Part shown: piece by piece, positions 1 through 64,000 of the stretch
Layout of the letters: each line of letters begins with the position of its first letter
Position numbering within the stretch: position 1 is the stretch's first letter
Assembly: GCF_022968135.1 (NCBI RefSeq)
Contig: NZ_JALJRA010000015.1
Location: forward strand, 62,001 to 126,000
Length of the DNA: 64,000 nucleotides
Source: Pseudorhizobium tarimense
Lineage (GTDB): Bacteria > Pseudomonadota > Alphaproteobacteria > Rhizobiales > Rhizobiaceae
Reading direction: 5' to 3'
Made by a program: the position numbers and the translations under genes
Notes under the pieces: model-generated
What the model was told of the DNA's origin: nothing
What the model saw: only the letters and a program-made list of their open reading frames with translations
The model's database searches: none

Positions 1-139
1 CGCGAAGCAGAAGAGGGTACCGGAGAGGAAAGAGAATCAATTCGTTGCGGAACTGATGACGGATACGGGGGTTCGTCTTCGCGAAGCGAACACTGCGTCG
101 ACCGATGCGGGGGCTGCCAGGGCCGGTTATGAAGGCTAA
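1..139 (+). CDS. Possible 3' end of an unknown gene (partial)
   Basis: A frame open from base 2 runs 45 codons to a TAA at 137-139. The piece is hydrophilic and rich in Glu, Arg and Ala, and shows no domain I recognise. It ends 53 bases before wrbA, so it could be the tail of an upstream gene that begins outside the window. Other frames are also open here, so the call rests only on position and reading frame. Confidence 0.25.
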
Positions 140-192
140 ACGGGTGGCTCTGCCGCAAGACGGTGCGACCCAAACACAACGGAGACGACAGC

Positions 193-792
193 ATGGCGAA
201 GGTTCTGGTCCTCTATTATTCCGCCTATGGCCACATCGAGACGATGGCAAAGGCCGTCGCCGAAGGCGCCCGTTCGGCCGGTGCCGATGTCACCATCAAG
301 CGGGTACCGGAACTTGTCCCGGAGGACGTGGCCAAGGCCTCCCACTACAAGCTCGACCAGGAAGCACCCATTGCCAGCCCTTCCGAACTCGCCGACTATG
401 ACGCCATCATCGTCGGCGCCGGCACCCGCTTCGGTAGCGTGGCATCCCAGATGCGTAATTTCTGGGATCAGACCGGCGGCCTCTGGGCCGAAGGCAAGCT
501 CGTCGGCAAGCTCGGCTCCGCCTTCACCTCCACCGCCACGCAGCACGGCGGCCAGGAGGCCACGATCCTGAGCTTCATCTCGACCTTCCTGCACCAGGGC
601 ATGGTCGTCGCCGGGCTCCCCTACGCATTCCAGGGGCAGACCGGGGTGGACGAGGTCAAGGGCGGCTCGCCCTATGGCGCCAGCACGATCACCGACGGCG
701 ACGGCTCCCGCCAGCCTTCCGCCGTAGAGCTGGAGGGCGCGCGCTACCAAGGCAATCACGTCGCCAAGCTCGCGGCAAAGCTCGCAGCCTAA
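193..792 (+). CDS. wrbA: NAD(P)H:quinone oxidoreductase, WrbA type
   Basis: This flavodoxin-fold enzyme carries out two-electron reduction of quinones with NAD(P)H and FMN, which avoids semiquinone radicals; it is cytosolic. The 199-residue product has the WrbA usual length. The N-terminal [19 protein letters not shown] gives the beta strand and FMN phosphate loop. The middle has [20 protein letters not shown], and TATQHGGQE follows, both typical of WrbA. An in-frame ATG 30 bases upstream (163) is possible, but the ATG at 193 has a GGAG eight bases before it and gives the standard N-terminus. The gene stands alone and is followed by a hairpin terminator. Confidence 0.95.
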
Positions 793-816
793 AGGGTAGT
801 CCAACTCCCCAATGAC

Positions 817-848
817 AAAAGCGCGGTCTCCAGGCCGCGTTTCTTCGT
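817..848 (+). terminator. Rho-independent terminator after wrbA
   Basis: A seven-pair stem (822-828 with 833-839) closes a TCCA loop. It is preceded by four A and followed by a T-rich tract. It lies 30 bases past the wrbA stop. Confidence 0.7.
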
Positions 849-1072
849 TTCGGTCGCATCAAGGCCGCGTGCGGGGATGCTGACGTGACGGGAGCCCCGG
901 TTGGGGGCAGGGGCATTTCACCGAGACTCCCGGCCGCGCCGATGGGAAACGCGACAAAGGCAAGATAGGATGCCGGGGGACCACGTCGACGCCGTTCTCC
1001 CGAGGTGGTTGATCGCCGGCTAACATGCGGATCCGGCGTGCCGAAGCGGGCCAGGACTGATCCGAAACCGGA

Positions 1073-1138
1073 TAAAAAAATGCCCTGCCGAGAGACAGGG
1101 CAATAAAGGGGAAAAAGCCCGGCTTTCTCGATCGGGCA
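1073..1138 (-). terminator. Two tandem leftward terminators
   Basis: Read on the minus strand, a GCCCG/CGGGC hairpin (about 1115-1137) ends in TTTTTC. A second hairpin, TGCCCTG/CAGGGCA (1081-1087 with 1096-1102), ends in a run of seven T. They imply a leftward transcript from the right; the small reading frame at 1154-1372 is the only candidate nearby. The rest of 840-1070 shows nothing I can name. Confidence 0.65.
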
Positions 1139-1153
1139 GGGTGATCATGCACG

Positions 1154-1372
1154 TCACTTTCGCACTTCGCGAGGGCAGATGGCGGCGTTGCGGTACGGTT
1201 GGAACATTTTCTCCCGTCCAACGGCCATTGGCACGCCCCTTGGAATATTGCCATGCCGCATGAAGTCATCGTGAATAGGTCGCATGAGGAGGCGGAAACA
1301 TTGGACAATTTCCTTTGTTGCAAGACCGGACATCGCTTCGGCCTGCCCATGATCGACGGAGAGATACGACAA
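1154..1372 (-). CDS. Hypothetical small protein
   Basis: The open frame gives 72 residues from a TTG start, or 59 from an internal ATG at 1333. No domain, signal peptide or membrane segment is evident, and neither start has a strong ribosome binding site. Its support is indirect: two good minus-strand terminators follow its stop, so something is transcribed leftward here. The upper part overlaps the 5' end of the region of the EF-hand pseudogene on the other strand. It could be a chance frame. Confidence 0.3.
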   Translation of the reverse strand: MSYLSVDHGQAEAMSGLATKEIVQCFRLLMRPIHDDFMRHGNIPRGVPMAVGREKMFQPYRNAAICPREVRK

Positions 1373-1384
1373 AGGAGAAACCTT

Positions 1385-1691
1385 ATATATTCTAGAATCA
1401 CTGCGGCGCTTTCGGCCTCGGCGCTGTCGCTTTCGCTGCTTGCCGCCCGGGCACTTGCACAGACACAGAACCAGGACGGCGCCAACGCCAATACAGGCGC
1501 CGACCCGATCGTCGGTACCCAGTCCTATGGAGATTGGGACACCGACGGCACGGACGGGATCAGCAAGAGCGAATACCGTGCCGGCATGGGCAGCAGGGGC
1601 GCCTTCAACAACTGGGACAACCGAAACGGCCCTTTCCGTTCTCGCCTACAACATCCTCCGGGCCATCAACATCCGCACCGCCGCCGCCTGA
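1385..1691 (+). pseudogene. EF-hand secreted protein remnant joined to a transposase tail
   Basis: An AGGAG at 1373-1377 is followed after seven bases by ATA, not ATG. From there the frame reads a clean signal peptide (hydrophobic ALSASALSLSLLAARALA, cleavage before QTQNQ), then a calcium-loop-like stretch DTDGTDGISKSEY. After NWDNRN, where a second EF-hand should begin, homology stops. In another frame the DNA reads ETALSVLAYNILRAINIRT and a TGA at 1691, which resembles the C-terminus of IS1182- or IS5-type transposases. I infer a deletion or IS-mediated fusion plus a lost start codon. The EF-hand part is well supported; the transposase tail is a resemblance over about 20 residues. Confidence 0.55.
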
Positions 1692-1695
1692 AACC

Positions 1696-1728
1696 AAAAG
1701 AGGTCCCGGTTAAACCGGAGCCTCTTTT
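1696..1728. terminator. Bidirectional terminator
   Basis: AAAAGAGG pairs with CCTCTTTT around an inner CCGGTT/ACCGG helix. It has A-runs on one side and T-runs on the other, so it can end transcripts from both the left remnant and the rightmost DUF4142 gene, whose stop is at 1789. Confidence 0.7.
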
Positions 1729-1788
1729 CAGTTTCCAAACAGCCTGTTCACGGGCGGGGTCTCAGGAATGTCTGAGACTGCTTGACGA

Positions 1789-2325
1789 TCAATCCTCATT
1801 CAGCTGTTCGGCCATCTGCAGGTGATGCTCAAGAGCGGGTGCGGTCTTGGCAGCCCATGCCTTCAGTTCGGCGTTGTCGCCCTCGGAGCCGTAGCGCTGA
1901 AAGAGGTCGACGGCGTCTTCGTGCACGTCTTCCTGGGCCGAGTGATAGGCTTTCGTGAATTCCTCGCCCTGCGCTTCCTTCAGGTCGTCGAGCATTTCCT
2001 GATGGGCATCCATCATCTTCGCCGGGATTTCAGCCTCCACCTTGCCGCTCTCGACCAGCTGCTTAAGCTCGTTGGAGGTCTTCTGGTGGTCATCGATCAT
2101 CTGCTGGGCGAAGATCTTGGTCTGATCGTCGCTGGCGCGCTCCAGCGCAAGCTTGCTCGATTCGATCTCGAACATGTCGCTTGATGCAGCCTCCAGAACG
2201 AAATCTTCCGTCTTCGGCGGAATGCCGGCAACTGAGTTGACGCCGGAGGATTCGGCCGCCGACTGTGCGAGCGCCGAGCCCGCGAACATCATCAAGGTGG
2301 CGGCGGCCAGAGGGAACTTCTTCAT
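1789..2325 (-). CDS. DUF4142 periplasmic protein
   Basis: The 178-residue product starts with MKKFPLAAATLMMFAGSALA, a signal peptide cleaved before QSAAES. The mature part is a helical DUF4142 domain: TEDFVLEAASSDMFEIESS, then an acidic helix with DDHQKTSNELKQL and an HLQMAEQL end. DUF4142 proteins are exported ferritin-like four-helix proteins whose function is not established. The start at 2325 has GGGAG six bases upstream; an upstream TTG-type extension would spoil the signal peptide. It is a single gene with its own terminator. Confidence 0.88.
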   Translation of the reverse strand: MKKFPLAAATLMMFAGSALAQSAAESSGVNSVAGIPPKTEDFVLEAASSDMFEIESSKLALERASDDQTKIFAQQMIDDHQKTSNELKQLVESGKVEAEIPAKMMDAHQEMLDDLKEAQGEEFTKAYHSAQEDVHEDAVDLFQRYGSEGDNAELKAWAAKTAPALEHHLQMAEQLNED

Positions 2326-2447
2326 CGGTTTCTCCCGTGTTGAACGCAGCACAGAACAATCGATTGCCCGGTTGGTTCCTGCTGCTGTTGCGAAAGAAAT
2401 CAGAAGTCTTGTTCAGGAGCGTTCGAGAGAATGGTGCGGGGTGCAGG

Positions 2448-2687
2448 TCACCAGTCGTGGGAAGGGTTGGCGACGAAGACGGCGATCTCGGCGTCCGGGC
2501 CGAGGGCCGCGTGCACGAGGTCGGTACAACGGCTGCGCTCCTGACGGATCCCGTCGGCGATCATCTTCGTCACGTCCTTTTGGCCGGCGGTCAGATGTCG
2601 CGCAGCAATCGCCCAGGCGGTTCTCTGGATGTCGTCGGCGAAGACGGGATTGTGTTCGTGCGCGTAAGCCGCAGCCGTTCGTGTCAC
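2448..2687 (-). CDS. Conserved hypothetical protein, 79 aa
   Basis: The GTG at 2687 has GGAG eight bases upstream, which favours it over the longer frame beginning at 2720. The product has no signal peptide and no membrane segment. It is mostly helical, with AWAIAARHLTAGQKDVTKMIADG, split here as AWAIAARHLTAGQ and DVTKMIADG, and a short C-terminal beta-like segment ending HDW. I do not recognise a family. It lies between DUF4142 and a kinase remnant, both on the same strand, without evident coupling. Confidence 0.5.
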   Translation of the reverse strand: MTRTAAAYAHEHNPVFADDIQRTAWAIAARHLTAGQKDVTKMIADGIRQERSRCTDLVHAALGPDAEIAVFVANPSHDW

Positions 2688-2811
2688 TATGCATTCTCCG
2701 AAAAATTGGATGCTGCACATGACGGCAATAAGATTGCCCGAAGCTTGTTGCTGGCTCGAAATAAGTTCCTCGAGCCTGTTCAGGATGCGACCAGTTCGGG
2801 GATGCGGCCTT

Positions 2812-3339
2812 TCAGCTGTAGGTCACGCCCTCCCTGTCATAGTTCAGCTCGACGCTGCCCTCGAAGTCCGCCGCAAGCGCCTGCTTGATCATGCGCGTCC
2901 CGAAGCCGGTCGTGTTCGGCGTCTCCACCGGCGGCCCGCCGCTTTCCCTCCATGCGAGGCTGAGCTTTTCCTCGCCTCCCTTGCGGACACAGTCCCAGGT
3001 GATGCTGACGCGGCCGCTCGGTACGGACAGGGCGCCATACTTCATCGAATTCGTCGCCAGCTCGTGGGCCGCAATCGTCAGCGTCAGCGCCTGCTTCGGC
3101 GGCAGCAGGAGCGGCGGGCCGCTGATCAGCGTCGGCTGCTGTTCCGACACAAACGGTCTCAAGGTGCTGAGGACCAGATCGTCGAGCTTCGCCGCCGTCG
3201 TGTGGTCGTCGCCGAGCAGCAATTGTGCGTCGGCGACCGCCTTCAGCCGGCCGAGAAATGCGGCGCGAGCGGCAGCAAGGTCCTCCCCCTTGAGGGACTG
3301 CTTCGCGATCGCGTTTCCTCTTGTGCGAGCCGTCCGCGT
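2812..3339 (-). pseudogene. HWE-type histidine kinase fragment (C-terminal part)
   Basis: The frame is open from a TAA at 3340-3342 to the stop at 2812. It reads IAKQSLKGEDLAAARAAFL, then GRLKAVADAQLLLG, HELATNSMKYGAL (the N-box) and TGFGTRMI (the G-box region), a good match to HWE sensor kinases. In the family, a HRVKNTLAVVQA segment with the phosphorylated His comes just before AIAKQS. Here that segment, all sensor domains and a normal start are missing; the only starts are internal TTG codons. I conclude that it is a decayed kinase or a fragment left by deletion. A deliberately short ATPase-only protein is less likely because no ribosome binding site supports it. Confidence 0.7.
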
Positions 3340-3426
3340 TTACCGGAGGCGAGTGCAGCGCTTCTGGTTTATGCGCTATCGGCTCGTGACGCAAATCACG
3401 CGGGCGGCAGATCTCGAGCGGCGAGC

Positions 3427-3645
3427 TCAGATGAAGTCGATTTCCGAGAGCATCGCGGCAAGCCTCTGCTCCTCCGTCGTTCCCTGCTGAAAGAGATGCA
3501 TGAGGGTTGCCGCCAGCCCCTCGGCCTGCGGCGTATTCTTGGCGACGCCGGAACTGGCGCAGACGCTGTCGAATACTCTCTGCAGCATGGCAAGCTGGTT
3601 GGAGTCGATGGCGTCTAGCGGTTGTTCGAGATGAGCTTCAATCAT
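3427..3645 (-). CDS. Conserved hypothetical protein, 72 aa
   Basis: From the ATG at 3645 the product is MIEAHLEQPLDAIDSNQLA and onward, an acidic helical protein with no signal or membrane segment. A TTG at 3699 would add 18 residues but lacks a ribosome binding site, while GGGGGC stands before the ATG. The pattern of two helices around LQRVFDSVCASSGVAKN resembles small cytoplasmic proteins common in rhizobia. I cannot assign a function. Confidence 0.6.
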   Translation of the reverse strand: MIEAHLEQPLDAIDSNQLAMLQRVFDSVCASSGVAKNTPQAEGLAATLMHLFQQGTTEEQRLAAMLSEIDFI

Positions 3646-3863
3646 GTCGTGCGCCCCCGTGTCCCACAAGACATAGACCGTAAGCTTCTTCTTCGTCAAC
3701 GAACGCTAACGGACGGGAGCCGCGGGGAGCTTCTAGTCAATACATTCGCAATGCGAACTCTTTTTACGTGCCGGACGGGCTGAGCAGGCGATACGGTTCG
3801 CGACTAACCAGTGGCGAGGATAGATGGATAGGTGGCGGGGCCGCGCAAGCTGCAACCAGGTCG

Positions 3864-4153
3864 TGGTGCGGACGGCGGGGCTCGAACCCGCATGGCCGAA
3901 GCCGAGGGATTTTCTTACCAGCTACGGTTTTCACCGCCGCCTTCCGGCGTTCGTGGTCTGGACTATACCTTCACCCTGGCCTTCGCTTTAGGTGCTGCCC
4001 GTCTAGTCTCTACACCTTCCTCTGGCGAGGCTTGGCTCGGGATCGCCATTTGACAGGTTCCCCCGACTTTGAGCAGTTCTACATCCGGCGTTTCCGTCGG
4101 TGCACTCAAATTTTGCTTAAGTCCCTTGTGTCTACCAGTTTCACCACGTCCGC
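3864..4153 (-). tRNA. tRNA-Leu(UAA), interrupted by a group I intron
   Basis: The 5' exon is 4119-4153 and the 3' exon 3864-3913, with the CCA encoded at 3864-3866. Joined, they give an 85-base class II tRNA: acceptor GCGGACG/CGTCCGC, D-arm GTG/CAC, anticodon arm AGGGA-CTTAAAA-TCCCT with anticodon TAA, a variable-arm hairpin GGC-TTCG-GCC and a T-arm GCGGG-TTCGAGC-CCCGC. The gene is colinear with the tRNA only if 205 bases after U34 are removed. It reads UUA codons. No protein-coding frame across this segment is credible. Confidence 0.96.
3914..4118 (-). ncRNA. Group I intron in the tRNA-Leu(UAA) anticodon loop
   Basis: The intron begins right after U34 and ends with a G (complement of 3914). 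P1 is ACUU-AA paired with UUGAGU, which puts the conserved U.G wobble at the 5' splice site. A P2 hairpin carries a GAAA tetraloop. The segment GAGCCAAGCC and the R and S core elements GTAGAGACTAGACGGG and AAGGTATAGTCC are present; GACTA/TAGTC forms P7. A P9 hairpin CGCC-GGAA-GGCG has a GNRA loop. These features match the small IC3 subgroup of tRNA introns. It has no open reading frame, so it should be mobile only by rare means. Self-splicing is inferred. Confidence 0.95.
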
Positions 4154-4162
4154 ATGCTTCCC

Positions 4163-4190
4163 TGCTAACAAAGCGGACGCGTCTTCTCAA
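4163..4190 (-). promoter_or_regulatory. Candidate promoter of the tRNA-Leu gene
   Basis: On the minus strand a TTGAGA (4185-4190) and a TTAGCA (4163-4168) are 16 bases apart, about ten bases before the mature 5' end. This is a fair match to a sigma-70-type promoter, found by eye only. Confidence 0.3.
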
Positions 4191-4232
4191 CTGATAATTG
4201 CCTGCTGACCTCACCGATGATGAAATCGCAGC

Positions 4233-5015
4233 TCAGCTGCTGGCCGCCAGGATGGCTTCGCTGCGGATTTCTTCCGTCAGCTGAAGCCTGAGGCGCGAGA
4301 ATTCCGGACTTGCTTTTACTGTGTAGTGACGAGGATGCGGGATATCTACCGGAGTGATCGACTTGATCCTGCCGGGGCGCGCAGTCATCGTTACCACGCG
4401 GGAGGCCATGAATACGGCTTCCTCGATGTCGTGGGTCACGAAGATCACCGTCTTCTGCTCGCGTTCCCATATGCCGAGGAGGAGCTCCTGCATCAAACCA
4501 CGCGTCTGATTGTCGAGCGCACCAAACGGTTCGTCGAGGAGCAGGATCTTCGGGTCGTTCGCCAAAGCGCGGGCAATGGCGGTGCGCTGCTGCATGCCTC
4601 CCGAGAGCTGCTTTGGCCAGTGATCCTCAAAACCGCGCAAGCCGACCTTGTCGATATAGTTGTCCACGATTTCTTTGGATGATGCAGCTTGAATGCCACG
4701 TTCGCGCAGCCCGAAGGCGACATTCTCGCGCACGGTGAGCCACGGGAAGAGGGTATAGGACTGGAAGACCATACCTCTATCGGCACCCGGACCCTTGATC
4801 TCCTTCCCATCGAGGATGACCTTGCCGGCAGTGGGCTGATCGAGGCCGGCGATGATGCGAAGCAACGTGGACTTGCCGCAGCCCGATGGACCGAGAACGG
4901 TCACGAAGTCGTTCTCGGCGATCTCCAGATCCGTTGGCTGAAGCGCCTGCACGGGCTTTCCGCCACGAACGCCAGGAAAGGTTCGGCTTACGCCCTGGAC
5001 GATGAGCTCGCTCAT
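4233..5015 (-). CDS. ABC transporter ATP-binding protein, NitT/TauT family (hut operon)
   Basis: The 260-residue cytoplasmic ATPase powers the adjacent importer. It shows Walker [11 protein letters not shown]-loop [10 protein letters not shown], signature LSGGMQQR, Walker [13 protein letters not shown] and the switch His in VTHDIEEA. The family relatives are SsuB, TauB and NrtD. The ATG at 5015 overlaps the permease stop as ATGA and has GGAGG six bases before it; the longer frame to 5204 is only the overlap with the permease. It is the last gene of the hut operon, so the substrate is probably histidine, urocanate or a related compound, by inference. Confidence 0.92.
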
Positions 5016-5785
5016 GCAAACCTCCAGGCGAAAAGGTGACGGTTGGTGGTCTTGAATGCGAAGTCTGATATCAGCCCGATGATGCCGATTACGATGATGC
5101 CGAAGATGATTTGGCCGGTGGCCATCAGCGCCTGGCTGTTGATGATCATGTAGCCGATGCCAGAAGAAGCGCCAATTAGTTCTGCAACGATAACATAGGT
5201 CCACGCCCAGCCGAGCACGAGGCGCAGCGTCTCCGCGATGTCGGGAGCGCTGGCCGGAATGAGGACGCGCCGGACGATGCCGCCGTCACGTGCGCCGAGG
5301 GTGTAGGCGGCCTCGACCAAATCGCGACGGGTGGCCGCCACGGACACGGCGACCATCAGGATGATTTGGAAGACCGAGCCGATGAAGATCACCAGCAGCT
5401 TCTGCATTTCGCCAATGCCCGCCCAAAGGATGAGAAGCGGCACGAAAGCCGAGGCAGGAAGATAGCGCGAGAAGGAGACGAAGGGCTCAAGCAGTGCCTC
5501 CACCGGCTTGTAGGCACCCATGGCAATGCCGACGGGGACAGCCACGATTGCCGAAAGAACAAACCCTCCCACCACGCGCCAGACGGTCATGCCGATGTCT
5601 CCCAGGAACCCCTGTTCGGTCAGCAGGTAGATCCCGTCTTTAACCATAGTGATCGGGTCGGCGAGGAAGGTCGGAGAGACGAAGCCGCCGAGCGTGGCAA
5701 GCCCCCAGCCGGCGAAGAACAGAACGAAGAAAAGTATGCCGAGCAGGACGCGAGCCTGCGGGCTGATCGGTTGAAGTGGGCGCAT
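5012..5785 (-). CDS. ABC transporter permease, NitT/TauT family (hut operon)
   Basis: The 257-residue inner-membrane protein has about six hydrophobic segments, the first at residues 13-33 (LLGILFFVLFFAGWGLATLG). The EAA-type coupling loop is EAAYTLGARDGGIVRRVLIP, placed between membrane helices as in SsuC and TauC. It overlaps the ATPase gene by four bases, and a strong hairpin separates it from the binding-protein gene upstream. Substrate specificity cannot be read from the permease. Confidence 0.92.
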   Translation of the reverse strand: MRPLQPISPQARVLLGILFFVLFFAGWGLATLGGFVSPTFLADPITMVKDGIYLLTEQGFLGDIGMTVWRVVGGFVLSAIVAVPVGIAMGAYKPVEALLEPFVSFSRYLPASAFVPLLILWAGIGEMQKLLVIFIGSVFQIILMVAVSVAATRRDLVEAAYTLGARDGGIVRRVLIPASAPDIAETLRLVLGWAWTYVIVAELIGASSGIGYMIINSQALMATGQIIFGIIVIGIIGLISDFAFKTTNRHLFAWRFA

Positions 5786-5804
5786 GTTGCCTCGGCAGTC
5801 GACA

Positions 5805-5829
5805 ACCGGCGGAGCTATCCTCCGCCGGT
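5805..5829 (-). other. Intercistronic hairpin between binding protein and permease genes
   Basis: ACCGGCGGA pairs perfectly with TCCGCCGGT over a seven-base loop, ten bases after the binding-protein stop. There is no long T-run. Such hairpins often protect the upstream message and make binding protein in excess; that role is inferred. Confidence 0.6.
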
Positions 5830-5838
5830 CTTAAGACC

Positions 5839-6783
5839 TTACTGGATGAAAGACGTATCGACGATGGTGGAAAGGTCCGGCTTCGACTTTATGACGCCGA
5901 TCTCCATCAAGAGATCCGCAGCCTTCTGCGAGAACGTCATGAACTCGCCATTGAAGAAGGTCTTGTTGGCGGCCCGGTCCTGCCATTCCAGGTACTGCGC
6001 CGATTGGCCGAAGGCCTCAGCCGACTGCTTCACGTCGGCACCCATGATGCCGTAGCTCTTTTCCTTGTCCGCCTTGATCATCTCGAGCGCTTCGAAATAG
6101 CTCGTGGCCAGAGCTTTTGCCGCATCTGGATTTTCCTTGAGGAACTCGGGCGTGCAGCCGAAGGTGTCCATGACGGCCGGATAATCCAGTGTCGTCGCAA
6201 GGATCTTGCCCTGGTCCGGGGCGGCGCGGACTGTAGAGAGATATGGCTCGTAGGTCATCGCGGCATCGTTCTGACCCGCAACGAAGGCTTGCGCTGCAGG
6301 GCCGGGCTCCAGATTGACGACATTGACATCCTTCATCGTCAGTCCGTTCTCCTTCAGCATGTAGGCGAGCAGGAAGTAGGGCGAGGTGCCGGGTGCGGAG
6401 GCAGCGACCGTCTTGCCCTTCAGGTCAGCAAAGCCCTTGACCTCGGTGCGCACAGCCATGCCGTCGGCGCCATGGGACTTGTCTAGCTGGAAGATCTGCG
6501 TTGCCGGTACGCCATTGGCGTTCCAGACGATCCAGGTTTCAACGGTCGTGGCGGCGCACTGGATGTCACCGGAGGCAAGTGCGAGATGGCGGCTCGCCTG
6601 TGGAATCTTCTTGATCTCGACATCGAGCCCGTTCTTCTCGAAGATGCCGGCTTCCTTCGCCAGCGTCAGAGGAGCAAAACCTGTCCAGCCGGACATGCCG
6701 ATGGTGACGGAAGTCTCCGCCTTCGCATCGGTTGATCCCAGCAGAGCCGCAAGCGAGGCGGCGATAAACCAGCAGTTCTTCAT
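5839..6783 (-). CDS. ABC transporter substrate-binding protein, NMT1/SsuA-like (hut operon)
   Basis: The 314-residue periplasmic protein has a signal peptide (MKNCWFIAASLAALLGSTDAKA) and a mature start at ETSVTIGMSGW. The two-lobed fold is of the TauA/SsuA/ThiY superfamily: WTGFAPLTLAKEAGIFEK near the N-terminus, then LALASGDIQCAATTVE and a second-lobe LKGKTVAASAPGTSPYF. The ATG at 6783 has GGGGAA nearby; upstream in-frame codons would destroy the signal sequence. It follows hutD by 52 bases. Position in the hut operon suggests a histidine-pathway ligand, but this fold also binds nitrate, sulfonates and pyrimidines. Confidence 0.9.
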   Translation of the reverse strand: MKNCWFIAASLAALLGSTDAKAETSVTIGMSGWTGFAPLTLAKEAGIFEKNGLDVEIKKIPQASRHLALASGDIQCAATTVETWIVWNANGVPATQIFQLDKSHGADGMAVRTEVKGFADLKGKTVAASAPGTSPYFLLAYMLKENGLTMKDVNVVNLEPGPAAQAFVAGQNDAAMTYEPYLSTVRAAPDQGKILATTLDYPAVMDTFGCTPEFLKENPDAAKALATSYFEALEMIKADKEKSYGIMGADVKQSAEAFGQSAQYLEWQDRAANKTFFNGEFMTFSQKAADLLMEIGVIKSKPDLSTIVDTSFIQ

Positions 6784-6835
6784 CGTGGCAGTTCCCCAGT
6801 TTGGTTGATAATGAGGCAGCTCATGGCCATGCCTC

Positions 6836-7450
6836 TTAGGCGGGCATAGTATCCATGCTGCGATTATCTTGTCTAGACAAGATGTCTTCGGCCGGCAGTA
6901 TAGCGATCGCCAATACAGCACCTTCGCCGGTTACCGAAATTGCCTCTCCCGCTTCGACCATTATGGCATCCCGCGCCTGCAGTATCTCCTCCTTTTCGCC
7001 GCATGATACCTGGGCTCCGGAGCCGAGGCAGAAGATGAATCGGGTGCGACCTGAGACATTGAAAGAAAACGGCAGCGTCAACTTCTCCACATGGTGATTG
7101 GCGGTGTTGCGCCTACTCATGACATTGAAGTCGACGATCGTACCGCTTGACAGCCGAGCATATGTCGCCACGTCCGCCGGGAATCGGTAGGGCAGGGACG
7201 ACGCGTCAAGGAGCCTCACTTCCGACCCGTCGATCGACAGCTCCAAAAAGCCGCCCTCGATGACGCTCAATGTCCGGTCGATGCCGGGAAACATTGAGAA
7301 TAGACCATCTTCCGTCACTGTCGCCATGCTGATGCGCCAGTCGAAGGTATCCACATTGGCATCTTGTGGGAAGACAGCAATCTCCACAGTCTCCCCCCGT
7401 CCGTTCTTCCACGGCATGCGCTTGTGGGTGTGAGCGCGGAGAACCTTCAT
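6836..7450 (-). CDS. hutD: HutD family protein
   Basis: The 204-residue cupin-like protein begins MKVLRAHTHKRMPWKNGRG and has FDWRISMATVTEDGLFSMFPG and GIDRTLSVIEGG, all hallmarks of HutD/Ves. HutD is found with hut genes in many proteobacteria and has been proposed to tune hut expression or bind a pathway intermediate such as formylglutamate; no catalytic activity is established. It starts three bases after the hutU stop, so it is translationally linked. Confidence 0.93.
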   Translation of the reverse strand: MKVLRAHTHKRMPWKNGRGETVEIAVFPQDANVDTFDWRISMATVTEDGLFSMFPGIDRTLSVIEGGFLELSIDGSEVRLLDASSLPYRFPADVATYARLSSGTIVDFNVMSRRNTANHHVEKLTLPFSFNVSGRTRFIFCLGSGAQVSCGEKEEILQARDAIMVEAGEAISVTGEGAVLAIAILPAEDILSRQDNRSMDTMPA

Positions 7451-7453
7451 TGC

Positions 7454-9139
7454 CTAGTTCTCCAGGATGCCCGGCAGCCGCAGACCGTTCCGTCGCGCGC
7501 AGTCGAGCGCGATCTCATACCCGGCATCCGCATGACGCATGACGCCGGTCGCCGGATCGTTCCAAAGCACCCGTTCCAGCCGACGGGCGGCATCTTGCGA
7601 GCCGTCGCAGCAGATCACCATACCGGAATGTTGCGAATAGCCCATGCCAACGCCGCCGCCATGATGGAGGGAAACCCAGGTGGCGCCAGAAGCGGTATTG
7701 AGCAGGGCATTCAAGAGTGGCCAGTCAGAGACGGCGTCCGATCCGTCCTTCATCGCTTCCGTTTCACGGTTAGGGGAGGCGACGGAGCCTGAATCCAGAT
7801 GGTCGCGGCCGATGACGATTGGGGCGGAGAGCTCGCCGTTGCGCACCATCTCGTTGAAGGCAAGCCCGAGCTTGTGGCGATCGCCGAGGCCCACCCAGCA
7901 GATGCGCGCCGGCAGGCCCTGGAAGGCGATGCGTTCCTTGGCCATGTCGAGCCAGTTGTGCAGGTGCCTGTTGTCCGGCAGCAGCTCCTTTACCTTGGCA
8001 TCGGTCTTGTAAATGTCCTGCGGATCGCCCGAAAGTGCAGCCCAGCGGAAGGGGCCGACGCCACGGCAAAACAGTGGGCGGATGTACGCCGGCACGAAGC
8101 CGGGAAAGGCGAAGGCATTCTCCAGACCCTCGTCCTTGCCGACCTGGCGGATGTTGTTGCCATAGTCTAGGGTCGGCACGCCGGCGCTCCAGAAGGCCAC
8201 CATGGCTTCCACGTGAACCCTCATGGAGGCGCGGGCAGCGTCCTCCACCGCTTTAGGATCGCTCTCCCGCTTCGCCCTCGCTTCCTCCACGGTCCAGCCG
8301 AGCGGCAGGTAGCCGTTGCGCGGATCATGGGCCGAAGTCTGGTCGGTGACGATATCGGGACGCGGGCCCCCAGACAGCATGCGACGCACGAGTTCCGGAA
8401 AGATCTCGGCGGCGTTGCCGAGCAGGCCGACCGATTTGGCTTCGCCTTTCGCCGTCCATTCGGCTATCATGGCGAGCGCCTCATCAAGCGTCTTCGCCTT
8501 TGCATCGACGTAGCGGGTTCGCCGGCGAAAATCGATCCGGCTCTCGTCGCATTCGACGGCAAGGCAGCAGGCGCCGGCCATGACGGCGGCGAGCGGCTGC
8601 GCACCGCCCATGCCGCCGAGTCCGCCGGTCAGGATCCACTTGCCCTTCAGGTCGCCGTTGTAGTGCTGGCGGCCAGCCTCGACAAAGGTCTCGTAGGTGC
8701 CCTGGACAATGCCTTGCGTGCCGATATAGATCCAGGAGCCGGCGGTCATCTGGCCGTACATGGCCAGACCCTTCTTATCCAACTCGTTGAAATGGTCCCA
8801 GGTAGCCCAGTGCGGCACGAGGTTGGAATTGGCGATCAGCACCCGCGGCGCATCCTTATGGGTGCGGAAGACGCCGACCGGCTTGCCCGACTGGACGAGC
8901 AGCGTCTCTTCCTCCGTCAGCGTTTTCAAAGTGGCGACGATGCGTTCGAAATCGTCCCAGGTGCGGGCCGCGCGGCCGATGCCGCCGTAGACAACGAGCT
9001 CATGCGGGTTCTCGGCGACATCCGGATCGAGATTGTTCATCAGCATGCGCAGCGGCGCTTCGGTCATCCAGCTCTTGGCGTTGAGTTCCGGGCCGCGCGG
9101 GGCGCGGACCTCTCGGATGTTGTGGCGCGGATTTGTCAT
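7454..9139 (-). CDS. hutU: Urocanate hydratase
   Basis: The 561-residue cytosolic enzyme adds water to urocanate to make 4-imidazolone-5-propionate, with NAD+ as an electrophile. The family size is about 555. I see the N-terminal [18 protein letters not shown], the NAD-binding [14 protein letters not shown], the [16 protein letters not shown] loop with the conserved Cys, and the C-terminal [15 protein letters not shown]. The ATG at 9139 shares one base with the hutG TGA; a GTG one codon upstream is also possible. Confidence 0.98.
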
Positions 9140-9951
9140 CACTCGTTCCCCATTGCCTTCAGTTCGTAAGCCACCTTTTCCAGGCGCTCCAGGATCGTCT
9201 TCAGATGAGGCCTGAGCTTGTCCGCCTTCTCGCTGTCGTATGCGAACGGCACGGCCTCGGTCGCCAGATGCGTGGATTGGGCAAGCTCCATCTGGATGGC
9301 GTGAATGCCGTCAGCTGGCTTTCCGTAGTGGCGGGTTGTCCATCCGCCCTTGAAGCGCCCGTTGACGACGCTCGTATAGCCGGCCGCATAGCCCGCGACC
9401 TCGGCGGTCACTCGTTCGAACTCAAGCGCACAGGAAGCGCCGGAATTAGAGCCGATGTTGAAATCCGGAAGGGTCCCTTCGAAGAGGAACGGGATGTGAG
9501 ACCTGATGGAATGACAGTCGTAGAGGACAGCGAGTCCATGGACAGCCTTTACGCGCTCAATCTGTGCAGACAATGCCGCATGATACTGGCTGTGAAAGCT
9601 CTCTAGGCGGGCCATTACATCGGTTTCTGTCGGTTCTGCACCCTCTTTCCAGATTGATTTGCCGTCGAAATCGGTCTGGGGGATGAGGCCCGTCGTGTTC
9701 TGCCCGGGATAGAGACTGTTTCCGTGGGGATCGCGATTGGCGTCGATGACATAGCGGTGAAAGGCGGCCCGCACCGTCGTCGCGTCCTTGAGAAGGCCTG
9801 CGTATAGGTCGTGGATATGCCAGTCGGTGTCCGCCAGCAGGCGACCATTGTCGTTCAGCCTGTCCCATACCTCGGCTGGGAGGTCCGTTCCGGTGTGCGG
9901 GAAGGCAAGAATGACGGGCGAGTTGCCTTTCTGGATCTCAAAGACTGTCAT
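9139..9951 (-). CDS. hutG: N-formylglutamate deformylase
   Basis: The 270-residue hydrolase splits N-formylglutamate into glutamate and formate, the last step of the five-enzyme pathway. Motifs are [48 protein letters not shown] and [11 protein letters not shown], which supply the expected metal and substrate ligands. Having HutG with HutF, rather than formiminoglutamase, shows that FIGLU is first deiminated. The start overlaps the hutH stop as ATGA. Confidence 0.97.
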
Positions 9952-11489
9952 CGTCCGGCCTCCAGCGTGGGCAGGATCCCATCCGCCACGGCGGCGACCA
10001 GCGCACCGGACGCCACCAGTTCACTCGCCTTGGCAAGATCGGTTGCCATGTACCGGTCGTCGTCCAGAGCCGGAACGCAAGCGCGCAGTACAGCGGCCGC
10101 CTTCTCCAGCTCCGGACCAGTCGTAAGCGGCCCGCGCAGCTCAATTCCTTGTACCGCAGCCAACGCTTCGATGCCGAGGATGCCGAAGAGGTTCTCTGTC
10201 ATGGGGAGCAGGCGCCTGGCGCCGTGGCAGGCCATGGAAACATGGTCTTCCTGATTGGCCGAGGTAGGGGTCGAGTCGACCGAGGCAGGGTGGGACATTT
10301 GCTTGTTCTCGCTCATCAGCGCCGCAGAGGTGACTTCCGCGATCATCAGTCCGGAATTGAGGCCCGGCTTCTTCGATAAAAATGCAGGCAAGCCATAGGA
10401 GAGCGCCGGATCGACCAGCAATGCGATGCGCCGCTGGGCGATGGCCCCGATCTCGCAGATCGCCAGTGCGATCTGGTCTGCGGCAAAGGCCACTGGTTCC
10501 GCATGAAAATTGCCGCCAGACAGCACCTGATTGTCGGACAGGACGAGCGGGTTGTCGGTCACAGCATTCGCCTCGATCTGCAGTGTCCGCCCGACCTGGC
10601 GCAGTAGATCGAGGCAGGCGCCGTCGACCTGAGGCTGGCAACGGATGCAGTAGGGGTCTTGGACACGCTCGTCGCCGTCGATGTGGCTTACCCGGATCTT
10701 TGAACCCTCCAGCAGCTGCCGCAGAGCGGCCCCGGCATCGATCTGTCCCTGATGCCCGCGCAGCGCATGGATCTCAGAATGGAATGGGGCGGACGATCCC
10801 ATGGCCGCGTCGGTGGACATGGCGCCCGTAACAAGCGCCGTCTGTGCCGCACGGTGGGCGCGAAAGAGACCGGCGAGCGCCAGTGCGGTCGAAACTTGCG
10901 TTCCGTTGATAAGCGCAAGCCCTTCCTTCGCAGCAAGTTCGATGGGCTCGAGGCCTGCCTGCGCCAGTGCCGCAGCGCCGGGTAGAACGCGCCCCTCGTG
11001 CATCGCTTCACCTTCGCCCATCATCACAGCAGCCATATGGGCGAGCGGTGCCAGATCGCCGGATGCTCCGACCGAGCCTTTCTCCGGAATGACCGGGATG
11101 ACGCCTTTCTCGAGCATGTTCTCAAGCAGGCGTACAAGTTCCAGCCGCACACCGGAGGCGCCGCGGCCAAGCGAGATCAGCTTCAGCGCCATGATTAGGC
11201 GCACGACGTTCTCTGGCAGCGGGCTTCCTAGTCCGCAGCAGTGCGACAGGATGAGGTTTCTTTGCAGCTTCGCCACGTCGGCGCTGTCGATCTTGATCGA
11301 GGCGAGCTTTCCGAAGCCGGTGTTGATCCCATAGACCGGCGCGTTACCCGCGGCGATCTCCGCAATGCGGCGCGCGCTCTTCTCGATACCTGCGTCGAAG
11401 GACCGATCCAGCGCTGCCGCACCATTGCACCAGTAAAGGTCTGCAAGCTCACTGACGGTGACGTGCCCAGGATGAAGCCTAATCGTCAT
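9948..11489 (-). CDS. hutH: Histidine ammonia-lyase
   Basis: The 513-residue enzyme converts histidine to urocanate and ammonia. The MIO cofactor triad Ala-Ser-Gly is in [16 protein letters not shown] near residue 145. [11 protein letters not shown] and the helical C-terminal half ([20 protein letters not shown]) also match the family, and the length is normal. The ATG at 11489 overlaps the hutI stop by four bases, so hutI, hutH and hutG are likely translated in series. Confidence 0.98.
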
Positions 11490-12709
11490 GCGCTCACCTC
11501 AATGCCCTTGAACACCCGGGCGTGAAGCGGGTTGAACCCGATTCGGTAGACCAGTTCTGCCGGTCGCTCGACGTCCCAGATCGCGAAATCCGCCGACTTG
11601 CCAACCTCGATCGTGCCGGTCTGCGAAAGCAGGCCCAGCGCACGCGCCGCTTCGCGCGTCACCCCCGCAAGACACTCATCGACGGTGAGCCGGAAAAGCG
11701 TCGCCGCCATGTTCATGGCAAGGAGGAGCGAGGTGAGGGGGGACGTCCCGGGATTGCAGTCCGTGGCAACGGCAATCGGCACTCCGGCCTCACGCAGCGC
11801 CGCAACAGGCGGCTTCTGTGTTTCGTTGATTGCGTAGAAGGCTCCAGGCAGAAGCACAGCTGCCGTCCCGGCCTTCGCCATCTGAGCGATGCCGTCTCCG
11901 TCGAGATATTCGAGATGATCCGCGGAAAGTGCGCCATAGGAAGCCGCCATCGCGGCGCCTCCGAGGTTTGACAGCTGCTCCGCATGAAGCTTGACCGGGA
12001 GATCAAGCGTTCTGGCCTTGTCGAAGACCAGACGTATCTCATCGACGGAGAAGGCGATGCCTTCGCAGAACCCATCCACGGCATCGATCAACCCTTCCGC
12101 ATGGCCCCGTTCCATGCCCGGCAGAACCACCTCGCGAATGTAGTCCCGGTTCCGCCCCTTATAGGCGGCAGGCGTGGCGTGGGCTGCCAGATAGGACGTG
12201 GCAACCCGCACGGGGCGCTGTTTTTCCAGTGCCCGTGCCGCCCGCAGCATGTTGAGCTCGCCGTCGATGTTGAGCCCGTAGCCGGATTTGATTTCCAATG
12301 TCCCGACACCCTCCCGGAGAAGCGTATCCACACGGGGAAGGCTCGTCTCCACCAGTTCAGGCACGGAGAGAGCATTGGTCGCGGCCACGGAGGAAACGAT
12401 CCCACCGCCCGCCCGCGCGATCTCCTCGTAGGTCGCGCCGTTCAGCCGCATCTCAAATTCCATCGCCCGGTCACCGCCGAAGACCAGGTGCGTGTGGCAG
12501 TCGATGAAGGCCGCCGTTACCAAGCGGCCTTCAAGGTCTCGGTGTTCGGCGTGGTCTGCTGCCTCCGGCAGATCATCGGCGCGGCCGATCCAGCTGATGC
12601 GACCGTCCTCGCACAGGATCGCGGCATCTTCCATGACGCCGCAGCCCGGCTGCTGCGGTGCAAGAGTTGCCAGGCGGGCATGGGTCCAAAGCGTTCGGTG
12701 GTTTTTCAC
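11486..12709 (-). CDS. hutI: Imidazolonepropionase
   Basis: The 407-residue amidohydrolase opens 4-imidazolone-5-propionate to N-formimino-glutamate. The metal motif is [26 protein letters not shown] and [10 protein letters not shown] give further ligands of the TIM-barrel site. The start is a GTG at 12709 with GGAGG five bases before it. It is the promoter-proximal gene of the leftward hut operon and faces hutF across 151 bases. Confidence 0.97.
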
Positions 12710-12774
12710 GCGGCCTCCGAGTTCGACTTGAGTTGACGGTCATTCTTGCGTGACCTTCCCTTCGCTCTGTTTAA

Positions 12775-12784
12775 TGTATATACA
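12775..12784. promoter_or_regulatory. Candidate HutC operator TGTATATACA
   Basis: The perfect palindrome TGTA-TA-TACA lies between the divergent hutI and hutF genes. HutC of the GntR family is known to bind TGTA-N2-TACA type sites in other proteobacteria. A TTGCGT and a TTTAAT 18 bases apart form a possible rightward promoter that ends at this site. Binding is inferred. Confidence 0.65.
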
Positions 12785-12860
12785 TAGGATCATCTTTGGC
12801 AAGCGTCGGATTCGGTCAACATGGGCGGGACCGGCGACGGTAACAGGCGGAGGGGTAATC

Positions 12861-14207
12861 GTGACGGCGATCCATGCAAAGCAGGCGCTTCTTCCCGAGG
12901 GGTGGGCCCGAGACGTGCGGATCGAGCTGGCGGAGGGCAAGATTTGCGGGATCGAACGTGAGGCCGAGGCACAGCCGGCGGACGAGCGGCAGGATGCGGT
13001 CGTGCCGGCAATCGGCAACCTCCACAGCCACGCCTTCCAGCGCGCAATGGCCGGTCTGGCCGAAATCCGCGGTCCTGGCAACGACAGCTTCTGGAGCTGG
13101 CGCACGACCATGTACAAGTTCGCGCTGAGCATGACGCCAGATCACGTCGAGGCGGTTGCCGCGCAGCTCTATATGGAAATGCTGGAAGCCGGCTTCGCCC
13201 GCGTGGGCGAGTTCCACTACCTTCACAATGATGCCGACGGCGGACACTACGATGACGTTGCGGAGATGGCCGTTCGAATTGCCTCAGCTTCGCAGGAGGC
13301 GGGCATTGGGCTGACGCTGCTTCCGGTGTTCTACGCCCATTCCGGCTTCGGCGGTCAGTCGCCCCTCGACGGCCAGCGTCGCTTCATCCACTCGCTCGAG
13401 AGCTTCGGGCGAGTGATGCAAAGGTGTGAAGCAATCACCGCCTCGCTTCCGGGCGCCAAACTGGGCGTGGCCCCCCACAGCCTGCGTGCCGTGAACGAGG
13501 TGGAACTGCGCGAGCTGGTCGCGCTTGCAGGATCGCGTCCGATCCATATTCATATTGCCGAACAGACCAAGGAAGTCGAAGACTGTATCGCCTGGTCAGG
13601 TGCCCGGCCGGTGGAGTGGCTTTTCGACAATGTCGAGGTTGATCATCGCTGGTGCCTGATCCACGCGACCCATATGACGGAAGCCGAGACGCAGCGCATG
13701 GCGCAAAGCGGCGCAGTTGCCGGCCTTTGCCCGATCACCGAGGCGAATCTGGGCGACGGAGTCTTCAATGCGCCGACATTCCTGGAGGAGAAGGGACGCT
13801 TCGGCGTCGGCTCCGACTCCAACATCCTCATTTCTCTGCCGGAAGAACTGCGGACGCTCGAATATTCACAGCGCCTGTCGCGCCGCGCGCGCAACGTGAT
13901 TGCCGATCCCGGAGACTCGACCGGGCGAAGGCTTTTCGTGGAGGCCAGCTGCGGTGCAGGGCAGGCGCTTCAGTCACATAGCGGGATCGAAATCGGCGCC
14001 AGCGCCGACATGATTGCGCTCGACTTGCATGGGTCTTCCCACCTCCAGCAGGACGGTCTGCTTGACCACTGGATCTTTGCCGGGGGTGTCGCGGTCGACA
14101 CTGTCTGGGTGGCAGGCCGCAAGCGCGTGGAGGGCGGACGGCATATCGAGCGGGATGCGATCTCCCGTCGGTTCAATCAGGTGATAAAAGAGCTTGCCCG
14201 CGCATGA
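12861..14207 (+). CDS. hutF: Formimidoylglutamate deiminase
   Basis: The 448-residue amidohydrolase turns formiminoglutamate into N-formylglutamate and ammonia, feeding HutG. It has the metal motif GNLHSHAFQRAMAG, SFWSWRTTMY, HIHIAEQTKEVEDC, LIHATHM and FGVGSDSN. The GTG at 12861 is chosen because GGAGGGG precedes it at good distance; a longer frame from 12750 would cross the operator and promoter region. It is divergent from hutI and followed by hutC after 85 bases. Confidence 0.96.
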   Translation: MTAIHAKQALLPEGWARDVRIELAEGKICGIEREAEAQPADERQDAVVPAIGNLHSHAFQRAMAGLAEIRGPGNDSFWSWRTTMYKFALSMTPDHVEAVAAQLYMEMLEAGFARVGEFHYLHNDADGGHYDDVAEMAVRIASASQEAGIGLTLLPVFYAHSGFGGQSPLDGQRRFIHSLESFGRVMQRCEAITASLPGAKLGVAPHSLRAVNEVELRELVALAGSRPIHIHIAEQTKEVEDCIAWSGARPVEWLFDNVEVDHRWCLIHATHMTEAETQRMAQSGAVAGLCPITEANLGDGVFNAPTFLEEKGRFGVGSDSNILISLPEELRTLEYSQRLSRRARNVIADPGDSTGRRLFVEASCGAGQALQSHSGIEIGASADMIALDLHGSSHLQQDGLLDHWIFAGGVAVDTVWVAGRKRVEGGRHIERDAISRRFNQVIKELARA

Positions 14208-14292
14208 GGTTGGAACGTCAGGAGAATTTTCTTCCGGATCGCTGCGTCGCCGGGTTACATCATCCAGACGACGGATAGGAAAAAGGCAGATC

Positions 14293-15021
14293 GTGGCGGA
14301 CATCGGCGGCAGGACCCAGACGCTGCACCAGCGCATATTAAACGACATCGAGGGCAATATCGTCTCCGGGCAGTGGCCACCCGGCCACCGGCTCCCCTTC
14401 GAGGTCGATCTAGCAGCCCAGTACGGATGTTCACGCATGACCGTGAACAAGGTGATGACGCAGCTGGCAAAGTCGGGCCTGATCGAACGCCGGAAGAAGT
14501 CAGGCAGTTTCGTCACGCGCCCGCAGGCCCAGTCAGCGGTTCTGGAGATTGCCGATATTGAGCAGGAGGTGAGGTCGCTGAACCTGCGCTACGCCTTCAG
14601 GCTCGAACGCCGGCAGGTGAGGAGCGCAACGCAGGCGGACCTCCGCGCTCTGGAAACGAGCCAGGCAGAAGATGTACTGGCGGTCGCTTGCATCCATTTC
14701 GCCGGTGAGCGGCCTTTTTGCGTTGAGGACCGCATCATCAACCTGGCTGCGGTTCCCGGTGCCGCGGCCGAGGACTTCTCTAAAACGCCGCCGGGACGTT
14801 GGCTTTTGGGCGAGATCCCTTGGAGCGCTGCAGAGCACCGCATCCACGCGACTGCGGCAACGGCCGAGATGGCGGCGATGCTCGGTGTCGCCAAGGGATG
14901 TCCATGCCTTCTGATCGAGCGGCGGACCTGGAGCGATGCAGGAACGATCACCTATGTTCGCCTGACCTATCCCGGCGAAACACATTCCCTCGTGGCCCGC
15001 TTCACTCCGGCGTCACGCTAA
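14293..15021 (+). CDS. hutC: Histidine utilisation repressor, GntR/HutC family
   Basis: The 242-residue regulator has an N-terminal winged helix (LPFEVDLAAQYGCSRMTVNK, followed by a wing with RRKKSGSFVTRP) and a C-terminal UTRA ligand domain ending ITYVRLTYPGETHSLVARF. HutC proteins bind urocanate and release DNA. The GTG at 14293 has GGAAAAAGG upstream; the longer frame to 14194 would overlap hutF. It sits directly behind hutF, so it probably represses both hut transcripts and itself. Confidence 0.95.
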   Translation: MADIGGRTQTLHQRILNDIEGNIVSGQWPPGHRLPFEVDLAAQYGCSRMTVNKVMTQLAKSGLIERRKKSGSFVTRPQAQSAVLEIADIEQEVRSLNLRYAFRLERRQVRSATQADLRALETSQAEDVLAVACIHFAGERPFCVEDRIINLAAVPGAAAEDFSKTPPGRWLLGEIPWSAAEHRIHATAATAEMAAMLGVAKGCPCLLIERRTWSDAGTITYVRLTYPGETHSLVARFTPASR

Positions 15022-15260
15022 GGGCTAATGTGGAACAACCCATACGATGCTTCCGATGCAACTTACCCGACAGCGCCAACTTTGGTCACCAGCTCCATCC
15101 TGCATTCCCACCAGGGTTTGAGCTTAACATCAGTGGCCAAGCTCCCTGATCTCGCCAGGGAACCAGTTCCGGTTCAGGTGTCGCTTCAGGATGATGCACT
15201 TCTGGACAGAAACAGAAGCTGGATCCCTTCGGTATCGAAACGCCCCCTAGCATCCTGATA

Positions 15261-15962
15261 TTACAATTGAGCCTGCGCGTCCCGATAAGATCCGGGCTCC
15301 TCTAAGCCACCTCTTGCGAGTCTTGGCGTTGAGAAGACGCTGCAGAGCATCTGTTCCGCCTCCGCGAATTCTTCCCGAAGCAAATTGCGCCAACGCTCCG
15401 TCTGCACCATTGCCACGCCCAGCGCCACGGGTGAAACTCCGCAGGATGACAACAGGCGCAATCCCGCCCTCATGGAGGCCCCGCTGGAAACTACGTCATC
15501 AATGAGGACGATGCGGCGGCCTTCCAGAAGCGGCAGCATGCGCGGGTCGACGTACAGGCGTTTGATTTGGTCAGGCGTGGTGATCGATGACAGAGGTACC
15601 GAAAGGCTCTCATCGTACCAGAATTTGCGAGACGTCCCAAGCGGCACGAAGCGGGCGTGGCCAAGCTCGCGCGCAACCGCGCTTGCCAGTGTCAGTCCTA
15701 GCGTCGGGAGGCCGACGATGATTTGTGGATCCAGCCGGCGCAGCTTGTCTGCAAGGGCTTTTGCCAGCGCGTCTTGAACGGCAAAGCTCGCCTGGTTGAT
15801 GATCAGCGAAGCGAGTGCATGGATCCCGTCGTCCAGCGGCCGGATCGGGAGCTTAATCTGCGTGCCGTCCGGCAGGACTGCAGGATAAAAGCCGGTATAC
15901 ACGCTGCCGCGCGGGAAGCTCCCGGGCGGGTAAATCTCCTGCCAGAAATCGTGCGGCTGCAT
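15261..15962 (-). CDS. Purine-type phosphoribosyltransferase
   Basis: The 233-residue product carries the PRPP-binding motif IVLIDDVVSSGASMRAG (about residues 158-174) and a preceding IVGLPTLGLTLASAVAREL core. This is the type I PRTase fold that joins a base to PRPP. It is the last gene of the purine operon, 19 bases after adenine deaminase, so a hypoxanthine, guanine or adenine role is likely but not proven. The ATG at 15962 is taken because the longer frame lies inside the adenine deaminase gene. The 239 bases between hutC and this gene show nothing clear. Confidence 0.85.
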   Translation of the reverse strand: MQPHDFWQEIYPPGSFPRGSVYTGFYPAVLPDGTQIKLPIRPLDDGIHALASLIINQASFAVQDALAKALADKLRRLDPQIIVGLPTLGLTLASAVARELGHARFVPLGTSRKFWYDESLSVPLSSITTPDQIKRLYVDPRMLPLLEGRRIVLIDDVVSSGASMRAGLRLLSSCGVSPVALGVAMVQTERWRNLLREEFAEAEQMLCSVFSTPRLARGGLEEPGSYRDAQAQL

Positions 15963-15981
15963 AGCGTGACGTCCTTTCCGG

Positions 15982-17760
15982 TCAGGTGAGGATGGGTGTT
16001 TGCAGCAGGGTTCCCGAGGCAACGTCGGCAATGCCCCGATCCGTCTGGTGAGGTCCGGCATTGCAGGCCAGCGTTGCGCCAAAACAGGCCTTGAAGGCGA
16101 GGTAGGGCGGTTCCCAGTCGACAATGGTATCCATCGCCTGACGAAGGGCGGTGAACCCGATCGCCACCTCCTCCAACGTCTCGTCGGAAACAAGACCTGA
16201 TAGGGGCAGCGGCAACAACGCCTCGATCCCACCTTGCAAGGCGACCGCCATGCCACCGCCCGCACGTATAACGGCGTTGGCGGCCATCACCATGTCTTCG
16301 ACATTGCCGCCGAAGACGGTGAGGTTGTGGCTGTCATGGGAGACGGTGGTGGCGAAGGCGCCGCGCCATTCACCCCACCCTCTGAGAAAACCGACGCGCG
16401 GCCTGCTGTCGGTGCGGCCATGCCGGTGTACGACGGCGATCATGGTGGACCCTTCCGGCGGAACCAAGAAGCCGTTCCGCACCTCGGCATCGGCCTCTCC
16501 CCAGCGGGTGAAGCGCGGCTGGTCGATCGTTGCAACCCTCACTCGCTCACCGCGTGCCGGCACAAGAAAATCAGAGGCCTGCAGCGGGTCAACCTTCGTC
16601 GAATCGGTGAGGCCTGCAGTCTCTGCAGACACCAACGGGACAACCATTGCGCCATCGCTTGCGACGATTTCACCATTGGCCAGGACATGAGACGCTTCCA
16701 GATTTTCGAGGTCTCGGAAGAGCACCAGATCCGCTCGCCGGCCTGGCGCCACGAGGCCAAGGTCATTGCGGCCCAAGCGCCTTGCTGCGTTAAAGGTTGC
16801 TGCCTGAAGTGCCCATTGCGGCTTAAGGCCGTAGCGGACCAGTCGGCGGACCACATCGTCAAGTCCGCCGCAGCGGAAGAGGTCGTCGGGGAACACATCG
16901 TCGGTGCAGAGCGTCACGGTTTGGGGCAGGTGGCCAAGCGCGTCGAGCGTGCGAACGAATTCCGGCAGCAGGTGGTCATGCGAGCCACGCAGCTCGATCG
17001 TCAAGCCGGCGCGCAGTTTTGCCATCAGGTCATCGCCGGAAACCAGTTCGTGGTCCGAGCTTATTCCAGCGGAGACGAAGGCTGCAAGGTCACTACCGGC
17101 AAGGCTTCGGGCATGGCCGCAGATCAGCTTGCCGGACGAAAGTCCCGCCTGCACGATGGCTGACATTCGTGGATCGCGGGCGATAACACCGCGCATGTTC
17201 ATGATCTCCGCAACGCCGCCCACCTCCGGCCATTGCAGGATTTCGGAAATTGCGTTGGCGTCGAAATCCGCGCCGCTCATTTCCACCCCGGGTGCGGAAG
17301 GTACGCAGGAAGGGGCAAGCAGGATGATCCGCAGGGGGAGTGCGCGAGCGGCCTCCGCGGCGTATCGCACGCCGTCCAGCCCGTGAACATTGCCGAGTTC
17401 ATGCGGATCCCAAACGATGGTGGTCACACCGCGGGGTAACACGGCTTTTGCGTAAGTGGCGGGCGTTACCATCGAACTTTCGACGTGCATGTGCGTGTCG
17501 ATGAGCCCGGGCGTGATATAGGCACCCGCCGCGTCGATGATGTCAGCGGCGTCCGCACGGATTCCATGTTCATGTACGCTGGCAATCAGCGGACCGACAA
17601 GCCCGATATCGGCGGCGCGCAATTCCCCCGTGACCATGTCAACGACCGTGCCGTTCGCGATCAGTCGGTCGAACGGGGCTGCGCCGCGGGCCGCCTCCAC
17701 TGCGCGCGTACGGAGATCAACATGGTTCAAGTCCACGGCATCCGGCACCGTCAGTTTCAT
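15982..17760 (-). CDS. ade: Adenine deaminase
   Basis: The 592-residue cytosolic amidohydrolase converts adenine to hypoxanthine and ammonia. It has the metal motif GLIDTHMHVESSMVTPA, VTTIVWDPHELGNVHG, SSDHELVSGDDLMAKL and, in the C-terminal domain, TVSHDSHNLTVFGGN and GGMAVALQGG. Length and order match bacterial Ade enzymes. Its ATG overlaps the nucleoside hydrolase stop as ATGA, so hydrolysis and deamination are co-translated. Confidence 0.96.
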   Translation of the reverse strand: MKLTVPDAVDLNHVDLRTRAVEAARGAAPFDRLIANGTVVDMVTGELRAADIGLVGPLIASVHEHGIRADAADIIDAAGAYITPGLIDTHMHVESSMVTPATYAKAVLPRGVTTIVWDPHELGNVHGLDGVRYAAEAARALPLRIILLAPSCVPSAPGVEMSGADFDANAISEILQWPEVGGVAEIMNMRGVIARDPRMSAIVQAGLSSGKLICGHARSLAGSDLAAFVSAGISSDHELVSGDDLMAKLRAGLTIELRGSHDHLLPEFVRTLDALGHLPQTVTLCTDDVFPDDLFRCGGLDDVVRRLVRYGLKPQWALQAATFNAARRLGRNDLGLVAPGRRADLVLFRDLENLEASHVLANGEIVASDGAMVVPLVSAETAGLTDSTKVDPLQASDFLVPARGERVRVATIDQPRFTRWGEADAEVRNGFLVPPEGSTMIAVVHRHGRTDSRPRVGFLRGWGEWRGAFATTVSHDSHNLTVFGGNVEDMVMAANAVIRAGGGMAVALQGGIEALLPLPLSGLVSDETLEEVAIGFTALRQAMDTIVDWEPPYLAFKACFGATLACNAGPHQTDRGIADVASGTLLQTPILT

Positions 17761-18680
17761 CGAGCTGCCTCCTGGCGCAATAAGTCAAGGATCAGCGCCG
17801 TGATCAACGCGAAATCGCCCGTGGCGGCAAAGCTTGCATTAAAGGTTGCATGGCTCTGGCGGGTTTCGACCACCGTTCTGCCGCGTGTCACGTGGCCGGC
17901 GCACTCGACCTGGATGTTCGCCTGCTGAAACTCGACGAGATCCTCCCGCAGAAATGCCGCGGCGGCGACCGCATCGTAAAGCGCCATGGCGGGGCGGCCA
18001 CGGCTCGTCGCAATGCTGATGAACCCCGAAAGGAGGTCGGCGAGCAGCGGCGCGTTGCGGCCACCGGCGGCGCGGATCGGCTCGATTGCCTCCGGCCCGG
18101 CAGTCACCTGGCGGCAGAAGTCGAGATCGACCATACGCAGTGGCAGCTGGTGCGCAAGAACGATGGCGACGGCTTCCGGATCGGCAAAGGCATTGAATTC
18201 GGCTGAGGCTGTGTGATTGCCGCGGGACAGTCCGCCGCCCATCCAGGTCAAATCATCGATCCGGGCGACAAGATCCGGGCGGGCAAGAACAAGAGCGGCA
18301 AGGTTTGTAAGCGGGCCAAGCGCCAGGATACGTCGCGGGGAGGGCGCAGTCACCAGCCACTGGCAGAGACCCTCGAACGCATTGCCGGTCGCGGCATCGT
18401 CCGCGTTAGGAAGACTTACGCCGGCCGTTGGGATGCCGGTCGCTCCCAAAATCGACTGCGCAGTCTCCAGATGCCCCATGACCGGCAAGGCACGGCCTGC
18501 ATGCATGGGGGCCGTCCAGCCAAAGGCCTTGGCAGCACCAGCGGCGTTGACGCGAACCTGTTCCAGCGGCGCATTGCCGAAGACCAGGGACATCCCGTCT
18601 ATCGCAAGGCCGGTGTTCTGCAGGATCAGGATGGCTGCGATATCATCGAAGCCCATGTCGGTGTCGATCCAGACGGACAT
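17757..18680 (-). CDS. Nucleoside hydrolase (inosine-uridine preferring family)
   Basis: The 307-residue product starts MSVWIDTDMGFDDIAAIL, which holds the DTDxGxDD calcium-binding motif of the family with Met and Phe at the variable places. MGGGLSRGNHTASAEFNAF carries the EFN motif and FADPEAVA follows. It cleaves the N-glycosidic bond of nucleosides. The ATG at 18680 lies four bases after the ATPase stop. Being coupled to adenine deaminase suggests adenosine or other purine nucleosides as substrate. Confidence 0.93.
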   Translation of the reverse strand: MSVWIDTDMGFDDIAAILILQNTGLAIDGMSLVFGNAPLEQVRVNAAGAAKAFGWTAPMHAGRALPVMGHLETAQSILGATGIPTAGVSLPNADDAATGNAFEGLCQWLVTAPSPRRILALGPLTNLAALVLARPDLVARIDDLTWMGGGLSRGNHTASAEFNAFADPEAVAIVLAHQLPLRMVDLDFCRQVTAGPEAIEPIRAAGGRNAPLLADLLSGFISIATSRGRPAMALYDAVAAAAFLREDLVEFQQANIQVECAGHVTRGRTVVETRQSHATFNASFAATGDFALITALILDLLRQEAAR

Positions 18681-18684
18681 GGCC

Positions 18685-19713
18685 TTACCCGAAGCGCTGA
18701 AGAGGCGCCGCGGCTGCGACCGGCATGTCGAATGCGAGCTCGCTGTTGAGCGGGTAGCCGGGAAGCTTGGCGTCTGCCTCAGCCTTGATGCTGCCAAACC
18801 GGCTCTCCAGCACATATTCGCGGGTGCCGCCGGCAAAGGAAACGCCGCGTACAACACCAGTGAACGGGCCAGTCCCCAGCTCGATGGCGCGCGGGCGCCA
18901 AGCCAGACCTTTGGCCTTCGGGAGTGTACCAGCAAGCGCAATATCGGCGCCATCCTTGGTCGAAAGCCTGCCATCGCTTATGGCAAAGACATTCTCAAAC
19001 CCAACGAAGTCGGCGACGAAGCTCGATACCGGGCTGTTGTAGATCTCCTCAGGCGTTCCGATCTGCTCAATTGCGCCATCGCGCATTACGACGATCCGAT
19101 CAGCAAGTGCGAGAGCCTCTACCTGGTCATGAGTGACGAAGATCATCGTCACGCCGCTTTCCTTCTGGACGCGCTGCAGCTCGGTACGCATCTCCAGGCG
19201 CAGTCTGGCATCGAGGTTAGAGAGAGGCTCATCGAGCATCAGAACCTTCGGCTGCATGACCATGGAGCGGGCAAGCGCAACGCGCTGCTGCTGGCCACCC
19301 GACAGTTCCGGCGTCTTACGGTTGGCGAAGGCGGCGAGACCCACGGTCTCGAGGCCATCTTCGACGCGGCGCGTCAGTTCTTCGCCACGAAGGCCGTGCA
19401 GCTTCAGGCCGAAGGCCACGTTTTCGAAGACCGTGAGATGCGGGAAGAGGGCATAGGACTGGAAGACGAGTCCGATGTTGCGGCGGTTGGCGGGGACGCG
19501 TGTGATGTCTGCACCGTCAAGTATGATGCGGCCCGACGAGGGGGTCATCAGGCCGGCGATCGCCCGCATCGTCGTGGTCTTGCCACAACCGGAGGGGCCA
19601 AGCAGGGCAAGAAGCTCGCCTTTGCAAATGTTGAGATCGAGGTCCTTGACGGCAATCGTCTTGCCGTAGGCGAGTGAAAGCTTGTCGAGAAAAAGGTAGG
19701 AAGCGTCAGACAT
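18685..19713 (-). CDS. ABC transporter ATP-binding protein, PotA/spermidine-type
   Basis: The 342-residue ATPase has Walker [13 protein letters not shown]-loop VFQSYALFPH, signature ELSGGQQQR, Walker B VLMLDEPLSNLD, and VTHDQVEALALADR. A C-terminal TOBE-type domain (about 270-342) follows. The ATG at 19713 overlaps the permease end by eight bases. It belongs with the two permeases and binding protein upstream as one importer; the operon points to a purine nucleoside or base as cargo. Confidence 0.93.
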   Translation of the reverse strand: MSDASYLFLDKLSLAYGKTIAVKDLDLNICKGELLALLGPSGCGKTTTMRAIAGLMTPSSGRIILDGADITRVPANRRNIGLVFQSYALFPHLTVFENVAFGLKLHGLRGEELTRRVEDGLETVGLAAFANRKTPELSGGQQQRVALARSMVMQPKVLMLDEPLSNLDARLRLEMRTELQRVQKESGVTMIFVTHDQVEALALADRIVVMRDGAIEQIGTPEEIYNSPVSSFVADFVGFENVFAISDGRLSTKDGADIALAGTLPKAKGLAWRPRAIELGTGPFTGVVRGVSFAGGTREYVLESRFGSIKAEADAKLPGYPLNSELAFDMPVAAAAPLQRFG

Positions 19714-20485
19714 AGCGGGAAAAGCCCAAGAATCGTTCGGCGGCAAAGACGATGCCGATGGAAAGGAAGGCGAGGAGTGAGGAGAGGGCGGCCACCGACG
19801 GATCAAAGACGATCTCCATGTAGCCCAGCATGTCGATCGGGAGCGTGCGTACGCCGGGGCCGGAAAGGAACAGCGAAACCGGCACCTGATTAAAGCTCGT
19901 TACGAAGCCGAGGATGAAGGCGGCAAGAATGCCGCCGCGAATATTCGGAAGCACGACACGGAAAAAGGCTCCAAGCCGCGACGATCCGAGCAGAACCGCG
20001 GCCTCTTCCATGTCGGAGCGCAGATTGGCGAGACTGGCGGATACGACCCGCACCGCATAAGGCAGCACGAGCGCTGTGTGCGCCACGAAAAGCGCGAGCG
20101 TGATGGACAGACCGATCGGGATCACGAAGTAGCGCAGCAGCGCAAGGCCGACGATGATCCCTGGCACGATGATCGGAGCCGACACCATGAAGCGCACCGT
20201 TTCCGACAGTGGCAGCTTGTAGCGTGACATGGCATAGGAGGCCGGGATGCCGAGCAGAAGCGCTGAAAGCGTGCCTCCGATCGCGAGGAACATGGAGACG
20301 GCGAAGCTCTGCCGGAAGCTTTCAACGATGAAGACCTTGCTAATCCACTTCAGCGAAAACCCTTCGGGCGGGAAGGCGAGCGTCTCGCCGGCGGAGAAGG
20401 AAGCGGCAACGATGATGAAGAACGGCCCGATCAGAAAGATCATTACGAGCAGCAGTGTCAGTGGAGCAAAGAGCCTCTGCGTCAT
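19706..20485 (-). CDS. ABC transporter permease, PotC-like
   Basis: The 259-residue membrane protein has six predicted segments, the first at residues 8-28 (PLTLLLVMIFLIGPFFIIVAA). The cytoplasmic coupling loop reads MEEAAVLLGSSRLGAFFRVV, the EAA motif of the polyamine and iron class. It overlaps the preceding permease by four bases. Confidence 0.92.
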   Translation of the reverse strand: MTQRLFAPLTLLLVMIFLIGPFFIIVAASFSAGETLAFPPEGFSLKWISKVFIVESFRQSFAVSMFLAIGGTLSALLLGIPASYAMSRYKLPLSETVRFMVSAPIIVPGIIVGLALLRYFVIPIGLSITLALFVAHTALVLPYAVRVVSASLANLRSDMEEAAVLLGSSRLGAFFRVVLPNIRGGILAAFILGFVTSFNQVPVSLFLSGPGVRTLPIDMLGYMEIVFDPSVAALSSLLAFLSIGIVFAAERFLGFSRYV

Positions 20486-21309
20486 GTTCTGTTCCTTGCA
20501 GTCGCGATGCGCTTGAGAAGGATGTTGGCGGCCACGCTCATGATGATTAGGATGAAGGCAATGACGCTGGCGGAAACGAAGTTGTTGGCGACGGTGACCT
20601 GTTGGTACAGAAGCGTTTCCAGCATGAGAACCTTGGAGCCACCGAGGATCGCCGGCGTGATATAGGCCGTCATGGAGCCGGTGAAGACAAGCGTGCCGCC
20701 GACGACGAGACCTTCTCGGGTGAGGGGCAGGATCACCTTCCAGAAGACCTGGAACCAGTTAGCGCCGAGCACGCGTGCCGCCGGGACCGCGTCTCGGGGC
20801 AAGTTCTCGAGCGCACTGATCAGCGAGATCACCATCAGCGGCAGGAAGAGCTGGAGAAGGCCAATGAAGACGGCAGTTTCCGTGAAGAGGATGCGGATCG
20901 GCTCGTCTGTCAGGCCGATGGCCATCAGCGCCTGGTTGACGATGCCGGTGCGGCCAAGGATGACGATCCAGGCATAGGTGCGCGCTACGGGAGAGATCAT
21001 CAGCGGCAGGACCACAAGGCCGATCATCCGACCTTTCGCACCGGCTGGAAGGGACACGATGGCGTAGGCGGTCGCGTAGCCGATGACGGCCGCCACCAGC
21101 GTCACCATGGCACCGAGCTTTAGGGTGCGCAGGAAGACGGTGCGGTTGAGCGGTTGAGAGAAGAAATCGACGAAGGCGGAGAGCGTCCACTGTTCGGCGA
21201 CTTTGAAGCCCTCCGACAGAAGCAGAAGCACCGGCACGATGAAGACAAGGGCGGCAAATATGGCGGCCGGCAACGCAAGTGCGAGCGCCTCCGCACGGTT
21301 CTGAAACAT
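20482..21309 (-). CDS. ABC transporter permease, PotB-like
   Basis: The 275-residue inner-membrane protein begins MFQNRAEALALALPAAIFAA and has six hydrophobic segments, with the coupling loop DAVPAARVLGANWFQVFWKV. It pairs with the next permease to form the membrane channel. It follows the binding-protein gene after 114 bases that contain a strong hairpin. Confidence 0.92.
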   Translation of the reverse strand: MFQNRAEALALALPAAIFAALVFIVPVLLLLSEGFKVAEQWTLSAFVDFFSQPLNRTVFLRTLKLGAMVTLVAAVIGYATAYAIVSLPAGAKGRMIGLVVLPLMISPVARTYAWIVILGRTGIVNQALMAIGLTDEPIRILFTETAVFIGLLQLFLPLMVISLISALENLPRDAVPAARVLGANWFQVFWKVILPLTREGLVVGGTLVFTGSMTAYITPAILGGSKVLMLETLLYQQVTVANNFVSASVIAFILIIMSVAANILLKRIATARNRT

Positions 21310-21397
21310 GTCTCGTCGACCCTTGTAATCCGGTTCAAGGCAGGCACAGCCGGGACGGAATCCGCGGCTGCACCCTAGCCTTGGGAGGCATTGTGGA

Positions 21398-21415
21398 GGA
21401 CGCTCAGGGGCGTCC
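21398..21415. other. Hairpin between binding protein and permease genes
   Basis: GGACGC pairs with GCGTCC over a short loop. On the plus strand it is followed by CGTTTTCTTT, but the genes run leftward, where no T-run follows. As in the hut operon, it sits just after a binding-protein gene, so mRNA stabilisation or partial read-through is the likely role. Confidence 0.5.
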
Positions 21416-21423
21416 CGTTTTCT

Positions 21424-22446
21424 TTACTGACCGACCTCGGCGTTCCACTCTGAGAGCCAGGCGTCCCGGTTGTCGAGCGCAACGTCGGAGGGGATGAGCT
21501 TCAAGCTTTGGGCGGTTTCCTGGCCATAGGTGATGTTGTTCGCGACCTCGTCGGAAACCTTCACCTCGGAATTGGCCGGACTGTCCACCAGCGCGTCGGC
21601 AAGCTTCGTTTGGATCTCGGTCGACAGCCAGAAATCCATGAACTCATGCGCGAGGTCCTGGTTTTTGGAGCCTTTGGTAACCACCATCACGTTCATGCCG
21701 CCAGTCTGTCCTTCCTTCGGCGTCGCCCAGGCGATCGGCAGGTCGAGCTTGGTGAACGGCGCCCAGGAGAAACGACCGATCGGAGCGGCCCAGATCTCTT
21801 CCTGCTGCATCAACTGAACGAGCTGAGAGGACTTGACGTAGAAAGTGACGATTTCGTCCTTCTTCTCGCCCACGGCTTCGATGGCAGCCTTCAGATCCGG
21901 TTTGTCTGAACCAAGGGCCTTTCCGAGCATGTAAAGCGCGGGAGGGCCCTGGTTGGTGGTCACGTTCGGGAAGGCCACGTGCGAGACAACGTCATCCTTC
22001 AGCAGGTCGGCCCAAGACTCGATCTTCATCTTGTCAGTCCGATATGCGATGGAGGTGGCGTAAAAGGTATAGCCGACACTCATGCCGTCGCCGTTCGGAT
22101 CCTTGGCGATGTCGTAGAGCTTGTCGAAGTTTGTGAGCTTCGACGTGTCAATCTTGTCCGTCAGGCCGGTTCGGGCGGCAGAGAGGGCGTCGGTCATGGA
22201 AACCACGGCCATGTCGACGACGGGGTTTTCCTTGTTTGCCTCCATCTTGGCGAGGCGCTCAACGCTATTGCCGGTCTCAACCACGAGCTTGCACCCGCAC
22301 TTGGCCTCGAATGGATCGTAGAGGATCTCCTTGAACTCATCCTGCGCGAAAGCATAGACGGAGATCGTCAGGGTCTTGTCTTGTGCTTGGGCAGAGCCGG
22401 CGGCCAAAACCACTGCGGCGGCAGAAAGATAGAGTAGCTTCTTCAT
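21424..22446 (-). CDS. ABC transporter substrate-binding protein, PotD-like
   Basis: The 340-residue periplasmic protein has a signal peptide (MKKLLYLSAAAVVLAAGSAQA) and a mature start at QDKTLTISVYAF. The two-lobe fold of the spermidine/thiamine/iron group is seen in FKEILYDPFEAKCGCKLVVE, TGNSVERLAKMEANK and the C-terminal FMDFWLSTEIQTKLAD. Two Cys in CGC are uncommon. It overlaps the LacI gene by four bases, unusual for a regulator, and gives the importer its ligand. I infer purine nucleosides. Confidence 0.92.
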   Translation of the reverse strand: MKKLLYLSAAAVVLAAGSAQAQDKTLTISVYAFAQDEFKEILYDPFEAKCGCKLVVETGNSVERLAKMEANKENPVVDMAVVSMTDALSAARTGLTDKIDTSKLTNFDKLYDIAKDPNGDGMSVGYTFYATSIAYRTDKMKIESWADLLKDDVVSHVAFPNVTTNQGPPALYMLGKALGSDKPDLKAAIEAVGEKKDEIVTFYVKSSQLVQLMQQEEIWAAPIGRFSWAPFTKLDLPIAWATPKEGQTGGMNVMVVTKGSKNQDLAHEFMDFWLSTEIQTKLADALVDSPANSEVKVSDEVANNITYGQETAQSLKLIPSDVALDNRDAWLSEWNAEVGQ

Positions 22447-23492
22447 GCGGGTTCTCCTTCTGGGGCGTTCTGGTTGTTGATCGGGACGAAGGGAGGAGCC
22501 GTGGTCTGACGCACGACCAGCGTCATCGGAACACTGCTTGTCTCGGCAGTGACAGCACCTGTGGTCCCGGGAGGGTCGGACTCGATTGCCTGCAGCAGGG
22601 CTTCGATCGCGAGGCGGGCGATGGAGGCCACGTCCATCCGGACGCTCGTCAGGGCCGGGGTGATCATCGCCGACCAGGCAAGGTCGTCAAAACCTGTGAC
22701 GCTCACTCGAGCGGGAACAGGGATGCCTGCGTTTTGCAGCTCCGTCAGGGCCCGCAGTGCATGGAGATCGGAGACTGCTGCGAAGGCCGTGGCGCCTGCA
22801 TTGACGCGTTCGACGAGTTGCAACGGTGCACCTTTGCCGCAAATATCTTCGTGCTGCTCGATCCATAGAACTTGCGCACGGCCACCGGGAGGAAGTCGTG
22901 ACCTCATCCCGCCAATCCGATCATTCTGGACATTGGATGAAGGGTTGTTGCCGATGAGCACGATGTGTCGGTGACCAAGCGAGACCAGATGCTCCATCAC
23001 CAGTTGCCCACCCTGCCAATGATCGGCCGAGACGGTGCTGTTGGGGGTGGAGGGACTGTCGATCACCGCCAGCGGGCGCCCGACGTCCACGATCCGCGTG
23101 CCGAGGCGAGGGACGATCAAGATGCCGTCGACGTCGCGCTCGATGAGCCGGTTGATCGCGTCGGTTTGCATCGCGACGCTGCCACGGGAGTCGGCGATCA
23201 ATATCCCGTAGCCTGCCGTGCTAGCTGCATACTCGATAGCCTGAGCGATCTGTGGAAACAGCGGATTGGCAATATCTGGCAAAACGAGGCCGAGCACGCG
23301 GCTGCGGCCAGTGCGAAGAGCACGGGCGGCCTGGCTTGGCGTGTAGCCGAGTTCGTCAGCTTTATCTCGGATGCGCTTTGTCAGCTCCGCCGACAGACGG
23401 CCCTTGCCCGATAAGGCATTCGATACCGTAGCGACCGAAACATCGAGCGCCGAGGCGATCATGTTAAGCGTGGGGCCGGATCGAGAAGCCAC
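22443..23492 (-). CDS. LacI family transcriptional regulator of the purine operon
   Basis: The 349-residue regulator has the LacI helix-turn-helix and hinge: TLNMIASALDVSVATVSNAL, SGKGRLSAELTKRIRDKADE, and GYTPSQAARALRTGRS. A periplasmic-binding-like ligand domain follows from about residue 60 (VLGLVLPDIANPLFPQ). The GTG at 23492 is preceded by GAGG. It is the first gene of the operon and ATGA-coupled to the binding protein, so it controls its own transcript. Ligand unknown; a purine or nucleoside is the obvious guess. Confidence 0.94.
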   Translation of the reverse strand: MASRSGPTLNMIASALDVSVATVSNALSGKGRLSAELTKRIRDKADELGYTPSQAARALRTGRSRVLGLVLPDIANPLFPQIAQAIEYAASTAGYGILIADSRGSVAMQTDAINRLIERDVDGILIVPRLGTRIVDVGRPLAVIDSPSTPNSTVSADHWQGGQLVMEHLVSLGHRHIVLIGNNPSSNVQNDRIGGMRSRLPPGGRAQVLWIEQHEDICGKGAPLQLVERVNAGATAFAAVSDLHALRALTELQNAGIPVPARVSVTGFDDLAWSAMITPALTSVRMDVASIARLAIEALLQAIESDPPGTTGAVTAETSSVPMTLVVRQTTAPPFVPINNQNAPEGEPA

Positions 23493-23505
23493 GATGCCTC
23501 GACAA

Positions 23506-23521
23506 GATTAATCGTTTAATC
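23506..23521. promoter_or_regulatory. Candidate LacI-family operator
   Basis: GATTAATCGTTTAATC is a perfect inverted repeat (GATTAA and TTAATC around TCGT) ending 14 bases before the lacI start. A central CG and AT-rich arms are typical for LacI-family operators. Autoregulation of the operon is inferred. Confidence 0.6.
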
Positions 23522-23584
23522 ACGGTAATTGTCGAACCTCGGCGAGTCCAGCCTTTTTCGTTGCTCAGGACAACTGTAGCCGCA

Positions 23585-23824
23585 TTATTCACAGCAGCAG
23601 CAATCGCTCGTCCTCGTCCCATTCCAGGGGATCCGTCCAGCGTCTGGCGTCTTCGTCGTCGAATCGAGAAGCGCGGTGAGAACGGTGAGGTAGTCCTCCG
23701 TTTCTCCAGCCGGTTCGAAGTTGCCGAAGTTCCAGTGGAAGGGATGGCGCCGCCGTTCTCCCGCTTGCAGGAACGCCCGGTGCTGGAAAGATTGGACGTC
23801 AATGCAAAAACCGATCAGCCTCAA
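23585..23824 (-). CDS. Hypothetical small protein (weak)
   Basis: A 79-residue frame from a TTG start has codon use like real genes nearby and ends in four Cys before the final Glu. It includes a WNFGNFEPAGETEDYLTVL stretch. No domain is recognised and there is no ribosome binding site, so it may be chance. It sits in the 730-base gap between lacI and the amidase, which otherwise holds only the weak frame at 23897-24166. Confidence 0.25.
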   Translation of the reverse strand: MRLIGFCIDVQSFQHRAFLQAGERRRHPFHWNFGNFEPAGETEDYLTVLTALLDSTTKTPDAGRIPWNGTRTSDCCCCE

Positions 23825-23896
23825 TGAAGACTAAACCAAACATTTCGGGCCATAGTGTCGTTTCTGGAGCGTCCAGCCGCGCCAGGCGCAACTGCC

Positions 23897-24166
23897 TCAT
23901 CTCATAGCGCGCCAAAACCGTCGTCGATCCCTTAGGCCCTCCCGCGGCTTTACATGGCTCTTGCTAAGGCGAGCTTTGGCTGCAACCAACGCGGCGGGCA
24001 ATAACTTAAAGGAGCGCGTGCCATACATCAAACGGAGCGCCCTGGACCAGTGGGAGCCGTTCTCCACTTCACGGATTGCATCAGCCGGCAACACGGGGCG
24101 CATCGACACAACGACCGGCTCCGAGAATTGTTCGGCTGGTGTCGTCTCGACGGTGGTCCGGTACAT
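23897..24166 (-). CDS. Hypothetical protein, 89 aa (weak)
   Basis: The frame starts with ATG ([14 protein letters not shown]) and ends in a basic tail with [10 protein letters not shown]. It lies 88 bases after the amidase on the same strand and could be a distal cistron. A GGGAGG exists but about 20 bases upstream, too far. No family or membrane segment is evident. Confidence 0.35.
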
Positions 24167-24254
24167 TGGGACTTGCGCCAGTCAGCCTCCCGTTGCGCGC
24201 GTTAAGACGAACGGCATGTGCCGGCGAGAGAGCGTCGGCCATGAGATCTCTCTC

Positions 24255-25604
24255 CTATTGCAAGGTCAGGACCTGTTCGATCGCCAGCCCCGCCGCAAGC
24301 ACATGGCGGTCTGACGTCGAAAGCCCGGCCACCGTCAGTCCCACTGGCGCGGAGCACGGCTCGTGGCAGGGCAGGGAGAGCGCGCAGCCGTCGAGGAAAT
24401 TGATGATGCTCGGGTTGCGCAGGATGAGGGCGTTGGTCTTGAAGAACAGTTCGTCGTCGATTTCGAGCGGTGCAAGCGCAGGGGCGACGACAGGTACCGT
24501 CGGCATGATCATGGCATCGAAGCCATGCATCTTCGCAGCAACCCGCTCGCGCCAATCGAGCCGCGCATCGAGGAGCCGGAGGAGGTCGATCGCCGACATC
24601 TCGGCGCCTTTGAGGATGCGGGTGCGGACGCGCTGATCATAGGAAGCCCCGGAGTGTTCAATCAGATCCTGGTGCCAGTGATAGGCTTCCGCAGCGATGA
24701 TGCTGCCACGCGCATTGATGGTGCCGAGCTCACCGAATTCTTCCATGGGAAGATCCGTGATGACCGCTCCGGCCTTGGACAGGCGCGACAAGGCACGCTC
24801 GAAGGCGGATGCGACAGCCGCATCCATGTCCGAGAGAACCACCGTCTGGGGAACTGCCAGGCGCAGGCCGGAGATCGGCAAGGCGGACGGTATGGCCTCA
24901 GGATCCTCGCCCGCGAGTACAGCATCGACGATGGCGCAGCAGGTGACGCTTTGCGCAAGCGGGCCGATAGAATCCAGTGTCGTCGAGAGCGGCAGTGAGC
25001 CTCGGCGTGGAATGCGCTCTGCCGTCGGCTTGAAACCTGTCAGTCCGCAAAGGGCCGACGGAATGCGGATGGAGCCACCAGTATCCGTTCCGATCGCCGC
25101 GATCGCCATGCCGTCCGCGACGGATACAGCCGCGCCCGAGGAGGAGCCACCGGGGATGCGCCCGATTGCCCGGTCGTAAGGGTTGAGGGGCGTTCCGTAA
25201 TGTGGGTTAAGCCCGAGGCCTGAAAAGGCATACTCGCTCATGTTGGTCGTGCCGGTGATCACTGCGCCCGCAGCAATCAGGCGGCGGACAACAGGTGCGT
25301 CTGCAGCAGCCGGCGAGGCGCTTTCAGCAGCCTTGCTGGCTGCGAGCGTCGTTTCCCCTGTAAGGTCGAAGAGGTCCTTGACCGAAATCGGCAGGCCTTC
25401 GAGCGGCGAGCGCGGATGGCCGGCAGTCCTCACCAGGTCGGATGCCTTGGCGAGGTTCATCGCTCGCGCGTCGTTGCGGCGAATGAAGACCTTCGCGCCT
25501 TGCCCCTCCGGATCATTCATCCGCTGGAGCGCCTGCTCGGTCAGCGTCTGCGAGTTCGTTTCGCCCTTCGAAAGAGCTGCGGCATTATCAAGAACGGTTT
25601 TCAT
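24255..25604 (-). CDS. Amidase signature family hydrolase
   Basis: The 449-residue cytosolic enzyme has the Ser-cisSer-Lys triad: Lys in LPISVKDLFDLTG, the two Ser in GGSSSGAA and GTDTGGSIRIPSALCG. It is similar to indoleacetamide hydrolases, allophanate hydrolase N-domains and GatA-like amidases, but no tRNA or other subunits are near. The substrate cannot be told. A small broken frame sits just upstream. The gene is close to TrkH on the same strand, without evident functional tie. Confidence 0.92.
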   Translation of the reverse strand: MKTVLDNAAALSKGETNSQTLTEQALQRMNDPEGQGAKVFIRRNDARAMNLAKASDLVRTAGHPRSPLEGLPISVKDLFDLTGETTLAASKAAESASPAAADAPVVRRLIAAGAVITGTTNMSEYAFSGLGLNPHYGTPLNPYDRAIGRIPGGSSSGAAVSVADGMAIAAIGTDTGGSIRIPSALCGLTGFKPTAERIPRRGSLPLSTTLDSIGPLAQSVTCCAIVDAVLAGEDPEAIPSALPISGLRLAVPQTVVLSDMDAAVASAFERALSRLSKAGAVITDLPMEEFGELGTINARGSIIAAEAYHWHQDLIEHSGASYDQRVRTRILKGAEMSAIDLLRLLDARLDWRERVAAKMHGFDAMIMPTVPVVAPALAPLEIDDELFFKTNALILRNPSIINFLDGCALSLPCHEPCSAPVGLTVAGLSTSDRHVLAAGLAIEQVLTLQ

Positions 25605-25610
25605 GGTGTC

Positions 25611-25776
25611 TCACGCTATCTCGGAAAGCACGTCGATTGTGTAGCCGTGGTGGATGGAGCGGTCCAGGACCGGATCATGCAGCTCGAACGCAAGTTTAGT
25701 CGAAGGTCGGATGCCAATCCTCCAACGCAGCCGTGCCGGTCGATCCCGCCGTCCGAACCAGCGACTTACCCGGCAT
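25611..25776 (-). pseudogene. Small frame-shifted gene upstream of the amidase
   Basis: From ATG at 25776 the DNA reads MPGKSLVRTAGSTGTAALED and WHPTFD to a stop. One base out of phase it continues as KLAFELHDPVLDRS and HHGYTIDVLSEIA with a TGA at 25611. Total length is not a multiple of three, so one indel near 25698 would join both halves into about 54 residues. It ends six bases before the amidase ATG. Family unknown. Confidence 0.4.
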
Positions 25777-25783
25777 TATTGCG

Positions 25784-27238
25784 TCACTGCCGCCAGAAGA
25801 GCGGGGTGAGCAGCACCAGTACGGTCAGGATCTCCAGGCGGCCGGCGAGCATCATCACCGACAGCAGGTAAAGTGCGGGATCGCTGATCGTCGAGAAGTT
25901 GCCGGCCGGTCCGACGATTGTGCCGATGCCGGGGCCGACATTGGAGAGGGCCGTGATTACGGAGGAGGCGGCGGTAAGGAAATCGTAGCCGAGCAGCGTC
26001 ATGGCGAGGCTGCCAACCGCCCAGAGGAAGATGTAGAGCGCCACGAACAGGAAGATGCCGCGCTGTGCTTCCGGTTCGATCACCGATTTGCCGTAGCGGA
26101 CGGAATAGACGGCATTGGGATAGATGAGGCGCTTGAGGCCCGTGCCGACGATGTTGAACAGGACGACGAAGCGGTAGGCCTTGATGCCGCCGGCGGTCGA
26201 GCCGGTGCAGCCGCCCATGAAGGTGGCGAAGAAAGCGAGTGCTACCGCAAACGGGCCCCAGGTCGTGTAGTCGGTGCTGGCATAGCCGGTGGTCGACAGG
26301 ATCGACGACATGTTATGAAACGAATGCGCCAGTGCCGTGCCAAGTCCCACGTCATTCTGCAGATGGTGATAAACGGCGAGCACCACCGCAAAGACAAAGA
26401 GATAGCCTACGAACACGACGATCTGGGGGTCGCGCAGCGAATCCAGCCGGCGCCGCACCACGAAGATGATCAGCAGCGAAAATGGCAGGCTGCAGACCGT
26501 CATGAAGAGTGTTGAGATCCACAGAAGCGGGATGCTGTCGAAATAGCCGAAGGACGCGTCGTGGGTGGAGAAGCCGCCGGTCGCGACCGTGGTGAAGGCG
26601 TGGTTGAGCGCATCGAAGCGGGTCATGCCGCCCCAGGCATAGCAGATCGCGCAGAGCAGTGTGATGCCGACATAGATGCCGATGAAGGCGCGGGTAAAGC
26701 TTGCCAGGCGCGCAAAGGGCTTGTCGCTGGTGTCGGAGGATTCCAGCTTGAAGAACGACATGCCGCCGACGCGCAGGAACGGTAGGACGAAAAGCCCCAA
26801 CGCGACGATGCCGATACCGCCGAGCCATTGCAGCAGCGACCGCCACAGGAGAATGCCGGGCGGCAGGTCGTCGAGGCCAACGAGGACCGTGGAGCCGGTG
26901 GTTGTGATCGCGGAGATCGATTCGAAAATCGACTGCGCAAAGGTCAGCTCGTGATCTGCAAGATAAAGCGGGATCGCGCCGACCAGCGAGAAGATCATCC
27001 ACAGCAGATTGACAAGCAGGAAGCCCAATCGCTTGGTGAAGACGGGCGGTGAGCCGCGCGTGGCAAGCGCCGTCATCAGCGAAATGCCGCCCACCATGAA
27101 GGCGGACAGCGCAAACACCTGCCAGTCGTCGTGCCCGTAATACAGGTCGATCATTGCTGGCAGAAACATAGCTGTCGCCAGATATAGCCCGCAGAGCGCC
27201 GCGATATAGATGGCCGGCCGAAGGAGACTGGCGTTCAA
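25784..27238 (-). CDS. trkH: Trk-type potassium uptake protein
   Basis: The 484-residue inner-membrane protein is the channel-forming subunit of the Trk K+ system. It has repeated pore loops with the selectivity Gly: SAITTTGSTVL, TVATGGFSTHD, SSILSTTGYASTDY and ALSNVGPGIGTI. MGGCTGSTAGGIKAYR gives the gating loop region. The start is a TTG at 27238, inferred from frame limits, with weak support upstream. TrkA is not in the window, which is usual. Confidence 0.94.
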   Translation of the reverse strand: MNASLLRPAIYIAALCGLYLATAMFLPAMIDLYYGHDDWQVFALSAFMVGGISLMTALATRGSPPVFTKRLGFLLVNLLWMIFSLVGAIPLYLADHELTFAQSIFESISAITTTGSTVLVGLDDLPPGILLWRSLLQWLGGIGIVALGLFVLPFLRVGGMSFFKLESSDTSDKPFARLASFTRAFIGIYVGITLLCAICYAWGGMTRFDALNHAFTTVATGGFSTHDASFGYFDSIPLLWISTLFMTVCSLPFSLLIIFVVRRRLDSLRDPQIVVFVGYLFVFAVVLAVYHHLQNDVGLGTALAHSFHNMSSILSTTGYASTDYTTWGPFAVALAFFATFMGGCTGSTAGGIKAYRFVVLFNIVGTGLKRLIYPNAVYSVRYGKSVIEPEAQRGIFLFVALYIFLWAVGSLAMTLLGYDFLTAASSVITALSNVGPGIGTIVGPAGNFSTISDPALYLLSVMMLAGRLEILTVLVLLTPLFWRQ

Positions 27239-27313
27239 AATGATGTCCCGGTTTCTCGTGTGGGCCGAAAGACGGTTTCCCCCTTGCGGTCGGCTATGGC
27301 ATAGCGGGATGGC

Positions 27314-28591
27314 ATGGGAAATTCAATGGACGGAGCAGACGTGGACAAGACGGCGGTGGATGAAGCCAGTGCGGCGCTGCGGGAGATATTCCCCGAAACG
27401 CCGCTGCAGTTGAACGAGCACCTGAGCCGCCGCTTCGGTGCGCAGATCTGGCTGAAGCGCGAGGATCTCTCGCCGGTGCGCTCCTACAAGATCCGCGGCG
27501 CCTTCAATTTCTTCCGCAAGGCGATGGCGGCGGGCGGTCGCGACCGAACCTTCGTTTGCGCTTCGGCAGGCAACCACGCCCAGGGCTTCGCCTTCGTCTG
27601 CCGGCATTTTCAGGTCCCGGGCGTGGTCTTCATGCCGGTGACGACGCCGCAACAGAAGATCGACAAGACGCGCATGTTCGGCGGCGAATTCATCACTATC
27701 CGGCTGATCGGCGATATCTTCGACCAGTGCTACGCCGCGGCCAACGCGTATGTCGAAGAAACGGGAGGCATGATGGTGCCGCCGTTCGATCACCCGGATA
27801 TCGTCGAAGGACAGGCCACCGTTGCGGCCGAAATTCTTCAGCGACTGCCTGAAGGCGTTCGGCCGGACCTGATGGTGCTGCCGGTGGGGGGCGGTGGTCT
27901 GGCTTCGGGAATCACCGGCTACCTGAAAGGTGACCTGCCGGCGGAAGCTTTCGTGATGGTCGAGCCGGAAGGCGCGCCCAGCCTGCGCCGCAGCCTGGAG
28001 GCGGGTGCTGCCATCCGGCTGCCGAAGGTGGACAATTTCGTCGACGGGGCGGCCGTCGCGCGGATCGGCGACCTGAACTTCGAGGGGTTGCGCAGGTTTG
28101 CGCCCGAACAGGTGCTGCTGGCGCCGGAAAACGCGATCTGCGTGACGATCAGCGAAATGCTCAACCTCGAAGGCCTGGTGCTGGAGCCTGCTGGCGCGCT
28201 GTCGATCACGGCGCTCGACATGCTGGGGCCGGAGCGGCTGCAAGGCAAGACGGTGGTGGCCGTCGTTTCCGGTGGCAATTTCGACTTCGAGCGCCTCCCG
28301 GACGTCAAGGAACGGGCGATGCGTCACTCGGGACTGAAGAAGTACTTCATCCTGCGGCTGGCGCAGCGCCCTGGCGCGTTGCGCGACTTCCTTAATCTTC
28401 TCGGGCCTGAGGATGACATTTCGCGTTTCGAGTACCTGAAGAAATCCGCCCGCAACTTCGGCTCAATTCTGATCGGCATCGAGACCAAGAACCCGGTCAA
28501 TTTCAAGGGGCTGCTTGAGCGCTTCGAGGCAGCAGATCTCGGCTACCAGGACATCACCGAGAACGAGATCCTGGCCAATCTGATCATCTGA
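27314..28591 (+). CDS. ilvA: Threonine dehydratase (biosynthetic, short form)
   Basis: The 425-residue PLP enzyme converts threonine to 2-oxobutanoate and ammonia, the first step to isoleucine. The PLP Lys is in VRSYKIRGAFNFFR, the phosphate loop is GGGGLASG and CASAGNHAQGFAF also fits. The C-terminal 90 residues form one ACT-like regulatory domain (FILRLAQRPGALRDFLNLLG), not the two of the E. coli enzyme. It is divergent from trkH. Confidence 0.95.
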   Translation: MGNSMDGADVDKTAVDEASAALREIFPETPLQLNEHLSRRFGAQIWLKREDLSPVRSYKIRGAFNFFRKAMAAGGRDRTFVCASAGNHAQGFAFVCRHFQVPGVVFMPVTTPQQKIDKTRMFGGEFITIRLIGDIFDQCYAAANAYVEETGGMMVPPFDHPDIVEGQATVAAEILQRLPEGVRPDLMVLPVGGGGLASGITGYLKGDLPAEAFVMVEPEGAPSLRRSLEAGAAIRLPKVDNFVDGAAVARIGDLNFEGLRRFAPEQVLLAPENAICVTISEMLNLEGLVLEPAGALSITALDMLGPERLQGKTVVAVVSGGNFDFERLPDVKERAMRHSGLKKYFILRLAQRPGALRDFLNLLGPEDDISRFEYLKKSARNFGSILIGIETKNPVNFKGLLERFEAADLGYQDITENEILANLII

Positions 28592-28675
28592 GGGCGCTTG
28601 AGATTGCCCCTCGTGGCGCGCCGACAGGTCGACGTCCAGACTTTTTCCAATCCCGCGAATATGATAGGCAGGCAC

Positions 28676-28999
28676 ATGGCTTCTTTTCTTTCAGGTATCC
28701 TCTCGATCTTCTCCGGCGGTTCGAAGTCCGAGGCGCCGGCATCGCCTGCGGCGGAGCCGCAACCCTGTGGTGACTGCCTTATCTTTGCGGAGCCGATCCG
28801 CGAGGGCAATCAGCTGCGGCTTGCCGGGCGGATCGAGAAGGATGTGAACGGGGAGCGGCTGGTGCGCCATTTCATCCGCGCCGATGTCTTCACCTCAATG
28901 GATGAAGCACTCGACTGTACTTTTCGAAAAGCGCGTCAGATCATCGACCAGAACGGGCCGTCGCTTTTCGCCGATGGAGAGAAATCCCGCTCAACTTGA
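28676..28999 (+). CDS. HlyU-like protein
   Basis: The 107-residue product has a variable, Pro/Ala-rich N-terminus and a HlyU-type domain: LRLAGRIEKDVNGERLVRHF, IRADVFTSMDEALDCTFRKA. The name comes from a Vibrio regulator annotation, but this short family has no proven DNA-binding role. The ATG at 28676 gives the hydrophobic start MASFLSGILSIFSGG. It follows ilvA by 84 bases on the same strand. Confidence 0.8.
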   Translation: MASFLSGILSIFSGGSKSEAPASPAAEPQPCGDCLIFAEPIREGNQLRLAGRIEKDVNGERLVRHFIRADVFTSMDEALDCTFRKARQIIDQNGPSLFADGEKSRST

Positions 29000-29125
29000 A
29001 GCGGCGACGCATCAGGCGTAACGGACGCCCTTGAAATCTCAGAGGAGAACCAAACCAAAAATTAAAGCATTAGCGATAGATAGACTTGCGAGTTTGAATG
29101 TAGGTTTCATTATCGGTACTGCTTG

Positions 29126-32100
29126 ATGGCGACAGCTAGACGGTTTTTGATCCGATCTTTCTCTGGGTCGCTTATCGCCTCGCTGTTGATGCCCCCTATG
29201 GCCTCCGCAAGCGAAGGCGACTTGCACCCAATACAGCTCGACATCACCTGGATGCTCTTTGCGGCAGGCCTGGTGATGCTGATGCAGGTCGGGTTTCTAC
29301 TGCTCGAAGCGGGCATGGTCCGCTCCAAGAATTCCATCAATGTCGCGCAGAAGAACCTGCTGGACTTCGTTTTCGGCGTTATCGCCTTCGCAGCGATCGG
29401 CTTCATGATTGCCTTCGGAAGCGCAAATGGCGGTTTTGGCTGGGACAGCCGTTTCTACTTTCTACGAGATCTCACCGCCCACCAAGCTGCCTTTTTCGTC
29501 TTTCAAGTCATGTTTTGTGGAACAGCCGCAACCATCGTTTCCGGTGCGGTTGCCGAAAGGATGAAGCTGCCCGCTTATGTCTTCGGATCGCTGGTTCTGT
29601 CCGGCTTCATCTATCCCGTTTTTGCGCACTGGACCTGGGGAGGAGCATTGTTTCCAAATCCTTCGGCTTTCCTCGCGGAGATGGGCTTCGTGGATTTCGC
29701 CGGCTCCACCGTCGTTCATGCAACAGGCGGCTGGATTGCGCTTGCGGCCTGCATCGTTGTAGGTCCACGCGTCGGACGCTTTCGTGAGGATGGTACAGCT
29801 GTCCGAATTGCCGGACACAACCCCGTGCTCTCCACCACCGGCGCCCTCTTGCTCTTCGTCGGCTGGATCGGCTTCAATGGGGGATCAACGCTGGCCGCGA
29901 GCGACGCAGTGCCGGCAATCATCCTGAACACGGTGCTCGCCGGCGGCATGGGCGCCTGTGTGGGTTATGTGATCGGCTTTTACCAGGATGGCGTCATCCT
30001 GCCGGAGAAGTCGAGTGCCGGCCTTCTCGGCGGGTTGGTGGCGGTGACGGCGAGCTGTCATCTGCTCGATCCTGCAAGCGCCATGATGGTTGGCGCCCTC
30101 GGGGGCGCCGTTGCCATCTTCGGCAATGCTTTCCTGGAGCAGAAGCTGCGCATCGACGATGCGGTCGGCGCGATCGGCGTGCACGCCTTTGCAGGCGCCG
30201 CGGGAACGCTTGCGGTGGCGCTCTTCGCTCCGGTGGCGGATCTTCCCGCAGGCGGCCGTCTCGCCCAGCTGCATATCCAGCTGGTTGGCATCGGCATCAA
30301 CTTCTACTGGGCGTTCGGCCTCGGATACGCCTTCTTCTGGCTCATCGACCGCACCATTGCGATCCGCGTTTCGGGGCGGGAGGAGGAGGACGGCCTCAAC
30401 GTGGCGGAGCATGCGACGCGGCTGGGGGTGGGGCATGTGGAGGACGCACTGGCCGAACTCGTCAACGGCACGGCCGATCTCGGCAAGCGGCTGCCGGTGG
30501 TCGCCGGCGACGAGGCGGAGCGGCTGTCGGGGCTCTTCAACCGGCTGATCGAGACAATGGAGGCCGAGGAGCGCAGCCGCCAGGAAGTGCTGCATCTGCG
30601 CCGCGACGACGAGGAGGCAGAGCGAGTGGCAGCGCTCGCGAATGCAACCTTCGAGGCGATTCTCATTCATCGTCACGGCATTCTGGTCGATGGCAACCAG
30701 CAGCTCGCCCAGCTTGTCGGTGCCCCGCTCAATGAACTGATCGGCCGCCCGGTTTTCGAGTTCTTGAAGGATGGCCCACTCTCCAAGATCCGCGACATGA
30801 CTCAGATGAACGACAACGTCAGCCACGAGATCGTCTTGAGGATGGCGAACGGGGAGGAGATCCCGGTGGAAGCCCGGGGCCGTGACATCGTCTATCGTGG
30901 TGAGAAAGCCCGCATCGGCTGCATCGTCGATCTTCGCGAGCGCAAGATGGCGGAACAGCGTATCCGTCATCTTGCGCTGCACGATCCACACACGGGACTA
31001 CCGAACCGGGCCCTGTTTGCCGAGCAGATTTCGCAGATGGCCGAACTAGCGATGCAGGGGGAGCCATTCGCCCTCCTGCTCGTCGATATTGACCGGTTCA
31101 AGGAGATCAACGACGTCTATGGTCACCAGGGAGGCGATGCCGTCATTGCGGAAGTCGCCCGACGCTTGGCAAAGGCTGCGGAAGCCGAAGATCTCGTCGC
31201 AAGGCTGGGCGGGGACGAGTTTGCACTCGTGCTGCGCGGTGTGCGGACGGAAGAGGAGCTGCGGGTTTTCGCGACCTCGATCCTCGGGCTCATGCGCCAG
31301 CTGATGCCTCTCGGCAGCCACGATCGCGTCACGGCAAGCGTCAGCCTCGGCGGTGCCCTCTGCCCCGACCACGCACCGGAACCGGAGATGCTGATCGGCT
31401 GCGCGGACATTGCGCTCCAGCATGCCAAAGAGTCCGGCCGCAACACGTACGTCGTCTTTCAGGCCGGGATGAACGAGTTGATCGAAAAGCGGCGTGCCCT
31501 TGAGCTCGACCTGGCGGCGGGACTGGAGCGGGGAGAGTTCCAGCTTTATCTCCAGCCGCGTGTTGAGCCGGCGACGGCAGCGATCACGAGCTACGAAGCG
31601 CTCGTGCGCTGGAACCACCCGAAGAAGGGGATGGTAAGTCCAGGCGATTTCATTCCCGTTGCGGAGGCGTCGGGGCAGATCATCCGTTTGGGAGAATGGG
31701 TGCTGGCGGAGGCCTGCCGTCTGCTCGACAGCGTCCCTGGCTGCAGCATCAGCGTCAATGTCAGCCCGCTACAGTTCCGCCACGCGGACTTCCTGCCGAA
31801 CCTGCATGATGTGCTGGTCCGTACCGGCGCAAATCCAGCGCGGCTGGAGCTGGAGATCACCGAAAGCGTTCTGATCGAGAACGATCAGCGGGCTGTCTCC
31901 ATCCTCGACGAGATCAAGCACATGGGCTTCGGGATCGCGCTGGATGACTTCGGCACGGGTTATTCTTCCCTCAGCTATCTTAGCCGCTACCCGTTCGACA
32001 CGATCAAGATCGACAGAAGCTTCGTCAGCAACCTTGCGACCACCGACAACGCACCGGTCATCGTGCGCAGCATCATCGAGCTCGGCGCCGGGCTTGGGAT

Positions 32101-32326
32101 GAAAATCGTCGCAGAAGGGGTCGAGACGATCGAGGAGGCGCTGTTCCTGGCTCAGGCGGGATGTGACGAGTTGCAAGGATACCTGCTGGGGCGGCCGAAA
32201 CCGCTCACCGAACTTCAGCGCGGGGTGGACAATGCCATCGCGGTTCAGCTTGTGCACATGCACCGCTCACCGCGTCCGATAAGAATAGCCGATGGGGCAG
32301 CGAGCTCGCCGCGGCGACGCGCCTGA
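29126..32326 (+). CDS. Ammonium transporter fused to PAS-GGDEF-EAL
   Basis: The 1066-residue inner-membrane protein joins four parts. Residues about 1-30 are a signal-like segment; 35-415 are an Amt channel with the twin His in STVVHATGGW and AIGVHAFAGAAG. A coiled linker and PAS domain cover about 440-615. GGDEF follows at about 620-785 with intact RLGGDEFALVL, but the inhibitory-site Arg is replaced (EAED, not RxxD). EAL at about 790-1050 has YEALVRW, LEITESV, ALDDFGTGYSS, IKIDRSF and VAEGVET, so both catalytic cores look active. I infer ammonium sensing coupled to cyclic-di-GMP turnover. Confidence 0.93.
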   Translation: MATARRFLIRSFSGSLIASLLMPPMASASEGDLHPIQLDITWMLFAAGLVMLMQVGFLLLEAGMVRSKNSINVAQKNLLDFVFGVIAFAAIGFMIAFGSANGGFGWDSRFYFLRDLTAHQAAFFVFQVMFCGTAATIVSGAVAERMKLPAYVFGSLVLSGFIYPVFAHWTWGGALFPNPSAFLAEMGFVDFAGSTVVHATGGWIALAACIVVGPRVGRFREDGTAVRIAGHNPVLSTTGALLLFVGWIGFNGGSTLAASDAVPAIILNTVLAGGMGACVGYVIGFYQDGVILPEKSSAGLLGGLVAVTASCHLLDPASAMMVGALGGAVAIFGNAFLEQKLRIDDAVGAIGVHAFAGAAGTLAVALFAPVADLPAGGRLAQLHIQLVGIGINFYWAFGLGYAFFWLIDRTIAIRVSGREEEDGLNVAEHATRLGVGHVEDALAELVNGTADLGKRLPVVAGDEAERLSGLFNRLIETMEAEERSRQEVLHLRRDDEEAERVAALANATFEAILIHRHGILVDGNQQLAQLVGAPLNELIGRPVFEFLKDGPLSKIRDMTQMNDNVSHEIVLRMANGEEIPVEARGRDIVYRGEKARIGCIVDLRERKMAEQRIRHLALHDPHTGLPNRALFAEQISQMAELAMQGEPFALLLVDIDRFKEINDVYGHQGGDAVIAEVARRLAKAAEAEDLVARLGGDEFALVLRGVRTEEELRVFATSILGLMRQLMPLGSHDRVTASVSLGGALCPDHAPEPEMLIGCADIALQHAKESGRNTYVVFQAGMNELIEKRRALELDLAAGLERGEFQLYLQPRVEPATAAITSYEALVRWNHPKKGMVSPGDFIPVAEASGQIIRLGEWVLAEACRLLDSVPGCSISVNVSPLQFRHADFLPNLHDVLVRTGANPARLELEITESVLIENDQRAVSILDEIKHMGFGIALDDFGTGYSSLSYLSRYPFDTIKIDRSFVSNLATTDNAPVIVRSIIELGAGLGMKIVAEGVETIEEALFLAQAGCDELQGYLLGRPKPLTELQRGVDNAIAVQLVHMHRSPRPIRIADGAASSPRRRA

Positions 32327-32343
32327 AGACTGGCCAAAGAAAA

Positions 32344-32366
32344 AGCCGCGGGAATGACCCGCGGCT
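32344..32366. terminator. Bidirectional terminator
   Basis: AGCCGCGGG pairs with CCCGCGGCT over AATGA. On the minus strand TTTTTC follows, so it mainly ends the azoreductase message; on the plus strand it lies 18 bases after the Amt fusion stop. Confidence 0.8.
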
Positions 32367-32391
32367 CTTCTGCGACCGGTAACCCTTTCGG

Positions 32392-33003
32392 TCAGGCGGC
32401 TTTTGCCAGCTCCGAGATGCGGGCATCCGCCTGTGCCAGTGCCTTGTCGAAGGCTTCCGGACCGAAGGCCGTGCCTTCCACATAGACGACTTCGACATCC
32501 GTCATGCCCATGAAGGCGAGGACCGTCTTCAGGTAAGGAATGGCGTGGTTCATGCCCATGGCCGGACCTTCCGAATAGATCCCGGCGGCGGAGAGGACGA
32601 TATAGACCTTCTTGCCGGTCGCCAGACCTTCGGGGCCTTCGGCGGTGTAGCGGAATGTCATGCCGGCGCGGGCGACATTGTCGATCCACGACTTCAGCGT
32701 TGAGTAAATGTTGAAGTTGATCAGTCCGGTGGCGAGCACCACCGTGTCGGCGGCGAGAAGCTCACCCACCAGCTCGTCCGACTCGGCTGCCGCCGCAGCT
32801 TCCTCGGCATTGCGATCAGCGGCGGCCTTGCGGATCGCCGACGTCGTCACGGTGTCGAGATGAGCGATCGGCTTGTTGCCGAGGTCGCGATGCACGACCG
32901 CAGCATCAGGCCTACGGCTCTTCAGCTTTTCGACGAAGGAGGTGGCGACCTTGGTCGAGAGGGAATCTTCGCGTGGACTGGAGGTAACGAGAAGAATGGA
33001 CAT
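32392..33003 (-). CDS. azoR: FMN-dependent NADH-azoreductase
   Basis: The 203-residue flavodoxin-like enzyme reduces azo compounds and quinones with NADH. SILLVTSSPREDSLSTKVAT gives the FMN phosphate loop, LINFNIYSTLKSWIDNVARAG is the conserved active-site stretch, split here as LINFNIYSTLKSW and IDNVARAG, and KKVYIVLSAAGIYSEGP follows. It faces a LysR gene across 130 bases, an arrangement that often means the regulator controls it. Confidence 0.93.
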   Translation of the reverse strand: MSILLVTSSPREDSLSTKVATSFVEKLKSRRPDAAVVHRDLGNKPIAHLDTVTTSAIRKAAADRNAEEAAAAAESDELVGELLAADTVVLATGLINFNIYSTLKSWIDNVARAGMTFRYTAEGPEGLATGKKVYIVLSAAGIYSEGPAMGMNHAIPYLKTVLAFMGMTDVEVVYVEGTAFGPEAFDKALAQADARISELAKAA

Positions 33004-33133
33004 GGCAGTTTTCCTGGCTTGTTCGGTGGTCGACTTGGGAGGTCGTCAGGCGAGTCGGCTCGCTTGAGCCAAGAGATAGAACTCGACATCCATCAATTTA
33101 AGACTGATAATATCGACAGGATCTATCGACATT

Positions 33134-34108
33134 ATGGATACTCTGATGGACGCAAACCCGACGCTCGACCAGTTGCAGGTCTTCCTCGCCGTCGCCGAGT
33201 CCGGCAGTTTTTCGGCAGCGGCCCGTTCGCTCAAGCGGGCGCAGTCGGTAATCAGCTACACCATCGCTAATCTCGAAGCCCAGCTGGAGGTTCCGCTCTT
33301 CGAGCGTACCGGCGTGCGACAGCCGAAGCTGACGGAGGCGGGAAGGGCCATGCTTCCCGATGCGCGGCGGATCGTGGCCGACCTGCAGGTCATGCGCTCG
33401 CGGGCGAAGAGCATGAAACAGGGGCTGGAGCCTGAGCTGTCGCTGGCAATCAGCGTCATGGTGCCGGCGGATGTCGTGGTTGAGGAACTGCGGGAGTTCG
33501 GGAAGCGGTTTTCGACGGTTGCCCTGAACCTCAACGTCGGCGAACTCGGCATGGTGATGGACATGGTCGCCAGTGGCCGCGCAGGCATCGGTCTTGGCGG
33601 CGCGCTACTTAAGCCGGACGACACGATCCACGCCGAAAAGATCGGCCATTCGTTCATGGTTCCGGTCGCCGCGGCAGATCATCCGCTTGCACGGATTGAT
33701 CGGCCGCTGACGCTGCCGGATGTGCGCGAGGAGACGCAGCTCGTCGTGACGGATGCCTCTGGGCTGACCAACGGGCGGGACTTCAACGTGCTGTCATACA
33801 AGACATGGCGGGTAAGCGACATTGCAACCAAGCACCAGCTGATCCGTGGCGGACTTGGCTGGGGCGGGCTTCCGGCCGCCCTTGTGCGCGAGGACCTGCA
33901 GAGTGGGCGCCTCGTTGCGTTGAAGCTCGACGCGTACGAGCAGGGCGAGTACCCGATCTACGCCCTGCGCAAGATGTCCAACCCCGCAGGTCCCGCGGGC
34001 ACCTGGCTGATCGAGGCTTTCAGAAAACGGTTGTCCAACTGCCCGAAGGTGGACCAGTTCGCCAGCATTCTGGATAACCGCAGGCCATGGGTGGCGGCGG
34101 CAGAGTGA
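33134..34108 (+). CDS. LysR family regulator, divergent from azoR
   Basis: The 324-residue regulator has the LysR winged helix at residues 9-68 (FLAVAESGSFSAAARSLKRA, QSVISYTIANLEAQL, LFERTG) and a two-lobe effector domain. Transcription away from azoR from a shared region suggests control of azoR by quinone or azo stress. The start could also be the Met five codons on. Target and inducer are inferred. Confidence 0.92.
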   Translation: MDTLMDANPTLDQLQVFLAVAESGSFSAAARSLKRAQSVISYTIANLEAQLEVPLFERTGVRQPKLTEAGRAMLPDARRIVADLQVMRSRAKSMKQGLEPELSLAISVMVPADVVVEELREFGKRFSTVALNLNVGELGMVMDMVASGRAGIGLGGALLKPDDTIHAEKIGHSFMVPVAAADHPLARIDRPLTLPDVREETQLVVTDASGLTNGRDFNVLSYKTWRVSDIATKHQLIRGGLGWGGLPAALVREDLQSGRLVALKLDAYEQGEYPIYALRKMSNPAGPAGTWLIEAFRKRLSNCPKVDQFASILDNRRPWVAAAE

Positions 34109-34296
34109 GGCGCCTCGATTGACGGCCTCCGCCGCTGGCGCTAGAAAGCGTCACGGTCAGCAGTTCACCGAGGCGTCGCCGTCCCGCAAGGGAAGCTAAA
34201 CCTGCGATTTTACGATCATCCGCCCTTATCCCGTGCCACTTCGACAAGACGGCGACCAGCGATACTCCAGACGGACCGGCACGTCGAGGATAAGAG

Positions 34297-34854
34297 ATGA
34301 CTAGAACCATCTATCCGATGGCCGTGGCCGACGTTTCAGCCTTTGCCAAATCGCTGCGTGAACAGATGGGCCGGCTCGACCACGCGCCGACCCATGTCGA
34401 GATGCTGAACCTTCTCAGCCGCGCCGCAGGCTTCCGCAACTACCAGCACTTTCGCTCGTCCGCCGACGCGGCTGAAATCTCTGTTACGCGGCGTGAGGTG
34501 AAGCTGGAGCAACAGGCTGACGCTGCACGGGTGTCAAAGACGCTGCGTGTTTTTGACACCGACGGACAGATCATTCGGTGGCCGGGCAAGCGATCGCAGC
34601 AGGAGCTCTGCCTGTGGTTCCTGTGGACGAAGATCCCGCCGCGGCTGAGGTTTACCGAGCGCGAGATCAGCGAGCGCCTGAACGCACTGCACCTGTTCGG
34701 GGATGCTGCGCTTTTGCGCCGCGACCTCGTCGATGTCGGTCTCATGCGCCGCAACAGGGATGGCAGCGACTACCAGAGGGTCGAGAAGGCGCCGCCGCCG
34801 GAGTTGAAGCTGCTGACCGAGGCGCTGACGTCGCCAAAGCAAAAGGCCGCCTGA
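34297..34854 (+). CDS. DUF2087 domain protein
   Basis: The 185-residue cytosolic protein has two parts. The N-terminal 60 residues are helical, with HVEMLNLLSRAAGFRNYQHF. The C-terminal half is a DUF2087 module: IIRWPGKRSQQELCLWFLW, FTEREISERLNALHLFGDAA, LLRRDLVDVGLMRRNRDGSD. The last resembles a winged-helix fold, so DNA binding is possible. It is a single gene with a terminator overlapping its stop. Confidence 0.85.
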   Translation: MTRTIYPMAVADVSAFAKSLREQMGRLDHAPTHVEMLNLLSRAAGFRNYQHFRSSADAAEISVTRREVKLEQQADAARVSKTLRVFDTDGQIIRWPGKRSQQELCLWFLWTKIPPRLRFTEREISERLNALHLFGDAALLRRDLVDVGLMRRNRDGSDYQRVEKAPPPELKLLTEALTSPKQKAA

Positions 34855-34864
34855 TGGCGGCCTT
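34843..34864 (+). terminator. Terminator overlapping the DUF2087 stop
   Basis: AAGGCCGCC pairs with GGCGGCCTT and the loop TGAT contains the stop codon. A short T-containing tract follows. Confidence 0.6.
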
Positions 34865-34888
34865 CGGCATGTTCTTGACGGTCGGCGA

Positions 34889-36874
34889 CTAGAGCACCAG
34901 CCGGTACTTGGCGAAACCCTCTGCGCCGTCGCCGGCGTCTTCTATCTTGGCGCCTTTGACCTCGGAGGCGAACTGGCGACCCTTCGGACCAGTCTCGAAG
35001 ATCGCTGTGGTGTCGTCCATCGGCTTGAACGACCAGTTGGCGTCCGCCGACGGGTTGATCGTGCCCTGATCGACGATGTAGCGGACTACCACGTCGCGGT
35101 TGGTGTCAGGCGCCACGAAGATCACCTTGTCGCTGGCGATCTCCGGGAACTTTCCGCCACCGCCGGCGCGATAGTTGTTGGTGACGACGACAAACTTCTG
35201 CGTCGCGTCGATCGGCTTGCCCTGGAACTGCAGGTCGACGATGCGGTTGGCGTCGGCATTGACGAGCTGTCCGTCCTTGTCGAAGCGCGCGGGTTGCGAC
35301 AGGTCGATCTGGTAAGTGACGCCATCGATGACGTCGAAGTTGTAGGACGGGAAGCCGGCATTGATCAGCGGCGCATCCTTGGCACCGGGTTCGACCTGAT
35401 TGAACATGCCGGCTGACATTTCCAGCCAGTTCTTCACCTGCTCGCCGGTGATCAGCACGGCCTGCACGGTGTTCGGATAGAGGTAGAGATCGGCGACGTT
35501 CTTGATCGCGATGTCACCCGCAGGAACATCGGTGTAGTAGTCCGGACCGCCGCGTCCGCCGGCCTTGAAAGGAGCTGCGGCCGAAAGGACCGGGTAGCCC
35601 TTGTACTCGCCGTCCTTCAGCATGTTCTTGATGTACCAGGTCTGCGCGTTGGAGACGATCTGCACCGACGGGTCGTCAGCGACGAGAGCGAAATAGGAAT
35701 AGAGCGGTGCCGAGCTCTTGCCGACCGGGCGGCGGACATAGGCGAGTGTCGCCTCGTGGTCTTCCTTTGCAGCGGCCAGCACTTCCGGCTTGTCCTCAAC
35801 GTCCGCAACCACTTTGCGGTCTGCGTCACGATGATAGATCGGCCGCGCCTCCGTGGTGAAGTCGACGATCTTCCAGCTGTTGCCATCCTTTTCGAGCAGC
35901 AGGTCGATGAGGCCCATGTGCGATCCCCAGAAGCCGGCCATGACGGCGGGCTTGCCCATCAGCGTTCCCTTCACCGCATCCGCGCCGGCAATGCCTTCGA
36001 AATCCTTGGGGCCGGGGAAGACAAGGTGCTGGTGGCCGGTGAAGACGGCGTCGATGCCGTCAACGCCGGCGAGATAGAGCGAAGCGTTCTCCATTCGCTC
36101 GGTCATGCCTGATCCATCGATGCCGGAATGCGACAGTGCTACGATGATGTCGGCACCTTCTTCCTTCATCGCTGGCACCCAAGCTTTGGCGGCGTCAACG
36201 ATGTCGCGGGTCTGCGCCTTGCTCTCAAGATGCTTGGCGTCCCACAGCATGATCTGCGGCGGCACGAAGCCGATAAAACCGACCTTGACAGGGCTCTTGG
36301 CACCGGAGCCGTCGCGGATCTGCTTTTCGAGGATCACGTAAGGCTTGAAGAAGAGCTCGTCCTGCTTCGGGTCGGAGGCGAGTTGACCCTTGGTGAGGTT
36401 GGCGCAGACGTAAGGGAAGCCGGCGCCCGAAAGCACCTTGAACATGAAGTCGAGGCCGTAGTTAAACTCGTGGTTGCCGAGCGTTCCGGCATCGTAGCCC
36501 AGCACGTTCATCGCCTTGACGACCGGATGCTGGTCGCCTTCCTTCATGCCGCGTTCATAGGCGATGTAGTCGCCCATCGGGTTGCCCTGCAGGAAGTCGC
36601 CGTTGTCGATCAGCATGGAGTTGCCGGCTTCCGCGCGGATCGAGTCGACGATCGAGGCGGTGCGCGCAAGGCCCATCGTGTCGTTCGGCTTGTCGCCGTA
36701 ATAGTCGTAAGGGAAGACGTGGACGTGAATATCGGTGGTTTCCATGATCCGCAGATGCGCCTGGTTCGCCTGCGCGCGTGCCGCAAAAGGATGCAGCATC
36801 ACGAGCGCCGACGTGGCGGCAACACCACCCATCAGCGAGCGGCGAGTGATCGGATGGAGGAGGTGGGACGACAT
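34889..36874 (-). CDS. cpdB: Periplasmic 2',3'-cyclic-nucleotide 2'-phosphodiesterase / 3'-nucleotidase
   Basis: The 661-residue metallophosphatase scavenges phosphate from cyclic and 3' nucleotides outside the inner membrane. It has a Tat-like leader (TRRSLMGGVAATSALVMLHP), then metal motifs TTDIHVHVFPYDYYGD, IDNGDFLQGNPMGDY, GTLGNHEFNYGLDF and SHSGIDGS. The C-terminal 5'-nucleotidase domain has NNYRAGGGGKFPEI. The ATG at 36874 is preferred; a GTG three codons upstream is possible. It stands alone. Confidence 0.93.
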   Translation of the reverse strand: MSSHLLHPITRRSLMGGVAATSALVMLHPFAARAQANQAHLRIMETTDIHVHVFPYDYYGDKPNDTMGLARTASIVDSIRAEAGNSMLIDNGDFLQGNPMGDYIAYERGMKEGDQHPVVKAMNVLGYDAGTLGNHEFNYGLDFMFKVLSGAGFPYVCANLTKGQLASDPKQDELFFKPYVILEKQIRDGSGAKSPVKVGFIGFVPPQIMLWDAKHLESKAQTRDIVDAAKAWVPAMKEEGADIIVALSHSGIDGSGMTERMENASLYLAGVDGIDAVFTGHQHLVFPGPKDFEGIAGADAVKGTLMGKPAVMAGFWGSHMGLIDLLLEKDGNSWKIVDFTTEARPIYHRDADRKVVADVEDKPEVLAAAKEDHEATLAYVRRPVGKSSAPLYSYFALVADDPSVQIVSNAQTWYIKNMLKDGEYKGYPVLSAAAPFKAGGRGGPDYYTDVPAGDIAIKNVADLYLYPNTVQAVLITGEQVKNWLEMSAGMFNQVEPGAKDAPLINAGFPSYNFDVIDGVTYQIDLSQPARFDKDGQLVNADANRIVDLQFQGKPIDATQKFVVVTNNYRAGGGGKFPEIASDKVIFVAPDTNRDVVVRYIVDQGTINPSADANWSFKPMDDTTAIFETGPKGRQFASEVKGAKIEDAGDGAEGFAKYRLVL

Positions 36875-36970
36875 GGAGAACACCGTATGGTCGATTTGCC
36901 GAGATTAGGCGCAATCGCACGGAAGTACATCGGGAAAATGACCGCTGAACAAGAAGCTGTCCGCTGGCCT

Positions 36971-37309
36971 CTATCGCGTCAGAACCGGCTTCACGTCCCT
37001 GTGGAAGAAGCGGAAATAGGCGGCGACTTGTGCGGCGGCGTTGCTGTTGGGCCGGAGCCCAATGCCGAGGCGCCCGCCGTGAGACCATTTGACGGTACCG
37101 TCCAGCACGCCGAGATCCTCGCTTTCGATTTTCACCGGGCTACCGACTGCGGCTCTAAAGGGTCCGACGAGATCAAGGGCTAAGCCGGTGGTCGACAAGT
37201 CGACGATCCGTCCTTCGACCGCCTGTCCGTAATAGCTGACCTTGCCCGCAACCCGCGTCTTTCTGCGCGGCGCCGCGCGAACCTTCATGTTGAGGTTGCT
37301 CGATGGCAT
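36971..37309 (-). CDS. PilZ domain protein
   Basis: The 112-residue product has RRKTRVAGKVSYYG near residue 15 and DLSTTGLALDL, the RxxxR and DxSxxG parts of a PilZ domain. It ends AAYFRFFHRDVKPVLTR. PilZ domains bind cyclic-di-GMP. The ATG at 37309 has GAAGG just upstream. It has a paralog at 54932-55303 with the same C-terminal pattern. Partner unknown. Confidence 0.88.
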   Translation of the reverse strand: MPSSNLNMKVRAAPRRKTRVAGKVSYYGQAVEGRIVDLSTTGLALDLVGPFRAAVGSPVKIESEDLGVLDGTVKWSHGGRLGIGLRPNSNAAAQVAAYFRFFHRDVKPVLTR

Positions 37310-37421
37310 TGACCTTCCTCGCAATGGTCTCACGAATTGGAGGATATCGTAGTTCCGTTGAGGGGCCGTTGCAGGCTTCACTAAAATTCAACGCTTTTCT
37401 CGCTCTGGGACGCAAAGCGTT

Positions 37422-37883
37422 TCAGAGGCCGACATTCGGCCGGTCGATGATTTCGCGCAGAGCAAAGCTTGAATTGATCTTGACCACGTGAGGCAGGGCC
37501 GAGAGCCAGTCCCGGTGTATGCGCTCGTAGTCCTCAAGATCCTTCGCCGCCACCCGCAGGATGTAATCGTATTCGCCCGACATCAGGTAGCAGACGAGCA
37601 CGTTCGGGCAGCGCTTTACCGCCGCCTCGAACTCAGTGAGTGTCTTGGCGAACTGGCCGGACAGCGAAATGTGGACGATGACCATCATCTTGTAGTCGAG
37701 CGCCTTGTTCGACAGGCGCGCGTGATAACCGCTGATCGTGCCGTCGGCCTCCAGTGCCGCAAGCCGGCGCGAGCAGGCGGATTGCGACAGCCCGACCCGC
37801 TGGGCCAGCTCGGCGTTGGAGATGCGCCCCTCCTGCTGGAGGACGCGCAGCATCGCCAGATCGATCCCGTCCGGCTGGTTCAT
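37422..37883 (-). CDS. Lrp/AsnC family regulator, divergent from ald
   Basis: The 153-residue protein has an N-terminal helix-turn-helix ([20 protein letters not shown]) and a C-terminal RAM ligand domain ([20 protein letters not shown]). The ATG at 37883 has GGGAGG and gives the usual Lrp length; the longer frame runs into the intergenic region. Divergence from alanine dehydrogenase suggests an AldR-type activator that responds to alanine. Confidence 0.94.
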
Positions 37884-38038
37884 GTGCAAGGTCCTCCCGT
37901 TTTCTAGCTCTGCGGCGCAAGCATCGACGAAAACCTCTTGTCCGCCAACCCATCTTTGCAAGGACATTGCCGTTCCTCTCTGGTTTTCTGTCATCGGGAA
38001 CAACAGGCGCAATGCCATCACATGAGAGGAACGCTTCA

Positions 38039-39157
38039 ATGCGTGTCGGATGTCCGAAGGAAATCAAAAACCATGAATACCGTGTGGGGCTGACGCCGGC
38101 TGCGGTGCGCGAATATGTGGCACATGGCCACGAGGTGCTGATCGAGACGAAGGCCGGAGCCGGAATCGGTGCGGACGACGACACCTATCGCGCGGCAGGT
38201 GCGCGTGTGGTCGCGACAGCCAAGGAGATTTTCGAAAAGGCCGACATGCTGGTAAAGGTCAAGGAGCCTCAGCCCCAGGAATGGGTGCAGCTGCGCGAGG
38301 GCCAGATCCTTTATACCTATCTTCACCTGGCGCCCGATCCGGAACAGACAAAGGGCTTGCTGGGCTCCGGTGTCACGGCCGTTGCCTATGAGACGGTAAC
38401 CGACGAGCGGGGCGGGCTTCCGCTGCTGGCGCCGATGTCGGAGGTGGCCGGACGCCTCGCCATCCAGGCAGGCGCGACGGCGCTGCAGAAAGCCAACGGC
38501 GGTCGCGGGATCCTGCTCGGGGGCGTTCCGGGTGTTCTGCCGGCAAAGGTGGCGGTGATCGGCGGCGGCGTCGTCGGCCTCCATGCCGCCAAGATGGCTG
38601 TCGGACTCGGCGCCGACGTGACCATCATCGACCGCTCGCTGCCGCGTCTGCGCCAGCTGGACGATCTCTTCAACGGCCGCGTCCATACCCGTTACTCGAC
38701 CATCGATGCCGTGGAAGAAGAAGTCTTCGCCGCGGATCTCGTAATTGGCGCCGTTCTGATCCCTGGCGCGGCGGCACCAAAGCTTGTGACCCGCGAGATG
38801 CTGTCGGGCATGAAGCAGGGTGCCGTGATGGTGGACGTCGCCATTGACCAGGGCGGCTGCTTCGAGACTTCCCATGCGACCACACATTCCGAACCGACCT
38901 ATGAAGTGGACGGCATCGTGCACTACTGCGTCGCCAACATGCCGGGCGCCGTCCCGGTGACCTCGGCCCAGGCGCTGAACAACGCGACGCTGCATTATGG
39001 TCTGGCGCTCGCCGATCGGGGTCTGCGTGCTATCGCCGAGGACAAGCACCTGCGCAACGGGCTGAACGTGCATAAGGGCCGACTGACGAACCACGCGGTT
39101 GCCGAGGCGCTTGGCCATGACGCCGTGGCGCCGGAGAGCGCGCTGAACGTCGCCTGA
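38039..39157 (+). CDS. ald: Alanine dehydrogenase
   Basis: The 372-residue enzyme interconverts alanine with pyruvate and ammonia using [23 protein letters not shown] holds the substrate-binding Arg, [11 protein letters not shown] the catalytic-region Lys, and [20 protein letters not shown] the NAD fold. AGGAA precedes the start. A strong terminator follows. It is likely induced by alanine through the divergent Lrp protein. Confidence 0.97.
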
Positions 39158-39181
39158 AGCCGTTAAATCGTTGACAGCGTG

Positions 39182-39210
39182 AGCCGGGCCGGCTGGCCCG
39201 GCTTCTTTTT
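39182..39210 (+). terminator. Terminator of ald
   Basis: AGCCGGGCC pairs with GGCCCGGCT over GGCT, followed by TCTTTTT, 24 bases after the stop. Confidence 0.9.
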
Positions 39211-39235
39211 ATCACGCGAAGGAAAGATATGGTTT

Positions 39236-39282
39236 AGATATATCTTGAAGCGGCCAGGATTCGTGCTATCTTCGATATATCG
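39236..39282. promoter_or_regulatory. Two ATATAT palindromes before the padR gene
   Basis: AGATATATCT (39236-39245) and CGATATATCG (39273-39282) are perfect ten-base palindromes, their centres 37 bases apart, in the 148-base gap before the PadR gene. They are candidate autoregulatory operators. Confidence 0.5.
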
Positions 39283-39305
39283 TTTTAGATTCGAAGGAGA
39301 CAAGA

Positions 39306-39980
39306 ATGTCTGGACATGGATACGGTAATTGGTCCTCTTGCCGGGAAGGCAGAGGACGCGGCGGGTTTAACGAGCTCTTCGCAATGCGCGGTGGCTCATT
39401 CGGGCGCGGAGGCCGCGGCGGTTCTGGCGGTGGCCGGGGATTTGGCGATGAAGGCGACGGCCGCATCGGCCGTTTCTTGATGCAAGGCGATCTGAGGCTG
39501 CTGGTGCTCGCGCTGATCGAGAAGGAGCCGCGTCATGGCTACGAAATCATCAAGCACATCGAGGACATGACCTATGGCTTCTATGCGCCGAGCCCCGGCG
39601 TGGTCTACCCGACGCTGACCTATCTGGAGGAGGCGGGTTACGTCGTCTCGGAGCAGGACGGCAACAAGAAGCGCTATATCATCACAGACGAGGGCCGCAG
39701 CCACCTGGAGGAAAACCGCAGCTTTGCTACGGGTATCCTCAATCGTCTGGCGCAGATTGCCGACCGGATCAAGCAGAAGCAGGAGCGCCATGAGCGCGTC
39801 CGCGAGGCAGGCCCCCACCTTCCCCGCAGTGTCGACGCTGCCCTGTTGAACCTGCGCGAAACTATCGCCAGCAAGCTGGAGACTGACGAGACGAAGAGCG
39901 GCGAGATCGTCAAGCTGCTTCTGAAGGTTGCCGACGACCTTGACGCGGTCAGCCCCCGGAGCACAGCTTCCGAAGGCTGA
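39306..39980 (+). CDS. PadR family transcriptional regulator with Gly/Arg-rich N-terminus
   Basis: The 224-residue protein has about 55 low-complexity residues rich in Gly and Arg, then a PadR winged helix: LLVLALIEKEPRHGYEIIKH, PGVVYPTLTYLEEAGYV and KKRYIITDEG. A coiled-coil C-terminal part (RIKQKQERHERVREA) would dimerise. Other PadR-s usually start near the first helix, so the extension stands out. GAAGGAG precedes the ATG. Likely self-regulated through the palindromes upstream. Confidence 0.92.
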   Translation: MSGHGYGNWSSCREGRGRGGFNELFAMRGGSFGRGGRGGSGGGRGFGDEGDGRIGRFLMQGDLRLLVLALIEKEPRHGYEIIKHIEDMTYGFYAPSPGVVYPTLTYLEEAGYVVSEQDGNKKRYIITDEGRSHLEENRSFATGILNRLAQIADRIKQKQERHERVREAGPHLPRSVDAALLNLRETIASKLETDETKSGEIVKLLLKVADDLDAVSPRSTASEG

Positions 39981-40027
39981 TCAACGATGTGCGAACGCTG
40001 ATGCGCAATCCGGCGCACCAGTGTTTG

Positions 40028-40507
40028 TCAGCCCTGTTCCGACCGCTCGATGCGGCACTGGTAGCAATTGTTTCGCGCCGACCGCACATGCAGATAGCTG
40101 ATGCTCGCTTGCGCCAGCAGTTCCTCGGCTCGCTCGACCAGTCTCTCGGTCGGCGTTACCGCGCCGCTGCCATAGACGATCCGATCATCGATGCCATAGC
40201 CGCGGACGATGTAGTCGGGGCTCGACAGGATCGGAGGTATCTCCGCCCGATCATTGTAGCGGCTGCAGGGCTTGGCATGCAGGAAGATCGGCCCGGTCTC
40301 GGCGTAAGGCTGCAATGCCGGGAAGGGGCGATAGGCCAGGACGAGCAGTTCCTCGCCCTTCTCGATGTGTCGAAGGCAGTGGCGGCAGGGCATTCCGCCG
40401 CCAGGCGAGATCATCCGCTCCGGGAGACGGTCATAGGCATCCGGCGAGCCGGACCACAGAGTCTTGGCGTGGTCAGTCGGAATGGCGCTGAAGATTGGCG
40501 TGTTCAT
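40028..40507 (-). CDS. DUF1203 domain protein
   Basis: The 159-residue cytosolic protein shows the DUF1203 pattern: MPCRHCLRHIEKGEELLVLA, YRPFPALQPYAETGPIFLHA and a Cys in KPCSRY. The CxxC and later Cys residues could bind metal. Function is unknown for the family. It stands alone between padR and the cysK cluster. Confidence 0.85.
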   Translation of the reverse strand: MNTPIFSAIPTDHAKTLWSGSPDAYDRLPERMISPGGGMPCRHCLRHIEKGEELLVLAYRPFPALQPYAETGPIFLHAKPCSRYNDRAEIPPILSSPDYIVRGYGIDDRIVYGSGAVTPTERLVERAEELLAQASISYLHVRSARNNCYQCRIERSEQG

Positions 40508-40578
40508 CTGGCAGACTCCATCGTTGTGTCTGCCGAATGAATCACTCTGTCAGCAATGCACGCCACCCGAAACCTGCG

Positions 40579-41136
40579 TCAACCGTCGAGGGCGCGAAAA
40601 AGCTCCTGGTCAGTCATCGGCTGGACGATCGCCTCGCTGGTGGAGACCGGAGAGAAGCCCATCATCTGGTAAAGCTGGAGCGCACGGGGATGATCGAGCG
40701 TGTTCGTCGTGACCGTGACCTTTTCCGGCATGTCCTGCCAGGCGGCATAGAGCGCCTGGAGCAGGAACCACTTGCCGATGCCCAGACCGATCGCGTGCTC
40801 GAAGAGTCCGAAATAGGAGAGCTCGGTCAGCGTATCGCTTTCCTTCGACAGCTCGAAGAACCCTGCCGGAGCGCCGTTCACATAAAGTACGGTGACCGAT
40901 ACGCGCGGATGGTGGATGAACTGCGACAGCTGCGCATCGCTCAGCCTCAGGCGGTTGTACCAGTGCCAGCGCTTGCCGACCTGCCGGTAGAGGTAACGAT
41001 AGAAGTGCAGGGGGATTTCCGGCGCGCGGATCACCGCCGTCTGCAGGTTCACAGGAACGGGCAGGGACACTTTCGGAGGCGCGGTCATCTCAAGCTGCGT
41101 GACATGCGCTCTCAGAGCTTGCGGCTTCTTCGGCAT
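40579..41136 (-). CDS. GNAT family acetyltransferase
   Basis: The 185-residue product has the acetyl-CoA loop IGLGIGKWFLLQALYAAW, with an acceptor-side beta hairpin before it (VTVLYVNGAPAGFFELS) and LDHPRALQLYQMMGFSP near the end, typical for GNAT. The ATG at 41136 lies five bases after the sseA stop, so it is the last gene of the cysK-alaX-sseA operon. Substrate unknown. Confidence 0.88.
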   Translation of the reverse strand: MPKKPQALRAHVTQLEMTAPPKVSLPVPVNLQTAVIRAPEIPLHFYRYLYRQVGKRWHWYNRLRLSDAQLSQFIHHPRVSVTVLYVNGAPAGFFELSKESDTLTELSYFGLFEHAIGLGIGKWFLLQALYAAWQDMPEKVTVTTNTLDHPRALQLYQMMGFSPVSTSEAIVQPMTDQELFRALDG

Positions 41137-41140
41137 CGAC

Positions 41141-42001
41141 TCAATCGTCCGTCGCGGGACCGGTGACCACGGGCGTGTCGCTGCGTGCGCCCCACTCCGT
41201 CCAGGATCCGTCATAGAGAGCGTTGTCCTCGTGTCCCACCGACTCCAGCGCAAGCGCGATGATCGCCGCCGTGACGCCGGAGCCGCAGCTTGTGACCACC
41301 GGGCGATCGAGATCCAGTCCGGCATCCTGAAGAAGGGTGCGCAACTCCGGTACCGGCTTCAGTTTGCCATCGGCCGAGAAGATCGACGAGGGCAGGTTCC
41401 GCGCGCCCGGCATGTGTCCGCACCGCAGGCCCTGGCGCGGCTCCGGCTCGGCAGCGGTGAAGCGGGCCGCGCTGCGGGCGTCCGCAACCTGACTGGTTCG
41501 CCCATCGACGATCGCCTTCATCGCCTCGATATCGACGACCTTCTCCGGTTTGAATGAGGGCGTGAATTCTGCCGGTGCAGGTGAGGGGATCTCGGTCTCG
41601 AGCGGACGACCCTCTGCCTTCCAGCCGTCCAGCCCGCCATCGAGCACGAAGACGTTCTGTGCGCCCATCGTGCGGAACAACCACCAGCCGCGCGGTGCAG
41701 AAAATATGCCGGGCCCGTCATAGATGACGATGCGGTCCTTTTCTCTGATTCCCATCCGGCCGACGGCTTCGGCGAACACCTCGGGCGAGGGCACCATGTG
41801 AGGAAGCTCGGTCGAATGATCCGCAACCACATCGTGGTCGAAACGGACGGCGCCCGGAATGTGGCCGGCGGCGTATTCGGCGTCGGCGTCCCGTTTTTGC
41901 GCAGGAAGGTAGAAGGAGGCGTCGACGATGCGAAGGTCCGGCGCGCCCAGTTCCCGCTCGAGCCATTCAGAGGAAACGACGAAACGGCTGGACTGGCTCA
42001 T
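41141..42001 (-). CDS. sseA: 3-mercaptopyruvate sulfurtransferase
   Basis: The 286-residue enzyme has two rhodanese domains. The catalytic loop in the second is CGSGVTA, the mercaptopyruvate type; thiosulfate enzymes have CRxGxT loops. YAAGHIPGAVRFDHD and IVIYDGPGIFSAPRGWWLF mark the first domain. It moves sulfur from 3-mercaptopyruvate, a cysteine breakdown product. It lies 21 bases after alaX. Confidence 0.95.
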   Translation of the reverse strand: MSQSSRFVVSSEWLERELGAPDLRIVDASFYLPAQKRDADAEYAAGHIPGAVRFDHDVVADHSTELPHMVPSPEVFAEAVGRMGIREKDRIVIYDGPGIFSAPRGWWLFRTMGAQNVFVLDGGLDGWKAEGRPLETEIPSPAPAEFTPSFKPEKVVDIEAMKAIVDGRTSQVADARSAARFTAAEPEPRQGLRCGHMPGARNLPSSIFSADGKLKPVPELRTLLQDAGLDLDRPVVTSCGSGVTAAIIALALESVGHEDNALYDGSWTEWGARSDTPVVTGPATDD

Positions 42002-42022
42002 GGAATGCCTCCTGGTCAGGGT

Positions 42023-42760
42023 TCAGATATCGGCGGGGGCATCGCCGAACCGGATGCGGAACCGCCGGTTCTCCTTGCCCTTCTTCTCGATCTTGGCGAT
42101 GTGGATCACACCGATCTCACCAGTGCGTGCCACATGTGTGCCGCCGCAGGGCTGACTGTCAACGCTGGAGTTCTCGCCGATGCAGACGAGGCTGACCCGT
42201 CCGAGGCCGACCGGCGGACGTACGTTCTTCGATTTGACGATGCCGGGATTGGCCGCCAGCTCCTCGTCGGTGATCCACTGGAGGTAGACCGGGTGGTCGG
42301 CTTCCACCAGCGCCATCAGCATCGCCGTCACCTCATGCTTGTCGATCGTCTCGCTCATGTCAAAATCGACGCGCGATTCATCTTCGCCGACGGCTGCGCC
42401 GGTGATCGGAAAGGTGCAGACCACCGACAGCAGATGACAGGCGGTGTGCATGCGCATCAGCCGGTGCCGGCGCTCCCAGTCGATTTGCAGCCGAATCGTC
42501 TCGCCAACTACCGGCTGCGGTTCGCCGCCGAGCGGCATGTGCAAGATGATGTCCTTGGTCGCGCCATTCCTCGTTTGGCCGAGGCGGATCACGCTGCCAT
42601 CGGTACGCTCCAGGTGACCCATGTCGCCTGGCTGGCCTCCGGAGGTTGCGTAGAAGCAGGTCCGATCCAGTTCAATGCCGCCGTCCTCGTGGACCGAGGT
42701 GACCGTCGCATCCGTGCTCTGCAAGTAGAAGTCCTCGCGGAAAAGGGCATGGGTGGGCAT
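42023..42760 (-). CDS. Alanyl-tRNA editing protein AlaX
   Basis: The 245-residue hydrolase removes wrongly attached Ser or Gly from tRNA-Ala in trans. The zinc motifs are HTACH in LMRMHTACHLLS and CGGTH in SQPCGGTHV. The N-terminal beta domain with TCFYATSGGQPGDMG matches the editing half of alanyl-tRNA synthetase. The ATG at 42760 is two bases after the cysK stop, so it is tightly coupled. Confidence 0.94.
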   Translation of the reverse strand: MPTHALFREDFYLQSTDATVTSVHEDGGIELDRTCFYATSGGQPGDMGHLERTDGSVIRLGQTRNGATKDIILHMPLGGEPQPVVGETIRLQIDWERRHRLMRMHTACHLLSVVCTFPITGAAVGEDESRVDFDMSETIDKHEVTAMLMALVEADHPVYLQWITDEELAANPGIVKSKNVRPPVGLGRVSLVCIGENSSVDSQPCGGTHVARTGEIGVIHIAKIEKKGKENRRFRIRFGDAPADI

Positions 42761-42762
42761 GG

Positions 42763-43800
42763 TCAGGCAGTCTCGAAGGGAATTCTGATGTCCGTCATCG
42801 TCGTCAGCCATTGCGGCACGGGCAGGTCCTTCGAGCGCAGGAACTCAGGGTTGAACAGCTTCGACTGATAACGGTTGCCGTAGTCGCAGAGGATGGTGAC
42901 GATGGTGTGCCCCGGGCCGAGATCTTTGGCCAGACGGATGGCCCCGGCAATGTTGATGCCGGAAGAGCCGCCGAGGCACAGGCCCTCGTGCTCGACCAGG
43001 TCGAAGATGATCGGCAGTGCTTCTGCGTCGCTGATCCGGTAGGCGTGGTCGGGGGTGAAGCCTTCGAGATTGGCGGTGATGCGGCCCTGGCCGATGCCTT
43101 CGGTGATGGAGGAGCCTTCGGACTTCAATTCGCCATGGGCGTAATATTCATAAAGTGCAGCGCCCTCTGGATCGGCAAGGCCAATCTTCATGCCGGGCTT
43201 CTTTGCCCGCAGCCCCTTGGCGACGCCCGCCAGTGTGCCGCCGGAGCCGACGGCGCAGATGAAGCCGTCGACCTTGCCACCGGTCTGCTCAAGGATCTCG
43301 ACCGCCGTCGTGTCCACATGGGCGTCGCGGTTGGCGACATTGTCGAACTGGTTCGCCCAGATCGCGCCGGCAGGCTCCGTCTTCGCCAGTTCCTCCGCCA
43401 GCCGCCCGGAGACCTTCACGTAGTTGTTCGGGTTGCGGTAGGGGACAGCCGGTACTTCGACAAGCTCGGCACCGAGCAGCTTCAGCGCATCCTTCTTTTC
43501 CTGGCTCTGGGTCTCCGGGATGACGATGACGGTGCGATAGCCGAGAGCCTTGGCAACCAGCGTGAGCCCAATGCCGGTGTTTCCGGCCGTCCCCTCGACG
43601 ATGATGCCGCCCGGCTTCAACTGGCCCTTGCGTTCCGCATCGCGGATGATGAAGAGCGCTGCCCGATCCTTAACCGACTGGCCTGGGTTGAGAAATTCCG
43701 CCTTGCCAAGGATTTCGCAACCTGTCGCCTCCGACGCGGCCTTAAGGCGGATGAGCGGGGTGTTGCCGATGGCGTCGAGGACGGAGTGATGCAGGGTCAT
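42763..43800 (-). CDS. cysK: Cysteine synthase family protein
   Basis: The 345-residue PLP enzyme has the Lys in PGQSVKDRAALF, the phosphate-related loop EGTAGNTGIGL, and the PLP-phosphate loop GSGGTLAG. It makes cysteine from O-acetylserine and sulfide. It is somewhat longer than typical CysK (about 310-325), and GTAGNTG replaces TSGNTG, so a relaxed or different acceptor is possible. The ATG at 43800 is chosen since the longer frame lies in leader DNA. First gene of the operon. Confidence 0.9.
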   Translation of the reverse strand: MTLHHSVLDAIGNTPLIRLKAASEATGCEILGKAEFLNPGQSVKDRAALFIIRDAERKGQLKPGGIIVEGTAGNTGIGLTLVAKALGYRTVIVIPETQSQEKKDALKLLGAELVEVPAVPYRNPNNYVKVSGRLAEELAKTEPAGAIWANQFDNVANRDAHVDTTAVEILEQTGGKVDGFICAVGSGGTLAGVAKGLRAKKPGMKIGLADPEGAALYEYYAHGELKSEGSSITEGIGQGRITANLEGFTPDHAYRISDAEALPIIFDLVEHEGLCLGGSSGINIAGAIRLAKDLGPGHTIVTILCDYGNRYQSKLFNPEFLRSKDLPVPQWLTTMTDIRIPFETA

Positions 43801-43965
43801 GAAAGAAGCCTTCTGTTGGGCCAGATGTAAATCCGCTCTTTTCCGCCGGCAAGCTGCGGCAGACAAGAAATGTCGTTTCTCCTCTGACGCCTTGCTGGAG
43901 ATTTTTCTGTCGCGACTTGAAACAATGTGTCGACAAAGGCCGGTCACTAGGACCGGCGCCGGTCA

Positions 43966-44299
43966 TTAGGATCGGCCTGATGTGGAAGTTGCCCTGCCTT
44001 GGTCAGCGCATGCGATCTCAGGTGTAGTATTGCTGCTGGTCGAAGCAGTCTGTTCGGAGCTTGCATCGGTGCAATCGTCGTCGTCAAGTGAGTTGCCGGC
44101 TGTGTTGGAATCGTTAGCGCTCGAAGCACCTTCCGACGTGCTTGCGTCAGCACTACCTGCGGTGGAACCGGAGTCGTTTGAAGTGCTCGTGCCCGTGTCG
44201 CCCGCCGCTCCGGAGGAGTCGCTGGCGTCTTGTCTGAGCCATCGCGCCCGTGGCAAGAGCAAGGGTGAAAGCAGAGACGGTAAGAAGCTTCGTAATCAT
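43966..44299 (-). pseudogene. Secreted acidic Ser/Thr/Asp-rich protein with a frameshift
   Basis: A strong GGGAGGAAA precedes ATG at 44299. A signal peptide follows (MITKLLTVSAFTLALATGAM, then A). Right at the cleavage region the frame changes by one base: the mature part, rich in Ser, Thr, Asp, Gly and Asn (DASDSSGAAGDTGTSTSN), is in another frame and ends at 43966. The span of 334 bases is not divisible by three. So a single indel near 44235 separates signal and body. A sequencing error is the main alternative. Confidence 0.65.
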
Positions 44300-44408
44300 T
44301 GTTGTATTTCCTCCCTGGGTGCCAGATCATCCGGCATTTGTATTGGGGGGGCTACGTAACCCCGACAGACAAAGTCGTTCCGTCAGATGTTGCTAAAGAT
44401 GTAGCAGT

Positions 44409-44678
44409 TCATTTGGCGATCTCGCCCCAGGCCGGATCCCACGTCACGCCCTCGGTGAGCTCTACGAAGACAGGCTGGTTCGTGTCGCGGTTCTTGTTGT
44501 CGGCCATACGGAAGGCAACCTCCGGCTCCATCTCCTCGCCTGGAAAGATAGTGTCGTCCGTCTGCGGCTCCGCAACCTCGCGGATATAGCCGCGGATCTC
44601 GCCGCCGGAGCGGTAGAGCCTGACGACGATGGCGCCCGGCCGGGTGGCGTGAGGTGAATAGCGCTGATAGGTATGCAT
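44409..44678 (-). CDS. Conserved hypothetical protein, 89 aa
   Basis: The ATG at 44678 has AAGGAGG seven bases upstream. The product starts MHTYQRYSPHATRPGAIVVR and has a beta-rich middle (LYRSGGEIRGYIREVAE) and an acidic end with TEGVTWDPAWGEIAK. No signal, membrane segment or known domain is evident. Similar short proteins occur in rhizobia as unknowns. Confidence 0.75.
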   Translation of the reverse strand: MHTYQRYSPHATRPGAIVVRLYRSGGEIRGYIREVAEPQTDDTIFPGEEMEPEVAFRMADNKNRDTNQPVFVELTEGVTWDPAWGEIAK

Positions 44679-44761
44679 GGATGTCCTCCTTGATGTTGTC
44701 TTCCGCCTGACGCCGGGGCGTCCCGAAAGGTTCCGGTCCCCGACGCAGACCCCAAACAAAA

Positions 44762-44785
44762 AGCCCCTGCACGAGGGCAGGGGCT
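44762..44785 (-). terminator. Terminator of the DUF1236 gene
   Basis: On the minus strand AGCCCCTGC pairs with GCAGGGGCT, followed by TTTTTG, 26 bases after the stop. Confidence 0.9.
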
Positions 44786-44810
44786 TCAGCTGGGGGCTTA
44801 GGCGCTGGTG

Positions 44811-45203
44811 TTAGTCGAGAACCTGCACGACCGTGTAGGTCTGCGGATCGACGATCACGCGGCGCTCGTTGACATAGGCATAGGCGTAGGCCGGGGTCTC
44901 GGGGACCGGCGTCAGCACGACCGTCTGCGGCAGCGGCTGGCCAACGACGACTTCCTGCTGGACCATCACCGGCTGTGCGGGCACAGGCTGCTGGCGGACA
45001 TAGGTCACGACGCGTTCCGGCGGCGGATCGATCGCCGTGCCTGCGGCGGCACCAACAATGCCGCCGACTGCAGCGCCGATCGGGCCGCCGACGATGGCGC
45101 CCGTAACAGCGCCGCCTGCAGCGCCGCTGACAGTGCCTTCCTGCGCGATGGCGCCGGTCGCGGCAAGGCCTGCGGCGGCAGCAATCAGAACCAGTTTCTT
45201 CAT
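44811..45203 (-). CDS. DUF1236 periplasmic protein with glycine zipper
   Basis: The 130-residue product has a signal peptide (MKKLVLIAAAAGLAATGAIA, then Q), a glycine-zipper block with repeated GxxxG (AAGGAVTGAIVGGPIGAAVG), and a C-terminal DUF1236 segment RRVIVDPQTYTVVQVLD. Such proteins are thought to sit at the outer membrane or periplasm; function unknown. It has its own terminator. Confidence 0.88.
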   Translation of the reverse strand: MKKLVLIAAAAGLAATGAIAQEGTVSGAAGGAVTGAIVGGPIGAAVGGIVGAAAGTAIDPPPERVVTYVRQQPVPAQPVMVQQEVVVGQPLPQTVVLTPVPETPAYAYAYVNERRVIVDPQTYTVVQVLD

Positions 45204-45326
45204 GGCGATCTCCTCTTCGTGTGAGCCAATGCGCCAATGAACGCGGGTGCTTGAACTTCGTTCCGTGCAGCCGTCGAGCGCTGCACCGAGAAGAACCGGT
45301 TCAGCGAGATGCCGCAGGTGCCACCT

Positions 45327-45587
45327 TCAGTCGTCCGGATATTCAATCCGCTCACGGCTGACGAGCTTGAGCGACCGGTCTGGCTGGATGATGTAGCGCT
45401 CGCCATAGAGCTGTGAGAACTGGTCGCGGAAGCGGTGGGTGACGGTGCTGCCGACGGGCGCCTTCGTCAGTCGCGTCGCCGGCTGCCCCCCATAGGTGAG
45501 GCTGCCGGGTACCGGCTCCGGCCCGCCGGAAGCAGTGGTGCAGGCTGACAGCATCAAGGCAATTGAAAAAGATGCGAAGGTCTTCAT
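45327..45587 (-). CDS. Small putative lipoprotein
   Basis: The 86-residue product begins MKTFASFSIALMLSAC, a lipobox LMLSAC with the lipidated Cys at residue 16. The mature part has PVGSTVTHRFRDQFSQLYGE and ends ERIEYPDD. No domain is recognised. It stands alone. Confidence 0.75.
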   Translation of the reverse strand: MKTFASFSIALMLSACTTASGGPEPVPGSLTYGGQPATRLTKAPVGSTVTHRFRDQFSQLYGERYIIQPDRSLKLVSRERIEYPDD

Positions 45588-45747
45588 TTCGCAGCTCCCG
45601 TGCGAGCCCATCCCAAACCTGGAAGAAGATCAAGGTTTCAGGACAAGCCATGTGTGCGAGGACGAGACTATGCTGCTCGCGGGCTAAGCGGAAGAACGGT
45701 CGCCAGGACAGTTGCAGATCGCATGATCCCCCCGGCGACCCGTAAAC

Positions 45748-46221
45748 CTACTCCCTCCAGCGCCGGTCGCGGTCACCGTACCGATCGCGGTCACGGTCAT
45801 CCCACCTGGAATCGCGGCGGCTGTACCGGTCGCGGTCGCTGCGGTCGCCCTCGTTCGCCGATTGCTGTACCTGGTCGAGCAGTCGCCCGACCATCTCGAC
45901 ACACTCGTCGCTCGACTGGTCGGCGCCGCAGCGGACTTTGACCTTCGCTCCTGCGGCCTCGACCGAGATGCTTGCCGTACGGCCGCCATGCCAACCGCGG
46001 TGGTGGCCCATCATACGGTCGCCACCTGGGCGTTGCGAGCCGCTCACCTGCTGCTGCTGATTGTCGAGGCTCGGCGGCGGTGGCGGCTGCACAGATGGGA
46101 AGTTTCCCCCATCTTGTTGCGACTGGGCCTGCCCCTGGCTTTGCTGCGCCGGCTGGTTTTGGGCAAACGGCGTAGTTGCGCTGAGGGCGAGAATGGCTGC
46201 GGTCGTGAGCATGATCTTCAT
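45748..46221 (-). CDS. Secreted Gln/Pro-rich protein with Arg-Asp repeats
   Basis: The 157-residue product has a signal peptide (MKIMLTTAAILALSATTPFA, then Q), a Gln/Pro-rich linker with PPPPPS, a central domain with ASISVEAAGAKVKVRCG and a Cys-containing CVEMVGRLLDQVQQ helix, and a charged tail with repeated RD and DR pairs (DRDRDRYGDRDRRW). GGAGG precedes the ATG. Function unknown. Confidence 0.8.
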   Translation of the reverse strand: MKIMLTTAAILALSATTPFAQNQPAQQSQGQAQSQQDGGNFPSVQPPPPPSLDNQQQQVSGSQRPGGDRMMGHHRGWHGGRTASISVEAAGAKVKVRCGADQSSDECVEMVGRLLDQVQQSANEGDRSDRDRYSRRDSRWDDRDRDRYGDRDRRWRE

Positions 46222-46320
46222 TGGGGACACCTCCATGTCGGTTGCTGCCCCAACCACGCGAAATGGGGTCTGGTTCCAGCGCCCTCGGCGAACAGGTGCT
46301 TTCGGTTCAAGACATGGATG

Positions 46321-46377
46321 TCTAGATTCGTGACCGGCGTGACGCTGCCGGTTGACGGCGGTTATCGCATCGCCTGA
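46321..46377 (+). pseudogene. C-terminal remnant of a short-chain dehydrogenase
   Basis: Nineteen codons read SRFVTGVTLPVDGGYRIA and stop. FVTGVxLPVDGG is the characteristic end of SDR enzymes. Nothing upstream in any frame looks like the rest of an SDR, so this is a leftover tail. Confidence 0.6.
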
Positions 46378-46800
46378 GCTGGCAAACTAGGGGTGCATGG
46401 CTTGAGCGGAGGGGAGGGCCGCTCGATGACTTTGCCTTTCCTGGTCGGATCGATCACGCCGACCACCTCGGCACTCGCCAATATGCTCGGCTGGTTGACG
46501 AGTGGCTGGCAGCCATTGGTCTACGGCGGAAGCCGGCGATCACGACCACTCTAGTATGACAGCGTTTGTCAGCGGATTTCAGGCGATCAGATGGCTTCCG
46601 CTTCGCGCCTTCTTTGCGGACATTCCTGGAAGCGCCCATGAAGGTATGCTCCCGACCTCATCTCGAACGTTAGCTCAGTTTCCTCCGTGACTCCAAAACC
46701 GCCATCAAGTGGCACCGATCATGGACTTAATCGGAGTCGGATGCAGGTACGATCAAGCTCTCGCAGGCAAGCAGTCGGCTATAGGAGCAAGCACAGGACG
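46378..46800. other. Intergenic stretch without a recognised gene
   Basis: It holds short frames on both strands, such as a 42-codon one at 46426-46554, but none with a good start signal or a recognisable domain. With the SDR tail beside it, it may be old deletion debris. Confidence 0.4.
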
Positions 46801-47910
46801 TCAGTTTAAGAATCGCTGGTCGCAGAACACCACTGTGAAGCAGCAACCCCTATCACCAGGGTTGGGAGCGGCAGAAACATGTCCGCTGAGTTGGTTCGCG
46901 AGAGCCTTGACCACCTTCATTCCAAGACCGCCTGAGTTGCGGTCCAGATCGAAACCAACGGGCAAGCCGTTGCCGTCGTCCCTGACGCTGAGTTGGTGAG
47001 CGCCACCCCTGAACTCGTAGGCAACGTTGATCTCTGTCGCGCCGTGCTTAGCAGCGTTGGTGACAAGCTCATTCACAATTAGACCAATTGGCTGGATGCT
47101 TTCCGTGGGAACGTTCCCTTCATCGCCATCCACCTTCACGAGCTTGTCGAGGATGTGGGAGAGATCGCCGCACAACCGACGCAGGAAACCCACGCAGGAT
47201 ATCTCGTCGGCAGCTTCGGTGTAGAAGTTCTGGTGAACCCGGGCAACCGCCCCCACACGATTTGCCGCCATCTGCAACTGCTCCGAGGCGGCAGGCGGAA
47301 GATCGGGCAGACGACCCTGCATGTTCAGCATAGCCGAAACGAACTGAAGGCTGTTCTTGACGCGGTGGTCGATCTCACGAGCCATGATTTCCGCTTTGGC
47401 GACCGCCTGCCGTGCGGATAAGCGCAGTTCCATTTGGTCCATCACCACCGAGGCAAGGTCTCTGAGCTCATCAATCTGGCCCTCAGTTATTGGACGAACT
47501 TCCTTGTCGATGATGCACAGCGTACCAAGATTGTAGCCATCGCTGGTCCGTAGCGGAACACCTGCATAGAACCGGAGCCCGAACTCCCCCGCAACCAGTG
47601 GGTTCGCGAGGGAGCGGGGATCGACCTTGGCGTCGGTAAGGATGTAGGGGTCCGCAGACAGAATGGCGGAGGCGCACAGCCCCGGATCGCGTCCGATCTG
47701 CTCCACCGGTACGCCGTGGTGCGACTTGAACCAGATGCGGTCGTGATCCACAATGCTGATGATGGAGATCGGCACCTTGAAACGGCGGGCGGCGATGGCA
47801 GTGATCCGGTCGAACGATCCGTCCGCCGGCGTGTCGAGTATGTCGTAACGCTTTACCGCAGCAACGCGCTGCGGCTCGTCTTCGGGAATGATACTCGGTT
47901 CAACGTTCAA
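46801..47910 (-). CDS. GAF-domain sensor histidine kinase, HisKA_2 type
   Basis: The 369-residue kinase lacks membrane segments and should be cytosolic. A GAF domain spans about 20-165 (ISIISIVDHDRIWFKSHHGV; RFYAGVPLRTSDGYNLGTLC). The phospho-His box is REIDHRVKNSLQFVSAMLN at about 185, the N-box is LIVNELVTNAAKHG and the G-box region has RDDGNGLP. No response regulator is adjacent, so the partner is elsewhere. Unlike the fragment at 2812-3339, this gene is intact. Confidence 0.93.
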   Translation of the reverse strand: MNVEPSIIPEDEPQRVAAVKRYDILDTPADGSFDRITAIAARRFKVPISIISIVDHDRIWFKSHHGVPVEQIGRDPGLCASAILSADPYILTDAKVDPRSLANPLVAGEFGLRFYAGVPLRTSDGYNLGTLCIIDKEVRPITEGQIDELRDLASVVMDQMELRLSARQAVAKAEIMAREIDHRVKNSLQFVSAMLNMQGRLPDLPPAASEQLQMAANRVGAVARVHQNFYTEAADEISCVGFLRRLCGDLSHILDKLVKVDGDEGNVPTESIQPIGLIVNELVTNAAKHGATEINVAYEFRGGAHQLSVRDDGNGLPVGFDLDRNSGGLGMKVVKALANQLSGHVSAAPNPGDRGCCFTVVFCDQRFLN

Positions 47911-48453
47911 GGCGGTGCTTTCACTTTTGACAGGTATCGACCGCTACAGCCATCCATGGGCGGGTGCCAACCATTGTTAGGACATATGTGGTAGTGCATC
48001 AACCTCGTCTTTAAACCGGCACATGAACCACCAGTAGACTTCATTCTATGCGCCTGTGAAGGAGTGGCCCGAACGTCATTCGCCGGATGATTTTCAATTG
48101 CCGCGGCAAGCGTGCTAATGTCCGCATTATACGGTGGTTGCCCAGCAGCGGACAGACGGCTTACCACCCTATGTCAGTCACATGCAGATCGTTGTTGAAA
48201 TGGCGGCTTTCGGCCCCATTCCAGATGACCTTACAGTGATCGGGCGTGCGTCCGCCAGTGAACACATTCAACGACGGTGGCGCAGGCCTGTTTCGATCAA
48301 GCCTACTCAGGTACTAATCAAAGCGATGGCGCATGATTGGCAAAGCTGATTGCGTGACATCCCGAGGTGCTGGGGGATCTGCAGGGCTTCATCAACCGCC
48401 TTAGTGTCGACAAGATAAGAGCACCAGCAAGCGTGACTGATTTTGCGAATAAA
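47911..48453. other. Intergenic stretch without a recognised gene
   Basis: Both strands carry only short frames, such as one of 71 codons at 48134-48349 and a minus-strand one at 47907-48167. None has a convincing ribosome binding site or family resemblance. I see no RNA structure either. Confidence 0.4.
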
Positions 48454-48478
48454 AAAGCCGCGAGAAAATCGCGGCTTT
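48454..48478 (-). terminator. Terminator of tRNA-Asn
   Basis: On the minus strand AAAGCCGCGA pairs with TCGCGGCTTT over TTTTC, and a T-run follows. It lies ten bases after the tRNA 3' end. Confidence 0.85.
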
Positions 48479-48487
48479 GGAAGAATT

Positions 48488-48562
48488 TGGCTCCCCGGGC
48501 CGGATTCGAACCGGCGACCTGTCGATTAACAGTCGAATGCTCTACCGCTGAGCTACCAGGGA
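48488..48562 (-). tRNA. tRNA-Asn(GUU)
   Basis: The 75-base gene has acceptor TCCCTGG/CCGGGGA, D-arm with AGCTCAGCGGTAGAGC, anticodon loop CTGTTAA (anticodon GTT), T-arm GCCGG-TTCGAAT-CCGGC and encoded CCA. It is intact and uninterrupted. Although tRNA genes are common integration sites, the nearest integrase is 1.8 kb away and no repeat of its 3' end was seen. Confidence 0.97.
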
Positions 48563-48697
48563 ACAACCGCTATGTGGCGGCGGTGAGCGGGGTAATACAA
48601 ATGCTTTGCCCGTTTGCCAAGGGCTTTTTCGAAAAAAATGCGGCTTGCTTGTTTTGCCACAGTTCTCGCCCCATCTGCAGCCGTTATGGCAGAGGTT

Positions 48698-49000
48698 ATG
48701 AGGCTTCAGGCATTAATGAAGGAACGAAAGAAGGTACGCTTCGGTATGGACCCCGACAGCGGCCGGTTGGCGCTCGGTTCGTGGCAGATCCCGATGCCGC
48801 GTTCGCGCGCCGGCCGGATCGGGATCGGCGGTACGCTGATCATAGCCGGGACGCTGGGCTTCCTGCCGATCCTCGGCTTCTGGATGCTGCCGCTCGGCAT
48901 CCTCGTGCTGTCCCATGACCTGCATTTCGTCCGACGCCGGCGCAGGCAGGCCGTCGTTTGGTGGCAGCGCCGCCGGCAGACGCGGGGAAGAGACAGATGA
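48698..49000 (+). CDS. Hypothetical small membrane protein
   Basis: The 100-residue product has one or two membrane segments in IGIGGTLIIAGTLGFLPILG and FWMLPLGILVLSHDL, then a basic tail with FVRRRRRQAVVWWQ. The start is uncertain: ATG codons at 48698, 48716 and 48746 are in frame. The gene ends six bases before the convergent exoD stop. Function unknown. Confidence 0.65.
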   Translation: MRLQALMKERKKVRFGMDPDSGRLALGSWQIPMPRSRAGRIGIGGTLIIAGTLGFLPILGFWMLPLGILVLSHDLHFVRRRRRQAVVWWQRRRQTRGRDR

Positions 49001-49005
49001 CCCGA

Positions 49006-49647
49006 TTATTGGAGAATTTCCGCTAGTCCCTGGCCGGCGCTAAAGGCAAGATAGCCGAGCGCCACGAAATAGATCACGGTGAAGATGAGGAAGGCGTAAC
49101 CCGCCGCAACGATCAGCCCGTCGCGCTGGATCATGCCGGTCGCCAGTAGCAGGATGGCAATGCCGGGCAGCGTGTTCGACAGCGGCACGAAACCCAGAGG
49201 AAACATCAACAGTACGCCGCCGAAGGCGATCGCAAGTCCGTTCAGCCGATTCATCACGGCACCCGCGACGAAGCCCGCCATGCGCGGCTTGATATAGGCG
49301 TCGAGTCGCGAGACGATGCTGGCGCCCTTTTCCAGTGCCGGCACGAGCTTCGTCGTGTCGAGCCGCCGGTCGAGGATGCGCTTCGGAAGCCATGGCAGGC
49401 GGTTGAAGGTGATCGACAGGCTGATCAGGATGATCGCGAAACCGAAGACGGTGCTGACGCCGGGGATCGAGACGGGAATCAGGAAGGGCAGGGAGGCCAG
49501 CGCGCACATCAGAAGCAACCCGTGCTCGCCGACTTCCGCCATCAGCTCGCGCAGCGTCACAGAGTTCCCGGCGATCCGGCCGATCACGCCGCGAAGGGTC
49601 GCGCTCAGAGAGGCGGAGCTGTCCTTGAACTCGAATGTATCCTGCAT
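49006..49647 (-). CDS. ExoD family membrane protein
   Basis: The 213-residue inner-membrane protein matches ExoD: GEHGLLLMCALASLPFLIPV, SIPGVSTVFGFAIILISLSI, and RLPWLPKRILDR. ExoD was linked to exopolysaccharide and alkali tolerance in Sinorhizobium, but its biochemical role is unclear. The ATG at 49647 gives the family-typical start; the longer frame lies in untranslated DNA. Confidence 0.9.
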   Translation of the reverse strand: MQDTFEFKDSSASLSATLRGVIGRIAGNSVTLRELMAEVGEHGLLLMCALASLPFLIPVSIPGVSTVFGFAIILISLSITFNRLPWLPKRILDRRLDTTKLVPALEKGASIVSRLDAYIKPRMAGFVAGAVMNRLNGLAIAFGGVLLMFPLGFVPLSNTLPGIAILLLATGMIQRDGLIVAAGYAFLIFTVIYFVALGYLAFSAGQGLAEILQ

Positions 49648-49726
49648 TGCCGCGTCCCTCGTCTGAAAAGAGAGCGGATGGATAGCAGGATTGCGCGCCG
49701 CAGCAAAGCCGCGGCCGCTGGCGGCG

Positions 49727-49831
49727 CTATTTCGGCTGCATCCATCGGTCGAAGGCCCCGCAGAGTAGAACGATCGCCAGGATGGCAAGAACCACCGGAT
49801 TGATGGCCGTCACGACGTCCAGATACGCCAT
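49727..49831 (-). CDS. Small single-span membrane peptide, 34 aa
   Basis: GGGAGGAG precedes ATG at 49831. The peptide MAYLDVVTAINPVVLAILAI, then VLLCGAFDRWMQPK, is a single membrane segment with short ends. The strong ribosome binding site makes it more likely real than a chance frame. Function unknown. Confidence 0.5.
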   Translation of the reverse strand: MAYLDVVTAINPVVLAILAIVLLCGAFDRWMQPK

Positions 49832-49998
49832 CGAAGTTTCTCCTCCCGCATCTGCCGTTCGGCAGTCCTCCCCCGCCGTTCGACAGGACGATCTTACCAA
49901 AGATCCCCACCCGGCGCCAAGAATCATCGGCGAGAATTCGTGCTTGCCGCGCCGCCCGCGAATCGTCGAGATTCGCAGTCATGGCGACGAGGTTTCGA

Positions 49999-50283
49999 AT
50001 GAATCTGAGAGTGATCGAAGGCGGGCGTGACACGCTGCGCGAACTGACGGACGTCGAGGTGCCCGGCTTCTCGCCGCGAAAGGCCGATGTCCGCCGCGAA
50101 GCCGACCGGCGGCTGAAGCGGCTCGATTACGACCGCTGGCGCACTCGCGAGCTTGCAACCGGGATCAGAATGCCGCGCGAGCTGCGCTATCTGGCGATGC
50201 AGATCGAATTCGTTGCGGAACGGCTCACGGCGCTGAAGGAGATCCCGGCGGATTATCGGGCAGATGCGTATTGGCCGGGATGA
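49999..50283 (+). CDS. Conserved hypothetical protein, 94 aa
   Basis: The product MNLRVIEGGRDTLRELTDVE is highly charged and helical, with KADVRREADRRLKRLDYDRW and a C-terminal AEIRLTALKEIP-like helix (actual FVAERLTALKEIPADYRADA). GACGAGG is six bases before the ATG at 49999; an ATG at 49981 would add six residues. No family is recognised. It is the last ordinary gene before the prophage. Confidence 0.6.
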   Translation: MNLRVIEGGRDTLRELTDVEVPGFSPRKADVRREADRRLKRLDYDRWRTRELATGIRMPRELRYLAMQIEFVAERLTALKEIPADYRADAYWPG

Positions 50284-50407
50284 GGGGCTTATACGGCGTT
50301 CGGGTTGTTCTTGGTTGGAGGCCTTGCCCGGAGTGGGAAAATTTAGAGTTCCTGCTAGCTTACGCCTCTCTCGGCCACACTTGGACTGAAATAGTTTCCA
50401 AGCGATA

Positions 50408-51040
50408 TCAATCGCCGCTGCCACACCCTGCCACACCTTCGTCGGCTTCATCGGGCGTCAGCAGCTTGCTCCCGATCCCATACCAGCTGATCTTCGCGAC
50501 CGTCTGCCTTGCCAGGCGGGCACGCTCTGCATTGCGCGTGTAGATCTTCGACGTCTTCGCGTCCCGCCACCCGAACATCGCTTCGAGCATGCTGTCCGTC
50601 GCCTCGTTTTGAGCGACGTCCGTGGCAAGCCCCTTCCTCACAGAATGCGACGTCAGGTGCGGCAAGTGCGCCTGCCTGAACCAGTACGAGATCCGGTTGC
50701 CCAGCCCCTTCACGCTGAACGGCTTGCCGAATTCAGTCACCAGGTATGTCAGAGCGGTGACCTTATGCGTGGCGAGTACGATTTCAAGGATCGGATGCAG
50801 CGGCACGATGAGATCGACGGGCGTTCTGTTTCGGTTCTTGAAGAGCCTTAGGTGGAAGGCGTCAGCGCGACGATGCTGCGGGCCGAGAACCGCAAGATCA
50901 GACACTCTGAGTCCCGTGTATATGGCTACCGACAGATAGAGCACGGCCTTTGAGCCGATCCCGTGGTGCGTGATGAACTGCTCGAGCTCTGCCGGCGTGG
51001 CCGTGTCATGCCCATCGGAATGGGCACGGAAGGGCGACAC
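50408..51040 (-). pseudogene. Tyrosine recombinase (phage integrase), N-terminally truncated
   Basis: The 210-residue frame holds most of the catalytic domain: the first Arg in AIYTGLRVSDLAVLG, HSVRKGLATDVAQ for the HxxR box, and the nucleophile Tyr in DAKTSKIYTRNAERA. Integrases of this class are about 350-400 residues, with a SAM-like core-binding domain first; that part is missing. A stop lies just before the first codons and the DNA beyond belongs to a rightward gene fragment. So a deletion joined the two, and activity is unlikely. Confidence 0.75.
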
Positions 51041-51042
51041 TA

Positions 51043-51228
51043 GGCGATGGTATCTGGCCTGGTCGCGTCAGCGGCAGCATCGCGCCGAACATCAAACACC
51101 GCGGCGAAGTCGGAGCCTGGATTGCCATCCACAGCATCGAGGACGGCTGGTTCAAGCGCAAAGGCCAGCATCTGTCGGTGAGCGAAGAAACCATGACAAA
51201 ACGCGAAGAAGCGAGGACAGCAGCATGA
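51043..51228 (+). pseudogene. 5'-truncated phage gene
   Basis: The frame reads IWPGRVSGSIAPNIKHRGEV, GAWIAIHSIEDGWFKRKGQH and ends KREEARTAA. It has no start codon; upstream DNA is the end of the opposed integrase frame. Its TGA overlaps the next ATG (ATGA), so it was once the first gene of the chain that follows. Family unknown. Confidence 0.55.
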
Positions 51229-51503
51229 AGAACCGACTGATCGACTTGAACAATCACCTGTTCTCCCAGCTTGAGCGGTTGAGCGAGGAGAACCTGACGA
51301 CGGAGCAGATGGTGACAGAGGTGAAGCGCACCGACGCCATTGTGGCGGTTAGTGAGCAGCTTATCCGCAACTCGGATTTGTCCCTGAAGGCCGCAACCCT
51401 CGTCGCGAACCACGGCGACCGCTTCCGGCCGATGCTGCCGACCATCTTCCGCCCGCCTGAAACGCTGGAAAGCAAGGCCATCACGGACGGGGGCGACAGA
51501 TGA
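51225..51503 (+). CDS. Phage hypothetical protein, 92 aa
   Basis: The product starts MKNRLIDLNNHLFSQLERLS and has TEQMVTEVKRTDAIVAVSEQ and LIRNSDLSLKAATLVANHGD, a helical pattern seen in small early proteins of rhizobial phages. It is complete and overlaps its neighbours by four bases at each end. Function unknown. Confidence 0.75.
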   Translation: MKNRLIDLNNHLFSQLERLSEENLTTEQMVTEVKRTDAIVAVSEQLIRNSDLSLKAATLVANHGDRFRPMLPTIFRPPETLESKAITDGGDR

Positions 51504-52162
51504 AGGGCACGCAAATCCCCCACAGCGAAGCCGAGATGCAATGGCTGGAAGAGAACCGGCTGTTGCCGATCGCTGACTATCACCGCGCATTTCTCCGAGA
51601 AGTTCGTACGTGAGGATGTGGCGGCGGGCAATCTCCACGCGCTGCGCAAGCGCAAGGGGTGGAAGACGGGCCGTACCGGCTTCTTCGTGAAGGGGCAGAC
51701 ACCGGTCAACAAGGGAAGCCCTGCCCGCCGGGGAAGGGCGGCCGCCGTCCCAACGCCCGCAGGACACAGTTCAAGCGCGGGCAACTCCCGCACAACACGC
51801 AGTATCTCGGCCATCAGCGGGTATTAAAAGATGGCTACGTCAGCATCGATGAGGTCAATCCGCACACGGGCTATGAGCCGCTATTTGCTGAAACACGTGC
51901 ACGAGTGGGAGAAGCTGGCCGGCCCCGTACCGGAAGGCCTTTGCCTCAAGTGCATCGATGGCAACAGGTTAAACACTGATCCCGCCAACTGGATCGCTAT
52001 CCCCCGCGGCGTCCTGCCCAGGTTGAACGGTGGCCGCGCAACCCGTGTCATGGCCTAGCGCACACCGCGCCCGACGACCTGAAGCCGTTGCTGATGACCA
52101 TGGCTCGCGTCGAGCACAAAGCAAGCGAGATATGCCGCAAGCGTCAGGGAGCAGCACAATGA
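51500..52162 (+). pseudogene. HNH-endonuclease-like phage gene with several frameshifts
   Basis: Pieces in different frames line up in order: MKGTQIPHSEAEMQWLEENR; EKFVREDVAAGNLHALRKRK then GWKTGRTGFFVKGQTPVNKG; QFKRGQLPHNTQYLGHQRVL then KDGYVSIDEVNPHTGY; RYLLKHVHEWEKLAGPVPEG then LCLKCIDGNRLNTDPANW; and DDLKPLLMTMARVEHKASEI to the TGA. The order and the H-x-n-C/N pattern resemble phage HNH proteins. At least four one-base shifts (near 51580, 51715, 51885, 52050) break it. ATGA overlaps at both ends show the original operon. Confidence 0.75.
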
Positions 52163-52329
52163 ACGAGTTCGCAGGTTATGCAGTATACAAGCGCGGCGGC
52201 TGGTGGCCCTGTCAGTGGGTGCTTTGGGCGACCAACAATACGGCCGACCGAGCTTCTTCCGCCGGGAGCTTGCCTTCGTGCACGGCGCGGCACGTCTGCC
52301 AGGCTTTGCGCCACTTGCCGCTGTTCTGA
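52159..52329 (+). pseudogene. Short phage gene start, probably truncated
   Basis: An ATG overlaps the previous TGA. The first residues MNEFAGYAVYKRGGWWPCQW look like a phage protein, but the frame then runs antisense through the DUF982 gene to a stop at 52329. I infer that the DUF982 segment replaced its 3' part. Confidence 0.35.
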
Positions 52330-52436
52330 TCACGCTCATGGGCAAGCCAATTGATGGCCTGTTCAGGCGTAGCCAGCGAGATCTGAATCTTTCCATCCCG
52401 GATCACGACGGGTTCTTTCCAATGGTTGGCAAGCAT
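52212..52436 (-). CDS. DUF982 protein
   Basis: The 74-residue product MLANHWKEPVVIRDGKIQIS, then TPEQAINWLAHERDQNSGKW, and AWQTCRAVHEGKLPAEEARS fits the small DUF982 family common on rhizobial chromosomes and plasmids. It runs against the phage genes and interrupts their chain, so it was probably brought in by rearrangement. Function unknown. Confidence 0.7.
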   Translation of the reverse strand: MLANHWKEPVVIRDGKIQISLATPEQAINWLAHERDQNSGKWRKAWQTCRAVHEGKLPAEEARSAVLLVAQSTH

Positions 52437-52521
52437 GTTCGTCAGCCTCGAAGGTTGTTGTCCACCCTCCTAATAGCCCGTGGCTTTTTTCGTTCCCGGC
52501 CCGTTACTCACGAGGAGTAGA

Positions 52522-52829
52522 ATGAACAAGTATAGCGCTTACCCTCAGCCGGTCCCTGGTGGCTACCGTGTCATGATGTGCGCTTCGCCCAGGATGCCCA
52601 GCCCAAGCCGCTTATGGGCCAGGGCGATAAGCCGCTGATCTATCCGACCGAGGGAGCAGCATAGAAGGCCTGTGCTGCTCATCTCCTCCGATACTTCAAC
52701 TTTCCCATCGTCGGTGGAGAGTGCGAGGGAACGCCATCCATAGAGCAAGCCAAGCGGGCGAAGGCTGAGAAGCTGTTCATGGGTGGCGGGAAGACCGTGG
52801 CCGTGGAGCGCATGGGAAAGCGAGCATGA
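52522..52829 (+). pseudogene. Frame-shifted phage hypothetical gene
   Basis: GAGGAG precedes ATG at 52522. The start MNKYSAYPQPVPGGYRV runs in one frame; RFAQDAQPKPLMGQGDKPLI then YPTEGAA continues one base off; KACAAHLLRYFNFPIVGGEC and KAEKLFMGGGKTVAVERMGK finish in the third frame. Two shifts (near 52573 and 52662) break it. Its TGA overlaps the next ATG. Family unknown, but the layout is that of a small early phage protein. Confidence 0.6.
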
Positions 52830-53373
52830 TGCAAGCCCACTCCTACGAAGCCCAGATCATCGTTAAGGCGAGGAAAGTGCATCTAGCCTGCTACGGCCGC
52901 CCCAGGATTATAAACCGCGCCTGCGAGAAGCCTCAGCCGAAAGCGGAGCCGGTAGTCGATCTGGTCATCAGCGGGCCGATGTCCTTCATCCGCGCGAAAT
53001 GCGCCGAGCACGGCCTGACCTATGAGGAGATGACGGCGAAGACGATGGATGAAATCAACGTCGCCATCCGGGTCTCGATCATAAGGGCGACGGTGGCGGA
53101 GTATCCAGACGTCAAGATTTCCCGCGTGGCTAGGCTCTTCAAGCGCTCCCATAGCGCCATCAACAACGTGCTCGGCAGGCAGAAGCGCCACCGGCCGTCA
53201 CAGGCACAGGTCAACGCGCGCGATGCCCGAGCAAGGGAGCTCTACGATCAGGACGCGTCGCTTCGGAGGATAGCGGCGGTACTCGATCTTGGGCTTAACG
53301 CTGTCAAGCCATCCGAGACCGCAGGGGCTGGCCTCAGCGGGCCAAGGTCAAGCCGAAGGGGAAGGCTGGATGA
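52826..53373 (+). pseudogene. Phage protein with DnaA-like helix-turn-helix, C-terminal frameshift
   Basis: The intact N-terminal 160 residues include EINVAIRVSIIRATVAEYPD and VKISRVARLFKRSHSAINNV, a pattern close to the DNA-binding domain IV of DnaA and to phage relatives. After LDLGLNAVK the natural frame seems to shift: in another frame AIRDRRGWPQRAKVKPKGKA ends in a TGA overlapping the next ATG, while the direct frame runs 80 residues of junk. The span is not divisible by three. The DnaA resemblance is by pattern only. Confidence 0.6.
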
Positions 53374-53816
53374 AGCACCCCTTGGCAGAGGCGATCTTCG
53401 AAGAGTTCGGCGTAAAGGTCGTGGAGAAGAACGTCATCCCGGCGGTGGGTGAGACTCGCGCCGTTGCGACACTGCAGAGGATCATCAATCGGCACGGGCA
53501 GGACCATGCAAGGTTCGTAATCATGGCGCTTGCCGGCTGTGCGAATAACAAGGCGGCGCTTGATGAGACGGGCATCTGGGCAACTAGCGACATCATCCTC
53601 GCGTTCCGGAAGAACTACCCTGAGATCATGGAGAACGACGTTACCAGGTTCCTGGAGTTCTTCGACCGCGTGCCGGTCGGTATGCTACAATACTGGTGCT
53701 TTGGTCTCGACGGGATCACGAACAAGCGTGCTGCCCTCGTTGGCCTTCTCTGGGAACGAGCCTGCCGAACCTTCGGGGATAGGCAAGGGCAGCTTTTCGG
53801 CGGGAGAGCAGCATGA
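53370..53816 (+). CDS. Phage hypothetical protein, 148 aa
   Basis: The product starts MKHPLAEAIFEEFGVKVVEK and has HGQDHARFVIMALAGCANNK, AALDETGIWATSDIILAFRK and FDRVPVGMLQYWCFGLDGIT. It is complete and helical, with no membrane part. Overlaps of ATGA type tie it to both neighbours. Family name not recognised. Confidence 0.7.
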   Translation: MKHPLAEAIFEEFGVKVVEKNVIPAVGETRAVATLQRIINRHGQDHARFVIMALAGCANNKAALDETGIWATSDIILAFRKNYPEIMENDVTRFLEFFDRVPVGMLQYWCFGLDGITNKRAALVGLLWERACRTFGDRQGQLFGGRAA

Positions 53817-54381
53817 ACGAAGGCGGAAGCCGGCCACGCTGAAACCCGTCAACCACGGCTACGTTCACACCTTCGCGGAGATGAACGGCTGGGACGAGAA
53901 AGAAAAGCATGAGGCGAATTGGGCGTGGCTCGACCCGGAGAACCTGCGGGCCACCACCAACGATGTCGGCATATGGGAAGCGGCTATGGAGATGATCAAG
54001 CTCGTCCCGTTTCCGAACCAACGCCGGGCACTATGGGCATGGGCTCGGCCAGAAGCCGGTGGACAGGCGTTTACCAAGTGGTGCAAGAATGAGGAAGGCA
54101 TCAGTCGGCAGATCGGAAACTACCGCCGCAAGCGCGCCATCGAACAAATTTCTTCAGCGTTCGACCGCAAGCCATTGCAGGATAACGAGTTTTACGCATA
54201 TGACGGCTTTACAGATAACCCCGAAAAAGAGGATAAACGGGATTTGATAAGGGGATGGCTTGCAGAGGACGCAAAGCCCGCCCCGAGCTTCGATCAAGAC
54301 ATTCAGGATTTCAGCTGGGCTGAGGCTCAGAACGCCAGACGGCGCGAGCGGGAAGCTCGGAAGCGCCAGGAGGCGGCATAG
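53813..54381 (+). pseudogene. Phage protein, frameshift at the start (DUF6362-like)
   Basis: The ATG at 53813 overlaps the previous stop but its frame stops after nine codons. The main frame, one base off, reads ATLKPVNHGYVHTFAEMNGW and continues to 54381 with IWEAAMEMIKLVPFPNQRRA, LWAWARPEAGGQAFTKWCKN and EEGISRQIGNYRRKRAIEQI. This resembles phage DUF6362-type proteins with a helix-turn-helix like end. One indel near 53835 would restore a 189-residue gene. An internal ATG at 53881 could still make a shorter product. Confidence 0.5.
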
Positions 54382-54437
54382 AAGTCGGCATTCGGGATCC
54401 AAGGGGGCGCCGTCGTTCAGCGGCGCCTCCTGCACCT

Positions 54438-54659
54438 TCAGCGGCGGACGGCGGTCGTATGATCGTCCCGTTTGCGTCCCTTCAGGCCAGCCAAACCGGC
54501 CAAGCCGATTAGTCCGAGCCAACCAAGATCGAAGCCATCGTCGTCTTCGGACTGAGCTGCGGTGTTGGTGTCATCATTGGGGGCAGGTGCCTGAGCCATG
54601 GCTGGCGCAGCAAACGTGATGAGGCATGTCGCACCTACAGCGAGAAGCAGTTTTTGCAT
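54438..54659 (-). CDS. WGxxGxxG-type small membrane protein
   Basis: The 73-residue product has a signal peptide (MQKLLLAVGATCLITFAAPA, then MAQ), an acidic linker (NDDTNTAAQSEDDDGFD), and the C-terminal LGWLGLIGLAGLAGLKGRKR that marks WGxxGxxG-type sorting tails. ATG at 54659 is chosen because it starts the signal. It opposes the phage genes. Function unknown. Confidence 0.8.
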   Translation of the reverse strand: MQKLLLAVGATCLITFAAPAMAQAPAPNDDTNTAAQSEDDDGFDLGWLGLIGLAGLAGLKGRKRDDHTTAVRR

Positions 54660-54931
54660 TGGTTGTCTCCGTTTTTTTGCGACACTCAAACGTCCACAGG
54701 GCGCATCGGTTTCATCGGACTAAAGTCCTATCGGTTGCAGCGAAGGGCAGAAGACGCTGTTATCATTCCCGTCCGGGCCTGCATGATCACAGGCTTTGCG
54801 TTCAGCAACATATGTTCAAAGTCCTGTAGGTGATTTGTTGTGAAGTGCCTAAAACTGTAGGCAAATCTTCAACCCCTCTGTAATTGGAAGCAGGCAATTT
54901 TTGCCCCACGAGGAGTGTAAGGAGCCCGATC

Positions 54932-55303
54932 ATGCATCATCTGAGTGCACCCATTCAGGCTGGTGGCAAGAAGCCGAGACGCGCAAACAGGCGTCGGACC
55001 TCTGCGGACGTAGTTGTTGTCTACATGGGAATGGAGACCGGCGGCGTGTTACGTGACCTGTCGATTTCAGGGGGAGCGATTGAACTGAGAGGGTACTTCC
55101 AGGGCATGGTCGGCAGTTCAGTAACGCTGCGGTGTGATGGCTTGTGCGCTGTGGAGGCCAAGATCCGTTGGTATCGCAATCGCCGCATTGGCGTGGAGTT
55201 TGACGGCAGTTCTAACACGGCGGCCAAGGTTCACGCTTACTTCAAGTATTTTCACAAGGAGGCGGCTGTCCAGCAGACGGTAGCGGTCTCCTCTGCGAAA
55301 TAA
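54932..55303 (+). CDS. PilZ domain protein (paralog)
   Basis: The 123-residue product has RRANRRRTSADVVVVYMG, DLSISGGAIEL and VEAKIRWYRNRRIGVEF, with the PilZ RxxxR and DxSxxG parts, and ends AYFKYFHKEAAV. AAGGAG is eight bases before the ATG. It is related to the PilZ protein at 36971-37309. It lies inside the prophage block but is not a phage gene, so the block is a mosaic. Confidence 0.85.
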   Translation: MHHLSAPIQAGGKKPRRANRRRTSADVVVVYMGMETGGVLRDLSISGGAIELRGYFQGMVGSSVTLRCDGLCAVEAKIRWYRNRRIGVEFDGSSNTAAKVHAYFKYFHKEAAVQQTVAVSSAK

Positions 55304-55592
55304 CCCTCGGGCCGGTCAGGCACATCGCTGCGCTGGTGCACACACGGCAAGACCGTGGCAGGCGCAGTCCTGAAAAACGCCCGGCACGAGAGGTTCGCCC
55401 AGGAGCTCGCCAAAGGCAAGACAGTAGGAAGGAGAACCTCACCTACAGCCCGAAGGGGATTTCTACCTTAGTGAAGGTCGGCGTTGGCGCCATCCGGGAA
55501 TAGCTCATCAACGCTCGTGCTGAACCCACTCATGAACCTCGTCAAGTCAGGAGATCGATACTCGATCACCCGACTCAGGTCCCAGAGAAGTC

Positions 55593-56443
55593 CTAGGGCC
55601 GGAACCAATTGAACATGTTGATTTACCACGGCAAATCAGATTCAAGATTTCCAATCAATCGATTGGAGGCTTAAATGGGTCGCTTGTTTTGGCTGTCGGA
55701 CGAGCAATGGGCGGTCATTGAGCGCCTGTTGCCGAGGAACAAGGGCGGGGCTCGCCGGGTCAATGATCGTCCAGTGATCTCCGGCATCATCCACGTTCTC
55801 AAGGTCGGCTGCCGGTGGTGCGATTGTCCGCGCGACTATGGCCCTTCGACCACGGTCTACAACCGCTTCAATCGTTGGTCTCGCAAACGGTTCTGGACTG
55901 AATTGGTCGAGGCGCTCGCGACGTCCGGCGCGGCACCAAAAGCACCTCCATCGACAGCACCTGCGTCAAGGCGCACCGCTCGGCCCATGGCGGCAAAGGG
56001 GGGCGAAGAATCAGGCTATCGGACCTTCGCGCGGCGGGCAAACCACCAAAATTCACGTCCTCACCGACGTGATCGGACGCCCTTTTGCGTTCATGCTGAC
56101 CGGTGGCAATGCGGCAGACAACCCGGTCGCGCCGCACTTGCTGGCTGGTCTGAAGGGTGCGCGATATCTCCTTGCGGACAAGGGATGACGCCAACAGTCT
56201 GCGAAAGCGACTGCGCCAGTCCGCAATCGCCCCGTGATACCTGGCCGTTCAAATCGCACAAGGGCAATCCGATACGACGCCGAACGCTACAAGAGCCGCC
56301 ACCTCATCGAGAACGCCTTCTGCCGACTGAAAGACTTCCGACGCGTCGCAACGCGTTACGACAAGCTCGCCAGAAACTTCCTCTCCGCAGTCGCCTTGGC
56401 TACCTTTGTTGCGTTCTGGCTATGAATTGAGTCTCAACCCTAG
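55593..56443 (+). mobile_element. Degenerate IS5-family (IS427-like) insertion sequence
   Basis: The element is about 851 bases. The left end reads CTAGGGCCGGAACCAATTG and the right end, inverted, CTAGGGTTGAGACTCAATTC, an imperfect terminal repeat. The CTAG at both edges fits a short duplicated target, since the host gene joins in frame with one copy. The transposase inside is broken. Confidence 0.75.
55675..56425 (+). pseudogene. IS5-family transposase with frameshifts
   Basis: The first part MGRLFWLSDEQWAVIERLLP and VLKVGCRWCDCPRDYGPSTT is the DUF4096 N-terminus. After ALATSG the match moves: STSIDSTCVKAHRSAHGGKG, then NQAIGPSRGGQTTKIHVLTD in a third frame, LLAGLKGARYLLADKG to a stop, and RYKSRHLIENAFCRLKDFRR with VATRYDKLARNFLSAVALAT to the end. 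IS427-type elements use one programmed frameshift, so the first shift (at CCAAAAG near 55937) may be natural. The later ones (G-run near 56000, and near 56185 and 56235) are damage. Confidence 0.8.
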
Positions 56444-57086
56444 ACAGCCGGATGCGAGGCAATCGGCTACATCTCCCCGAAACGCTGTCAAACGCCATTC
56501 CGTCGCAATAGCTAAGTCCGGGTGTATGCGAGGTGCCTTTGGTTTATTTGAAGGATGTACCGCTGCGTCACGCAACTTAAAGAGCGCCTTGAGATTTAGC
56601 CTTAAAGGCTGGAATTGAGCGTCTTTGATGGAAAATGTTGCCCGCAGCGTTTCCCCGACCTGCGCATAACGGGAGGGTCTTCTTCTCTCTCCATGCCGTC
56701 CTGACAGAAGAGGCTGTGGGGGCATGGCGTGCAACATGATCATAAAAGGAGTCTAGGCAAATTGCTGATGCAACGATCGCTTGGCTTACAGCATTGAACT
56801 CGCGCTGAAGGGCACCCGATTTGAGCTCTTCATCCTCTTGGCTTGCACCCCAAGCTAGCCTTCGAGGGCGCTGAGCGCTTCCTGCCCACACGATTGATGC
56901 GTCATATGCCACGTGGAGATCAAGGCTTCCTAATGGAGAGCCGCCACTGCTTATTGAACTTCGCGACGGAGACCGTCATTCCTCTTAAGAATGTAAACCA
57001 CCTGGTCCTTCGCCGTTGGTTCGGTTGCCCGAGCGCCTTTGCGGGCAATTTGAATAAGAATCAAAATTTGCTTAAAGAAATCAATC

Positions 57087-57829
57087 ATGTCGAGAGGCGG
57101 TAGAAGGGAAGGCTCAGGTCGCGAGATCGGCCGCCCAAATAAGGCAACGCAGGAGCGGCAGGCGAGGTGGCGGCCACTGGAGATACGCCACTCGACTACA
57201 TGTTGAAGGTCATGAGGGACAACAAGGCGGATCCTGGGCGACGGGATGACATGGCCAAGGCAGCTGCCCGATACGTTCATCCCAAGCTTGCATCCCTGCA
57301 GCATACAGGTCGTAACGGCGGGCCGATCCAGACCGTTGACCTCCTTGCGGCTACGAAGAAAACGACAGCTGCCAGAACTGCCCGTGTCAAGCTGAGAAAG
57401 GCGGACGACGGCTCCTATGTGGTCGGTCATGTCGTCACGACTAAGGACGAAGGGAATGCGGTTCGGAGGCTGATCAAGACAACTGCGGAGCTCGACGGCA
57501 CTGATGTTCTGATCAGCCTACCGCAGGATCCGGGACAGGCGGGCAAGGTGCAGGCGAAGGACTATGTTTCAATGCTCGCGGGCTGGACGGTGAAAGCCGA
57601 TCCGGAAACGGACAAGGTGACACGCGCCGAACCGTTCTTGTCACAGTGCGAGGTCGGCAATGTCTTCCTCGTCCAGGGAGCATGGAATGAGGCTTATCTC
57701 GACGAGCTTTGCCTTTTCCCGGGCGGCGCGTTCAAGGATCAAGTCGACGCTACGCCCGGCGCCTTCGGTCGTCTGGTGGGTAACCGGCAATCCCAGACGA
57801 CGACCACAACCGTGAAAGGACTGTACTAG
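57087..57829 (+). pseudogene. Terminase small subunit fused to the C-terminus of terminase large subunit
   Basis: ATG at 57087 begins MSRGGRREGSGREIGRPNKA, a terminase small subunit start. A one-base shift near 57165 leads to AATGDTPLDYMLKVMRDNKA and AAARYVHPKLASLQHTG, still small subunit. After GGPIQTVDL the frame reads AATKKTTAARTARVKLRKAD, ISLPQDPGQAGKVQAKDYVS, KVTRAEPFLSQCEVGNVFLV and GGAFKDQVDATPGAFGRLV, which is the nuclease half of a large subunit with its DQVDA motif. The ATPase part is lost, so packaging is impossible. Confidence 0.75.
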
Positions 57830-57899
57830 CGTGTCTTTGCTTTGGGCCCGGGAACAAAAGCGACGCGAGTTGTTTCAGCACCACTGAAAGAGGTGGCGC

Positions 57900-58529
57900 A
57901 TGGTTCATGTTGTTCTGATTGGTGACTCGATCCTCGATAATGCGGCTTATGTCCCGCGAGGCCGAGATGTCACTTCGGTCCTGATTACGCAGGTCAGTGA
58001 CGGTAAAGTCACTCTGCTGGCTCGGGACGGCGCCGTTATCGAGGGCGCTATCAGCCAGCTGAACAGCGTTCCCGACGACGCGACCTTCCTCGTAATCAGC
58101 GCTGGCGGCAATGACGCATTGCAGTCGATTGGTGTGCTGCTTGAATCAGTGAGCACTGTCACTGAGGCGCTAGAAAAAGTGCGGGTCATCAGGGATAGGT
58201 TTCGGGACCGGTACCGAACGCTCCTCAATGAAGCTGAGCGTTTCAATCGTCCCATGGCAATCTGCACGATCTACGACGCGATGCTGCCAGATCTACACCA
58301 GCGCCGTGTAGCTAACCTTGCCCTTGGAATTCTGAACGACGTCATCACCCGTGAGGCGGCGAAGCGCGGACTATCCCTGATCGATCTGCGGGTGATGTTC
58401 TCAAAGGACCAGCACTACGCCAACGCGATCGAGCCATCTGAACACGGGAGCGAACTGATTGCGGCGGCAATCTTAGAGGCAATGGAGAAGCCGCATCAGA
58501 GCGGATCGACGATCCATACCGGGCTGTAA
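57900..58529 (+). CDS. SGNH/GDSL-family hydrolase
   Basis: The 209-residue product begins [20 protein letters not shown], which carries the GDS nucleophile block [15 protein letters not shown] is block III (GxND) and [15 protein letters not shown] supplies the C-terminal His. No signal peptide is seen, so it should be cytosolic. Esterase or deacylase activity is likely; substrate unknown. It is intact and lies 14 bases before the alarmone-hydrolase-like gene. Confidence 0.85.
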
Positions 58530-58543
58530 CAGAGAAACAGCGG

Positions 58544-59053
58544 ATGCGAGACTTGGAAGAACGGGCAAGGATGTTTGCTACGAAGGCTCACGGCGCCATC
58601 GGTCAGCGACGAAAGTACACCAACGAGCCGTACATCGTGCACCCCATTGCGGTGGCTGAACTTGTTCGATCGGTTCCGCATACTGAGGAGATGGTCGCCG
58701 CGGCGCTTCTCCATGATGTGGTCGAAGACACACCCGTGGCAATCGAGGAGATCAGGGAGGAGTTCGGCCAAGAGGTTGCCGAACTTGTGGATTGGCTGAC
58801 AGACGTATCCAAGCCGTCCGATGGCAACCGGCGGGTGCGCAAGCACAAGGACCTGTTGCACCTCGCCAAAGCGCCGGCGGCCGCCAAGACCATCAAGATC
58901 GCCGACTTGATCGATAACACTTTGACGATAGCGAAGCACGACCCAAGCTTCTGGAAGGTCTATCGCAGAGAGAAGGAAGCTCTCCTCCAGGTGGTAAAGG
59001 AGGGTGATCCATCTCTATGGAAAGCAGCAGCGGCGCAGACAAAGCGAGGCTAA
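58544..59053 (+). CDS. Small HD-domain protein related to ppGpp hydrolases (SpoT/MESH1-like)
   Basis: The 169-residue product is an HD domain alone. [20 protein letters not shown] gives the first His ligands and the RK(Y/G) loop, [18 protein letters not shown] has the HD pair plus the ED of the hydrolase, and [15 protein letters not shown] the last Asp and Asn. The synthetase, TGS and ACT domains of full RelA/SpoT are absent, as in small alarmone hydrolases. It could remove pyrophosphate from ppGpp. Its seat in a prophage remnant beside an SGNH hydrolase suggests phage or cargo origin. Confidence 0.85.
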
Positions 59054-59065
59054 GCGTCTCCAACT

Positions 59066-59521
59066 ATGACGGTGACCACTCCATCCTCTACCGCTCCTTC
59101 TGGCATGGAGCCGATCAAGCCCGATCCGGAAGGGACCAGCCGCCCCCTTGCGGACAGCGAAGGCAACTTCGCAGCAAATGCCGAAGTCTCTGCTGTTGGT
59201 GGCATTGGCATCAAGGCCAGCAACACCGACGTCTCGACCGGAAAGCAGGCGAACACCATTGAGCAGGCCGGTCAGGCAGTCATGCCCGGCGCTCAGAAGA
59301 TGGTTGGCGATCAACCTCAATCAAGCTGCCTTGCGGCTTTCATCGCTTCTCTTGGCAACTTGGAACTGGGATACGAGCTCGTGCAGCTTACGGCTCTCGC
59401 TGGCAAGTGCTGCACTCGCAGCGGTGGTTTCCTCAACCATTGCCGCGTTGCGCTGGGTAACCTGGTCCATCTGGTTGACGGCAGTATTCACCTCGGCAAG
59501 TCCAAGCGACTGCTCCCGTGA
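59066..59521 (+). CDS. Hypothetical protein, end uncertain
   Basis: The frame opens MTVTTPSSTAPSGMEPIKPD and continues PEGTSRPLADSEGNFAANAE, a low-complexity start without signal peptide. After about 85 residues it runs antisense into the end of the chemoreceptor gene and cannot be real there. It may be a truncated gene whose tail was lost when the receptor DNA joined. No ribosome binding site stands out. Confidence 0.3.
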   Translation: MTVTTPSSTAPSGMEPIKPDPEGTSRPLADSEGNFAANAEVSAVGGIGIKASNTDVSTGKQANTIEQAGQAVMPGAQKMVGDQPQSSCLAAFIASLGNLELGYELVQLTALAGKCCTRSGGFLNHCRVALGNLVHLVDGSIHLGKSKRLLP

Positions 59522-61129
59522 CGAGGTAGCAATGGCATCCATATGCTGGTTGATGGTCGCCACGTATTGTCCAATGGCGGTCAACGCTTCCCCTGTGTCT
59601 TGCACCAGCTTCACGCCGCAATCGACCTCGCTTGACGAGTTGCGAATGAGGTCCTTAATTTCTTTGGCAGCCTTGGCCGAGCGCTGTGCAAGCTCGCGCA
59701 CTTCCTGAGCGACCACGGCAAATCCCTTGCCTGCATCGCCTGCTCGGGCAGCCTCGACGCCGGCATTGAGCGCCAGCAGGTTGGTCTGGAAGGCGATCTC
59801 GTCTATCACGCCAATGATGCTCGAAATCTCTTCCGATGATTGTTCGATGCGCTGCATTGCCTGAACCGCATTGGCGACGACTACGCCCGACCGCGCAGCG
59901 CTTTTGTTGGCGTCAATGGCAACATTGCGTGCCTCCTCGGCACGTTTTGATGCATTAGAGACATTGGCGGTGATCTCATCGAGAGCTGCAGCGGTTTGTT
60001 CGAGGAAAGCGGCCTGCTGTTCAGTTCGGTTGCATAGATCATCAGAACTCATTCTGATTTCGCGGGTGCCACTGTCGATGGAACCGGCGGCATGAGCCAC
60101 TGATGTCAAGGTCGCGCTCAGTTGCTCAACGGTTGCGTTAAGATCATGGCGTAGATCTTCGAAATCGGGTGCGAAAGGTTCCGTGAGCTGGAAGCTGAGA
60201 TCACCCGAGGCCAGACGTCGCAAGCCTGTGGCGAGGCTGGAAGTTGCCTGCTGAAGCTTCAGCCGGGCCGTAGCCTCCGCCTCCGCGGCCAGGCGCATCC
60301 GATCAGACTCCGCTGCTTCCCGCTGCGCGATTGCCTGTGTTTCAAGCTGTTTGTTAGCAATGGCGGCGAGTCGGAAGACCTCAACTGCTGCGGCCATGTC
60401 ACCGATTTCGTCTTTCCGGTTCTTTCCTTGAAGCGTCAGGTCCGTCTGTCCACCGGCTAGCTTCTGCATATCGTCTGAAAGAGCTTTGATCGGCAGTATC
60501 ATCGTTCTACGGCTGGCATAGATCACGGCCAGCGCGGCAGTGAGGGTGACGCCGAGAAGCGACATCAGCATCTTGTTGATGAGCGAGGAAAGGGCCTCGC
60601 TATCGCGCATGACATCATCGGATAGCTTCTGAATGCTGTCACCAGCCGTGCTCATAGCAGTCTCAAGGTCGGAGAACAGAGCCTTGAAGGTCGGAAGGCC
60701 AGCTAGTGCCTTAGCGCGGTCGGTCGAAGCTTCGTTGATGAGCGAGGATGCGCCATCGATATAGGCCTGCAAAGGGCTGTCCAGTTCCGCAAGAACGGAG
60801 CTGATCGAGGAGCCCGCAGCCAAACCCTTGTTCGCAGCGATCGAGGAACGGAAGGAGCTGACATGATCGGCCAAGTCGGCCTTCACATCATCAATATCGA
60901 TATTCGCGGTCGGGTCCTGTGCAAGGATTGCTGAGAGGACATCAGCCCGCAGAGCATCGTGCATCATATCGGCTTGCATGTGATTTCGTAGGAGATCGGC
61001 AGTCGTTGAAACTTCAACAACGTTGTTTGTGAGTTCCTTCGCACTCCAGAGACCCGTACCTGCCGCCCCGCCCGCAAGGACAAACATCCCGAGGCCTATA
61101 AACAACATCTTGCTTCTGATCGACGACAC
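59321..61129 (-). CDS. Methyl-accepting chemotaxis protein
   Basis: The 602-residue receptor has a first membrane segment at residues 8-30, a helical periplasmic sensor of about 160 residues, a second segment (MLMSLLGVTLTAALAVIYAS), a HAMP domain and a long signalling coiled coil. The hairpin tip is EIAFQTNLLALNAGVEAARA then GDAGKGFAVVAQEVRELAQR. No CheR-binding pentapeptide ends it. The GTG at 61129 has GGGGAGAG upstream. It is intact and unlike phage genes, so it marks an insertion into, or an old border of, the prophage. Confidence 0.93.
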   Translation of the reverse strand: MSSIRSKMLFIGLGMFVLAGGAAGTGLWSAKELTNNVVEVSTTADLLRNHMQADMMHDALRADVLSAILAQDPTANIDIDDVKADLADHVSSFRSSIAANKGLAAGSSISSVLAELDSPLQAYIDGASSLINEASTDRAKALAGLPTFKALFSDLETAMSTAGDSIQKLSDDVMRDSEALSSLINKMLMSLLGVTLTAALAVIYASRRTMILPIKALSDDMQKLAGGQTDLTLQGKNRKDEIGDMAAAVEVFRLAAIANKQLETQAIAQREAAESDRMRLAAEAEATARLKLQQATSSLATGLRRLASGDLSFQLTEPFAPDFEDLRHDLNATVEQLSATLTSVAHAAGSIDSGTREIRMSSDDLCNRTEQQAAFLEQTAAALDEITANVSNASKRAEEARNVAIDANKSAARSGVVVANAVQAMQRIEQSSEEISSIIGVIDEIAFQTNLLALNAGVEAARAGDAGKGFAVVAQEVRELAQRSAKAAKEIKDLIRNSSSEVDCGVKLVQDTGEALTAIGQYVATINQHMDAIATSSREQSLGLAEVNTAVNQMDQVTQRNAAMVEETTAASAALASESRKLHELVSQFQVAKRSDESRKAA

Positions 61130-61392
61130 GCAGGCTCTCCCCAACTGGTTTCCACGATAATATCCCTTTCGGGCTAATCGGGCTTATCAGCGAAACGTTG
61201 TAAAGAAGTTTCGAAATCAAATTCGCAACGATCACATCCACTTCGGACGCTCACTAGTCGTGACGCAGCACGCCAAGCGACCTCCGCCCGTCGCCGGCTC
61301 CTGCTGGTCTCCGTTCATGCATTGAGCTGTTCCCTTTCGGGGGGAGCGCGCAAAAGGGGCTTGTGGGCACGCTCAAGCACCAGAGGCTGATC

Positions 61393-61862
61393 ATGGAACA
61401 CTACGGTAATCTCCCGGCTGCGCTGGCCTATCACTAAGCCGGAGGCAATGCGGCCTGGGCCGCCGCAGGTGTCGACGACGCGAAGCGCATCGCTGCGGTC
61501 GTTCGTGCCGGCCAAGCTCTCGATGCCCTCTATTGCCCGCGCTACCCTGGCACCGTCGCTTCTGCGGAACTGGATCTCCTTTGGCCTCGCGCCGACGTGG
61601 TGTATGGCGGGGCTCCAATCTGCCTAGTGACGTTGTGCCTGCGCCGATCGAGAAGGCGGCCTACGAGCTTGCCCTTCGGGAACTGGCGAAGCCCGCCTCT
61701 CTCGCGCCCGATGTGGCTGCCGGTCCGCAGAAGGTGCTGACGGGGGTCAAGGGCATCAAGTGGAGCGTGGTCAGTGGCGCACCCGACAAAGCCGTGCTGC
61801 CGATCGTCGAGGGAATCCTCGAAGAGATATCGTTGCCAACGCCGGGAATGACGACCGTTTAA
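61393..61862 (+). pseudogene. DnaT-like phage protein with stop and frameshift
   Basis: ATG at 61393 starts MEHYGNLPAALAYH then a TAA, after which the same frame continues AGGNAAWAAAGVDDAKRIAA, VVRAGQALDALYCPRYPGTV and LLWPRADVVYGG. The rest is one base off: SDVVPAPIEKAAYELALREL and GVKGIKWSVVSGAPDKAVLP to the stop at 61862. This is the layout of phage DnaT-like (head-tail region) proteins. So one nonsense and one frameshift near 61622 break it. The 260 bases before it hold no clear gene. Confidence 0.7.
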
Positions 61863-62395
61863 CTCTGGCGAGGCTTTAGCCCCAAGTAAGATTGCACGAA
61901 ATCAACCCGCTCTTCTACCGAGACCTTCGGAAGAAGCACGGTCTCATAATCAAGGCTTGGGTAAAAGGAGAGGAGCCGGTCATACTCTTCTACCGCCGCT
62001 TTCATGTCATGCCGCCGTTCGCTGTCGTTGACGTAAATCTCCGGCCAGGGCGGCGTGAGGAACACATTCCTGTTGAAGCGGGGAAGCCCCAGCTTGGATC
62101 TTTCGCCATAGACCTGCTCAAGGGCGGCAGTCGCGTCCAACAGACCTCGATCGAAGAACACAGGTCCGTCCAGTTGCTTGGCCGCGTGAATGTCAGCGAG
62201 GGATACTTCGATGGCTCTCCAAGCGAAGGCCGCCAGGTCGACCCACGGCAGCGCACGTCCTCCGTTTGCCAACTCTTCGGCAACAATGCGCCGCCCCGGC
62301 TCCTCGACGGTGGCATAGCCACGGCGTCGCAGCTCTTCCAGTAGGGTGGATTTGCCGCCGCCAGAGCATCCGGAAATGATGATGAAGCGGTCCAT
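61859..62395 (-). CDS. P-loop ATPase/kinase-like protein
   Basis: The 178-residue product starts MDRFIIISGCSGGGKSTLLE, a perfect Walker A. RGYATVEEPGRRIVAEEL and GPVFFDRGLLDATAALEQ follow, as in AAA_28-type nucleotide-binding proteins related to small kinases. ATG at 62395 is chosen because earlier codons do not fit. It is intact, runs against the phage late genes and overlaps the DnaT-like gene end by four bases, so it looks like a cargo gene. Substrate unknown. Confidence 0.8.
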   Translation of the reverse strand: MDRFIIISGCSGGGKSTLLEELRRRGYATVEEPGRRIVAEELANGGRALPWVDLAAFAWRAIEVSLADIHAAKQLDGPVFFDRGLLDATAALEQVYGERSKLGLPRFNRNVFLTPPWPEIYVNDSERRHDMKAAVEEYDRLLSFYPSLDYETVLLPKVSVEERVDFVQSYLGLKPRQS

Positions 62396-62424
62396 AAGCT
62401 TCTCTCGTATTGAGGAACACAAGC

Positions 62425-62807
62425 ATGCCGGACGACTGGAACGCAATCGCCGCCGAGGTGGCCGACGCTATTCGCTCGGTCTCTGACATTTCCCAGCCCA
62501 ACGGCTATCCCGTAACGCTTCGCATGCCTGGCGAGGCACTGGCGACCCATAGAACCCGCAGCCTGGGGTCCCAGTCTACCGCACGCTGTACGCCGTCGAG
62601 GGGTTTCAGGAGATCCGAGGCGCCTCCGGCACGCTGATCGGCCAGACGCGCCACACGCTGACCTTTACGGCCGATGCTGACGCCGTGCCTATGAAGAGCC
62701 ATCAGGTGGCGATCGGCGTCAAGGCGGAGGATGCAGACGAGGACAGCCCATGGGTGGAGATCACAGAGGTTCGCCCTCTCTCTCCTGCCGGCGTGGCCGT
62801 CTTCTAG
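62425..62807 (+). pseudogene. Phage structural-type gene with frameshift
   Basis: ATG at 62425 gives MPDDWNAIAAEVADAIRSVS and NGYPVTLRMPGE; then the frame shifts near 62545. The other frame holds NPQPGVPVYRTLYAVEGFQE, GTLIGQTRHTLTFTADADAV and DSPWVEITEVRPLSPAGVAV to a TAG at 62807. This resembles small minor structural proteins placed after DnaT-like genes in tailed phages. At least one indel breaks it. Confidence 0.65.
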
Positions 62808-62855
62808 GAAATCGATTTGGTGAACTGATCACCATTCCAGGTTAAGAAAACTCCG

Positions 62856-63044
62856 ATGGCTGAAGGCAAGCGCAAGCTGGTCAAGGTGGAAGTGACGCAG
62901 GCGTTCCGCCGCTACAAGGTAGGCGACACTCCGATGCTGACTGCTCACGAGGCGAAGGCTCTGGAACAGCAGGGCATGGTCAAGGCGGCCACCCAGGCTG
63001 CTGAAAAGCAGACCGCCAAGGTTGCAGCGCCAGGTGCTGTGTAA
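62856..63044 (+). CDS. Small phage protein, 62 aa
   Basis: The product MAEGKRKLVKVEVTQAFRRY then KVGDTPMLTAHEAKALEQQG ends in an Ala/Lys-rich tail. The pattern is like small late phage proteins with a FluMu-type fold. It is complete and its stop overlaps the next ATG by one base. Confidence 0.65.
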   Translation: MAEGKRKLVKVEVTQAFRRYKVGDTPMLTAHEAKALEQQGMVKAATQAAEKQTAKVAAPGAV

Positions 63045-63504
63045 TGGCTGAGGTCGGGAATCTCGGCTTCGCATCCTCTGATGTCGTGAGCATGTGGCTC
63101 GCCATTTATCCGCTCTTCGCGTTTGGCGAGCTCGTCAACATCCACCGTGCGGCTCACGACCAGGGGGAAATCAGGAATTGAACAACTGGCTAATCTCCCA
63201 CCGCCTGCGCTGATCACCTTCGGAGCCGTCCTGGCTGTGATCTTCGCCGTTCGGTATCTCGGCATCCTCTCAGGGCAGAAAGCGGCTCCGGCCGCCACGT
63301 CGAGCGCCGCACAGGTGGCAGCGGTCATTGTGACCCTACGGCGCTCAATCGCGCCACAGACGCTCTCCAGGCTCATACGGAGGCGACGAAGCGGCTGACG
63401 GATGCCGTCATCGAAACAGGCCGGCACATGAACACGCTTGGCATCGAGGCCGATCGGATCCGGGAGGAGCTGCGCATCCAGAGAGAGATCAGGCGGGACC
63501 GATA
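63044..63504 (+). pseudogene. Phage membrane/coiled-coil gene with frameshifts
   Basis: ATG at 63044 starts MAEVGNLGFASSDVVSMWLA and stops at EIRN. One base off, IEQLANLPPPALITFGAVLA then VIFAVRYLGILSGQ forms a membrane segment; another shift near 63330 leads to TALNRATDALQAHTEATKRL, a coiled coil ending EIRRDR at 63504. The first part could be a separate small gene, but order and spacing suit one broken gene. Confidence 0.5.
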
Positions 63505-63597
63505 GGACCTTCGTCTGATCTGGATCTGCGAAGGTCTGATGGACGGAACGAGCGCATCCTTTTCAAGTTTTCCACCCATCAATCAGGAGGCGTCGTC

Positions 63598-63693
63598 GTG
63601 GAAGACAGTGTCTACCAAGCTCGCTGGATCTTAATCCCTACTGGTTGCTGCTTCATCGGGTTCGTCGGGCTCGGCTTGATAGCCGCTGGCTGA
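63598..63693 (+). CDS. Small membrane peptide, 31 aa
   Basis: AGGAGG is seven bases before a GTG at 63598. The peptide, VEDSVYQARWILIPTGCCFI then GFVGLGLIAAG, is one membrane segment with an acidic start. It follows the phage genes and is ended by a terminator. It may be a holin-like or late accessory peptide; this is a guess. Confidence 0.45.
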   Translation: MEDSVYQARWILIPTGCCFIGFVGLGLIAAG

Positions 63694-63737
63694 TGTACCC
63701 AACATGATATCCTGTGCCATCCGTCCCTTCCGGTGCA

Positions 63738-63778
63738 GGCAACTTTTCCCGCCGATCTCTCCTCGGCGGGTTTCTTTT
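63738..63778 (+). terminator. Terminator at the end of the phage late genes
   Basis: CCCGCCGA (63748-63755) pairs with TCGGCGGG (63763-63770), followed by TTTCTTTT. It would end the rightward phage transcript. Confidence 0.85.
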
Positions 63779-63788
63779 GAATCGGACC

Positions 63789-64000
63789 CTAGCGTCCGCA
63801 CCACTTATTGCCGCGGTTCGGCCAGGGCTGCGCAAGGCCCTCGCTGATCAGCACCTGCCCGGCGTCTCGCCCATCTGGCAAAACAACTCGCACCAGCGTC
63901 CGCTTATCGGAGGTCCGATCCTTCCGTCCGCTGTCCTTAAGCTTGTAGCCGTGCGCCATCAACTCCTGCATGCGCTCTGTCGCAAGGTCGCCGATGTCCT
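63789..64000 (-). CDS. Staphylococcal-nuclease-like protein, C-terminal part (partial)
   Basis: The frame runs off the window edge. It reads DIGDLATERMQELMAHGYKL, RTLVRVVLPDGRDAGQVLIS and EGLAQPWPNRGNKWCGR to the stop at 63789. The end matches thermonuclease-family proteins (GxDVGxxLIxxGLAxPW). The N-terminal half with the other catalytic residues is outside. It converges on the phage late genes. Confidence 0.75.
   Translation of the reverse strand, partial: DIGDLATERMQELMAHGYKLKDSGRKDRTSDKRTLVRVVLPDGRDAGQVLISEGLAQPWPNRGNKWCGR

Follow-up and report, generated by a model that had tools for sequence, protein, structure and literature searches.

The tRNA-Leu(UAA) gene of cyanobacteria and plastids carries an intron at a classic site, between U34 and A35. 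Among proteobacteria, introns are known in tRNA-Arg(CCU) of Agrobacterium and in tRNA-Ile(CAU) of Azoarcus. The intron that we describe here, in the tRNA-Leu(UAA) gene of Pseudorhizobium tarimense, shares the host gene, the site after U34 and a group I core with its cyanobacterial counterpart, and the size class and GAAA loops with the Azoarcus intron, which occupies a different tRNA and lies after U36. The tRNA-Arg(CCU) introns of Alphaproteobacteria are likewise small, occur in the same bacterial class and have a similar core, but they are inserted after U36, use another guide and are at most 72.6% identical to the intron studied here (29 Arg introns among the matches listed). One of them, from Bartonella bacilliformis, splices both in vivo and in vitro, according to the available text of PMC7717549. 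An interrupted tRNA-Leu-TAA gene is mentioned for Beggiatoaceae in the accessible part of PMC4853749; the tRNA is the same and the host is proteobacterial, but these are Gammaproteobacteria, and in that text the introns are known by the gene interruption rather than by type. Two reviews, in their accessible portions, give a general account of tRNA introns in bacteria (PMC3984707, PMC4033280). In the full-text literature, with partial coverage and few subscription papers, we found no report of a tRNA-Leu(UAA) intron for Alphaproteobacteria.

We are confident that the sole tRNA-Leu(UAA) gene found in the genome of P. tarimense is interrupted after U34 by a group I intron of the small bacterial tRNA type, which encodes no protein and would splice as a ribozyme, and that introns of this type have moved among alphaproteobacterial lineages.

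An interrupted tRNA-Leu(UAA) gene and its intron

The gene occupies positions 3864..4153, including the encoded CCA, on the minus strand of the window, the 64,000-nucleotide stretch of genomic DNA analysed here. ARAGORN, run with introns allowed on L001, reported a tRNA-Leu (taa) with a 205-nt intron whose first base is position 36, and the joined exons make up an 85-nt tRNA-Leu(taa). The 35-nt 5' exon (4119..4153, minus strand) ends in GGGACUU, the last base of which is U34; the intron follows at 3914..4118 (minus strand), and the 50-nt 3' exon (3864..3913, minus strand) begins with AAAAUCCCUC, starting at A35, and encodes the CCA end. A promoter scan of both strands near the gene returned nothing.

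In the 601 bases around the gene, RF00028 was the sole Rfam family matched at E values up to 1 (44.7 bits, E = 3.6e-10), with the match spanning model positions 1-253, that is, the whole model. Across the 4.86-Mb genome, the same family had one match at E <= 0.001, namely, the window's intron (E = 6.9e-10). The covariance-model search suggested by the initial annotation thus returned a significant match, but the score lies under the curated gathering cut-off of 50 for this group I family. Because near relatives with the same architecture exceed or reach this cut-off (L040, 62.4; L034, 51.5; L035, 50), the shortfall appears to reflect sensitivity rather than absence of the intron. At default settings, ARAGORN identified only a tRNA-Asn gene in the window, and Rfam at the gathering level only this tRNA-Asn and a COG3860 RNA motif (34154-34207, 75.2 bits). 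Both searches missed the tRNA-Leu(UAA) gene, and ordinary annotation would therefore probably lose it.

We then assessed the fold in a structure alignment of 42 Leu introns, including the window's, which were selected as tRNA-Leu introns by splice typing and each extended by 10 nt of exon; 53 pairs were named, from P1 to the last hairpin. Pairing is seen in 97.1% of the 2,225 cells, compared with 27.4-45.2% when the partners are slid by 1-3 columns, and none of 500 shuffles scored as high on any measure. Changes on both sides were found in 23 of the 53 pairs, whereas 23 others are invariant across the 42 introns and uninformative either way. One named P2 pair is unpaired in 24 of the 42 sequences, and P2 overall is paired in 88.8% of cells. 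In the window's own intron, every named pair is a standard pair. The P3-P8 core with its P3/P7 pseudoknot, backed by covariation, is that of a group I intron, putatively of subgroup IC3. A chance match to a group I intron was rejected on the E values and the covariation, and a homing endonuclease inside the intron was rejected because 205 nt is too short and nothing there fits one.

In P1 (4104..4122, minus strand), exon ACUU (4122-4119) pairs with intron GAGU (4107-4104), placing a U34.G pair at the splice site in 42 of 42 sequences. The GAAA loop of P2 (4091..4094, minus strand) is invariant in the 42 sequences. P3 (3995..4076, minus strand), formed by 4076-4071 with 4000-3995, encloses P4-P6 and is paired in all cells, with one pair changing from UA to CG in 11 sequences. 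P7, the guanosine site (3961..4008, minus strand), pairs GACUA (4008-4004) with UAGUC (3965-3961), again in all cells, and two of its pairs vary on both sides. The loop of the last hairpin, in the P9 region, is also GAAA (3929..3932, minus strand), with bases 1, 3 and 4 invariant and base 2 conserved in at least 90% of sequences, and the intron sequence ends in a terminal (omega) G at 3914..3914 on the minus strand. The typing scripts demanded both the splice-site U and the terminal G, so finding these two bases in the relatives adds no independent evidence, in contrast to the guide G that faces U34. By eye, the guide tracks the exon from host to host (Leu, Arg, Thr and Lys), as in GAGU for tRNA-Leu, GGG for tRNA-Arg and GCC for tRNA-Thr. 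The initial annotation had proposed a group I intron between U34 and A35 of an otherwise perfect tRNA-Leu(UAA) at 3864-4153, with the P1 U.G pair, the GAAA loop of P2, the P7 helix and the terminal G, and all of this is borne out, the coordinates exactly; the minus strand is added here.

The transcribed intron is predicted to fold such that the 5' exon end is held on the guide through P1. Guanosine bound in P7 would cut after U34, and the freed exon end would attack behind the terminal G, so that U34 and A35 become joined and the anticodon is restored. The spliced tRNA-Leu(UAA) would then undergo normal end-processing and charging, with no protein encoded by the intron itself.

Host tRNAs and closest relatives

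At E <= 0.001, RF00028 matched 7 of the 57 genomes sampled from the genus, 36 of 297 from the order, 27 of 289 from the class and 25 of 299 from the phylum. The samples overlap, the genome of the window is in each of them, and weak matches are lost under stricter filters. Splice typing assigned a host to 65 of the 76 hit loci: 35 tRNA-Leu(UAA) with the intron after U34, 11 tRNA-Arg(CCU), 10 tRNA-Thr(GGU), 3 tRNA-Leu(CAA), 3 tRNA-Lys(UUU), 1 tRNA-Lys(CUU) and 2 CAU tRNAs typed as Met, with the class named by hand at 12 loci, 11 loci untyped (including L096, which was set aside) and five hit places of the order scan outside the typing. The initial annotation started from Arg(CCU) and Ile(CAU) as the proteobacterial hosts, a premise that is not supported here; tRNA-Leu(UAA) is the commonest host among the typed loci.

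A pattern scan of GTDB genomes yielded at least 119 stretches and, from these, at least 97 typed introns, at least 79 of them in tRNA-Leu(UAA) and at least 18 in tRNA-Arg(CCU); the pattern, derived from Leu-type cores, is biased to these, and only the two hosts named were accepted. The readings L130 and L180 were dropped, and the remaining stretches gave no passing reading. Leu(UAA) introns are present in records titled Bradyrhizobium, Sphingobium, Caulobacter, Reyranella, Devosia, Stappia, Rhizobium and Sphingomonas, as well as in Acidobacteriota and cyanobacteria. Those of Bradyrhizobium, Sphingomonas, Caulobacter, Stappia and Rhizobium, several of them from MAGs, share the site and type of the window's intron but have diverged in sequence.

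Among the other hosts, the tRNA-Thr(GGU) introns lie after U36 (L048, L050, L053, L054, L058, L060, L061, L086, L089 and L091), and seven of the ten come from a single genus of the order (f18 g62). Introns were also typed in tRNA-Leu(CAA) after U33 (L041, L078, L094) and in tRNA-Lys(UUU)/(CUU) (L077, L079, L087, L090), both assignments being less sure, and for the Lys, Leu(CAA) and CAU-tRNA introns the position in the tree is uncertain too. A like intron in tRNA-Lys(UUU) is carried by four putatively viral IMG/VR contigs of 142-543 kb (L327, L328, L330 and L329), although the genes around that of L327 look cellular in type by eye; these viral tRNA-Lys introns take no settled place in the tree. 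According to the accessible part of a 2014 review, phage group I introns were then known in protein-coding genes only (PMC3984707).

The window's intron shares 93.2% identity with its counterpart in G064, 90.2% with the one in Rhizobium sp. WYCCWR10014, 89.3% with the one in R. phaseoli JHI366 and 83.6-85.0% with the Stappiaceae-type introns. In the tree, it joins five other introns of Rhizobiaceae (6 rows, 99/90), and the next grouping adds the Stappiaceae-type introns and one further intron (11 rows, 100/98). Judged by sequence, the kin of the window's intron are alphaproteobacterial introns at the same site. A Leu(UAA) intron of the gammaproteobacterium Tahibacter aquaticus (L195), 81.2% identical to the window's, groups with the alphaproteobacterial ones.

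Ancestry and state of the gene

Within the genus, a Leu(UAA) intron is present in five of the 57 genomes (G000, G012, G018, G064 and G076). Another 50 match the intron-free pattern, 26 as read in sequence and 24 as pattern matches only, including G073, where the gene is split further on by another element; of the other two, G003 has an intron-free variant and G015 a gene split by a prophage. The introns of G000, G064 and G076 lie far from those of G012 and G018 in the tree, and a single clade of the five is rejected (AU p = 0.00195). Thus, two intron lineages exist within one genus, which requires at least one lateral acquisition. We propose that introns of this type passed from one alphaproteobacterial lineage to another while keeping to a single site in a single gene; the probable route is recombination at the DNA level that brought exon sequence along. 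The exon differences that bear on this route are few and short, and are also found in intron-free genes elsewhere. In the D arm, the exons of G000, G064 and G076 read GACAC, compared with GACGC in all 50 intron-free matches of the genus; this fits, if thinly, with a DNA-level acquisition that included exon sequence, but ACAC is also present in the intron-free G003 and in intron-free genes of other families. The exons of G012 and G018 are unlike those of most genus-mates, and the whole gene may have been imported into these two carriers, but the same 5' exon type occurs intron-free in G033 and G075.

The flanks place the genes of G012/G018, G064, G076 and G081 at the locus of the intron-free genes. 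In the window's genome, the downstream flank is common to 5 of the 11 compared genomes (for example, over 6.5 kb with G029), whereas the upstream 9.5 kb is matched by none of the 11, which points to a rearrangement there. Directly upstream of the tRNA gene, the window carries ABC transporter genes, hutD and hutU (4233-9142), and this segment is unshared at the locus by the 11 genomes.

The initial annotation had left a choice between horizontal transfer and old inheritance. The lateral part is supported by the two lineages within the genus, and the lineage of the window's intron could itself be old in Rhizobiaceae, having been lost many times. A fuller version of the second option, in which the intron is old in Rhizobiaceae or the order, its patchiness stems from many precise losses and this copy was never transferred, would account for the grouping of the window's intron with Rhizobiaceae and then Stappiaceae-type introns and for the carriers G064, G076 and G081 residing at the locus of intron-free genes. 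However, intron presence requires five changes on a 26-row rpoB tree, and well supported branches force at least four of them. Shuffling the labels gave as few changes in 209 of 500 cases, so presence shows no more clustering than under shuffling; this tree covers 26 of 28 genomes chosen to include all carriers, with G008 (no hit) and G016 (split gene) left out. Moreover, G012 and G018 hold the other lineage at the genus's own locus, and the D-arm difference also speaks against uninterrupted descent, G003 notwithstanding. We therefore regard such descent as possible but unlikely, and prefer movement between lineages. A recent arrival from cyanobacteria, where the intron interrupts the same nucleotide, is far less probable still, and we reject it. 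In a tree of 161 introns, from which L094 was left out, the 31 cyanobacterial-type Leu introns, sorted as such by core motif, form one clade (100/100) that comprises 29 Cyanobacteriota records, a Legionellaceae MAG (L149) and a genome from the same class as the window that shows 5% contamination (L070); L149 and L070 may be contaminants. After 16 long or doubtful rows were dropped, the core-column tree again placed 29 rows, all Cyanobacteriota records, in one clade (100/100), with the window's intron outside; in these unrooted trees, the cyanobacterial clade stands apart from all other introns (100/100). The core reads CAGAGACUCGACGG in the cyanobacterial-type introns L119 and L170 and UAGAGACUAGACGG in the window's. 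Among the matches listed, the 28 introns most similar to the window's are all of the non-cyanobacterial type, and none of the 49 named introns of that type comes from a Cyanobacteriota record. Hence, the phylogeny suggested by the initial annotation separates the cyanobacterial introns, and the shared site is no sign of recent transfer from them, but on the core columns the test does not reject uniting all Leu introns in a single clade (AU p = 0.137), and these introns may thus share a distant ancestor at the Leu site.

It is also very improbable that the intron is inactive and the gene dead, with UUA read in some other way. UUA is indeed rare: in the 44 ORFs that a mechanical rule selected from the window, it accounts for 13 of 14,146 codons; however, TTA is present in 11 of these 44 ORFs, the window's intron keeps its named pairs intact, and no other tRNA-Leu(UAA) was found. 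The RF00005 search of the genome (99.93% complete) gave 47 hits, at which ARAGORN typed 43 distinct tRNAs, including Leu CAA, CAG, GAG and UAG but not UAA. This absence is not proof, because contig ends truncate some of the hits and the typed list lacks other tRNAs that should be present, Ala(UGC) among them. Nevertheless, the 5' exon pattern was found once in the genome, and searches of the genus's five carriers with two exon patterns detected no intron-free tRNA-Leu(UAA). On the same grounds, we rejected the idea that the interrupted gene is an additional, ectopic copy next to an intact native one. The survey for a second gene proposed in the initial annotation thus found none, and its suggestion that UUA decoding would depend on splicing stands, as far as the assembly shows.

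Integrated elements at the same anticodon-loop site

In G015, a T7-like prophage lies between the halves of the tRNA-Leu(UAA) gene, which are 42 kb apart (within C1:1309400-1352899; L320, L321). It splits the gene at a 13-bp core, AAGAGACTTAAAA, and a tyrosine integrase and a T7-like RNA polymerase are encoded at its ends. The tRNA is not rebuilt at either end, and a complete tRNA-Leu(UAA) gene adjoins that of the integrase. An identical integrase is encoded on a 41,952-base IMG/VR contig, and two IMG/VR contigs with this integrase (L324, L325) likewise carry a tRNA-Leu(UAA). The order of regulator, tRNA-Leu, integrase and polymerase is similar to that in phage LUZ100. In G073 (78% complete), a 2-kb element within the stretch C4:222300-242299 (L317) splits the same gene at the 13-bp core AGACTTAAAATCT and carries its own full tRNA-Leu(UAA); two of its open frames had no match in Pfam. 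The intron site, between CTT and AAAA, falls inside both cores. Neither 13-bp core nor the common GACTTAAAA was found in the 20-kb stretches around the genes of the five carriers.

Both elements, in bringing their own tRNA-Leu(UAA), match the tRNA-dependent lysogeny described in the accessible text of PMC10865867, in which the targets are Lys-TTT, Leu-CAA and candidate Ile2-CAT genes. The intron hosts that overlap such targets are Leu-CAA, Lys-UUU and the CAU tRNA (probably Ile2), together with Leu-UAA, the target of the two elements described here, whereas Arg-CCU and Thr-GGU are intron hosts that have no counterpart among the targets named in that text. An intron at this site removes the intact core and leaves the spliced tRNA unchanged, and carriers may therefore resist such integrases. 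That the intron protects the tRNA-Leu(UAA) gene from integrating elements nonetheless seems to us an outside chance, and the same overlap would be expected if introns and integrases simply favour conserved anticodon loops.

These results correct the view of proteobacterial tRNA introns as mainly Arg and Ile cases, and reveal an apparently essential tRNA gene that is invisible to default gene finders. They also offer a test bed in which an intron that encodes no protein occupies one and the same nucleotide position in alphaproteobacteria and cyanobacteria, with no recent exchange between the two, and in which two intron lineages coexist in one genus at a target common to phage integrases.
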